This document shows positions 1 through 33,678 of a stretch of 33,678 nt of DNA, in pieces. The notes beneath the pieces are model-generated. The model was not told where the DNA came from and searched no databases. It saw only the letters and a program-made list of their open reading frames with translations. The DNA is taken from the IMG/VR virus record IMGVR_UViG_3300042988_000161, positions 1 through 33,678 of that record; one strand, 5' to 3'. The position numbers were made by a program, and so were the translations under genes. The DNA comes from a virus. The stretch's first letter is position 1, and each line of letters starts with the position of its first letter.

Positions 1-53
1 GGTCATTCGCAGCGCCTTGTTTCGCTAGATTTGAAAAATTGTAAGGGGGGTTT

Positions 54-506
54 ATGGCCCGCATAACTCTCGGCGAGTTTGCCGACTTTTGCGGCACGAC
101 CATCAAGACGGCAACCGAACTCCGCGCCGCCGGGATAATCCCGCCGACCGCCGAGGAAATGGTCGATTTGGTTAGGCCGTATGTGATCCACTTACGCGAA
201 CAGGCCGCGGGCCGCGCGTCATCCGGCGAGTTTGAACTGACCGCCGAGCGCGCCCGCCTCGCTCACCATCAAGCGAACCTCGCCAGCCTCGACGAAGAAA
301 CGAAACGCAAAAACCTGATCCCGGCGGAACAGGTCAGGGCGGGGTTGATCGAATTGTTTTCCGCCTTCCGGGCGAAAATGCTGTCGATGCCGACCCGGCT
401 CGCAGGGTCATGCGCCGGGAAAGATGCGTTCGAGGTCGAGGCGTTTTCCCGCGAGCTAATCAATCAGGCGCTTGACGAACTTGCGAAGGGTGACGGCATT
501 GTTTGA
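54..506 (+). CDS. terS: Terminase small subunit (Nu1-like)
   Basis: Encodes 150 aa. The N-terminus (about residues 3-45) reads as a winged helix-turn-helix (LGEFADFCGTTIKTATELRA), as in lambda Nu1. About residues 60-110 form a charged helix (TAERARLAHHQANLASLDEE) resembling the Nu1 segment that precedes the TerL-contacting region. In this family the protein recognises the packaging site and recruits the large subunit. It is immediately followed by TerL, which supports the call. The start follows a G-run Shine-Dalgarno (AAGGGGGG then 3 nt). Its last bases overlap the TerL start, suggesting translational coupling. Sequence similarity to Nu1 is modest, so the call rests on layout plus the HTH. 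Confidence 0.8.
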   Translation: MARITLGEFADFCGTTIKTATELRAAGIIPPTAEEMVDLVRPYVIHLREQAAGRASSGEFELTAERARLAHHQANLASLDEETKRKNLIPAEQVRAGLIELFSAFRAKMLSMPTRLAGSCAGKDAFEVEAFSRELINQALDELAKGDGIV

Positions 507-2364
507 AACGGTCATCCGCGAAGCGATCCCGACACTTGCATCACCGCCCGACCTGACGGTCAGCGCATGGGCCGACGCTTACCGGTTTTTGTCCAGCGAG
601 TCGAGCGCCGAACCCGGGCGCTGGCGGACGGATCGCGCGCCGTATCAGCGCGGCATTCTCGACGCCGCCAACGACCCGACGATTCGCGAGGTCGTCGTCA
701 TGTCCTCGGCGCAAGTCGGCAAAACCGAACTGATCTTGAACCTGATCGGTTATTACATCCATCAAGACCCGTCGCCGATCTTGCTGTTGCAACCGACGCT
801 TGAAATGGCCGAGTCGTTTTCAAAAGATCGACTTGCGCCAATGGTGCGCGACACCCCGGCGCTGACCGGCAAGATCGCCGACCCGAAGGCGCGCGATTCT
901 GGCAATACGATGCTGCATAAAAAATTCCCCGGGGGTCAGATCACAATGGCCGGGGCGAACAGTCCCGCCAGCCTCGCCAGCCGACCGATCCGGGTCGTGT
1001 TGTGCGACGAGGTCGATCGCTACCCGTTAAGCGCCGGCACCGAGGGCGACCCGGTATCGCTCGCCCGGAAACGGACTAATACGTTCTGGAATCGCAAGAT
1101 CATCCTCACCAGCACCCCGACGGTCGCCGGGATCAGTCGCATCGAAGCGGCATACGCGCGAAGCGACCGTCGGGAGTTTCATGTCCCATGTCCGCATTGC
1201 GATCACTTGCACACGCTCAAATGGAAAAACGTCCTGTTCGACGAGGCGAACCCGAGCGCCGCGGTTATGGCCTGCCCGGAATGCGGCGGCGTGATCACCG
1301 ATCAGGACAAAGTCGGGATGTTAAAACGCGGGCGCTGGATCCCCGGCGGTGAGTTCACCGGCATCGCCGGGTTTCATATCAACGAGCTTTATTCGCCGTG
1401 GCGCAAGTTCTCCGACGTGGTCGACGAGTTCATCGCGGCGAAAGACTATCCCGAAAAACTCAAGACGTGGATCAACACTTCACTCGGCGAGGTTTGGGAA
1501 GATCGCGACGGCGACAAGATAAGCGACTCCGACTTGATGAACCGAAAATCGACATGGTCAGCGACGACGTTGCCCGCCGAAACGTCGGTCGTGACCGCCG
1601 GCGTCGACACGCAGGACGACCGTCTCGAATGTACCCGCGTCGCGTGGCTCGACGGCAAGCGGTCGCGGTTTATCTCGCATCACGTCATCAACGGTTCACC
1701 CGGCGAGCCGGCGACATGGGCGAAGCTCGACGCCCTGTTGAAAGAGCCGATGACGACCGAGGCGGGGGTCGCGATGCACGTCGCCGCCGTATGCGTTGAC
1801 GCGGGCGGACACCATGCCGCCGGGGTGTTCGACTATTGCAAATCGAAATCGGGCCGTCGGATTTGGGCGGTTCGCGGTAAGGCCGGGGCGGCGCCGGCGT
1901 GGCCGATCCGGGCGAGCAAGTCGGCAAAGCATAAGGGAAATCAACAATGGATGATCGGCGTCGACACGATCAAGGATTTTCTGCGGTCGGCGCTGGCGGT
2001 CGAGGGTACGGACAAACCGCATTCGGTCGAATGGTCGAGCGATCAATCATTCGATGAAAGATATTTCCGCCAGTTCGTCGCCGAGCGCCGGGTCTTGTCC
2101 TATGACAAGCAGGGGCGCCCCGTGCGGACGTGGAAAGCGAAAAGCGGCGCACGGGTCGAGGCATGGGACTGCGCGGTTTATGCGACGGCGGCGATGGAAG
2201 GTTTGCGCGAAATGTATCGCGTGACGTTACGAAAGCCGATCGTCAAGAAAGACCCGCGACCGTCTCCGGCGCCCGCGGACGACGAGGTCGAGGTCGTACC
2301 ATTGCCGAGCGGGAAAAAGTCCGTCAGGCGTCGTTCTGGTGGTTTTGTGGGGGGTTGGAAATGA
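499..2364 (+). CDS. terL: Terminase large subunit, GpA family
   Basis: About 621 aa, the usual size for lambda gpA-type terminases: an ATPase motor plus nuclease that cuts and pumps DNA into proheads. Visible motifs, numbered from the TTG at 499: Walker A-like SSAQVGKTE near residues 69-77; Walker B VVLCDEVDR near 166-174; a zinc-binding pair of CxxC motifs at C231/C234 and C259/C262; RNase H-like nuclease acidic residues in AGVDTQDD (D370) and VCVDAGGHH (D434). The TTG at 499 is preceded 8 nt upstream by GAAGGG and overlaps the end of terS. A longer start at TTG 472 is possible but has no clear ribosome site. It overlaps the next gene by ATGA. Confidence 0.95.
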   Translation: MFETVIREAIPTLASPPDLTVSAWADAYRFLSSESSAEPGRWRTDRAPYQRGILDAANDPTIREVVVMSSAQVGKTELILNLIGYYIHQDPSPILLLQPTLEMAESFSKDRLAPMVRDTPALTGKIADPKARDSGNTMLHKKFPGGQITMAGANSPASLASRPIRVVLCDEVDRYPLSAGTEGDPVSLARKRTNTFWNRKIILTSTPTVAGISRIEAAYARSDRREFHVPCPHCDHLHTLKWKNVLFDEANPSAAVMACPECGGVITDQDKVGMLKRGRWIPGGEFTGIAGFHINELYSPWRKFSDVVDEFIAAKDYPEKLKTWINTSLGEVWEDRDGDKISDSDLMNRKSTWSATTLPAETSVVTAGVDTQDDRLECTRVAWLDGKRSRFISHHVINGSPGEPATWAKLDALLKEPMTTEAGVAMHVAAVCVDAGGHHAAGVFDYCKSKSGRRIWAVRGKAGAAPAWPIRASKSAKHKGNQQWMIGVDTIKDFLRSALAVEGTDKPHSVEWSSDQSFDERYFRQFVAERRVLSYDKQGRPVRTWKAKSGARVEAWDCAVYATAAMEGLREMYRVTLRKPIVKKDPRPSPAPADDEVEVVPLPSGKKSVRRRSGGFVGGWK

Positions 2365-2660
2365 GCGATCTGTTTATTCGTCAACTTGCAATGGCTTGCA
2401 TCCCGAAAATCGCGGCGAAGGTCGAGCTTGCCGTCATGCAAGCGGTTCGGGATGAACTCCCGAAGGTCATCGAGTCGACTTTGCACGAAATGTATGGCGG
2501 CGAGAATGTCAGGTTTTACGTCAGCAAACGGGGCTTGAACGAACGCCGCGAGCGCAATGCGTTGATCCGGGCGAGGTTCGACGGAAGCAATTTCGACGAA
2601 CTCGCGGGTCAGTTTTCGATCAGCGCGCGGACGGTTCGCCGGATCGTCGGCATAAAATGA
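2361..2660 (+). CDS. Mor-like HTH transcription factor
   Basis: 99 aa. The C-terminal third (about residues 57-98) has the pattern of the Mu Mor/C activator family: NERRERNALIRARFDG followed by an HTH, FDELAGQFSISARTVRRIVG. In Mu, Mor and C are dimeric activators of middle and late promoters. The N-terminal 50 residues look helical and could be the dimerisation part. The start codon overlaps the TerL stop (ATGA), so the gene is coupled to packaging genes. Its stop codon is the first base triplet of a 26-bp element repeated upstream of the capsid gene, a possible target (inference). It may instead act in DNA packaging as a small DNA-binding protein. Confidence 0.65.
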   Translation: MSDLFIRQLAMACIPKIAAKVELAVMQAVRDELPKVIESTLHEMYGGENVRFYVSKRGLNERRERNALIRARFDGSNFDELAGQFSISARTVRRIVGIK

Positions 2661-2683
2661 CATTTTCACCCCTGATTTGTCAC
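2658..2683 (+). repeat. 26-bp intergenic repeat, copy 1
   Basis: Begins at the TGA stop of the Mor-like gene and ends in TTTGTCAC. It matches 25 of 26 bases at 10364-10389. It carries inverted TGACA/TGTCA ends at 2658-2662 and 2678-2682, 20 bp apart (two helical turns), as expected for a dimer-binding site. It lies in the 68-nt gap before the gpW-like gene, one of the few real gaps in this block. No good -10 box follows, so a sigma-70 promoter is not evident. Confidence 0.75.
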
Positions 2684-2728
2684 AAATGACGCGCTATCGT
2701 TCACGCTATCCACAAAGGCGCGAGCGCG

Positions 2729-3292
2729 ATGTCTATTCCGACAACCGAACCGGCCAGCTTCGTCGCTGGTGACACCGTTACATGGTCGAAAAGTCTTTCC
2801 GACTATCCCGCGACAACGTGGTCGCTTAAATATCGCTTCGTCAATTCCGCCGGCAAGGTCGACATCACCGCCGCAGCGGACGGTTCCGACTATCTCGTCA
2901 CCCTGACCGCGGCAACAACCGCCGCCTATACCGCCGGGAAATATGATTTCACCGGCTGGGTCGAGAAAGGCACCGGCCCGACCGCCGAGCGCGTCACAGT
3001 CTCGACCGGTCGGATCGAGATCAAGCCGAACCTCGCAATTCAAAACACGTTCGACGGTCGCAGCACCGCCCGCAAGATTCTCGAAACCCTCGAAACGGCA
3101 TACACGTCCGCGGTTTCGTCCCGGGCGTTCGTTCAAGAATACGAAATCGCGGGTCGTCGCATGAAATTCAATAGTCCGGGCGATTGGATCAGAGAGTTAA
3201 ATTTCTGGCGGTCGCAAGTGAAAGCCGAGGAAAGAGCCGAGCGCATCGCCGACGGCCTCGGCGGCAACGCCCGGATCATGGTGAGATTCTAA
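2729..3292 (+). CDS. Head-tail connector, gpW-like C-terminus
   Basis: 187 aa. Residues about 1-105 are beta-rich with alternating Thr/Val, like an Ig-type domain. Residues about 112-187 are mostly helical, with ARKILETLETAY, then EIAGRRMKFNSPGDWIREL and a charged end. This matches the layout of lambda gpW: helix, beta hairpin with GRR, helix. Its place between terminase and portal is the W position in lambda (A-W-B). The gpW role is to seal the head vertex before FII and the tail bind. The N-terminal domain is an addition compared with the 68-aa gpW. Start at ATG 2729. Confidence 0.6.
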   Translation: MSIPTTEPASFVAGDTVTWSKSLSDYPATTWSLKYRFVNSAGKVDITAAADGSDYLVTLTAATTAAYTAGKYDFTGWVEKGTGPTAERVTVSTGRIEIKPNLAIQNTFDGRSTARKILETLETAYTSAVSSRAFVQEYEIAGRRMKFNSPGDWIRELNFWRSQVKAEERAERIADGLGGNARIMVRF

Positions 3293-3295
3293 AAT

Positions 3296-5236
3296 ATGGC
3301 AATTCTCGATTTCATCCGCAACGCATTCCCGCAGCGCGACCCGGTTGTCGCCCCGAATGACCCGACACGCGGCCCGGTGCCGCGCAAGCGTCGCATCGAG
3401 GCGGGCGAAGTCACTCGATTAAATCAGGGATGGAAGGCGGCAAACCTCGCCGCTGACGAGGAAATCAAGCGATCGCTTGAAACCGTCCGCGCCCGTTCGC
3501 GCGATCTGGCTTATAACAACGAATACGCCAAAAAATATCTGCAAATGGTCGCGACGCATATCGTCGGCCCGAACGGATTCAACCTTCAAAGCATGGTCGT
3601 CGGTGACATTACCGGCGACCGCATGACACCCGACCGCCCGGCGCGTGACATCATCGAGCGCGGGTTCGCGAAATGGGCGCAGCGCGGGACGTGCGAGGCG
3701 ACCGGGCGTTTCTCTTTCTCCGAGTTTCAGCGAATGGTGATCGAGACGGTCGCGCGCGACGGCGAGGCGATCATCATGCGCCGCCGGGGTGCCGACAATG
3801 CGTTCGGGTATGAACTGAAACTCGTCGAGGTCGATCGCTTGCCGGTATCGAAAAGCGAAACCCTCAAGGGCGGCAATCAGATCGTCATGGGCATCGAATT
3901 AAACGCCGACGGCAAGGCGGTCGCGTACTGGCTCAACCTCGGCGACATCGCCAACACGAACCCGACCGTCACGTTGACCCGTATTCCCGCCGAGGACATC
4001 ATCCATTTATATCGCCCGGGGCGCGCGGAACAGCACCGCGGACTGCCTTGGATGCACGCCGTCATGAGCGGTTTGAAAATGCTCTCCGGGTTTGAAGAAG
4101 CGGCCATCGTGGCCGCCCGCGTCGGCGCGGCAAAGATGGGCTTTTTTACTTCGCCAGATGGTGACGCCGCCGCGCTTGCGGACGATGCCGTCGACGGCGA
4201 GTTTTATCAGGACGCCGAAGCGGGTGCGTTCTCGGTGTTGCCCCCGGGCTACACGTTCGAGCAATGGAATCCAGATTATCCGCATCAAAACTATGACGTG
4301 TTTGTCAAAGCGCGCTTGCGTTCGATCGCGTCGGGTTTGGGCATCGCTTATCACACGCTCGCGAACGACCTGTCTGACGTGAACTTTTCCAGCGCCCGCG
4401 CCGGAACCCTTGAGGAACGGGACAACTGGATCGTCTTGCAAAACTGGTTTGTCGACGGTTTCCTGCGCCCGGTGTTCAACGATTGGATCGAACAAGCCTT
4501 GAAAAAAGGCGTTCTGTCGTTCTCGACCGGCAAGTCGTTGCCCGTGGTCAAGCGGGACAAGTTCACCGCGCACGAATGGCAGGGTCGCCGGTGGCAATGG
4601 GTCGACCCGGTCAAGGACATCGAAGCGGCCCGCCTCGCGATCAAGACCGGTATATCCAGCCCGCAGATGATCGCCGCGCAAAACGGCGTCGACATCGACG
4701 ACGCGCTGCAAGGCATCGCCGAGTTCGAGGCCCGGGTCAAAGAATCAGGCGTCACGCTAGTCGACTACGATCTGACGCAAACTGCCCCCGAGTCGGAACC
4801 CGCGTCGACGCCTGATAACACAATGCGCGATCTGTTCATCGCTATGACTCGCAGTTTTGAGCGTGAACAGCCGCCGACCGTCGTCAACGTACAAAACCCA
4901 CCTCCAGACAATTCAATGCGTGAATTGATTCTCGCGATGGCGCGCAGTCTGGATCGTGAGCCGCCAGCTACGCAGATTATCAACAACGTCCCGCCGAGCG
5001 AGATTCGCAATGAGATATTCGTCGAACCGACCCCGATCAACGTGCAAGCGAGCGAGGTTCGGATTGAAAACCTGATCGAAGTCGAGCCGACCCCGATCAC
5101 GGCGGAAGTGAACATCGAAGTCCCGGCGCCTGACGTCCGCGTTTCGTTGCCGTCACGCAAGACCGAAACGACCGTCGAGCGTGACCGGGACGGCAATATC
5201 TCGCGCGCAACTCAAATTGAAACGGATGCAGATTGA
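3296..5236 (+). CDS. Portal protein (lambda gpB family)
   Basis: 646 aa. The first ~495 residues are typical of lambda-family portals: an N-terminal helix, then NEYAKKYLQMVATHIVGPNGF, WAQRGTCEATGRFSFSEFQR, GEAIIMRRRG, LYRPGRAEQHRGLPWMHAVM and DLSDVNFSSARAGTLEERDN. The portal is the dodecameric ring for DNA entry and tail attachment. From about residue 500 to the end the protein has a repetitive, acidic tail: two copies of a DNxMR(D/E)Lx(I/L)AMxRSxxRE unit and two copies of an E(I/V)R...VEPTPI unit. These look like an appended fibrous or interaction segment. The start lies 3 nt after the previous gene and the stop overlaps the next start. Confidence 0.95.
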   Translation: MAILDFIRNAFPQRDPVVAPNDPTRGPVPRKRRIEAGEVTRLNQGWKAANLAADEEIKRSLETVRARSRDLAYNNEYAKKYLQMVATHIVGPNGFNLQSMVVGDITGDRMTPDRPARDIIERGFAKWAQRGTCEATGRFSFSEFQRMVIETVARDGEAIIMRRRGADNAFGYELKLVEVDRLPVSKSETLKGGNQIVMGIELNADGKAVAYWLNLGDIANTNPTVTLTRIPAEDIIHLYRPGRAEQHRGLPWMHAVMSGLKMLSGFEEAAIVAARVGAAKMGFFTSPDGDAAALADDAVDGEFYQDAEAGAFSVLPPGYTFEQWNPDYPHQNYDVFVKARLRSIASGLGIAYHTLANDLSDVNFSSARAGTLEERDNWIVLQNWFVDGFLRPVFNDWIEQALKKGVLSFSTGKSLPVVKRDKFTAHEWQGRRWQWVDPVKDIEAARLAIKTGISSPQMIAAQNGVDIDDALQGIAEFEARVKESGVTLVDYDLTQTAPESEPASTPDNTMRDLFIAMTRSFEREQPPTVVNVQNPPPDNSMRELILAMARSLDREPPATQIINNVPPSEIRNEIFVEPTPINVQASEVRIENLIEVEPTPITAEVNIEVPAPDVRVSLPSRKTETTVERDRDGNISRATQIETDAD

Positions 5237-5571
5237 TGGAACTTGGAATCGGGGAACTTGTTGGCGCGGTGGTCGCAATCATCGGCGCGGGTTGGGTCTT
5301 GCTTCAATTGGCGTTTCGTCAGTTTGAGCTTCGCCTTGACGACAAATTCAAGGCGCAGGGCGTTCGGATCGCCGCGATTGAAGGCGTCACTCTGGATATA
5401 AAGCGCCTCGAACTAGAAGTCGTGAAACGGGACAGTTCTTACGTCTCGCGGCAGGAATATAACCTCGCTTTACAGCGAATTTTCGACAAGCTGGAATTGA
5501 TCGACGGGAAGCTCTCGAACAAGGTCGACCGGTCTGATTGTCAACGATTGATGGGCAAGGTCACGCAATAA
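5236..5571 (+). CDS. Small membrane-anchored coiled-coil protein
   Basis: 111 aa from ATG 5236, which overlaps the portal stop (TGATG). One hydrophobic segment (about residues 5-28, IGELVGAVVAIIGAGWVLLQ) is followed by an amphipathic, charged region with heptad-like spacing (LDIKRLELEVVKRD, LQRIFDKLELIDGKL). The architecture, an N-terminal membrane anchor with a coiled coil, resembles XhlA-type or DUF1640-like phage proteins, but I cannot assign a family. It sits between portal and capsid genes, an odd place for a membrane protein. A role in membrane-associated assembly or in lysis would be a guess. Confidence 0.6.
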   Translation: MELGIGELVGAVVAIIGAGWVLLQLAFRQFELRLDDKFKAQGVRIAAIEGVTLDIKRLELEVVKRDSSYVSRQEYNLALQRIFDKLELIDGKLSNKVDRSDCQRLMGKVTQ

Positions 5572-5580
5572 GGGGCAACG

Positions 5581-5796
5581 ATGGAAACGGTTCAAGGCAA
5601 TCTGACAATCATCAACGCAAACACCGAGTCGCCGCTTGTCTACTGGAACGGCAAACAGGTCGCCGGCGTGACTAGCATTCGGGTGCATAACGAGGACGAC
5701 GAACACCTCGTCAAAATCGTCGTCGATGGCGACGACGAAGCGACCTATTTTTCGATGATCGAGGGCGGTGTCATCGTCCGAAAGGCTAAAAAATGA
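5581..5796 (+). CDS. Hypothetical protein, 71 aa
   Basis: Small, acidic and probably all-beta: alternating short strands such as NLTIINAN, LVYWNGKQVAG and VKIVVDGDDE. No family recognised. It has a clear ribosome site (AAGGGGCAACG before ATG 5581) and its stop overlaps the next start in an ATGA, so it is part of the late block. The beta-hairpin content suggests a small virion accessory or decoration protein, but this is inference only. Confidence 0.65.
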   Translation: METVQGNLTIINANTESPLVYWNGKQVAGVTSIRVHNEDDEHLVKIVVDGDDEATYFSMIEGGVIVRKAKK

Positions 5797-6026
5797 GCGA
5801 ATTCTTGATGATCGTGCCGGACGGGTGGGGCGAGGTCGCCGACGGTCAGGCGTTTGTCGACCAGCACACCGAGACGCAACTGCAAGACCTGATCGCTCGC
5901 GGTGAACTCGCCGCGATTGAGGCGATGCTTCAAGATGGCGGATATATCCCGATGGATTCGGCAATGCTCGATTTCCGCCTGTTCCGAGACGGCGGATCGT
6001 TCCGGGTCTGGTATCTTTTGGGGTAA
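5793..6026 (+). CDS. Hypothetical protein, 77 aa
   Basis: Starts inside the previous stop (ATGA) and ends 3 nt before the next gene, so it is tightly coupled. The protein is acidic, with FLMIVPDGWGEVADG near the N-terminus, a helical middle (TQLQDLIARGELAAIEAML) and an aromatic C-terminus (FRLFRDGGSFRVWYLLG). No family recognised. Paired with the preceding small gene, it may be a chaperone or minor virion component. Confidence 0.6.
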   Translation: MSEFLMIVPDGWGEVADGQAFVDQHTETQLQDLIARGELAAIEAMLQDGGYIPMDSAMLDFRLFRDGGSFRVWYLLG

Positions 6027-6029
6027 TTT

Positions 6030-8324
6030 GTGCCGGCGATTCGCGATACCTCTTTTTCGTATGAGTCCGTAACAACCGACGCGGGCCTAACGATTCCAAT
6101 GTGTTCATACGCATCGGGCGATCTAATGTTCGCCTTTTGCGCTGGTGACACGGGCGCGCCGACGTGGTCATGCTCGAACGGCATCGGGACTTGGACGCAA
6201 CTTTTCGCCCTCTCTAATACCGCCTCTTTCACTTGCTGGTGGAAATATGCGGCGGCGTCCGGCGAGGGCGACGTTGTATTCAGTAACGCCGTCAATGAAA
6301 CCTATTCCGGCGCGCTGGTGGTCGTTCGAGACGTTTATCAAAGTTATACGAGCGGATCGCCGCCTTTGAGCGCAAACGCGACCGCTACCGGCACAAAAAT
6401 CGCACTCCCGACCATTACAACGAACGCGGCGAACTCTTTGGTTCTGGCGGCGATTTCAAGTTCGGGCACGTCATCGCTGTCGTTCGTCGAGGATGCTTTG
6501 CAGGACTTGGTCAAGGTTGACGGGGCCGCCGAAGGTCTTGCGGTCGGATGGTTCTTTAAACAGGCCGCTGGATTAACCACAGCATACAACGCCGCGTCGA
6601 TGGCGTCCGCCGCCGGCAGCAAAGCCGTCATCGAAGTCCGCGCCCCTGCTGGCGGGGCGACCGTGATTCCCCCTTACCCTGTTTCGGACGCTTCGATATT
6701 CCTGACGCCGTCGCCGGGGATTGCATACGATTCAAATACCGCGCTCGCCGCGACCGCCGACACAAACTTCGGCACCAGCATCGCGGGTAAAACTTGCAAC
6801 GACGGGACGGTCGCGACCGCCGTGACAGACATCGGACTCGACAAGGGTGCATTTATGTCGATGGCGGGCGTCACCAATGCGACGACCGCGAATCAAATGT
6901 CAGGGGCCGAGGCCGTTGTCGCGGCGTCTCGATATAACGTCGGGAACCGAAACATTCTGACCAATTTCCGACACGCCGCGCCGTCGTCGAATCAGCGACT
7001 TTCTCCGATCACGTCGGGTCGTGGCGTTTGGTTTGGTATGAAATCGGGCGCAACCGCCGCGACGGATTATAAGGTTTGGCAGGTTCACGGCGGCGACGTG
7101 GCAATGCCCCCGGGTTACGTCATGCCGCTCGTCATCAATGCCGCCAATACTGACACGATCGCAACGGCTGGCACGTTATCGAATAGCGACGTTCGTCGAT
7201 ATGGATTTTGGACGGGCGGCATCGGCGCGTTGACTCAACAATCGTGTTTTGGGCCTATGTGGGCAATGGACACGACCGTCCTCGCCGGGGGCGTATCTGC
7301 TGAACCGATCGGCATTCCTGAAATTGTCCAATCTGCCGCGTTGAATAAGGTTCGATTCTCGTCGTTGCTTCAAGGCGCGAATCAAATGCTTTGCTTGCAA
7401 GCGATCCAGTTCGGCAACGGCGGGACGAATCCGGTTTATCTGCAATTGGACTCGACCGCGATCGAGTTTCCGAGCAAGAAAAACACCGCGAAAAAATTGG
7501 TGAACTATAACGGGATCGACGACTCCGTCGGGTTTACTTATTATCCCGGCGCGTCAGATACGATCATTCATCGAAGCTCTGTCGTTTCGTCTCCGTCGAA
7601 ATATCATTGGCGGATTCATGCGAGCGCATCCGCGTCGGCGACGTATGATTTCAACGGCCTGTCGATCATCGGTGCGGGCGACGTTCAACTGCGGGCGGTG
7701 ACAACTTTCTCGAACATGACTTTCGCGTCATGTCCGACAATAACGCAAAATTCCGCGGTCGTTGATAATTGCACCTTCACCGCAAGCAAGATCACCAGCG
7801 CCACACTCGGCGACATGGATAATCTGACGAACTGTTCGTTCACCAGTAGCGGCACGGGTCACGCGATCGAGGTCGGCGGATCGGCATCGACGATCACGTT
7901 CACCGGAAACACGTTCACGGGTTACGCATCGAGCAACGGCACGACCGGAAACGAAGCGATTTATGTGAACATCGCGTCGGGTAATGTGACCATAAACATA
8001 TCCGGGGGCGGATCGACGCCGTCGATTAGAACCGCCGGCGCAACCGTCACCGTGAACAACTCGAAAACCTTGCAACTGACCGGCCTCGTCACCGGTTCCG
8101 ACATCGTGATTTTGAGCGCCGGCACGACGACCGTTATTCAGTCCGCCGACCAGCATTCCGGAACGACATACGATTACAGTTATTCATACTCCGCCGGCAC
8201 TTATATCGACGTGTGCGTCTATAAAGCCGGATATATCCCGTGGCAAACACGATCTTATTTGCTGGCGAACGCTGACGGGTCGTTGCCGGTTTCTCAAGTT
8301 TCTGACCCGAGTTACGTTGACTAA
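6030..8324 (+). CDS. Large virion protein with beta-helix region
   Basis: 764 aa, starting at GTG 6030 with GGGG 6 nt upstream. Residues about 1-210 look like a beta-sandwich (WTQLFALSNTASFTCWWKY, SLVLAAISSSGTSSLSFV). About 215-470 is a second beta-rich domain. About 520-660 reads as a right-handed beta-helix with short N-x-T/F-T rungs (VVDNCTFTASKITS, ITFTGNTFTGYAS). The C-terminus (about 675-764) is a compact TLQLTGLVTGSDIVILSAGT-type domain ending SDPSYVD. These are features of fibre or spike proteins. Its position between portal and protease/capsid, far from the tail tip, suggests a head-associated fibre or decoration, or a tail fibre displaced in the order. The exact role is unknown. Confidence 0.7.
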   Translation: MPAIRDTSFSYESVTTDAGLTIPMCSYASGDLMFAFCAGDTGAPTWSCSNGIGTWTQLFALSNTASFTCWWKYAAASGEGDVVFSNAVNETYSGALVVVRDVYQSYTSGSPPLSANATATGTKIALPTITTNAANSLVLAAISSSGTSSLSFVEDALQDLVKVDGAAEGLAVGWFFKQAAGLTTAYNAASMASAAGSKAVIEVRAPAGGATVIPPYPVSDASIFLTPSPGIAYDSNTALAATADTNFGTSIAGKTCNDGTVATAVTDIGLDKGAFMSMAGVTNATTANQMSGAEAVVAASRYNVGNRNILTNFRHAAPSSNQRLSPITSGRGVWFGMKSGATAATDYKVWQVHGGDVAMPPGYVMPLVINAANTDTIATAGTLSNSDVRRYGFWTGGIGALTQQSCFGPMWAMDTTVLAGGVSAEPIGIPEIVQSAALNKVRFSSLLQGANQMLCLQAIQFGNGGTNPVYLQLDSTAIEFPSKKNTAKKLVNYNGIDDSVGFTYYPGASDTIIHRSSVVSSPSKYHWRIHASASASATYDFNGLSIIGAGDVQLRAVTTFSNMTFASCPTITQNSAVVDNCTFTASKITSATLGDMDNLTNCSFTSSGTGHAIEVGGSASTITFTGNTFTGYASSNGTTGNEAIYVNIASGNVTINISGGGSTPSIRTAGATVTVNNSKTLQLTGLVTGSDIVILSAGTTTVIQSADQHSGTTYDYSYSYSAGTYIDVCVYKAGYIPWQTRSYLLANADGSLPVSQVSDPSYVD

Positions 8325-8339
8325 AAAGGACTATCAAAA

Positions 8340-9689
8340 ATGGCTATGATTACTGATCCCGACTTGATGGCGGTCGGAACCGAAATCACTTTCGATCTGC
8401 CGAACAAAACTTTCACGCTTGTCGCCGCGGGTGATCTGGTCGCAAAAGACGGCGTCGACATGAATGCGCTTTGGTCGTTTTTTGTCGACCTTTGGAACAC
8501 CTCGACTTATCAACCGTACCCGTTCCCGATGAACAAGATCGACAACCGGTCTGGTCAATACGTTTTCGGGCGCGACCCGGGCGGAAATTATAACGGCTGG
8601 AAACCCTCGAACGACGCGACTCGTCAAATGCTCCGAAATGGCGGATGGTCGGAGTATTCCGCCGGTGGCGTTCTCAATCGTCAATACTTCGGCGCGGTTT
8701 TGCAGGGTTCCGTTTCCGCTGGCTCGCAATGTTACTATCAGCTGACCAGCACCGGCGCGCCCGCGAATTACACCTTCACCGATCTACCGAACGAAGCGAT
8801 TCAAGTTTTCGGCGACGCATCAAATGGCAACTTTGACACCCGGACATTTTTCAAGTCGTTCAATCGGACTTACGGTTACACGTTCGACGACGTTTCGTTG
8901 ACTGACATTTCGGAAACCGCGACCGGCGCTTATAAATTGCCGTTCGGGATCAACACTTCCGCCGACTTGAACTTGACCGCCGACGACACCGCCGTTTTGT
9001 CGGCCCCTTATTCAACCTGCACGATCAAATATGACACCGCGAACACGAACATCACGATCGGCGGCGGTTCGTATCCGTTCAAAAAGCATATCACGCACAC
9101 GAACATGACCCGATATGAGATTTATACGAAGATGCAATATTTACTTCGTCAAAACTCAAATATCAACACCGGCGGAACCGCGGGATCGGTTACAGGTAAG
9201 ACCGCGGATTTGATCTGCTGGTTTGTCGGCCCGACATTGTATTCGCGCGCGTTTTTCACCCCAATCGCCGCCGACTTGAACGACGTGGTTTTCATCGACG
9301 ACAACGGGGTCGAGCGCGAATTCCCGTATGCGTCTGCGGGAACTTTCAGTTTCAACGCCCCGCTCACATCCGGCGGGACGGGATATTACAAACTTTATTA
9401 CACAACGACCCCGGGCGGCGACGACTTCGGCGAGGGAACTGCGATCGTCGTGAACGATAAGGACGGGAACCCGATTCAAGGTACGATCAGCGGGTCGTCG
9501 ATCGCCTTCACGTTCGATTTTTCCAACAATACGCAAGGCGGCTACACCGGCGGGACGAATCGAAATGTGACTCTCGTTTGGGGGAACCCGGGAAGCGCGA
9601 AACCCGGTATTTCGACGGGTGTCATCAGCGAGTCGAAAGCGATCAGTATTTCCGCCGTGGCCGAATCTGATCCGAGTTACGTCGTCTAA
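8340..9689 (+). CDS. Putative virion structural protein, 449 aa
   Basis: Has the strong ribosome site AAAAGGACTATCAAAA before ATG 8340. The protein is rich in Thr, Asn, Gly and aromatic residues, with no membrane segment. An N-terminal unit (about residues 1-60: ITFDLPNKTFTLVAAGD, MNALWSFFVDLWN) is similar in design to the start of the next gene product (theme: sheet then W-x-x-F/W helix), hinting at a shared module. The C-terminal part (about 310-449) is Ig-like and ends AESDPSYVV, nearly the same tail as the preceding protein (SDPSYVD). Probably a partner of that protein in a head- or tail-attached appendage. Function inferred from context. Confidence 0.65.
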   Translation: MAMITDPDLMAVGTEITFDLPNKTFTLVAAGDLVAKDGVDMNALWSFFVDLWNTSTYQPYPFPMNKIDNRSGQYVFGRDPGGNYNGWKPSNDATRQMLRNGGWSEYSAGGVLNRQYFGAVLQGSVSAGSQCYYQLTSTGAPANYTFTDLPNEAIQVFGDASNGNFDTRTFFKSFNRTYGYTFDDVSLTDISETATGAYKLPFGINTSADLNLTADDTAVLSAPYSTCTIKYDTANTNITIGGGSYPFKKHITHTNMTRYEIYTKMQYLLRQNSNINTGGTAGSVTGKTADLICWFVGPTLYSRAFFTPIAADLNDVVFIDDNGVEREFPYASAGTFSFNAPLTSGGTGYYKLYYTTTPGGDDFGEGTAIVVNDKDGNPIQGTISGSSIAFTFDFSNNTQGGYTGGTNRNVTLVWGNPGSAKPGISTGVISESKAISISAVAESDPSYVV

Positions 9690-9691
9690 TT

Positions 9692-10189
9692 ATGGCGATC
9701 ACTCTCGACGGCGCGACAAAGCGCATTGTCCTCGACTCCGCCGACGTCACCGCGTCCGAAATCTGGTCGCGGTGGGTCGATTGGCACGCCGATAATCCGC
9801 AATGGCCGCTTGCCTTCACTCTCGTCGGGGGAATCCCCCTCGGCGGGGGGTTGTTCATCCCGCCTTATTTTTTCTTGCTTAACGGCTGGCGGGTTCGTCC
9901 GATGGAATCAAGTCATAACCTGACGATCACCGGAAATCTTTTCGTCGATGGCGGGGGCGTCCCGGTGGTTTCGACGCTCGGGACTTATCAGGTCAACGTG
10001 AACTATACAGTCCCGGTTCAAGCGCAAGGCATATCGACCAGCGGGTCGACCGGCCCGAGTGCAGCGGACATTGCCGCGGCTATTCTCGCCGCCGCGCAGA
10101 TCACCCCGATCTATGCCGACACGCGCAGGATGAACGGCGCGACGGTTCTCGGCGACGGCACCAGCGGGGATAAATGGCGGGGTGCGTAA
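9692..10189 (+). CDS. Small virion/appendage protein, 165 aa
   Basis: Starts ITLDGATKRIVLDSADVTAS, then IWSRWVDWHADNPQWPLAF and a hydrophobic GG-rich stretch (VGGIPLGGGLFIPPYFFLL). A NGWRVRPMESSHNLTITGNL motif precedes a G/S/T linker and a short helix (SAADIAAAILAAAQ). This build, a beta domain plus linker plus helix, recurs in uncharacterised phage structural proteins. It lies 2 nt after the 449-aa gene and likely belongs to the same appendage module. No enzymatic motif seen. Confidence 0.6.
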   Translation: MAITLDGATKRIVLDSADVTASEIWSRWVDWHADNPQWPLAFTLVGGIPLGGGLFIPPYFFLLNGWRVRPMESSHNLTITGNLFVDGGGVPVVSTLGTYQVNVNYTVPVQAQGISTSGSTGPSAADIAAAILAAAQITPIYADTRRMNGATVLGDGTSGDKWRGA

Positions 10190-10366
10190 TTGTTCGATAG
10201 CGACGCATTCGATCAAAACGCTTTCAGCGTCACTTCATGGCTGTTTGACATTGTCGAGACGGTCGTCGCCAATCTGCGCGGCGGCGCGTACTTCGTGCCG
10301 ATCAAACCGCGCAAGAAACGCAAACCCGTCGAGGACGACGAAATCCTGCTGACTATGCTGTTGTGA
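10190..10366 (+). CDS. Small protein, 58 aa, TTG start
   Basis: Reads from TTG 10190 to TGA 10366 with GGGG 7 nt upstream of the start. The protein begins (M)FDSDAFDQNAFSV, a repeated D-x-x-A-F pattern that I recognise from tiny proteins of many proteobacterial phages in structural modules. A basic KPRKKRKP stretch follows (about residues 39-46), then an acidic EDDE and a hydrophobic end. Function unknown. The stop codon is the first triplet of the second copy of the 26-bp repeat. Confidence 0.6.
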   Translation: MFDSDAFDQNAFSVTSWLFDIVETVVANLRGGAYFVPIKPRKKRKPVEDDEILLTMLL

Positions 10367-10389
10367 CACTTTCACCCCTGATTTGTCAC
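10364..10389 (+). repeat. 26-bp intergenic repeat, copy 2
   Basis: Differs from the copy at 2658-2683 at one base (C for T at position 6) and again begins at the stop codon of the preceding gene. The TGACA/TGTCA arms lie at 10364-10368 and 10384-10388. Bases 10370-10377 (TTTCACCC) also pair perfectly with GGGTGAAA at 10396-10403, so this copy can fold over a Shine-Dalgarno-like GGAAGGG just before the capsid gene. Confidence 0.75.
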
Positions 10390-10436
10390 TCGGAAGGGTG
10401 AAAAATGGCGACACCTATCAAAAGGGGGTCGCCAAA

Positions 10437-12227
10437 ATGGCAACTATCAAAACCGGCAAGCTTGGACGTTCCGCGACGTTTGATCGCTCCGCGATCGACG
10501 CCGACGCGCGAACCGTCAGTCTTGCATTCTCAACCGAAGCACCATATGAGCGTTGGTTCGGGGTCGAAATTCTCGATCACTCACCGGAAAGCGTTGATTT
10601 GTCTCGGATGGGAAACATTCCGCTCTTGCTTGACCATAACCCCGAAAAACTGATCGGCACCATCGAAAACATTTCCATCGGCCCGGATCGCGTAGGACGC
10701 GCCGTCGCTCGCTTCGGGAGAAGCGCGCTCGCCGAGGAAGCGTTCCGAGACATGCAAGACGGCATCCGCCCGTCGATTAGTGTCGGCTACATCGTCAACA
10801 AGATGAAAGAAGAAACACCCGCCCGCGACGGCAAGCCCGCCGTCATGCGCGTCAATGATTGGCAAGTTCTCGAAATTTCAAGCGTGGCGATTCCGGCTGA
10901 TCCGTATGCTGGCCTCGGTCGTTCCGCTGACATGGAAATCGAGACAAGCGTCGAAGTTCTGACGCGCGAGGACGACGAACCCGTTGCGGAAGAAACAGCC
11001 GCCCCGGTCGAGGACGCCCCCGCCGCGGAAGAAACCGTCGCCGCCGACGAACATGTTGTCACCGATGAACGCGCCGTCGAAGTTCCCGACGACCTGATCA
11101 CCGTCACCGACAACGCACCCGAATCAAATTCTGAAAGGACTATCATGTCTCAAGTTGATCTGACCCCTGCCGAGCAAAAGGACTACTCTTACGCTCGCGC
11201 CCTGTCTTTCGCGCTGGCTCGCGCCGAAGGTCAAAACGTCTCCGGTTTTGAAGTTGATGTCTCTCAAGACATCGAGCGAAACATGCCGGTCAATGCAAAG
11301 CGTAACGGCGGCATTTTCGTTCCGTACTCTCTGCAACGCGCCCCGCTAGCTACCTCTCTGTATAACACCAGCGGCAAGGGTGCCGAAACCGTGTTCACCG
11401 AGCCGGGCGATTTTATCGAACTGCTCCGCAATCAGTCCGTCGCCGTCAACCTCGGCGCTCGCGTTCTGAATGGTTTGCAAGGCCCGGTCAGCTTCCCGAA
11501 GCAAACCGGCGCAAATACCGCCTATTGGGTTGCTGAAAACAGCGGCACCGACGTCACCGCCGGCAATGCGACCCTCGGTTCGGTTGCTCTGTCTCCGAAA
11601 ACTCTGCAAGCGACAACCGCATATTCCCGTCAACTGTTGGCCCAATCCAGCATCGACGTCGAAGGTTTCATCCGCAACGATCTGGCCGCCGTTCACGCGC
11701 TGGCATGGGATCAGGCCGTATTCCACGGCGCGGGCGCATCCAACGAACCGGACGGCCTTTATCACCTGTCCGGCGTGAACGCTGTCGCAATGGGCGGCGT
11801 CCCGACCTTCGGCAAGATCATCGACATGATCACCGAAGTCGCAAAGGACAACGCGCTAGCCGGCAATCTGGCATTCGTGACGACTCCGGGCATGGCCGGC
11901 AAGCTGGCTCAAACCGTTGTCGCCGCATCGACCGACACCCGCATGATTTGGGGCGGTTCCCTGTCCGAAGGCAATCTCGCAGGCTACCGCGCGCTGGCAT
12001 CCAATCAGATCAAGGCGACTCTCGGCGGCGGCAGCGAACACGGCCTGTTGTTCGGCAACTGGAACGAAATCCTGATCGGCGTATGGGCCGGCGGTTTTGA
12101 ACTGGTGGTCGATCCGTATGCCCTGAAAAAGCAAGGCATGGTCGAAATCACCAGTTTCCAGATGACCGACGTCGCGGCCCGTCATGCCGAGTCGTTCGTC
12201 AAGGCAACCGGCGCAACGATCGCTTAA
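10437..12227 (+). CDS. Prohead protease / HK97 major capsid fusion
   Basis: 596 aa from ATG 10437 (AAAGGGGG 7 nt upstream). Residues about 1-175 are an S78-type prohead protease: H67 in LLLDHNPEKLIG, S115 in RPSISVGYIV, and E146 in VLEISSVAIPADP. About 176-235 is an acidic linker with repeated AEET units, likely scaffold-like. About 237-596 is an HK97-fold capsid protein (VSFPKQTGANTAYWVAEN, LSPKTLQATTAYSRQLLAQS, LFGNWNEILIGVWAGG). In-frame ATG 11145 at the capsid boundary has its own AAAGGA ribosome site 5 nt upstream, so free capsid protein (360 aa) may also be made. Codon use shifts after this point to more CTG, GCT and TCT, as in highly expressed genes. Starts at TTG 10383 or GTG 10398 are possible but weaker. 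Confidence 0.93.
   Translation: MATIKTGKLGRSATFDRSAIDADARTVSLAFSTEAPYERWFGVEILDHSPESVDLSRMGNIPLLLDHNPEKLIGTIENISIGPDRVGRAVARFGRSALAEEAFRDMQDGIRPSISVGYIVNKMKEETPARDGKPAVMRVNDWQVLEISSVAIPADPYAGLGRSADMEIETSVEVLTREDDEPVAEETAAPVEDAPAAEETVAADEHVVTDERAVEVPDDLITVTDNAPESNSERTIMSQVDLTPAEQKDYSYARALSFALARAEGQNVSGFEVDVSQDIERNMPVNAKRNGGIFVPYSLQRAPLATSLYNTSGKGAETVFTEPGDFIELLRNQSVAVNLGARVLNGLQGPVSFPKQTGANTAYWVAENSGTDVTAGNATLGSVALSPKTLQATTAYSRQLLAQSSIDVEGFIRNDLAAVHALAWDQAVFHGAGASNEPDGLYHLSGVNAVAMGGVPTFGKIIDMITEVAKDNALAGNLAFVTTPGMAGKLAQTVVAASTDTRMIWGGSLSEGNLAGYRALASNQIKATLGGGSEHGLLFGNWNEILIGVWAGGFELVVDPYALKKQGMVEITSFQMTDVAARHAESFVKATGATIA
11134..11147 (+). promoter_or_regulatory. Internal ribosome site for free capsid protein
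   Basis: AAAGGA at 11134-11139, then 5 nt, then ATG at 11145, in frame in the fusion gene exactly where the linker ends and the capsid domain begins. The surrounding AAAGGACTATCA is identical to the ribosome site of the gene at 8340. Compare the internal Nu3 start inside lambda C. Confidence 0.6.
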
Positions 12228-12239
12228 TAGGCTCCCGCG

Positions 12240-12428
12240 ATGAAAGTGAAAATTCTTCGCGGGTTCTGTCTCGGGGGCGGCATTGACGTCGCCCCCGGCG
12301 ACATCGTCGAGATCGACGACAAGCGCGCCCCGGTATTGATTCAACAAGGGCGCATTGTTCCGGTCGGCGAGGTTGCCGCCGAGGCAGAAACCCCCAAACC
12401 CGCACGGAAGGGGGCAAAAAATGCCTAG
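12240..12428 (+). CDS. Small head protein, 62 aa
   Basis: Begins MKVKILRGFCLGGGIDVAPG, followed by DIVEIDDKRAPVLIQQGRIV and a Lys/Ala-rich end. This is the pattern of short phage proteins usually found just downstream of the major capsid gene; they look like small beta-barrels. Function unknown, probably head completion or decoration. The 3' end overlaps the next gene by 8 nt and contains that gene's ribosome site. Confidence 0.65.
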   Translation: MKVKILRGFCLGGGIDVAPGDIVEIDDKRAPVLIQQGRIVPVGEVAAEAETPKPARKGAKNA

Positions 12429-13047
12429 TTTCGCATCCGCCGCCGTATTGACGAACCTCGCCGCCGCGACCGTTGCAGCTAACGGGAACAGCGCCGCCGT
12501 CGATATTGGCGATTATCAGCAGGAATGTCTCGTCACGCTGGCGACCAGCAACACCGCCGGCACGAACCCGACTCTCGCGGTGAAATTGCAACACGCATCC
12601 GATGGCGACATCGTGACCAGCGTCACCCCCGGCAGCAATACCGGGAACGGCACGGTCACGCAAGTTTACGGGCGCGGCGACACCGTGGCCGAAAACATCA
12701 CGATCACTTTCAGCAATGCGACGACTTTCGCCGTGTCTGGAAGCGTGACCGGTGCAATGGCCGGCGGCACCGTCGGGACGTTATACAGCAACGCACAGAT
12801 CGAGTTTTTGATCACCGCCGGAACGGCAGCGTTCATCAATGGCGACACGTTCGTCATTGCGACGACCGCCCGGACTTATGCGGACGTCGACGACGGCGCC
12901 TTTACCGGCGCAACGTCCGGCGGACTTGGTCAAAAACTGGTCGTTGAAGTCGGCAAGATTGGCCGATGGATGCGTTTGAATTACACGATCGGCGGCACAG
13001 TTTCCCCGTCATATCGCGTCGTTTCAACGATCCTCGGCATTAAGTAA
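12421..13047 (+). CDS. Head decoration-like virion protein
   Basis: 208 aa from ATG 12421, with GGAAGGGGG 6 nt upstream. The product is Thr/Ala/Gly-rich and beta in character. The N-terminus (FASAAVLTNLAAATVAANGN, AAVDIGDYQQECLVTLATSN, LAVKLQHASDG) resembles structural proteins coded just after the capsid gene in many siphophages. The C-terminus (VGKIGRWMRLNYTIGG) suggests a second small sheet. Likely a capsid-surface or head-tail-region protein. I cannot name its family with certainty. Confidence 0.65.
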   Translation: MPSFASAAVLTNLAAATVAANGNSAAVDIGDYQQECLVTLATSNTAGTNPTLAVKLQHASDGDIVTSVTPGSNTGNGTVTQVYGRGDTVAENITITFSNATTFAVSGSVTGAMAGGTVGTLYSNAQIEFLITAGTAAFINGDTFVIATTARTYADVDDGAFTGATSGGLGQKLVVEVGKIGRWMRLNYTIGGTVSPSYRVVSTILGIK

Positions 13048-13326
13048 ATGGCATTTGGTGAAAACCTGACCGCCTATTTCGCCGAGTTTGGCGAGGTCGC
13101 AACGTGGAAAACGGCGACGGCGGTGACGGTTTTGTTCGATACGGCATATCAACTTGAGCAAAGTTTCGTTCAAGGGACGAATCCGGTGATCACCGCGATC
13201 GCGTCCGATATGCCGGCAGTCGCGCAGGATGACGCGATCACGGTTCGCGGGACGGCGTACACGATCCAGACGATTGAATACGACGTGACGGGAACCTTGA
13301 TCACGATGCAACTCGAAAAGGTCTGA
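13048..13326 (+). CDS. Head-tail joining protein (gpFII-like)
   Basis: 92 aa, following the previous stop directly. Pattern: MAFGENLTAYFAEFGEVATW, a beta-rich middle (TVLFDTAYQLE, GTNPVITAIASDMPAV), then DAITVRGTAYTIQTIEYDVT and a final strand ending QLEKV. Length and strand order match the lambda FII/PF05354 attachment family, which joins the gpW-plugged head to the tail. Position right before the gpU-like gene agrees with the lambda order. Confidence 0.75.
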   Translation: MAFGENLTAYFAEFGEVATWKTATAVTVLFDTAYQLEQSFVQGTNPVITAIASDMPAVAQDDAITVRGTAYTIQTIEYDVTGTLITMQLEKV

Positions 13327-13328
13327 CG

Positions 13329-13784
13329 ATGGCGAATCACTTGCGTCGTCAGATTCGGGAAGCGGCGGCGTCATACCTGACCGGCTTATCGACGACCGGC
13401 TCGCGTGTTTATCAGTCGCGGATTCAACCGCTCGCGGATTCAAAACTCCCGTGTCTGTTGATCTCGTCGGATAAAGAGCGCGTCGAAGCGATTGACCTGA
13501 TCACGAACCCGATGACCGAGCGCAGGCTTGAATTGACGGTTCGGGGTGTAGCTAAAGCCTCAAGCAACCTCGACGACACGCTCGACGGGATTGCGAAAGA
13601 GGTCGAGGTCGCGCTAAACGCGACCGTTGCGGCGAACACCCTCGGCGGTTTGGTCAAGGGCGTCATGCTCGATTCGATCGAGGTTGATTTCGACGGGCAA
13701 GGCGAGAAACCGGTCGGTTTTATAACGATGATTTTCACCGCGACATATTACGCACGGGCGTCCGCGCCTGACGTTTCAATTTAA
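13329..13784 (+). CDS. Minor tail protein U-like (tail terminator)
   Basis: 151 aa. The N-terminus LRRQIREAAASYLTGLSTTG is the usual helix of gpU-type tail terminators. Then come SRIQPLADSKLPCLLISSDK, a strand RRLELTVRGVAKAS, a helix LDDTLDGIAKEVEVALNATV and strands SIEVDFDGQGEKPVGFITMI. In lambda, hexameric gpU caps the tail tube and is needed for head joining. The gene lies between FII-like and tail tube genes, as expected. Confidence 0.85.
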   Translation: MANHLRRQIREAAASYLTGLSTTGSRVYQSRIQPLADSKLPCLLISSDKERVEAIDLITNPMTERRLELTVRGVAKASSNLDDTLDGIAKEVEVALNATVAANTLGGLVKGVMLDSIEVDFDGQGEKPVGFITMIFTATYYARASAPDVSI

Positions 13785-13798
13785 GAAAGGGTTTTATC

Positions 13799-14437
13799 AT
13801 GGCATCAGTCAGCAAATGGTCGAACGTCGCCGTCGCGGTGCAATCCGCCGCCGGTGGCACCATCACAATCACCGACATCACCAAAGCGTCGGAGGGTGTT
13901 GTCACCGCGACGAACACCCTGTCAAACGGCGATTATGTGATCCTGTCCGTTCAAGGCATGTATCAACTCGACGGTATGGTCGCCCGGGTGAAAGCTGTCA
14001 GCGGTTCCGGTTTCACTTTGGAAGGCATCAACACGACCAGTTTTGACACTTTCGTCAGCGGCACCGCAGTCGAGGCGACTTTCGGGACGACCCTGTCGAC
14101 CGCGACCTCGATCTCGGCATCCGGCGGCGATTTCAGCTTCATTGACGTGACCACTATTCACGACAATATCAAGAAGCAAATCCCCGGCCTCGCAAACCCG
14201 TCGACGTTCTCGTTTGAAAACATTTGGGACGTGTCTGACGCTGGTCTGATCGCACTCAAGGCCGCGAGCGATACGCAAGCGCAAAAGGCGATTTTGTTCA
14301 CCTTCGCCAACGGTCAGAAAGTCGTGTTCGTCGGTTACGTCGGCGCGACCCTGTTGCCGACCGGTTCCGCGCAAGACATCGTCAAGACGAACGCCGTGAT
14401 CACGATGTTCGGCAAGCCGACCGTTTACGCATCCTAA
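13799..14437 (+). CDS. Major tail tube protein (gpV-like)
   Basis: 212 aa with AAAGGG 7 nt before ATG 13799. Beta-rich with a G/T/S bias: VQSAAGGTITITDITKASEG, DYVILSVQGMYQLDGMVARV, a helix region DNIKKQIPGLANPSTFSFEN and a C-terminal ILFTFANGQKVVFVGYVG. This fits siphovirus tail tube proteins, which stack as hexamer rings around the tape measure. Its place between gpU-like and gpG-like genes is diagnostic. Confidence 0.85.
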   Translation: MASVSKWSNVAVAVQSAAGGTITITDITKASEGVVTATNTLSNGDYVILSVQGMYQLDGMVARVKAVSGSGFTLEGINTTSFDTFVSGTAVEATFGTTLSTATSISASGGDFSFIDVTTIHDNIKKQIPGLANPSTFSFENIWDVSDAGLIALKAASDTQAQKAILFTFANGQKVVFVGYVGATLLPTGSAQDIVKTNAVITMFGKPTVYAS

Positions 14438-14439
14438 CG

Positions 14440-14760
14440 ATGGCGATTCTTAAAAAGTCGCAAATCCCGGCCCCCGTACTGCCGACCGAGGCGGTCGAGG
14501 TGCCGGAACTCGGCGGCGAGGTGATCGTCCGCGGTCTGTTGCTGAAAGATCGCCTCGCCCTGTATCTGGACAATGAAAACGGACACGCCAATTTGTCGAA
14601 ATTGCTGGCCGCGACTGTTCGCGATGGCGACGGTCTGCCGGTTTTCAACGTCGACGAATGGGAGGTTTTCGGAACCTCGAATTTCGGCGCGGTCGTGAAA
14701 TTGTTCAACGTGGCGAGGCGCTTGTCCGGCCTCGATGCCGAGGTCGCAGAAAAAAACTGA
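14440..14760 (+). CDS. Tail assembly chaperone gpG-like
   Basis: 106 aa. Starts AILKKSQIPAPVLPTEAVEV and continues with GGEVIVRGLLLKDRLALYLD and FNVDEWEVFG, typical of short G-type tail chaperones. These bind the tape measure and tail tube subunits during assembly and are absent from the finished virion. The gene ends GAA AAA AAC TGA: an A_AAA_AAC slippery heptamer sits just before the stop, giving the longer gpGT-like product by -1 frameshift. No obvious Shine-Dalgarno; translation probably reinitiates from the upstream gene 2 nt away. Confidence 0.85.
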   Translation: MAILKKSQIPAPVLPTEAVEVPELGGEVIVRGLLLKDRLALYLDNENGHANLSKLLAATVRDGDGLPVFNVDEWEVFGTSNFGAVVKLFNVARRLSGLDAEVAEKN

Positions 14761-15068
14761 CGCGGCGTCCTGACCGCGTCTTTCTGTTCACTCTCGCTTT
14801 AGCGATGGGACGAACGGTCGACGAGTTACAGGACGCCATGTCGGCGCAAGAGTTCGGCGAATGGATGGCGTTTTATTCGATCCATCCGTTCGGCCCCCCG
14901 GGCGAATGGTTTCAGTCGGGGGTGATCGCCAGCACGATCGCAAACGTGAACCGTGCGCCGAACACCGAAGCATATAAACCGGCGGATTTTATCCCCCGGC
15001 GGCAAGCGGAAGAAAAACCGGTCGAGGACGACCCGAACGAATTTTTCGGAAAAGTGAATAATGGCTGA
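14440..15068 (+). CDS. Tail assembly chaperone gpGT-like, -1 frameshift product
   Basis: Predicted join of 14440-14757 with 14757-15068, about 209 aa. After the slip at 14751-14757 the ribosome reads LTRRPDRVFLFTLALAMGRT, then MSAQEFGEWMAFYSIHPFGP and VIASTIANVNR. This is the T domain seen in lambda-type gpGT proteins (DUF4035-like E-W-x-A-F-x...PFGP). The T part has no good start codon or ribosome site of its own, which supports production only by frameshift. In lambda a small, fixed fraction of ribosomes shifts, and the G:GT ratio matters for tail assembly. It overlaps the tape-measure start by 8 nt. Confidence 0.88.
14751..14780 (+). promoter_or_regulatory. Programmed -1 frameshift signal
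   Basis: Slippery heptamer A_AAA_AAC at 14751-14757 in the zero frame, the stop TGA at 14758-14760, and a perfect 7-bp hairpin: GACGCGG (14759-14765) pairs with CCGCGTC (14774-14780) across an 8-nt loop. The spacer is short (1 nt), so part of the stem must open when the ribosome sits on the slip site. Confidence 0.85.
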
Positions 15069-17169
15069 CCAGCGGACGCAAATAATTTTATCGGCAAAGG
15101 ATGAAACCCGCGCCGCAATTGATTCCGTCAAATCAGGCCTCAACTCGATTCAAGCAAGCGGAAACGGGATCGCGCAAACCTTCGGCAGTTTGAAGGGCGC
15201 GCTCGCCGGTTTGGGTATCGGCCTAGTCGCTCGCGAAATGGTCGCATTCGCACGGTCGACAATCGACGCCGCCGACGCTTTGAACGATATGTCGAAGCGC
15301 ACCGGCATCAGCGTGACCGCGCTTTCCGGCTGGCGCATCGCCGCGGAACAGTCGGGAACAAGTCTCGAATCCATCGCCGGCGGTCTGCGAAAACTCTCGC
15401 AATATATGACCGCCGACGGCGACAAGCTCGCCGCGATCGGGGTCAACGCAAAGACGGCAAACGAGGCGTTTCTACAACTCGCTGACGTTTTAAATTCGAT
15501 GCCGGTCGATTCGCCCGAGCGCATGGCGCTCGCGACGAAAATTCTCGGCAAATCTGCCGGCGACCTGTTGCCGTTGCTGTCCGAAGGGTCGGACAAACTG
15601 CGCGAAATGGTCAAGGCCGGATCGGACTTGTCGCCCGGCATCGAATCACTCGCAAAGAATTCCGACGCATTCAACGACGAACTCGCGATCACGAACGGGC
15701 TGATTTCCGCCGGCGCTGGTGCGATCGTCGACGAAATGCTCCCGGCGCTGACGAAATGGTTGCAGATCATCAACGGCACCCGTCCGCCGTCCGAGTTCGC
15801 CGCCGACCTGTTTGATGAAGTCCTCGACGCGACTCAAAAGCTCAACGAACTGAAAGCGCAACAAGCCGAGGGCGGGATTCTCGGCATGTTCGTCACCGAC
15901 AACGACATCGCGATCCGCGAACGCTACATCGAGCAAACGAAAGCCCGATTGAACAAGGCGATCGCAGAAAACGACCGGGCGATTGCATCCGCCGCCGCGC
16001 GTTTCGATGCCGCGATCAAAAAGCCGGAAAAGGGCGCCGTCCAAGCGATCTTGAACCCGACGACCGGCGGGGCGAAAAAGCCGGACGACAAGACGTTCGA
16101 GAATTATCAACGCGACGTCGCCGCGGTCGTTTCCGAGATCGACAACCTCAACGCCGGCGAGCAAAGCAATATCGAAAAACTGCAAGACAAGCTCGACGCG
16201 CTGACCCGCCTCGACCCGGTCTTGCGTGACTATCTGCAATCGACGCTTGACCTCGCCCGGGCGACCGACGTGTCGAACGCTTTTCAATCCGCACAAAACG
16301 CCGGGATCGACGCGCAGATCGAGGCGATGAACGAACTCGCCGACGCGGAAAAAGCCGCCGCCGAGGATCGCGATCGAACCTTTGCCGAAATGTCGGCATC
16401 GCTCCGCGCCGAAAACGAGGACTTGAACGTAGGCCTCATTGAAAGCGACAAGAAACGCATTCGCGCGCAGATTGACCTCGAATATCAACGCTCGATCGAC
16501 CGCATCAACGGCTTGATGCTGGAAAACGAGCAAGCGCAGGAATTGATTGATCAGGAAACCGAGAATTACGAACTCCGGGTCAAGCAACTCGAAACGACCA
16601 AGTCGCTCGCGCAAGACCTCGGACTGACCTTCACGTCGGCTTTCGAGGACGCGATCGTCGGCGGGTCGAAGTTCTCCGACGTGTTGAAGTCTCTCGCGGA
16701 CGACATCGAGCGCATTCTAGTCCGCCGCACGATCACCGAACCGCTAACCAAAGGCATCGACGGGTTGCTCTCCGGCAGCGGCGTCACCGACGGAATCGGG
16801 AAATGGTTTAGCAATCTATTCGGCGGCGGCAAGGCGTCCGGCGGTTACGTTGACCCGAGCAAGTTCTATCTCGTCGGCGAACAAGGCCCGGAACTGTTCT
16901 CGCCGAGCATGGCCGGAAACATCATCCCGAACGGCGCAGTCGGTGGCGCTGGCGCCGGCGGTGGTGGCGTGGTCGTCAACCTGATCGAAGCGCCCGGAAG
17001 CGGCGGTCAGGTCAACTCGTCGACCGACACGAACGGCATGACGACGATCGACATCATGGTCGAGCAAATCGAATCGAAGATGAATCGTAACATTTCACGC
17101 GGCACCGGTATCGCCCCGACGCTGGAAGGCATGTATGGGTTGAACCGCGCCGTCGGAGCATATCGCTAA
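15061..17169 (+). CDS. Tail tape measure protein
   Basis: 702 aa. N-terminal helix-rich region (SAKDETRAAIDSVKSGLNSI) with a hydrophobic stretch around residues 40-60 (GSLKGALAGLGIGLVAREMV). Then DAADALNDMSKRTGISVTAL, a hallmark of TMP N-termini, and long coiled-coil-like segments to about residue 520. The C-terminus has the lambda gpH-type domain (FEDAIVGGSKFSDVLKSLAD, RTITEPLTKGIDGLL) and a Gly-rich FYLVGEQGPELFSPSMAGNI ending. The protein sets tail length and leads DNA ejection. At about 0.15 nm per residue, the length suggests a tail near 105 nm (family rule, inference). Confidence 0.95.
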   Translation: MADQRTQIILSAKDETRAAIDSVKSGLNSIQASGNGIAQTFGSLKGALAGLGIGLVAREMVAFARSTIDAADALNDMSKRTGISVTALSGWRIAAEQSGTSLESIAGGLRKLSQYMTADGDKLAAIGVNAKTANEAFLQLADVLNSMPVDSPERMALATKILGKSAGDLLPLLSEGSDKLREMVKAGSDLSPGIESLAKNSDAFNDELAITNGLISAGAGAIVDEMLPALTKWLQIINGTRPPSEFAADLFDEVLDATQKLNELKAQQAEGGILGMFVTDNDIAIRERYIEQTKARLNKAIAENDRAIASAAARFDAAIKKPEKGAVQAILNPTTGGAKKPDDKTFENYQRDVAAVVSEIDNLNAGEQSNIEKLQDKLDALTRLDPVLRDYLQSTLDLARATDVSNAFQSAQNAGIDAQIEAMNELADAEKAAAEDRDRTFAEMSASLRAENEDLNVGLIESDKKRIRAQIDLEYQRSIDRINGLMLENEQAQELIDQETENYELRVKQLETTKSLAQDLGLTFTSAFEDAIVGGSKFSDVLKSLADDIERILVRRTITEPLTKGIDGLLSGSGVTDGIGKWFSNLFGGGKASGGYVDPSKFYLVGEQGPELFSPSMAGNIIPNGAVGGAGAGGGGVVVNLIEAPGSGGQVNSSTDTNGMTTIDIMVEQIESKMNRNISRGTGIAPTLEGMYGLNRAVGAYR

Positions 17170-17526
17170 ATGGCAAACTTCCCGGCAACACTTCCCGCGC
17201 CGTCGATCGAGGGTTATTCGATTAACCCCGACAAGTCGTTCATTCGCACCGAAATGGACACCGGCCCCGCGCGTCAGCGTCAGATTTTTACCGCAGTTCC
17301 GACGACGGTTTCTTGCGGGTTCAAGTTCACCGCCGCGCAGATGACCGAATTCCGGTCGTTCTATATGACCGACGTCAACACCGGCGCGGATTGGTTCCGC
17401 ATGAATCTCGACATCGGCGACGGCGAAACCGAGTATGACGTCCGCTTTGCCGAACCGTGGTCGGCTTCATATCTGCCCGGGGCGAATTGGTCAGTTTCCG
17501 CAAAACTTGAGGTCAGGTTCCAATAA
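17170..17526 (+). CDS. Minor tail protein M-like
   Basis: 118 aa, beginning right after the tape measure stop. Beta-rich, with FPATLPAPSIEGYSINPDKS, RQRQIFTAVPTTVSCGFKFT and a C-terminal SYLPGANWSVSAKLEVRF. It occupies the lambda gpM slot and resembles the short tail-tip proteins that begin with 'P-x-x-L-P-x-P' and contain a DxGPARxRQ-type motif. Probably part of the tip complex below the tape measure. Overlaps the next start by TAATG. Confidence 0.75.
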   Translation: MANFPATLPAPSIEGYSINPDKSFIRTEMDTGPARQRQIFTAVPTTVSCGFKFTAAQMTEFRSFYMTDVNTGADWFRMNLDIGDGETEYDVRFAEPWSASYLPGANWSVSAKLEVRFQ

Positions 17527-18050
17527 TGCCGGATAGCACTTTAAGCGCCGCAATCAAAGAAGCGTATGCAACCGCCCCGGCGGGCGAGGTTATTTTGCAT
17601 ACCCTCGAATTCCGTCATCAGAATTTCACGACACCGATCCGGGTCGTGCGGGATTTCAACGACCTCACCGCAACGCTGGAGTCGACTGCGCCGCTCAATC
17701 CGAGCGCAGCGGTCACGTTTATCGCCTTCAATTTCGAGTTTCAGCTTCCCGAGGTTCAACACTCGGCGGTACCGGAAATAATTATCTCGATCGACAACGT
17801 GTCGCCCGAGATCGAACAAAACCTCGCGATTGCCGTCGCCTCGCCGTATCCGATTTATGTGACCTATCGTCCGTTTCTGTCGACCGACCTGTCCGCCCCG
17901 CAAATGAATCCGCCGTTGACGCTGACCGTCACGCATATCGAGGCGACCGACTTTCGCGTCACCGCCCGGGCAACCTTCGGCGATATGTCGAACCGGCAGT
18001 TCCCGAATAAGGACTACACGGTCGCGGGCTTTCCGGGGCTTGGTCGATGA
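17526..18050 (+). CDS. Tail tip protein, DUF1833 (gpL position)
   Basis: 174 aa. Shows the DUF1833 pattern: LHTLEFRHQNFTTPIRVVRD near the N-terminus, VTFIAFNFEFQLPE in the middle and a strand rich in PEIIISIDNVSPEIEQNL, ending with GDMSNRQFPNKDYTVAGFPG. This family sits between M-like and NlpC/K-like genes in many proteobacterial siphophages and stands in for lambda gpL in the baseplate-like tip. Starts and ends are coupled (TAATG upstream, ATGA downstream). Confidence 0.8.
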   Translation: MPDSTLSAAIKEAYATAPAGEVILHTLEFRHQNFTTPIRVVRDFNDLTATLESTAPLNPSAAVTFIAFNFEFQLPEVQHSAVPEIIISIDNVSPEIEQNLAIAVASPYPIYVTYRPFLSTDLSAPQMNPPLTLTVTHIEATDFRVTARATFGDMSNRQFPNKDYTVAGFPGLGR

Positions 18051-18448
18051 ACCATTGGGCGACGGATTACATCGGCATCCCGTGGATCAACGGCGGTCAG
18101 GAATTGGACGGGTTCGATTGTTGGGGATTCGTCCGACATATCCAACTCGTTCACTACGGGCGGGAACTGCCGGCGGTCGATGTCGATGCGACCAAAACGC
18201 TCGCCGTCGTTCGCACGTTGACCAATCACCCGGAGCATGACCGCTGGACTCATGTCATGACGCCGGTCGATGGCGATTGCGTCGAAATGGGCAACGCGAC
18301 GCATCCGTTTCACGTCGGAATTTGGGTCGATGTCGATGGCGGCGCGGTGTTGCATTGTGTTCAAGGCGCGGGCGTTGTGCTGTCGACCTTGCCGACCTTG
18401 CACCCGATTTGGGGAAAGATTGATTTTTGGCGTTTCAAGGGTGACTGA
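18047..18448 (+). CDS. NlpC/P60 tail tip peptidase (gpK-like)
   Basis: 133 aa, starting inside the previous stop (ATGA). NlpC/P60 papain-fold motifs are visible: catalytic C25 in DGFDCWGFVRH, H89 in THPFHVGIWVD, and a later H103 in VLHCVQG. The length covers only the peptidase domain; the N-terminal JAB-like part found in lambda gpK is absent. Such enzymes cut peptidoglycan cross-bridges during DNA entry or act in tip assembly. Confidence 0.88.
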   Translation: MNHWATDYIGIPWINGGQELDGFDCWGFVRHIQLVHYGRELPAVDVDATKTLAVVRTLTNHPEHDRWTHVMTPVDGDCVEMGNATHPFHVGIWVDVDGGAVLHCVQGAGVVLSTLPTLHPIWGKIDFWRFKGD

Positions 18449-18451
18449 CGG

Positions 18452-21400
18452 ATGATCGCAAGCGTTGTATATATGAACTCGCCGTTCTCCCGTAACCGGG
18501 AGGTCAAGCACGTCCGTCGGTCTTGCCGCGTCCGCAAGATGGCGCCGAAAACGCAACAACCGTTCATTTGCCTATTCAACGGCGAGGCATTACTTCGCGC
18601 GGATTGGGATCGCAAGATCGGCGACGGCGACACGGTCGCTTTCGTCACGCTTCCGCAAGGCGGCGGCGGTGGATCGAACCCGCTTAAAATCGTTTTGATG
18701 ATCGCCGTTTCGGTTGTCGCTCCGATGGTGGCCGGCCCGATCGCCGGCAGTCTCGGCATGGCGACGAGCGGGTTCGGTTTTCAGATTCTATCCGGCGCGA
18801 TTGGTTTCGTCGGAAAGATGCTCGTCAATGCGCTGATCCCCGAACCGAAACCGCCGTCGGCGCATCAGTCTGCCGGGATCAATTCGCAGTCGGCATCGCC
18901 GACGTATAGCCTTTCCGCACAGGGTAACAAGGCCCGAATCGGCGAGCCGATCCCGGTCATGTATGGTCGTCACGTCATTTTTCCCGACTTCGCGGCCGAA
19001 CCCTACACCGAATACGCCGGGAACGAGCAATATCTGTATCAGCTTTTTGCCGTCGGGCATGGTGAGTATTCGATCGAGTCGATCAAGATCGAGGACACCC
19101 CGATCGGGAGTTTTTCCGAAGTTCAATATGCGGTTTATGCCCCCGGGCAAGCGGTCGCCCTGTTCCCTGCCAACGTGACCGCATCCGCCGAGGTTGCCGG
19201 TCAGGAAATGCTTCAAAGTGTCGCGATCGGGCCGTTCGTCATCAATCAAGCTGGAACGACCGCGAACGCGCTGGCCGTCGACGTTGTTTGCCCGAAAGGT
19301 TTGTTTTACGCCAACGACGACGGCGGACTCGATGCGCGCTCGGTGACTTTCACCGTTCAAGCGCAGCAAGTGACCGACCTCGGCGTCCCGACCGGCGGGT
19401 GGTACACCCTCGGGACGCATACGATCACCGCCGCAACGGCAACGGCACAGCGTCGGTCATATTCTTATTCGGTCGCGTCTGGTCGCTGGCAAGTCAAGGT
19501 CACGCGCACCAGCGCGAAAGACACGTCCAGCCGCGCCGGGTCTGAAATTCAATGGGTATCGTGCCGCGCCTATATGCCCGGCGGGAATGTTTACGATTCG
19601 GTCACGACGCTCGCGATCAAGATGCGCGCGACGAACAATCTGTCGTCGACATCGAGTCGCAAAATCAACGTCATCGCGACGCGCAAATTGCCGATCTGGA
19701 ACGGGACGACATGGTCGGCACCGACGGCGACGCGCTCGATCGCGTGGGCGCTGGCCGATATTCTCAAATCGTCATACGGCGGCGCGCTTGCCGATAGTCG
19801 GATCGACCTAGCCGGGTTACTCGCGCTTGATTCGACTTGGTCGTCCCGCGCGGACTATTTCGACGCGGTGTTCGACTCTCGACAGTCGATTTGGGAAGCG
19901 TTGACCATCGTCGCCCGGGCGGGTCGCGCCAAACCATACATGCAAGGCGGAATCGTTCGATTCTCCCGCGACGGCGCAGTCAGCGTACCGGTTGCCCTGT
20001 TCAACAAACGGAACATCGTCAAGGGTTCTCTCAAGATCGACTATTTGATCCCGAACGATGAAACGGTCGATGCGATCGAGGTCGCTTATCTGGACTCGAC
20101 GACTTGGACGACGAAAACCGTTTCGTCGCAGCTTTCCGGCGAGACTGCCGACCGTCCGGCAAAGGTTCAAGCGTTCGGCATTACGAATCGAAATCAGGCA
20201 TGGCGCGAAGGCATGTATATGGCCGCGGCGAACCGCTATCGCCGGCAGTCGATCACGTTCTCGACCGATATGGAAGGTTTTATCCCGTCATTCGGCGACC
20301 TGATTGCTATCGCTCACGACCGCCCCTTGTGGGGAACATCCGGCGAGGTGACGGCATACAACGCCGGAACGAAAACGCTGACCCTGTCCGAACCGGTCGA
20401 ATTCGTTTCCGGCACTTACTACGTCGGCCTTCGGAAGCGCGACGGGTCATTCTCCGGGCCGTGGGAAGTGACTGCCGGGGCGACCGCGTTCGAGGTTGTT
20501 CACGTTGACGCCGCGCTCGACTTCACCCCCGACGTCGGATCGGATCGCGAAAAGACCTATTTCAGTTTCGGCAAGGCGGACACGCATCGCAAACTTGCCC
20601 GGGTCATGTCGGTGAAACCCCGCAACGTGAACACGGTCGAGATCGTCGCCATCAACGAGGACGCCGCCGTTCACACCGCCGACACCGGGTCGACCCCTGC
20701 CGATTCTGGATCGTGGAACTTGCCGGCGCGCATCACCCGCCCGGTCGTGACCGGCGTTAATGTTACGCTCGGCGGGACGGCCTCGAATCCGCAATTGTTG
20801 ATCAACTGGCAACCTGCACCGGACGCCGAACATTACTACGTCGAAACGTCTTATGACTCCCGCCAGACTTGGACGCGCGCGGGCAATGTGGCGACGACGA
20901 ACATTTCCGTCCCGGCGTTTCGCGGGACTGTATACGTTCGCGTCGCCGGCGTCGGAATCGCGGTCGGCGATTGGTCGGAATGGGTCGGCGATCCATTCCT
21001 CGCCCCGCCGCCTGATCCGTCGACTTTCCTCGTTTCCGTCCAGCCTGACGGAACTCGTCAGTTCACGATGTCTTTGCCCGGGTCGGTTCCAGACTTCGCC
21101 GGGTATCGCATCCGCTATCGCCTCGGGACGGGTTGGACGGATTACTGGTCAGACCTCGACGCATTCCATGATGGATTGATCACGCAAACCCCGTTCGAGT
21201 CGAATCAGCTCGCCGCCGGCGAGTACACGTTCGCGGTCAAGGCGTTCGACTACTACGGGAACGAATCCGTCAACGCCCTATTCATTAGCGCCGACCTCGG
21301 CGATCCTCGCCTTGCGGGCGTGATTTATAACGTATTGCCACACTCTCAAGCATGGCCCGGGACAAAGACGAACTGTTTCGTCGAGCCGGAAAACAACATC

Positions 21401-21982
21401 CTGTCGGCGTCCGACTCGCTGACATGGGCAACGACGACGACATGGGACGACTATGACCGATGGGTCAAGAATCCCGCCGCTTCGATGACGTATGAGCACA
21501 CGATGATTGACCTGTCGGCATCGGTGCCGTTCACGCCGTTGATCTCGGCGATTGCCGACGGTACGCAAACGATTGAAGTCAATTCGTCGGTCGACAATGT
21601 GACGTGGTCAGGATGGGCCGCACCGACGGGGCAGATCACCGCGCGCTATTTGAAAGTTCGCATCGCCGTCGCTGGGGCGTTCCCGATCTTGTATCTGCTC
21701 GACATCAAGCTCAACGGCGGCGCAGTCAGCGAGGAAATCAACGACCTCAACACGGCATCGTTGACCGGCGGTTATCGCATCGGCACCGGCGACATTCGCC
21801 TGCCGTTGGTCAAGTCTTATTCGGTGATTACGCAAGTTCAAGTTTCGCTGCAAAACGTCGGCGCGGGTTGGTCATGGGAAATCATCGACAAAAACCCGGC
21901 AAGCGGGCCGCGAATCAAGATTTACAACGCGAGCAATGCGCTCGCCGACGCAACTATCGACGCATTCGTCAGGGGGTACTAA
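18452..21982 (+). CDS. Tail tip host-specificity protein, gpI-gpJ fusion
   Basis: 1176 aa. Residues about 35-75 (FICLFNGEALLRADWDRKIG, DTVAFVTLPQGGGGG) look like the ubiquitin/ThiS-like N-terminus of lambda gpI. They are followed by hydrophobic helices (KIVLMIAVSVVAPMVAGPIA; LSGAIGFVGKMLVNALIP). From about residue 130 the protein is gpJ-like: ARIGEPIPVMYGRHV, AVGHGEYSIESIKIEDTPIG and the central hub domains. FnIII-like repeats occur around 780-1010 (LLINWQPAPDAEHYYVETSY; FAGYRIRYRLG; GEYTFAVKAFDYYGNES), and a C-terminal beta domain is probably receptor-facing. The fused I and J functions explain the lack of a separate gpI gene. Start ATG 18452 is weakly supported; ATG 18473 or 18539 are alternatives. 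Confidence 0.92.
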   Translation: MIASVVYMNSPFSRNREVKHVRRSCRVRKMAPKTQQPFICLFNGEALLRADWDRKIGDGDTVAFVTLPQGGGGGSNPLKIVLMIAVSVVAPMVAGPIAGSLGMATSGFGFQILSGAIGFVGKMLVNALIPEPKPPSAHQSAGINSQSASPTYSLSAQGNKARIGEPIPVMYGRHVIFPDFAAEPYTEYAGNEQYLYQLFAVGHGEYSIESIKIEDTPIGSFSEVQYAVYAPGQAVALFPANVTASAEVAGQEMLQSVAIGPFVINQAGTTANALAVDVVCPKGLFYANDDGGLDARSVTFTVQAQQVTDLGVPTGGWYTLGTHTITAATATAQRRSYSYSVASGRWQVKVTRTSAKDTSSRAGSEIQWVSCRAYMPGGNVYDSVTTLAIKMRATNNLSSTSSRKINVIATRKLPIWNGTTWSAPTATRSIAWALADILKSSYGGALADSRIDLAGLLALDSTWSSRADYFDAVFDSRQSIWEALTIVARAGRAKPYMQGGIVRFSRDGAVSVPVALFNKRNIVKGSLKIDYLIPNDETVDAIEVAYLDSTTWTTKTVSSQLSGETADRPAKVQAFGITNRNQAWREGMYMAAANRYRRQSITFSTDMEGFIPSFGDLIAIAHDRPLWGTSGEVTAYNAGTKTLTLSEPVEFVSGTYYVGLRKRDGSFSGPWEVTAGATAFEVVHVDAALDFTPDVGSDREKTYFSFGKADTHRKLARVMSVKPRNVNTVEIVAINEDAAVHTADTGSTPADSGSWNLPARITRPVVTGVNVTLGGTASNPQLLINWQPAPDAEHYYVETSYDSRQTWTRAGNVATTNISVPAFRGTVYVRVAGVGIAVGDWSEWVGDPFLAPPPDPSTFLVSVQPDGTRQFTMSLPGSVPDFAGYRIRYRLGTGWTDYWSDLDAFHDGLITQTPFESNQLAAGEYTFAVKAFDYYGNESVNALFISADLGDPRLAGVIYNVLPHSQAWPGTKTNCFVEPENNILSASDSLTWATTTTWDDYDRWVKNPAASMTYEHTMIDLSASVPFTPLISAIADGTQTIEVNSSVDNVTWSGWAAPTGQITARYLKVRIAVAGAFPILYLLDIKLNGGAVSEEINDLNTASLTGGYRIGTGDIRLPLVKSYSVITQVQVSLQNVGAGWSWEIIDKNPASGPRIKIYNASNALADATIDAFVRGY

Positions 21983-21985
21983 AAA

Positions 21986-22615
21986 ATGGCATGGCCTACA
22001 ACTGCAATCGTCACGACTTCAATGGATGCCGGGACGGACTCACCCGCAACCGCGCGAGCCGAAATCAAACAGATGGCGGACAACGTCAACGACATCATGA
22101 ATTCGCGCAGCGCGGCCAGCGGGATCGCTTCGCTTAATTCGACGGGTCGGGTTCCGACCAACGAACTCGGGTCAGGTACGGCAACCGCCGGATATGTACT
22201 GACCGCGCAAAGCGGCGCTGATCCGGCTTGGGTATCGACCGCAAGTTTTGACACCGGAACGCGAGTCGCGTTCCAGCAAACAACCGCGCCAACCGGCTGG
22301 ACGAAAGACACGACCGCCGCGTTGAACGACTCGATCATGCGGATCGTCACCGGTACGGCATCGAGCGGCGGTTCGACGGGTTGGTCGGCGGCATCGGTCG
22401 GGGCGACGACTCTGACCGAATCGCAGATACCATCGCATACTCATACACAAATCCGACTGACAACTGGGTCGGGGGGTATTTCGGCGGGGGCGACCACAAC
22501 CAACGCGACACCGTCAAATTTGAACGCAACCTCGGCCACAGGCGGCGGCGGTTCGCATACGCACTCATGGCCGTCAATCAAATATAACGACTTCATCATC
22601 GCGAGCAAAAACTAA
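21986..22615 (+). CDS. Short tail fibre / collar-like protein
   Basis: 209 aa with AGGGGG 9 nt upstream of ATG 21986. The N-terminus has AGTDSPATARAEIKQMADNV (coiled attachment region). The middle is FDTGTRVAFQQTTAPTGWTK, and the C-terminus carries H-T-H-T and S-H-T-H-S motifs, the paired-histidine signature of phage tail collar/fibre tips that bind metal in trimers (as in T4 gp12 and related fibres). Likely the distal fibre attached to the J-like hub and a receptor-binding candidate. Confidence 0.85.
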   Translation: MAWPTTAIVTTSMDAGTDSPATARAEIKQMADNVNDIMNSRSAASGIASLNSTGRVPTNELGSGTATAGYVLTAQSGADPAWVSTASFDTGTRVAFQQTTAPTGWTKDTTAALNDSIMRIVTGTASSGGSTGWSAASVGATTLTESQIPSHTHTQIRLTTGSGGISAGATTTNATPSNLNATSATGGGGSHTHSWPSIKYNDFIIASKN

Positions 22616-22938
22616 TGGCTAAAGACGCGAAAATACTCTGTCCGATGATGGGCGGCGAATGTATCGAGGACGGGGCGGTTCGCGATGGTGAACTGGTCGC
22701 CTGTCGGTTTTGGATATACGTTCACGGCAAACACCCGCAAACCGGCGAGGACATCCGCAACGGCGATTGCGCGATCGCATGGCAACCGGTCTTGCTGATC
22801 GAAAACAGCAAGGTAAACCGGGAAACCGGCGCGGCAGTCGAGTCTTTCCGAAACGAAATGGTCAAGGCGAACGAAGTCGGTCACAAGGTTTTGATCGCCG
22901 CCGCTGGTATCAATCAACAACGACTTATCGAAGGATAA
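22615..22938 (+). CDS. Conserved four-cysteine phage protein
   Basis: 107 aa, start overlapping the fibre stop (TAATG). Four cysteines (C9, C16, C30, C52) sit in the N-terminal half, which also has CRFWIYVHGKHPQTGEDIRN. The second half, VNRETGAAVESFRNEMVKAN, is helical. I recognise this pattern from hypothetical proteins next to fibre genes in proteobacterial phages, but the function is not known. The cysteine layout could bind Zn or an Fe-S cluster. Possibly a fibre accessory. Confidence 0.65.
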   Translation: MAKDAKILCPMMGGECIEDGAVRDGELVACRFWIYVHGKHPQTGEDIRNGDCAIAWQPVLLIENSKVNRETGAAVESFRNEMVKANEVGHKVLIAAAGINQQRLIEG

Positions 22939-22941
22939 ACC

Positions 22942-23535
22942 ATGTCAAAAATCACAATTATTCCGATCGACGGCGTCACCGGCGTCGATGGCGTATTTCA
23001 TCAAATCGACCTGACCGACATCGGCGCGGACATTCACGCGATCCAGTTCGACGACGTTTCCGGGTCTGGTCATATCGAATTCAACGACGGCAAGAAAAAC
23101 CAATCAATCGGAAAGGCCGCATTCAAGCCATTTGAAAAGTACGTCAACCGCTGGAAAGCGGCGAACACCCCGCCCGAGCGGACACTTGAACAGGCGAAAC
23201 TCGACGCCCGCCAGCAGATCAACGGCAAGCGGGACACGCTTGAGGCGTCCGGCTTTCCGTATCTCGACAAGACGTTCGATTCTGACCCGCGATCCGTTCA
23301 ACGTATCTCGACCGCCGTTCAAGCCGCACAAGCCGCTATCGGTGCCGGTCAACCTTTCTCGATCACTTGGACGGCGCAAGACAACACGACCGTCGACCTC
23401 GATGCCGTCGGGATGATGGGAATGCCGGTCGCGCTGGCGCAATACGCCGCCGGGTTGCACGAACACGCGAAAGGCAAAAAAGCATTGATCGACGCGGCGA
23501 CGACGATCACCGAGGTTGATGCGATTCAATGGTGA
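22942..23535 (+). CDS. DUF4376-type fibre accessory protein
   Basis: 197 aa with GAAGGA 6 nt before ATG 22942. Residues about 1-60 are a small beta domain (IDLTDIGADIHAIQFDDVSG). About 85-185 is helical with TLEQAKLDARQQINGKRDTL, FPYLDKTFDSDPRSVQRIST and DLDAVGMMGMPVALAQYAAG, matching the DUF4376 pattern often found at the end of tail fibre loci. Such proteins are thought to help fibre folding or to be part of the fibre. Overlaps the next gene by 7 nt. Confidence 0.75.
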   Translation: MSKITIIPIDGVTGVDGVFHQIDLTDIGADIHAIQFDDVSGSGHIEFNDGKKNQSIGKAAFKPFEKYVNRWKAANTPPERTLEQAKLDARQQINGKRDTLEASGFPYLDKTFDSDPRSVQRISTAVQAAQAAIGAGQPFSITWTAQDNTTVDLDAVGMMGMPVALAQYAAGLHEHAKGKKALIDAATTITEVDAIQW

Positions 23536-23741
23536 CGCGCTACTTTTGGAACATGTTGATCGCGCTTGATCAACTCGCGAACACGGTCGTCGGCGGTGAT
23601 CCTGACGAGACGATCAGTTCGCGAGCCGGGAAGTCGAACGGCAAACTCGCCCGGGTGTTGTGCCGGGTGTTGCACCTGTTCGACCCGGAGCATTGCAAAA
23701 AGAGCATCGAACCCGACGAGGGAAAGGACGCAATCAAATGA
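23529..23741 (+). CDS. Small conserved phage protein, 70 aa
   Basis: Begins MVTRYFWNMLIALDQLANTV, then GGDPDETISSRAGKS and a helix with CRVLHLFDPEHCKKS. This pattern (W-N-x-L-I-A-x-D-Q-x-x-N...GDPDETISSRAGK) is common in small proteins near lysis cassettes of phages and prophages. The N-terminal helix is hydrophobic enough to associate with membrane. Function unknown; a lysis-linked role is inference from position. Confidence 0.7.
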   Translation: MVTRYFWNMLIALDQLANTVVGGDPDETISSRAGKSNGKLARVLCRVLHLFDPEHCKKSIEPDEGKDAIK

Positions 23742-23860
23742 ACGACGAGGATGACTATTTCAAACTCGATGATTTCGGGCATGACGCCCTGTTTTTCGTG
23801 ATCGGTCTGCTGTCGACGATCTTTCTGGTGATTCTGGCATTTTTTGACGATTTGCTCTGA
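23738..23860 (+). CDS. Single-pass membrane microprotein, 40 aa
   Basis: Starts inside the stop of the previous gene (ATGA at 23738). An acidic N-terminus (NDEDDYFKLDDFGHD) precedes one strong hydrophobic segment (ALFFVIGLLSTIFLVILAFF) and a short acidic end. It lies directly before the holin-like gene, so it could be a second holin, an antiholin, or another lysis regulator. No family assigned. Confidence 0.55.
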   Translation: MNDEDDYFKLDDFGHDALFFVIGLLSTIFLVILAFFDDLL

Positions 23861-23918
23861 AAAACGACGCACAGAATCGACGTATAACGCATTATTTTCA
23901 ACCGGTTAAGGGGTAAGC

Positions 23919-24383
23919 ATGGGCGCATTAATTTCATTTTTGGGCGGTTCGGTGTTCCGCATGATTTGGGGCGAAGTCTCGTCAGCTTGGACGAAGCATC
24001 AGGATCACAAGCAGGAAATCGAGGCGACCCGGTTACAGGCCGAACTCGAGGCGGCGCGACATACTCGCGAACTGGAACGACTGCGCGTCGTTTCCGATCT
24101 CGGGATCAAAGAGATCGAGGTTCGGAGCGATGCCGAGATCGAGGCGAAAGACGCCGACGCATTTATCGCCGCGATGTCAACGGTCAACCGCAAGACCGGG
24201 ATTGATTGGGTCGACGCTTGGAACGGTTCGATTCGTCCGGCGGCGGCGACGACCGCGTTGTTGCTCTGGTGGTTTTGCCTGTATCAAAACGGGTTTCAAC
24301 TCACCGAATGGGACAAGGAACTCGTCGGCGTGATCCTCGGTTTCTACTTCGCGCATCGCGTGTTTGCCAGCCGCGCCAAATGA
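23919..24383 (+). CDS. Holin, 3-TM GTA-type family
   Basis: 154 aa with AAGGGG 5 nt before ATG 23919. The layout is an amphipathic N-terminus (GALISFLGGSVFRMIWGEVS), a long charged coiled coil (residues about 25-85), then GIDWVDAWNGSIRPAAATTA, and two hydrophobic spans (TALLLWWFCLYQNGF; LVGVILGFYFAHRVF). The WVDAWNGSIRP motif is typical of the 3-TM holin family described from gene transfer agents. It would form membrane lesions that release the endolysin coded immediately downstream (ATGA overlap). Confidence 0.8.
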   Translation: MGALISFLGGSVFRMIWGEVSSAWTKHQDHKQEIEATRLQAELEAARHTRELERLRVVSDLGIKEIEVRSDAEIEAKDADAFIAAMSTVNRKTGIDWVDAWNGSIRPAAATTALLLWWFCLYQNGFQLTEWDKELVGVILGFYFAHRVFASRAK

Positions 24384-24805
24384 ACGAACTCGACGCCCTG
24401 ATTGAGATCGTCAAACGGTTCGAGGGTTGCCGGTTGCGGGCATACTTTTGCCCCGCTGGCATCGTCACGATCGGGTGGGGATCGACCGGCCCGGGCATTG
24501 TTCCGGGTCTGGTCTGGACTCAACAGCAAGCCGACGACCGACTCCGGGCGGATTGCCGGGCGTTTCTGCGCGGCACTCGGAAGGTATGCCCCGGCGTTGA
24601 GTTTGGTTCGATCGTCGCCGCTGCGGATTTCGCCTATAACCTCGGCCTCGGTCGGTTGAAGTCGTCGACGTTCCGCCGAAAGCTGATCGTCGGCGACATC
24701 GAGGCGGCGGAAGTCCAGCTTATGCGATGGACGAAAGCCGGGGGCAAAGTGTTGCCGGGATTGGTCAGGCGACGCCGCGCCGAGGTCGCGCTTTTGGGTC
24801 AATAA
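24380..24805 (+). CDS. Endolysin, T4-type lysozyme (GH24)
   Basis: 141 aa, starting in the holin stop (ATGA). The catalytic triad E15-x8-C24-x5-T30 (FEGCRLRAYFCPAGIVTIGW) is the GH24 signature, with Cys where T4 lysozyme has Asp; that variant is known among phage lysozymes. The C-terminal half has AADFAYNLGLGRLKSSTFRR and GGKVLPGLVRRRRAEVALL, standard for the fold. There is no signal peptide or SAR helix, so release should depend on the holin. It cuts the MurNAc-GlcNAc bond. Last gene of the plus-strand block. Confidence 0.93.
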   Translation: MNELDALIEIVKRFEGCRLRAYFCPAGIVTIGWGSTGPGIVPGLVWTQQQADDRLRADCRAFLRGTRKVCPGVEFGSIVAAADFAYNLGLGRLKSSTFRRKLIVGDIEAAEVQLMRWTKAGGKVLPGLVRRRRAEVALLGQ

Positions 24806-24882
24806 AGTTTTGCAATTCGGAAAGCGAACGCGGTTTTATGCGGGTTTCCGAAGGGTAAAAATCAGGAAATTGCAAAACAAAA

Positions 24883-24900
24883 ACGCCCCGCGAGGGGCGT
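24883..24900 (-). terminator. Intrinsic terminator, minus strand
   Basis: ACGCCCC (24883-24889) pairs with GGGGCGT (24894-24900) over a 4-nt loop. Read on the minus strand, the stem is followed by TTTTTGTTTT. It would stop the minus-strand operon and any transcript crossing the tRNA fragment. On the plus strand there is no U-run after the stem, so it is not a plus terminator. Confidence 0.8.
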
Positions 24901-24921
24901 CATTACTGGATCGCATTAGCT

Positions 24922-24962
24922 GATTTCGAGTCCGGCGCATTCGACCACTCTGCCACCTCTCC
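24922..24962 (-). other. 5' half of a tRNA-Ser(CGA) gene
   Basis: On the minus strand from 24962: acceptor strand GGAGAGG, T8, a D-arm with GCA...TGC stem and AGTGGTCGAA loop, then the anticodon loop CTCGAAA with anticodon CGA (24928-24930). Past TC (positions 39-40) the match to tRNA-Ser stops: the anticodon stem pairs only partly and there is no variable arm, T-arm or 3' acceptor strand. It is therefore not a functional tRNA but a core homologous to a host tRNA gene up to the anticodon loop. Confidence 0.75.
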
Positions 24963-25046
24963 GGGCTTGTCTCGCAAGGGTTTGCGAGATCGGTCAGTTT
25001 TGCAATTCGGCGAAGGTTTTGCAATTCGCCGAAAAGCGAGGTCGGA

Positions 25047-25445
25047 TTATAAAGCAAGGCGAATGTTTTTTACCGAAATCCATTCCACAAATTTCAACAC
25101 CTCGGCGACGTCGGTTCCCTTGAGTAATTCATGTCGCCGCCGGTGTCTCGGATGTGCGTTTTCTAAATCAAATTCAACCATCGCTTTCGTTTTTGTTTTA
25201 TCGAAAGCGATCACACGCCCCCTTCGGTTTTTCTTTTCGTTTATCACCATCGACCCGACTGTCAACGAACCGAGCGATTCATATTCAGCACCGTCCCAAT
25301 CGACGACCGATTTAATGATCCGATATTTGGACAAAGAGTCGCCATCGGACAATTCTTTAATCCGGTTTATCGCGGTCAGTCGGTCAACGTCGCCCGATTC
25401 CAAATCGACATATTCAGAACCGATCAGTTTTTGAATCGTTCGCAT
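25047..25445 (-). CDS. Hypothetical protein, 132 aa
   Basis: ATG 25445 has GAGGG 7 nt upstream (inside the KorA-like gene), better than GTG 25451. The N-terminus (RTIQKLIGSEYVDLESGDVD, RLTAINRIKELSDGDSLSKY) looks like an early gene product with helical content. The middle (LGSLTVGSMVINEKKNRRGR) reads as a small beta-barrel, and the C-terminus has basic HPRHRRRHELLKG. No family recognised. Last gene of the promoter-proximal minus operon, directly next to attP. A DNA-binding or regulatory role would fit the basic segment, but that is inference. Confidence 0.6.
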   Translation of the reverse strand: MRTIQKLIGSEYVDLESGDVDRLTAINRIKELSDGDSLSKYRIIKSVVDWDGAEYESLGSLTVGSMVINEKKNRRGRVIAFDKTKTKAMVEFDLENAHPRHRRRHELLKGTDVAEVLKFVEWISVKNIRLAL

Positions 25446-25447
25446 GT

Positions 25448-25624
25448 TCACACCCTCTTTTGAAAGCTGGCGACCGCCCGGCTCACCGCCTGACGATGCA
25501 CCCCGACCGCCTTCGCGGCGTCGGTCTGACTCTTACCCTCGACGAAAACCATCCGCAACGCTTCGCGGATGGTCGCCTGATAACGCGAGCCGACAAGGCG
25601 GTCGGCGAATTCTGCCGGGGTCAT
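25448..25624 (-). CDS. KorA/TrfB-like HTH regulator, 58 aa
   Basis: Starts at ATG 25624 in the stop of the upstream gene (ATGA) and ends at TGA 25448, just before the next gene. It reads TPAEFADRLVGSRYQATIRE, then an HTH: FVEGKSQTDAAKAVGVHRQAVSRAV with flanking residues. This is the TrfB/KorA domain pattern, in which a G-K-S-Q-T-(D/E)-A-A segment begins the HTH. KorA proteins of broad-host-range plasmids repress by binding palindromes near promoters. A candidate repressor of the promoter at 26535-26563 (inference). Confidence 0.7.
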   Translation of the reverse strand: MTPAEFADRLVGSRYQATIREALRMVFVEGKSQTDAAKAVGVHRQAVSRAVASFQKRV

Positions 25625-26061
25625 GCCGTCACCTCGTCCGCCAGTTCAAACGAAACGCCCGGGATGTTCAAAAAGCCGAACGGTTCGCCGTACTTCCCGC
25701 CGTGGATGACTTTCCAGCTTGACGCCATGCGGAACTCGGAAGCGCGACCGATCTCGCGCTCGCCGGCGGTATCTTTACCGACCGGGACGCCGCCGAAATA
25801 CGTTCCGAGGTTCGCCCCGGTGATCACCGACGGGATCACCGCGATTGCGGTGTATGAGTAGCGACGCGGATCGTCACGCGGGATTTTCGCCTCGTCGAAA
25901 TAGGATTCATAACCGACGTCGACGATCACGACCGGGTAAACGCCCGGCGTCAAAGCGTGGTCGCGATACCATGCCGCGAACTCGTAATGTTCGGTTTCTT
26001 TCACGCCTTCGCCGATGGTCAGATGGCCGATGACGTCGCCCTTGTTGAATTTGGTTTTCAT
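25621..26061 (-). CDS. Hypothetical protein, 146 aa
   Basis: ATG 26061 has an excellent GGAAGGGG ribosome site that lies in the end of the preceding gene. The protein starts MKTKFNKGDVIGHLTIGEGV and contains YPVVIVDVGYESYFDEAKIP, YSYTAIAVIPSVITGANLGT and WKVIHGGKYGEPFGFLNIPG. Mixed alpha/beta, acidic, soluble. I recognise no family. The operon also holds a KorA-like HTH and lies next to attP, so a role in lysogeny, immunity or establishment is possible but unproven. Confidence 0.65.
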   Translation of the reverse strand: MKTKFNKGDVIGHLTIGEGVKETEHYEFAAWYRDHALTPGVYPVVIVDVGYESYFDEAKIPRDDPRRYSYTAIAVIPSVITGANLGTYFGGVPVGKDTAGEREIGRASEFRMASSWKVIHGGKYGEPFGFLNIPGVSFELADEVTA

Positions 26062-26062
26062 T

Positions 26063-26272
26063 TTATGCCCCTTCCAGTTTTGATTTGAATTCCTCGACCC
26101 ATTCCTCGACGGTCAAGTCGGTGATCCGGCTCACATACACGCCCGACATGGCGGTCGCGACGAAGCTGTCGCCGATGTCATAAAAGTAAAAGTACCCGCC
26201 GCCCTTCGCCAGCTCGACATCGAACCCGGCGGCTTTTAGGGCGGCGTTCACTTTTTTGGTCGTGACGGTCAT
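26063..26272 (-). CDS. Hypothetical protein, 69 aa
   Basis: Chosen start ATG 26272 has GGAG 9 nt upstream; a TTG at 26302 is possible but overlaps the previous gene. Starts MTVTTKKVNAALKAAGFDVE, then a Gly/aromatic stretch (LAKGGGYFYFYDIGDSFVAT) and a helix TVEEWVEEFKSKLEGA. The order helix, strand with G-G-G-Y-F-Y-F, helix recalls small phage proteins sometimes seen near integrase genes. Function unknown. Confidence 0.65.
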   Translation of the reverse strand: MTVTTKKVNAALKAAGFDVELAKGGGYFYFYDIGDSFVATAMSGVYVSRITDLTVEEWVEEFKSKLEGA

Positions 26273-26298
26273 TTTCAGATTCTCCGAAAGAGCCAATA

Positions 26299-26499
26299 TC
26301 AAGAAATCTTGACGAAGTAGCTTTCACCAATTTTTAGGTCTGCTATTTTTTCTAAAATGCGCGATGTGAAACGCTTGCCACGGATTGCCTCTGCTTTGTT
26401 TACTGCGTTAATGAAGTTTTCAAAGAAGAAGCCTTCGCCGTGGGTTGTTCCGACTGCAATCCCGTCATAGAGTCTGGTGACGATTAGATTGTTGCTCAT
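26299..26499 (-). CDS. Hypothetical protein, 66 aa, AT-rich gene
   Basis: First gene after the strong minus-strand promoter, with GGAGAT upstream of ATG 26499. The product (MSNNLIVTRLYDGIAVGTTH, then EGFFFENFINAVNKAEAIRG) is small and mixed alpha/beta. Codon use differs from the rest of the window: AGA, CTA, ATA, TTA and many GCA/AAA codons appear, and the gene is visibly more AT-rich. This suggests recent acquisition or a different selective history. No family recognised. Confidence 0.6.
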   Translation of the reverse strand: MSNNLIVTRLYDGIAVGTTHGEGFFFENFINAVNKAEAIRGKRFTSRILEKIADLKIGESYFVKIS

Positions 26500-26534
26500 G
26501 ATGTCGATCTCCGTTTGCGTTGTTGACGGTTCCC

Positions 26535-26563
26535 ATTGTCGGGGTTTGTAAACACCTTGTCAA
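26535..26563 (-). promoter_or_regulatory. Strong sigma-70 promoter for the attP-side operon
   Basis: On the minus strand: -35 TTGACA (26558-26563), a 17-nt spacer (26541-26557), -10 GACAAT (26535-26540). An AT-rich stretch with AAAAATTTTT at about 26585-26596 sits where an UP element would be. It lies in the ~95-bp gap between the integrase stop and the gene starting at 26499, giving that operon its own promoter. Confidence 0.75.
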
Positions 26564-26578
26564 CACTTTGACAACACT
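26546..26578. repeat. Three 11-bp operator-like direct repeats
   Basis: Plus-strand units TTGTAAACACC (26546-26556), TTGTCAACACT (26557-26567) and TTGACAACACT (26568-26578), with an exact 11-bp period. The last two also form a palindrome, TTGTCAA-cact-TTGACAA (26557-26574), covering the -35 box of the promoter above. A further TGTTGAC half-site occurs at 26521-26527, near the expected start point. The arrangement is that of a repressor operator. Confidence 0.7.
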
Positions 26579-26594
26579 TTATTGCGAAAAATTT

Positions 26595-27602
26595 TTATCG
26601 CGTCGGCTCGACCTTTTGCCCGCGGCGTTTCCGCGAATAGTGTTCGGTCATGCTGACCGTCGAATGACCGGCCAACGCTTGCGCGTCGCGGATGTTACCG
26701 GTCGCGTCCTCTTTATCGCTGACCGCCTTCGCCCGCAGATCGCGGAACTGTATATCGTCCGTTATCCCGGCGGCGACCCGGGCGCGTTTCCAAAGTATCG
26801 AAAGCCATTGCACCGAAATCGGTTTCCCGTGATCGCCGACGATCAACGCCGTGTTGACGACCGTTCCCGACTTCGCCGCCCGGCACTCGGCGACGAGTTC
26901 CGCCAGCCGACCGACGACGGCGATTCGCACCGGCGTCCCGGTCTTGCCTTGCCGGACTTGGATATACCCGTCGCGGATGTCGGTTTCGCGCATTTTCAGC
27001 ACGTCCGCCGGGCGTTGCCCGGTGAGATAAGCGAGTTCGATCGCTAGTTGCAACGTCCGCGGCCCATGCGATGCGACCCGATCGACCTGTTCGTCGGTCA
27101 GGTACACGTCGCGCCCCGTCTCGGCGTTACGCTTGACGCCCTCGCAAGGGTTCGCCCGGTCGGTCATGCCCCATTCGCGCGCGTGATTCCACAACGACGA
27201 CAAAACGGCGATGTTCCGATTCGCTTGAACGCCCTTCCGCCATTCGCGGAACTGCGCGACGTGGATCGGCTGGATGTCGGCGAGCGTCGCGCCGTCGAAA
27301 AACTGGCGCAGGAATTTGAGCGCGGACTGATAGTCGATTTGCGTCCGGGTCGACTTGGTCGGGATGATCACCGACTCATATTTCCGGGCGGCGTCCTCGA
27401 ACGAAAACACCGACCGCATTTTCGCGTTGCCGCCTTCGAGGTCGGCCCATTGCCGGACGGCGTCAATGTAATCGGTGCCGAGCGGTTTATATCTCGGTTT
27501 CGACGCCGCGCCTTGGTCATAATAATAGTACGCGCGACCCTTCGCCCGGATCGCGACGAGGCGGGTCGGCAGATTCTTATTTGTTGAGCGGGGTCGGGCC
27601 AT
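26595..27602 (-). CDS. int: Tyrosine recombinase (phage integrase)
   Basis: 335 aa from ATG 27602, which overlaps the DUF4224 stop (TAATG). The arm-binding N-terminus has GRAYYYYDQGAASKPRYKPL. The SAM-like core-binding domain spans about residues 65-150, and the catalytic domain about 165-335. Catalytic residues: R197 (TGQRPADV), K220 (QGKTG), R290 (FRDLRAKA), H313 (LAGHSTV) and Y322 (TEHYSRK). The usual box II His is Arg (R287), a variation common in integrases of this type. It should act on the attP at 24807-25033. The ribosome site is weak (GAGAT close to ATG), so translation may depend on coupling to the upstream gene. Confidence 0.95.
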   Translation of the reverse strand: MARPRSTNKNLPTRLVAIRAKGRAYYYYDQGAASKPRYKPLGTDYIDAVRQWADLEGGNAKMRSVFSFEDAARKYESVIIPTKSTRTQIDYQSALKFLRQFFDGATLADIQPIHVAQFREWRKGVQANRNIAVLSSLWNHAREWGMTDRANPCEGVKRNAETGRDVYLTDEQVDRVASHGPRTLQLAIELAYLTGQRPADVLKMRETDIRDGYIQVRQGKTGTPVRIAVVGRLAELVAECRAAKSGTVVNTALIVGDHGKPISVQWLSILWKRARVAAGITDDIQFRDLRAKAVSDKEDATGNIRDAQALAGHSTVSMTEHYSRKRRGQKVEPTR

Positions 27603-27820
27603 TATCTCAAGACGGGCGGCGTCCAAGTTTGAACAAGGTCATTTTGCGCCGGTTGCGTCCGCCCTTCAATAGCCGATCGAGCGACGACCGGATTGCCCGA
27701 GGCATTGACCCAAAACGGGACGCCCATGCGGCGAAGCTGATCGCATTGCGCGCCCTTTTGTTTGCGTCCGGTCAATGCCTCGATCTCGGACTTAACGAGA
27801 AAAGCGAAAGCGTTGTTCAT
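27602..27820 (-). CDS. DUF4224 protein (integrase-associated)
   Basis: 72 aa from ATG 27820, with GGGGGCGG upstream; the start lies in the stop of the zinc-finger gene (ATGA). FLVKSEIEALTGRKQKGAQC, then DQLRRMGVPFWVNASGNPVV, is the DUF4224 pattern. These small proteins are nearly always coded directly before phage integrases and are thought to be DNA-binding excisionase-like factors, though this is not established. The TAATG overlap with int supports co-translation. Confidence 0.85.
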   Translation of the reverse strand: MNNAFAFLVKSEIEALTGRKQKGAQCDQLRRMGVPFWVNASGNPVVARSAIEGRTQPAQNDLVQTWTPPVLR

Positions 27821-28008
27821 GGCCGCCCCCACCGATCCCGGCAAGGGGCGCAACACCCGCCGACAAGACGTTCGGAATGCTCGCCGCACAAGTCGCACTC
27901 GCCCGGCTCGCCCTTCGGAATCTTGCCGGCGGCGAGGTGTGCGAGGGCGATCGCGATACTCGAATCGAGTTCGACGCGGTCGTTTGCTTGGTCGATTTCG
28001 TCACTCAT
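27817..28008 (-). CDS. TraR/DksA-type zinc-finger protein
   Basis: 63 aa with GAGG 7 nt before ATG 28008. An N-terminal helix (ELDSSIAIALAHLAAGK) precedes a four-Cys zinc finger C38xxC41...C53xxC56 (CDLCGEHSERLVGGCCAPCR). This is the size and motif of TraR-like proteins, which enter the RNA polymerase secondary channel and mimic DksA/ppGpp. It could tune host or phage promoters early in infection. Coupled to neighbours at both ends by ATGA overlaps. Confidence 0.75.
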   Translation of the reverse strand: MSDEIDQANDRVELDSSIAIALAHLAAGKIPKGEPGECDLCGEHSERLVGGCCAPCRDRWGRP

Positions 28009-28208
28009 TTCAAAACCTCAATAGTCGGGCTGACTTCGGGCGATATCAAGTCGATTTCAAACAAAAATTCATCGGGGATGTATACGTCGAAGGCGACGCG
28101 CCGAGTATTTTGATTTTTCGCTGGCGGTTGTGTTTGGGCGATAAGTCCGTTTTTCAATTGAAACGCCGCGCCAGACTCCCAAAAATCAATATAAAAACGA
28201 ATTTTCAC
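28005..28208 (-). CDS. Hypothetical protein, 67 aa, GTG start
   Basis: The GTG at 28208 overlaps the stop of the DUF6378 gene (GTGA), and the stop overlaps the next ATG. The protein (MKIRFYIDFWESGAAFQLKN, then VAFDVYIPDEFLFEIDLISP) is beta-rich with alternating hydrophobic and charged residues. No family recognised. It keeps the strict one-to-four-base overlaps of this operon, which supports it as real. Confidence 0.65.
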   Translation of the reverse strand: MKIRFYIDFWESGAAFQLKNGLIAQTQPPAKNQNTRRVAFDVYIPDEFLFEIDLISPEVSPTIEVLK

Positions 28209-28465
28209 GGTTGAATCCTCTCGATCAATGCCAGATAACCAGCGCCGTCGACAAGGTTGTCGCGCTTGTGTTGATGCTGTTCGCGGGCGACCTTGAGCAA
28301 GACCATCGCGAGCGCGACTTTCTCCGGGGAAACCTTGACGCCGAACAATACCGTCCAATAGTCCGCAATGACTCGCAGATTGCGGCCCGGGTTGCCGTAT
28401 GTACGCTCCCGGTCGCCGTAGATAATGCCTTCCGCCTCGGCGAGAATTGATTTCGTTTCGGTCAT
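28205..28465 (-). CDS. DUF6378 phage protein
   Basis: 86 aa from ATG 28465, which overlaps the stop of the membrane microprotein gene. It has ILAEAEGIIYGDRERTYGNP, YWTVLFGVKVSPEKVALAMV and LLKVAREQHQHKRDNLVDGA, the DUF6378 signature. Proteins of this family are all-helical and widely spread in phage replication modules. Their helical metal-ligand-like pattern (E/D...RDNLVD) recalls MazG-like nucleotide hydrolases, but activity is unproven. Position among replication genes fits nucleotide or DNA metabolism. Confidence 0.85.
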   Translation of the reverse strand: MTETKSILAEAEGIIYGDRERTYGNPGRNLRVIADYWTVLFGVKVSPEKVALAMVLLKVAREQHQHKRDNLVDGAGYLALIERIQP

Positions 28466-28593
28466 TTGAGTAGCGCCTTTGCCGAAAATATAGCGATCCC
28501 GATCCACCATCCAACGAGCGACGCTGACGAGATAAACAGAATTAAATATAAAAAGACGCCGACAACCGCGTCGAGCCATGTTTCGTTTTTCAT
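28462..28593 (-). CDS. Membrane microprotein, 43 aa
   Basis: Runs from ATG 28593 (AAGGGG 5 nt upstream) to TGA 28462. Starts MKNETWLDAVVGVFLYLILF, then ISSASLVGWWIGIAIFSAKA. Two hydrophobic stretches form one or two membrane passes. It overlaps the helicase stop (ATGA) and the DUF6378 start, so the reading frame is bracketed by translational coupling on both sides. Function unknown; early-expressed small membrane proteins may act in superinfection exclusion. Confidence 0.65.
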   Translation of the reverse strand: MKNETWLDAVVGVFLYLILFISSASLVGWWIGIAIFSAKALLK

Positions 28594-29939
28594 GCTTGCC
28601 CCTTCATCGCATCAAGTAAAATTTGCTGAACTTCGGCCTTTGTTTCGTGCCGCTTCAAAACCAGTTCGTCGACCGTACCCCGGGCGACGATGTCGTGAAT
28701 AAAGACCGGACGATCGAACCCGGCTTGCATTTGCCGCACCGGGCCGATCCGTTCGATTAGTTGCTGGCGTTGCTCTAAATCCCACCAATGCCCTAGAAAC
28801 GCGATCTGATTGCATACGTTTTGCAATCCGTCGATGCCGTGGCCGACGCTCGCGGCGTGAACTAGCCCGATCTGATACTTGCCGGCCTTGAACGCCTTCC
28901 CGTCGTCCTCGGCGATGATCCCGGCTTTCGGGAACGCCTTGCGGATGCGGGCAAGGTCAGATTTGAAGTGATACGCCACCAGCACCGGCGCGCCGGACGC
29001 CTCGTCGATCACGCTTTCAAGCGCGTCGAGCTTTTCGTCGTGAACGTGTTCCCATGCCTCGCCGTCGGTGTAGATCGCGCCGTTCGCAATCTGCAAACAC
29101 TTGATCGTCAGGCTCGCGGCGTTCAACGCCTCGACCTCACTTCCGGCGATCTCGGCGAACATGGTTTTTTCGAGGTCGCGATATATCTGCCGGGCGTGAT
29201 CCGGCAAGTCGACCTTGATGACGTTGTGAATCGGGTCTTTCAGATCGAAATAATCCCGGGGATCAAGCGTCAGGCATACATCGGCGAGCAAATCCTGTAT
29301 CTCGCCTTGAGAATGCGGCATCGGGATCACGCCGAACCCGCTCGGGTGTTGCTTGAACCATCGGTCGGTATACGCCGAGAAAGTCCGCCCGAGGCGAACG
29401 CCGGCGTCGATGAACCATTGCTGACCCCACAAGTCGACGAGGCCGAGCGGCGCCGGGGTGCCGGTCAGGTTGACGAACCGCGTCGCGTACTTATGCGCGA
29501 CTTTCGACAACGCCTTCGCGCGCTTGCCGCCTTGCCGGGTGCGGAACGATTTCAGCTTGGTCGACTCGTCGGCGATGATGGTGCGGAACGGCCAACGGTC
29601 GCCGAATTGCTCGACCAGTTTCGGCAACTGTTCATAATTGATCGTTACGATGTCCGCATCGGGTAAGGCGAACGACTTCGCGCCGCATAGGGTCGCGACC
29701 TTTAGGTGCGCGAGGTGATCCCATTTCCGCGCCTCGTCAGGCCATGTCGACCGGGCGACGCGCAAGGGTGCGATCACCAGCGCCGGGAACACGTCCTCGA
29801 CGATCGACAACTGATCGAGGGCGGTCAGGGTTGAGACGGTTTTTCCGCCGCCCATGAAGCACCACAGCGCGCACCGCGGGGATCGCTGGATATGCTCGAT
29901 TGCTTTGATCTGGTACGGGCGCGGGGTGAACTGGCTCAC
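28590..29939 (-). CDS. SNF2-type helicase / ATPase
   Basis: 449 aa from GTG 29939 (GGAG 8 nt upstream). PRPYQIKAIEHIQ is the Q-like motif; Walker A is FMGGGKT (residues 28-34). LVIAPLRVARSTWPDEARKW is motif Ia, IIADES is motif II, LTGTPAP is motif III, and the second RecA lobe has LVAYHFKSDLARI and HWWDLEQRQQLIERIGPVRQ (motif VI-like). Compact SNF2-family proteins with this pattern are common next to VRR-NUC nucleases and DNA polymerases in phage replication modules. It likely remodels or unwinds DNA during replication or recombination. The start overlaps the preceding small gene (GTGA). Confidence 0.9.
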   Translation of the reverse strand: MSQFTPRPYQIKAIEHIQRSPRCALWCFMGGGKTVSTLTALDQLSIVEDVFPALVIAPLRVARSTWPDEARKWDHLAHLKVATLCGAKSFALPDADIVTINYEQLPKLVEQFGDRWPFRTIIADESTKLKSFRTRQGGKRAKALSKVAHKYATRFVNLTGTPAPLGLVDLWGQQWFIDAGVRLGRTFSAYTDRWFKQHPSGFGVIPMPHSQGEIQDLLADVCLTLDPRDYFDLKDPIHNVIKVDLPDHARQIYRDLEKTMFAEIAGSEVEALNAASLTIKCLQIANGAIYTDGEAWEHVHDEKLDALESVIDEASGAPVLVAYHFKSDLARIRKAFPKAGIIAEDDGKAFKAGKYQIGLVHAASVGHGIDGLQNVCNQIAFLGHWWDLEQRQQLIERIGPVRQMQAGFDRPVFIHDIVARGTVDELVLKRHETKAEVQQILLDAMKGQA

Positions 29940-30106
29940 AGTTTGCACTCCGTCAGGTATTGAACGCGATGCGAGCCGGCATATTCCATTTCGACCGAGC
30001 ATTCTTGAGGCCCGGCGAACGACGCAAGCGTCAGGAATATCCCGGTCGCGAGGCCGATCGCAAACATCAGCAACGCCGCAAAAACGCCGAACTGACTATC
30101 TGACAT
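29936..30106 (-). CDS. Small exported or membrane protein, 56 aa
   Basis: From ATG 30106 (GGGG 6 nt upstream) to TGA 29936. One hydrophobic segment (FAALLMFAIGLATGIFLTLA) near the N-terminus precedes a short tail with two cysteines (C36, C54) and FAGPQECSVEMEYAGSHRVQ, so the tail may lie outside the cytoplasm with a disulfide. It overlaps the nuclease gene by 11 nt and the helicase start by GTGA. Function unknown; a superinfection-exclusion type role is a guess. Confidence 0.6.
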   Translation of the reverse strand: MSDSQFGVFAALLMFAIGLATGIFLTLASFAGPQECSVEMEYAGSHRVQYLTECKL

Positions 30107-30386
30107 CGCGCACCCCGTCCAACAACCGGTCGACCTCGATGATCGAGTTACAAACGAACACGTCGACCCCGAGGTCTTTCATGCGTTTATGCTCGCGAAT
30201 CTGCATCGGCGAGAGTCGACCGTTCGGTGACTTGAGTTCGACGAAAAAGATCACCGGCCCGGGCAGGATGACGAGTCGGTCGGGAACGCCGCGGCGATTC
30301 TGCGACGTGAACTTGTACGCGATGCCGCCGAAGTCCTCGCGGACGCGGTGAACAAGATGCGCCTCGATCTTATATTCAAGCGACAT
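30096..30386 (-). CDS. VRR-NUC domain nuclease
   Basis: 96 aa, a single-domain VRR-NUC protein. PD-(D/E)xK motifs: D36 in RRGVPDRLVILP, E50 and K52 in FFVELKSPNGRLS, and the Q62-containing helix PMQIREHKRM. Phage VRR-NUC proteins are Holliday-junction or flap-type structure-specific nucleases, usually found beside the SNF2 helicase as here. Start ATG 30386 lies inside the end of the preceding gene (11 nt overlap). Confidence 0.92.
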   Translation of the reverse strand: MSLEYKIEAHLVHRVREDFGGIAYKFTSQNRRGVPDRLVILPGPVIFFVELKSPNGRLSPMQIREHKRMKDLGVDVFVCNSIIEVDRLLDGVRDVR

Positions 30387-30558
30387 CGTTCACCCCCTGA
30401 CCGCGCTCGACGCCGTCTTTGTACCCGTCGCGCAAGCCTTGAACGTATGCAATCCGGCAAACGTGAAGCAACGCCGCATCGAACGACCCTTTCCCGCCAG
30501 CCTTATCCTGTAACACCTCGGCGAACTCGCGCCGCAATTGATCCAACGTCAAAACCAT
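30376..30558 (-). CDS. Hypothetical protein, 60 aa
   Basis: There are two adjacent ATGs (30561 and 30558); the second has AGGGGG 5 nt upstream and is chosen. All-helical protein: VLTLDQLRREFAEVLQDKAG, then HVCRIAYVQGLRDGYKDGVE. Resembles small helical accessory proteins of phage replication modules, but no family is assigned. It overlaps the nuclease gene by 11 nt. Confidence 0.65.
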   Translation of the reverse strand: MVLTLDQLRREFAEVLQDKAGGKGSFDAALLHVCRIAYVQGLRDGYKDGVERGQGVNDVA

Positions 30559-30570
30559 CATTTCCCCCTG

Positions 30571-30717
30571 TTATCCGAACCGCCGCCCCTCGGCGATCCA
30601 ATTGCTACGGATTGCCCGATCCGCATCGCGGCGAATCGAGTCCCGAATCTGTTGCGCGAGCGGCGCGTCTTGCCGCCAGCGGCGTCCGAATACCCGACGC
30701 AATAATTTCCCGATCAT
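30571..30717 (-). CDS. Basic small protein, 48 aa
   Basis: From ATG 30717 with the very good ribosome site GGAAGGGG 7 nt upstream, to TAA 30571. Highly basic, with MIGKLLRRVFGRRWRQDAPL at the start and RDSIRRDADRAIRSNW further on. Probably helical and nucleic-acid or membrane associated. Its 5' two-thirds overlap the 3' part of the next listed gene in another frame. No family recognised. Confidence 0.5.
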   Translation of the reverse strand: MIGKLLRRVFGRRWRQDAPLAQQIRDSIRRDADRAIRSNWIAEGRRFG

Positions 30718-30796
30718 TTTTTTGCCCCTTCCGTTTCGGTTGAGATTTCAAAAAGCGGCGAAGCGATACGCCTTGCATGAGTCGATAAGGGTTCAT
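30605..30796 (-). CDS. Basic small protein, 63 aa, overlapping frame
   Basis: ATG 30796 lies in the polymerase stop (ATGA) with GGGGG 4 nt upstream, so initiation looks likely. MNPYRLMQGVSLRRFLKSQP begins a basic protein that runs to 30605. Its last ~37 residues overlap the 48-aa gene in a different frame and look less like coding sequence. Either both are made, or translation of this frame mainly serves to deliver ribosomes to the next start. Confidence 0.4.
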   Translation of the reverse strand: MNPYRLMQGVSLRRFLKSQPKRKGQKNDREIIASGIRTPLAARRAARATDSGLDSPRCGSGNP

Positions 30797-32553
30797 GCGA
30801 CCCCCACGTCCGCGAGGATCGAATGCGCCTCGCCGATGTACCATTCGAGATTGACGTCAGCGGGAACCGCTGGCGGAAGTTGCATCAACGGGCGCGCCCC
30901 TTCCGAGCGGGCGACCGTGTAGCCGTTGACCTTGTATTGAATGACGCCGGTTTCGCCCTCGGCGTAATACCAGCGGACGGCGCGACCGAGATATTCGTCG
31001 CCCTTGACCGCCCCGCCCTTGACCTGTCGGATCGTGACGAGCTTCCGCACGTCATCGCATCCGCGGATCGTTTCCTCGACCGGGACGCCTTTGACTAACG
31101 CCTTGACGACGGCCTCGACGCAAATCTGATTGACCGGGTTTTTCGCAAGCCCGGGCGGTGCATACGCGCCTTTTAACTTGATCCCGCCGTCGGTTTTCAG
31201 GGCGATATAATTGTTCACGTCGCGCGAATACAGGGCGGAATAATTGGTCGCCTCGGTGTCGAACCCGGTCACGATTTCCCATGCGGCGATCAAGCGGTCG
31301 AGCTTTTCGACGTCGCGCTTGTGGGCCTTGATGACAATGCCGTCGGTGTTTGCCGAAACGACCGCGATGCCTTCGTCCTCGAGCATTTCGATCAGCATCA
31401 AAAGCGATAACTGCCCGGTGATCGTGGTCTGAATCAAAAGATGCGGCGCATACAGGATCGAGTAACGCGACCCGAACTTACCGAATGAACCGTTGATCGT
31501 GATCTTGAGGGTATCGGCGACGACCTTGTTGCCGGAATGCTTCGCGGCGAGCCGTTGTTCGACGATGGTGCGATAAACGTCGAGGAAACGCGGCCCGAGG
31601 TTTTCCGGGTAAAGACCCGTCCGCAGGATGATCGCCGGATAATAGGACGCAACGTCGCGGTCGATCAGGACATGGTCGTCATCGCATACATGGGCGACGC
31701 CCGACTCGGTCGAATGCAATCCGCCGATGCCCATGCGATACACGCTCGACCCGATGCGGATGTCGAGATCGGACAACTCTTTCGGGAGTCCGATCTTGCC
31801 GCCGTCTTGAACGATGAACTCGGTCGCCTCGACGGTTGCCAGCACGTCGCGCAATTGGGCGGTCGTGAACGAAATATAGTTCGGCGTCTTGAACCGGATC
31901 ACCTTGCCGACCTCGACGGTCGCTTTCTTGATCCGTCCGCCGATCCGGGCCTTGATCACCGCCTCGGCGATCTGCGCGTCGGACTTACTGCGAACATCCT
32001 CGCCGATGTCTTTCGACATTGCCCCGCGAAGGTCGATTTGCGGCTCAAGGGCGCGATATAGTTCGGTTGTGACAGTCAGGTCATTCGCGCAGTATTCGCG
32101 AAGCTGGACGCGATCCGCGGGGCTAATTGACGCACTCGGTTCGATCGGTAAGTCTTGCATCCGCTCGGAATGAATCCGCCCGCCGTAAATCTTGAGGCTG
32201 GCGACGCCCGGGGCGACTTCGATCAGGTCAATGTGATCCAGTTCATACACCGCCGCATATTTGTCGGCGAATTGCCACGGTTTCAGATTCCGGTTGATGA
32301 TGTCATCCGCCGCGGCCTTGAGTTCGGCATTCGTCGCCCCGGCGAGCGCATAGGACATCAACGGCATGTCGAACGATGCGGAATTGAACCCGATCAGGGT
32401 CACGTCGCGGATTCTCGCCTTGAGGCCGTCAACGTCGAGCGGATGGCCGGGGTAAATCTCGAACAGGTCGATCCGGCCTTTGATCAGGTCGCGGAAGGCG
32501 ATCAGGAAATAATCCTGATATACCTCGATGTCGAATACGATTTTTTGCCGCAT
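30793..32553 (-). CDS. Family B DNA polymerase
   Basis: 586 aa from ATG 32553 (GAGG 5 nt upstream); an earlier ATG at 32568 lacks a good site. The proofreading exonuclease has D8/E10 in VFDIEVYQD, N57...D62 in GFNSASFDMPL and Y154...D158 in YCANDLTV. Polymerase motif A is DVASYYPAIIL (D300), motif B is LKITINGSFGKFG (K350), and motif C is SANTDGIVI (D404). Motif C reads NTDG instead of the usual DTDS; the second Asp, the main metal ligand, is kept. The protein is compact compared with ~900-aa family members. It should replicate phage DNA together with the ssDNA-binding protein, helicase and nuclease nearby. Confidence 0.9.
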   Translation of the reverse strand: MRQKIVFDIEVYQDYFLIAFRDLIKGRIDLFEIYPGHPLDVDGLKARIRDVTLIGFNSASFDMPLMSYALAGATNAELKAAADDIINRNLKPWQFADKYAAVYELDHIDLIEVAPGVASLKIYGGRIHSERMQDLPIEPSASISPADRVQLREYCANDLTVTTELYRALEPQIDLRGAMSKDIGEDVRSKSDAQIAEAVIKARIGGRIKKATVEVGKVIRFKTPNYISFTTAQLRDVLATVEATEFIVQDGGKIGLPKELSDLDIRIGSSVYRMGIGGLHSTESGVAHVCDDDHVLIDRDVASYYPAIILRTGLYPENLGPRFLDVYRTIVEQRLAAKHSGNKVVADTLKITINGSFGKFGSRYSILYAPHLLIQTTITGQLSLLMLIEMLEDEGIAVVSANTDGIVIKAHKRDVEKLDRLIAAWEIVTGFDTEATNYSALYSRDVNNYIALKTDGGIKLKGAYAPPGLAKNPVNQICVEAVVKALVKGVPVEETIRGCDDVRKLVTIRQVKGGAVKGDEYLGRAVRWYYAEGETGVIQYKVNGYTVARSEGARPLMQLPPAVPADVNLEWYIGEAHSILADVGVA

Positions 32554-32567
32554 GTTTTCCTCTTTCA

Positions 32568-32604
32568 TTTTTTAAAGCCGACTCGTTGAATCAGCTTTAA
32601 AAAA
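32568..32604 (-). promoter_or_regulatory. Perfect 11-bp hairpin before the polymerase gene
   Basis: TTTTTTAAAGC (32568-32578) and GCTTTAAAAAA (32594-32604) pair perfectly over a 15-nt loop. One arm is the U-tract of the terminator next to it and the other runs into ATG 32568. In the minus-strand RNA it could fold in competition with the terminator or shield the translation start. Confidence 0.6.
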
Positions 32605-32626
32605 CCCCCGATTAGAGTCATCGGGG
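32599..32626 (-). terminator. Intrinsic terminator or attenuator upstream of the polymerase gene
   Basis: CCCCGAT (minus strand from 32626) pairs perfectly with ATCGGGG (to 32606) across a 7-nt loop and is followed by GTTTTTT (down to 32599). It lies in the ~110-nt gap between the 117-aa gene and the polymerase gene. All genes here are in the same direction, so it would limit, not block, transcription of the downstream replication genes. Confidence 0.8.
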
Positions 32627-32663
32627 TAAAACCCGCGCTGGAGGGGGCGCGGGACGGAGAGAC

Positions 32664-33017
32664 TTAATTCAATTCGGCGTAAACGCTGGATTGCCACACC
32701 GACAACGGCGCGCCGTGGGCGTGACGCGGGTTAGCAATCCCGACCCGGACGATCACGCCTTCGCGTTCAAGCTGGCGCGTCACAGCGCCCCAAACACGCG
32801 GGTCGCCTTCCGTCTCGAAACCCTTCGCCATGGCATAGGCGCGGATTTCGGCGGTAATGAACGAATGCGGGCCGTTGATGCCGACGAACTCCCGGGCGAT
32901 TGCCTTCGCCTCGTCGATCCACTTCGCGCCGGCACCCTGCGCGACTTGCTCGATCGCGACATCGGCGGCAATGCGCGCCCCTTCGGGGTCATGCTGAAAA
33001 ATGCTCGTCTGGAACAT
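32664..33017 (-). CDS. Winged-helix-like hypothetical protein, 117 aa
   Basis: Starts at ATG 33017 with GGGGG 5 nt upstream. IEQVAQGAGAKWIDEAKAIA and INGPHSFITAEIRAYAMAKG form helices. DPRVWGAVTRQLEREGVIVR followed by a short beta wing (VGIANPRHAHGAPLSVWQSS) is the pattern of winged-helix domains seen in phage replication modules. Probably DNA-binding. It follows the DUF2815 gene by 10 nt and is the last gene before the terminator. Confidence 0.7.
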   Translation of the reverse strand: MFQTSIFQHDPEGARIAADVAIEQVAQGAGAKWIDEAKAIAREFVGINGPHSFITAEIRAYAMAKGFETEGDPRVWGAVTRQLEREGVIVRVGIANPRHAHGAPLSVWQSSVYAELN

Positions 33018-33027
33018 GGCGACCCCC

Positions 33028-33570
33028 TTAAACGAAATCGACTTCGTCAGCGTCAACGGCGTCGAACTCGTCGACGTCAGCGGGCGCGCCGCCAGCGAAT
33101 GCGTCGCCGTCCTTGACGAACTGGACACCGCGCAACGATGCGTTGACGCGCTTGCCGAATCCGTTGTCTTGCGCCCAAATCTCGACGCTGGCGTTGACAT
33201 AGCAACCGGCATACGGGCGACCGTCGTGCGAGGTCAGCGGGGATTTGTCGCGGTCGATCACGGTCGGGCGGACTTCCGAGCGGGCGGAAACGTAGAGCAT
33301 CCCGGGGAAACCGGCGTAATTCGCCTTGAGGTCGCCGTCGTGAATCGCGACCTTGTCAGTCGCGCGCAACTGCTTGACGACGGCGTCGGCTTTCGCGCCC
33401 CACTTTTCCTTTGCGACGACGTCGATCGCGGAATTGATCGCCTCGACTTGCGGGTCTTTCGGGTCGATCAGGAAAGTCGCGTCGAATGTGGCCTTGCCTT
33501 CGCCGTTGAATGCCTTCGCCTCGAACAGATTCGGGAAAGCGAGGCGAACTTGGTTAAGTTTGATTTTCAT
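33028..33570 (-). CDS. ssDNA-binding protein, DUF2815 family
   Basis: 180 aa from ATG 33570. KIKLNQVRLAFPNLFEAKAF is the DUF2815 start. Then come TFDATFLIDPKDPQVEAINS, MLYVSARSEVRPTVIDRDKS, RPYAGCYVNASVEIWAQDNG and an acidic C-terminal tail (DVDEFDAVDADEVDFV). DUF2815 proteins are OB-fold ssDNA-binding proteins (Enc34-like, functionally like T7 gp2.5), where the acidic tail contacts partner replication proteins. It is followed by the winged-helix gene and the polymerase. Confidence 0.9.
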   Translation of the reverse strand: MKIKLNQVRLAFPNLFEAKAFNGEGKATFDATFLIDPKDPQVEAINSAIDVVAKEKWGAKADAVVKQLRATDKVAIHDGDLKANYAGFPGMLYVSARSEVRPTVIDRDKSPLTSHDGRPYAGCYVNASVEIWAQDNGFGKRVNASLRGVQFVKDGDAFAGGAPADVDEFDAVDADEVDFV

Positions 33571-33585
33571 GGTTTGATGCCTTTC

Positions 33586-33678
33586 TTAAATTTGGGAAAA
33601 ATCGTCGGCGACGGGTTTGATTTCGAGCGCGGGGCGCTTGTCGCCAACGGGCGCGACGCTCGGATTTCCTGCGGATTG
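33586..33678 (-). CDS. 3' end of an upstream gene, possibly DUF2800 nuclease
   Basis: An open frame enters from the right edge and ends at TAA 33586, giving the last 30 residues: NPSVAPVGDKRPALEIKPVA, then DDFSQI. The gene directly upstream of DUF2815 in this module type is usually a DUF2800 (PD-(D/E)xK exonuclease) gene, and its end often looks like this proline-rich tail. The identity is inferred from gene order only. Confidence 0.5.
   Translation of the reverse strand, partial: QSAGNPSVAPVGDKRPALEIKPVADDFSQI

Follow-up and report, generated by a model that had tools for sequence, protein, structure and literature searches.

A probable phage attachment site carrying the 5' half of tRNA-Ser(CGA), with a candidate promoter for the rebuilt tRNA

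Results

The window, by which we mean the whole stretch of viral DNA analysed (IMG/VR record IMGVR_UViG_3300042988_000161, 33,678 nt), encodes on its minus strand a tyrosine integrase of 343 aa (26595-27626; PF00589, E 3.8e-20), a putative helix-turn-helix ORF of 58 aa (25448-25624) with weak PHROG hits that include a sigma factor, and a 134-aa ORF of unassigned function (25047-25451), the last gene before the putative attP described below. An endolysin gene on the plus strand (24206-24805) converges on the same region from the opposite side. Elsewhere in the window lie a DNA polymerase gene (30793-32568), whose product is about 50% identical to phage DNA polymerases B, and near it a gene for an SNF2-type helicase (28590-30002) with relatives in more than 100 IMG/VR contigs.

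Between the 134-aa ORF and the endolysin gene, the minus strand reads from 24962 to 24922 as a 41-mer, GGAGAGGTGGCAGAGTGGTCGAATGCGCCGGACTCGAAATC, that is 100% identical to nucleotides 1-41 of complete bacterial tRNA-Ser(CGA) genes. Complete genes with the identical 41-mer were found in 2 of 299 genomes of a phylum-wide sample and in 10 of 121 genomes of one family. The match starts exactly at G1 and ends 2 nt beyond the 7-nt anticodon loop, within the 3' strand of the anticodon stem, which bears out the first-pass annotation's reading of a tRNA-Ser match from G1 through the anticodon loop. ARAGORN found no complete tRNA in the 33.7 kb, and the same site recurs in another virus record of this phage (99.98% identity over 15 kb). 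An intrinsic terminator (24882-24901, minus strand) follows just past the loop, where the annotation had seen one near 24883-24900. As it had also noted, no terminator was found between the end of the last minus-strand ORF at 25047 and the tRNA half.

The tRNA half is flanked by repeats of GTTTTGCAATT, which occurs in four exact copies in the 33.7 kb, all inside 24807-25026. At up to one mismatch there were seven matches against 0.89 expected, a count reached in no shuffle. Chance is excluded as the origin of the pattern. Three copies are on the plus strand and one is inverted. Measured from the centre of the anticodon loop, the two single copies on the P side lie at +114 (24807-24817, plus strand) and +55 nt (24868-24878, the inverted copy), and a tandem pair on the P' side lies at -76 (24997-25007) and -95 nt (25016-25026), with 19 nt from copy to copy. 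These sites had been thought to look like integrase arms, and comparison with relatives of the integrase agrees: in most of those measured, the inverted arm lies 53-55 nt and the outer arm 111-117 nt from the loop centre. In attPs of the same integrase family that carry a 3' half (L095, L104, L105, L112 and L090; L092 deviates), the outer arm lies at 113-115 nt and the inverted arm at 53-54 nt on one side, and on the other side is an arm pair 18-22 nt apart, with a 19-nt tandem among them. The phage-borne tRNA half always lies between the loop and the arm pair, and in the window this half is the 5' one. In two integrated prophages with a 5' half (G1106 and G208), the P-side arms are 55 and 117 nt from the loop centre, and the pair is back to back, as compared with tandem in the window. 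Because the window fits the spacing of the family, the loop CTCGAAA (24924-24930, minus strand) is the predicted 7-bp crossover region.

A tyrosine integrase is encoded nearby, the core is host tRNA DNA that includes the anticodon loop, and the arm spacing is typical of the family. Together, these findings indicate that 24807-25026 is very probably the attP of a temperate phage, with the 5' half of tRNA-Ser(CGA) and an integrase crossover at the anticodon loop. The attP reading had been put forward in the first-pass annotation, and the arm-to-loop spacing conserved across the integrase family supports it.

Within the family, the att module may face either way relative to the integrase gene. 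Its facing differs between close integrases (L163 vs L167; L103 vs L104, L160 and L171), and the integrase tree requires at least 6-9 such changes. Depending on the facing, the rebuilt tRNA comes to lie next to the integrase or at the opposite end, and such differences occur even on the same tRNA-Asn.

Integrase relatives of 34-54% identity were gathered from viral contigs, phage records and genomes. One scan of genome contigs returned a single distant match, and the wider genome relatives were obtained by sampling genomes by taxon; members of the family were present in 18 of 250 genomes in the order of G247 and in 1 of 369 in a class-wide sample. One related locus came from a Rhodoferax MAG, which hints at Burkholderiales. 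The tRNA half could be assigned in about 55 family members, and all carry the 3' half (about 52) except three, namely the window phage and the prophages G1106 and G208. Targets of the 3'-half relatives are Ser, Leu, Met, Asn, Lys, Thr, Cys, Pro or Phe tRNAs. One of them, L117, has the same tRNA-Ser(CGA) target as the window phage but carries its 3' half. The nearest relative by integrase, L083 (54% identity), also carries a 3' half, so the 5'-half assignment of the window phage is not derivable from the family alone. In a maximum-likelihood tree of 61 integrases the window phage and L083 were paired (support 100/98) and G1106 and G208 formed a separate pair; well supported branches force at least two changes of the 5'-half label.

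Two further candidates were rejected. L097 was considered as a fourth 5'-half attP; its tRNA match ends before the loop, the spacing is not centred on a loop, and no host tRNA matching the fragment was found; L097 was left unassigned. What L097 does hold, at 5190-5245, is a 5'-half-like tRNA fragment, GCCCCCGTAGCTCAGTGGATAGAGCATCCGC, between arm sites and without a matching loop. L167, called by ARAGORN as a same-strand tRNA-Asn, has a 5' part that is not tRNA and is a 3'-half case. In many members of the family (L136-L143, L150, L106, L114, L147, L158 and L162), one or a few extra genes separate the integrase from the tRNA junction, and the neighbouring tRNA is often tRNA-Phe; this may be a cargo slot at the prophage edge.

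Independent support for 5'-half use came from an unrelated integrase, L085 (24% identity to that of the window). Its gene (L085:1-816) ends 9 nt before the 5' half of the same tRNA-Ser(CGA), and integration would put the tRNA directly downstream of int. A relative of it, L086 (52% identity to L085), is positioned 3' to an intact tRNA. An integrated copy of L085 was looked for and none was found. L085 appears to be a further, independent 5'-half case.

The first-pass annotation had suggested mapping both junctions of related prophages, and this was possible in G1106 and G208. In G1106 the integrase gene (C2:208893-209903) is followed on the same strand by a complete tRNA-Arg(TCT) (210004-210080), a 41-nt orphan 5' half lies at C2:165526-165566, and terminase, tape measure and other tail genes are found between the two. 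G208 shows the same layout, its orphan half lying at C1:206789-206829 and its complete tRNA-Arg(TCT) at 250520-250595; here a 243-aa gene separates the tRNA from the integrase. In both lysogens the intact tRNA-Arg at the integrase end combines a 5' half from the phage with a 3' half from the host, and the orphan host 5' half retains the host promoter at the other end. Empty sites in three genomes of the same genus (G1176, G1023 and G1314) have an intact tRNA-Arg with an upstream region that, judged by eye, is similar; its TATGAT host promoter-like box stays with the orphan half in both lysogens. Hence the element gives the 5' part and displaces the host 5' part in G1106 and G208, as the first-pass annotation had predicted for such an attP, and for the window phage the same would follow from the content of its attP. 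No lysogen of the window phage was found in the genomes sampled, and its attB is for this reason deduced from sequence identity, which points to tRNA-Ser(CGA). When the phage 5' half was joined in silico to a host 3' half, ARAGORN recognized tRNA-Ser(CGA), and it recognized no tRNA in the other junction or in attP.

We next considered what could transcribe the rebuilt tRNA. A -10-like box, TATAAT (25046-25051, minus strand), lies 83 nt upstream of G1, where it overlaps the stop codon of the 134-aa ORF, and is a candidate tRNA promoter. One TATNAT box pointing toward the tRNA is present in each of the three 5'-half phages of the family (TATAAT in the window at 83 nt, TATCAT in G1106 at 83 nt and TATGAT in G208 at 71 nt), that is in 3 of 3, compared with 1 of 20 control regions from 3'-half relatives (Fisher p 0.002, for a motif chosen post hoc). 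Among host tRNA genes, 16 of 16 upstream regions examined contain one TANNAT box, 12-71 nt upstream. The -35 element in the window is poor, and a consensus promoter scan of the window gave no site at threshold. An 8-bp perfect hairpin without a U-run (24970-24989, minus strand), directly upstream of the tRNA half, would fall in the leader of a phage-promoted tRNA precursor. In three 3'-half relatives (L092, L095 and L090) a hairpin and T-run were seen by eye after the 3' half; only for the window phage can a terminator be clearly placed downstream of the orphan half.

Discussion

The arrangement described above suggests how the phage would integrate. The tyrosine integrase (26595-27626) would recombine at the anticodon loop of the host tRNA-Ser(CGA), with the phage 5' half on the side of the paired arms. 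At one junction, phage DNA with its -10-like box would then lead into an intact tRNA whose 5' half comes from the phage and whose 3' half comes from the host. The other would consist of the host promoter, the orphan host 5' half and the phage terminator, which would begin about 20 nt past the orphan half. In a lysogen this terminator would stop the orphan transcript of the host promoter, and in the free phage it would stop that of the minus-strand operon. Since a 5'-half phage would cut off the host promoter, the phage would have to supply transcription; most likely, it brings a promoter together with the 5' half. We infer from the sequence that the rebuilt tRNA would be transcribed from the box at 25051-25046, from the phage minus-strand operon, or from both. 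Phage control of host tRNA expression would follow from this anatomy and the promoter-like box.

The choice between the two sources bears on an earlier claim, that the tRNA is reached by readthrough from the minus-strand operon. That the attP works as proposed and the operon, not the box, drives the tRNA is possible, and we hold it to be clearly the less probable account. In its favour, genes running in the same direction directly precede the tRNA half, and no intervening terminator was found. However, all three 5'-half phages have a -10-like box, making the box the likelier source, and an early phage operon is probably repressed in a lysogen.

We consider it quite improbable that the attP carries a non-functional remnant, such that integration silences the host tRNA-Ser(CGA) and the loss is tolerated as tRNA-Ser(UGA) also reads UCG. 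It is true that tRNA(CGA) is dispensable in some bacteria through wobble. However, the 5' half is preserved without a change and begins precisely at G1, suggestive of selection to keep the tRNA functional. Furthermore, tRNA-Arg(TCT) is restored whole in two relatives, and although integration that disrupts a tRNA does exist (PMC10865867), the window phage encodes no complementing tRNA. That the tRNA fragment is a captured piece (a decoy, a tRNA-fragment RNA or a transduction scar) rather than an attachment site is hardly credible, as the arms are centred on the loop and integrated relatives have the same arrangement, even though the window phage was itself not met as a lysogen.

Returning to an attP that supplies both the 5' half and a promoter, the two separate occurrences within one integrase family call for an explanation. 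One simple reading starts from the dyad symmetry of the anticodon stem-loop, which may allow its use in either polarity if the phage carries the half that is displaced. The attP module of the family could for that reason be blind to polarity, and we lean slightly toward the view that the half carried beside the paired arms has changed from 3' to 5' on at least two occasions, both with a phage promoter and with the host tRNA coming under prophage control. Canonical 3'-half phages leave the host promoter driving the tRNA. In a 5'-half lysogen the level of the tRNA would depend on prophage DNA, and excision would give control back to the host. Sister integrases of both polarities, one of them on tRNA-Ser(CGA), and two mapped 5'-half lysogens make both the switch and its transcriptional effect directly testable.

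Most integrases at tRNA genes carry the 3' half, as the first-pass annotation had stated. In the Islander survey 3760 islands had a 3' fragment and 159 of 3919 (about 4%) a displaced 5' fragment (PMC4383910). The 3'-half integrases of site A (the subsites of Williams 2002, as used by Islander, PMC4383910) resemble the window in the anticodon-loop crossover, the arms on both sides and the rebuilt tRNA. These integrases, including those of the same family, keep the host promoter, whereas the 5' half of the window would cut it off. The Islander islands with a 5' fragment are of the same kind as the window, in that the host 5' fragment is displaced and the island gives the 5' part (PMC4383910); what sets the window apart is that its arms have been mapped, that it has a candidate phage promoter and that its integrase has sisters with the opposite polarity.

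According to a review (PMC8371274, citing Williams 2002), use of the 5' half is seldom met in bacteria. The pTN3-like integrases of archaea use it, and their rebuilt tRNA, parted from its own promoter in the pTN3/TKV4-type elements of Thermococcales, reportedly relies on the integrase promoter for its expression (PMC8371274, PMC5495485). In those elements the integrase gene itself contains the attP and is split by integration, whereas the attP of the window (centre about 24927) is outside the integrase gene, about 1.6 kb downstream. In the tRNA-dependent lysogeny of actinobacteriophages (PMC10865867), the attB is likewise in the anticodon region and the host depends on the prophage for its tRNA. 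In that system integration does not restore the tRNA, and the phage makes good the loss with a tRNA gene of its own. For the window, by contrast, no tRNA gene was detected in the phage, and the sequence joined in silico is recognized as an intact tRNA. Collectively, integration by a 5' half is already known and uncommon, and the window is another case of it; new here are the geometry of the module, at least two independent switches of polarity and a candidate phage promoter.
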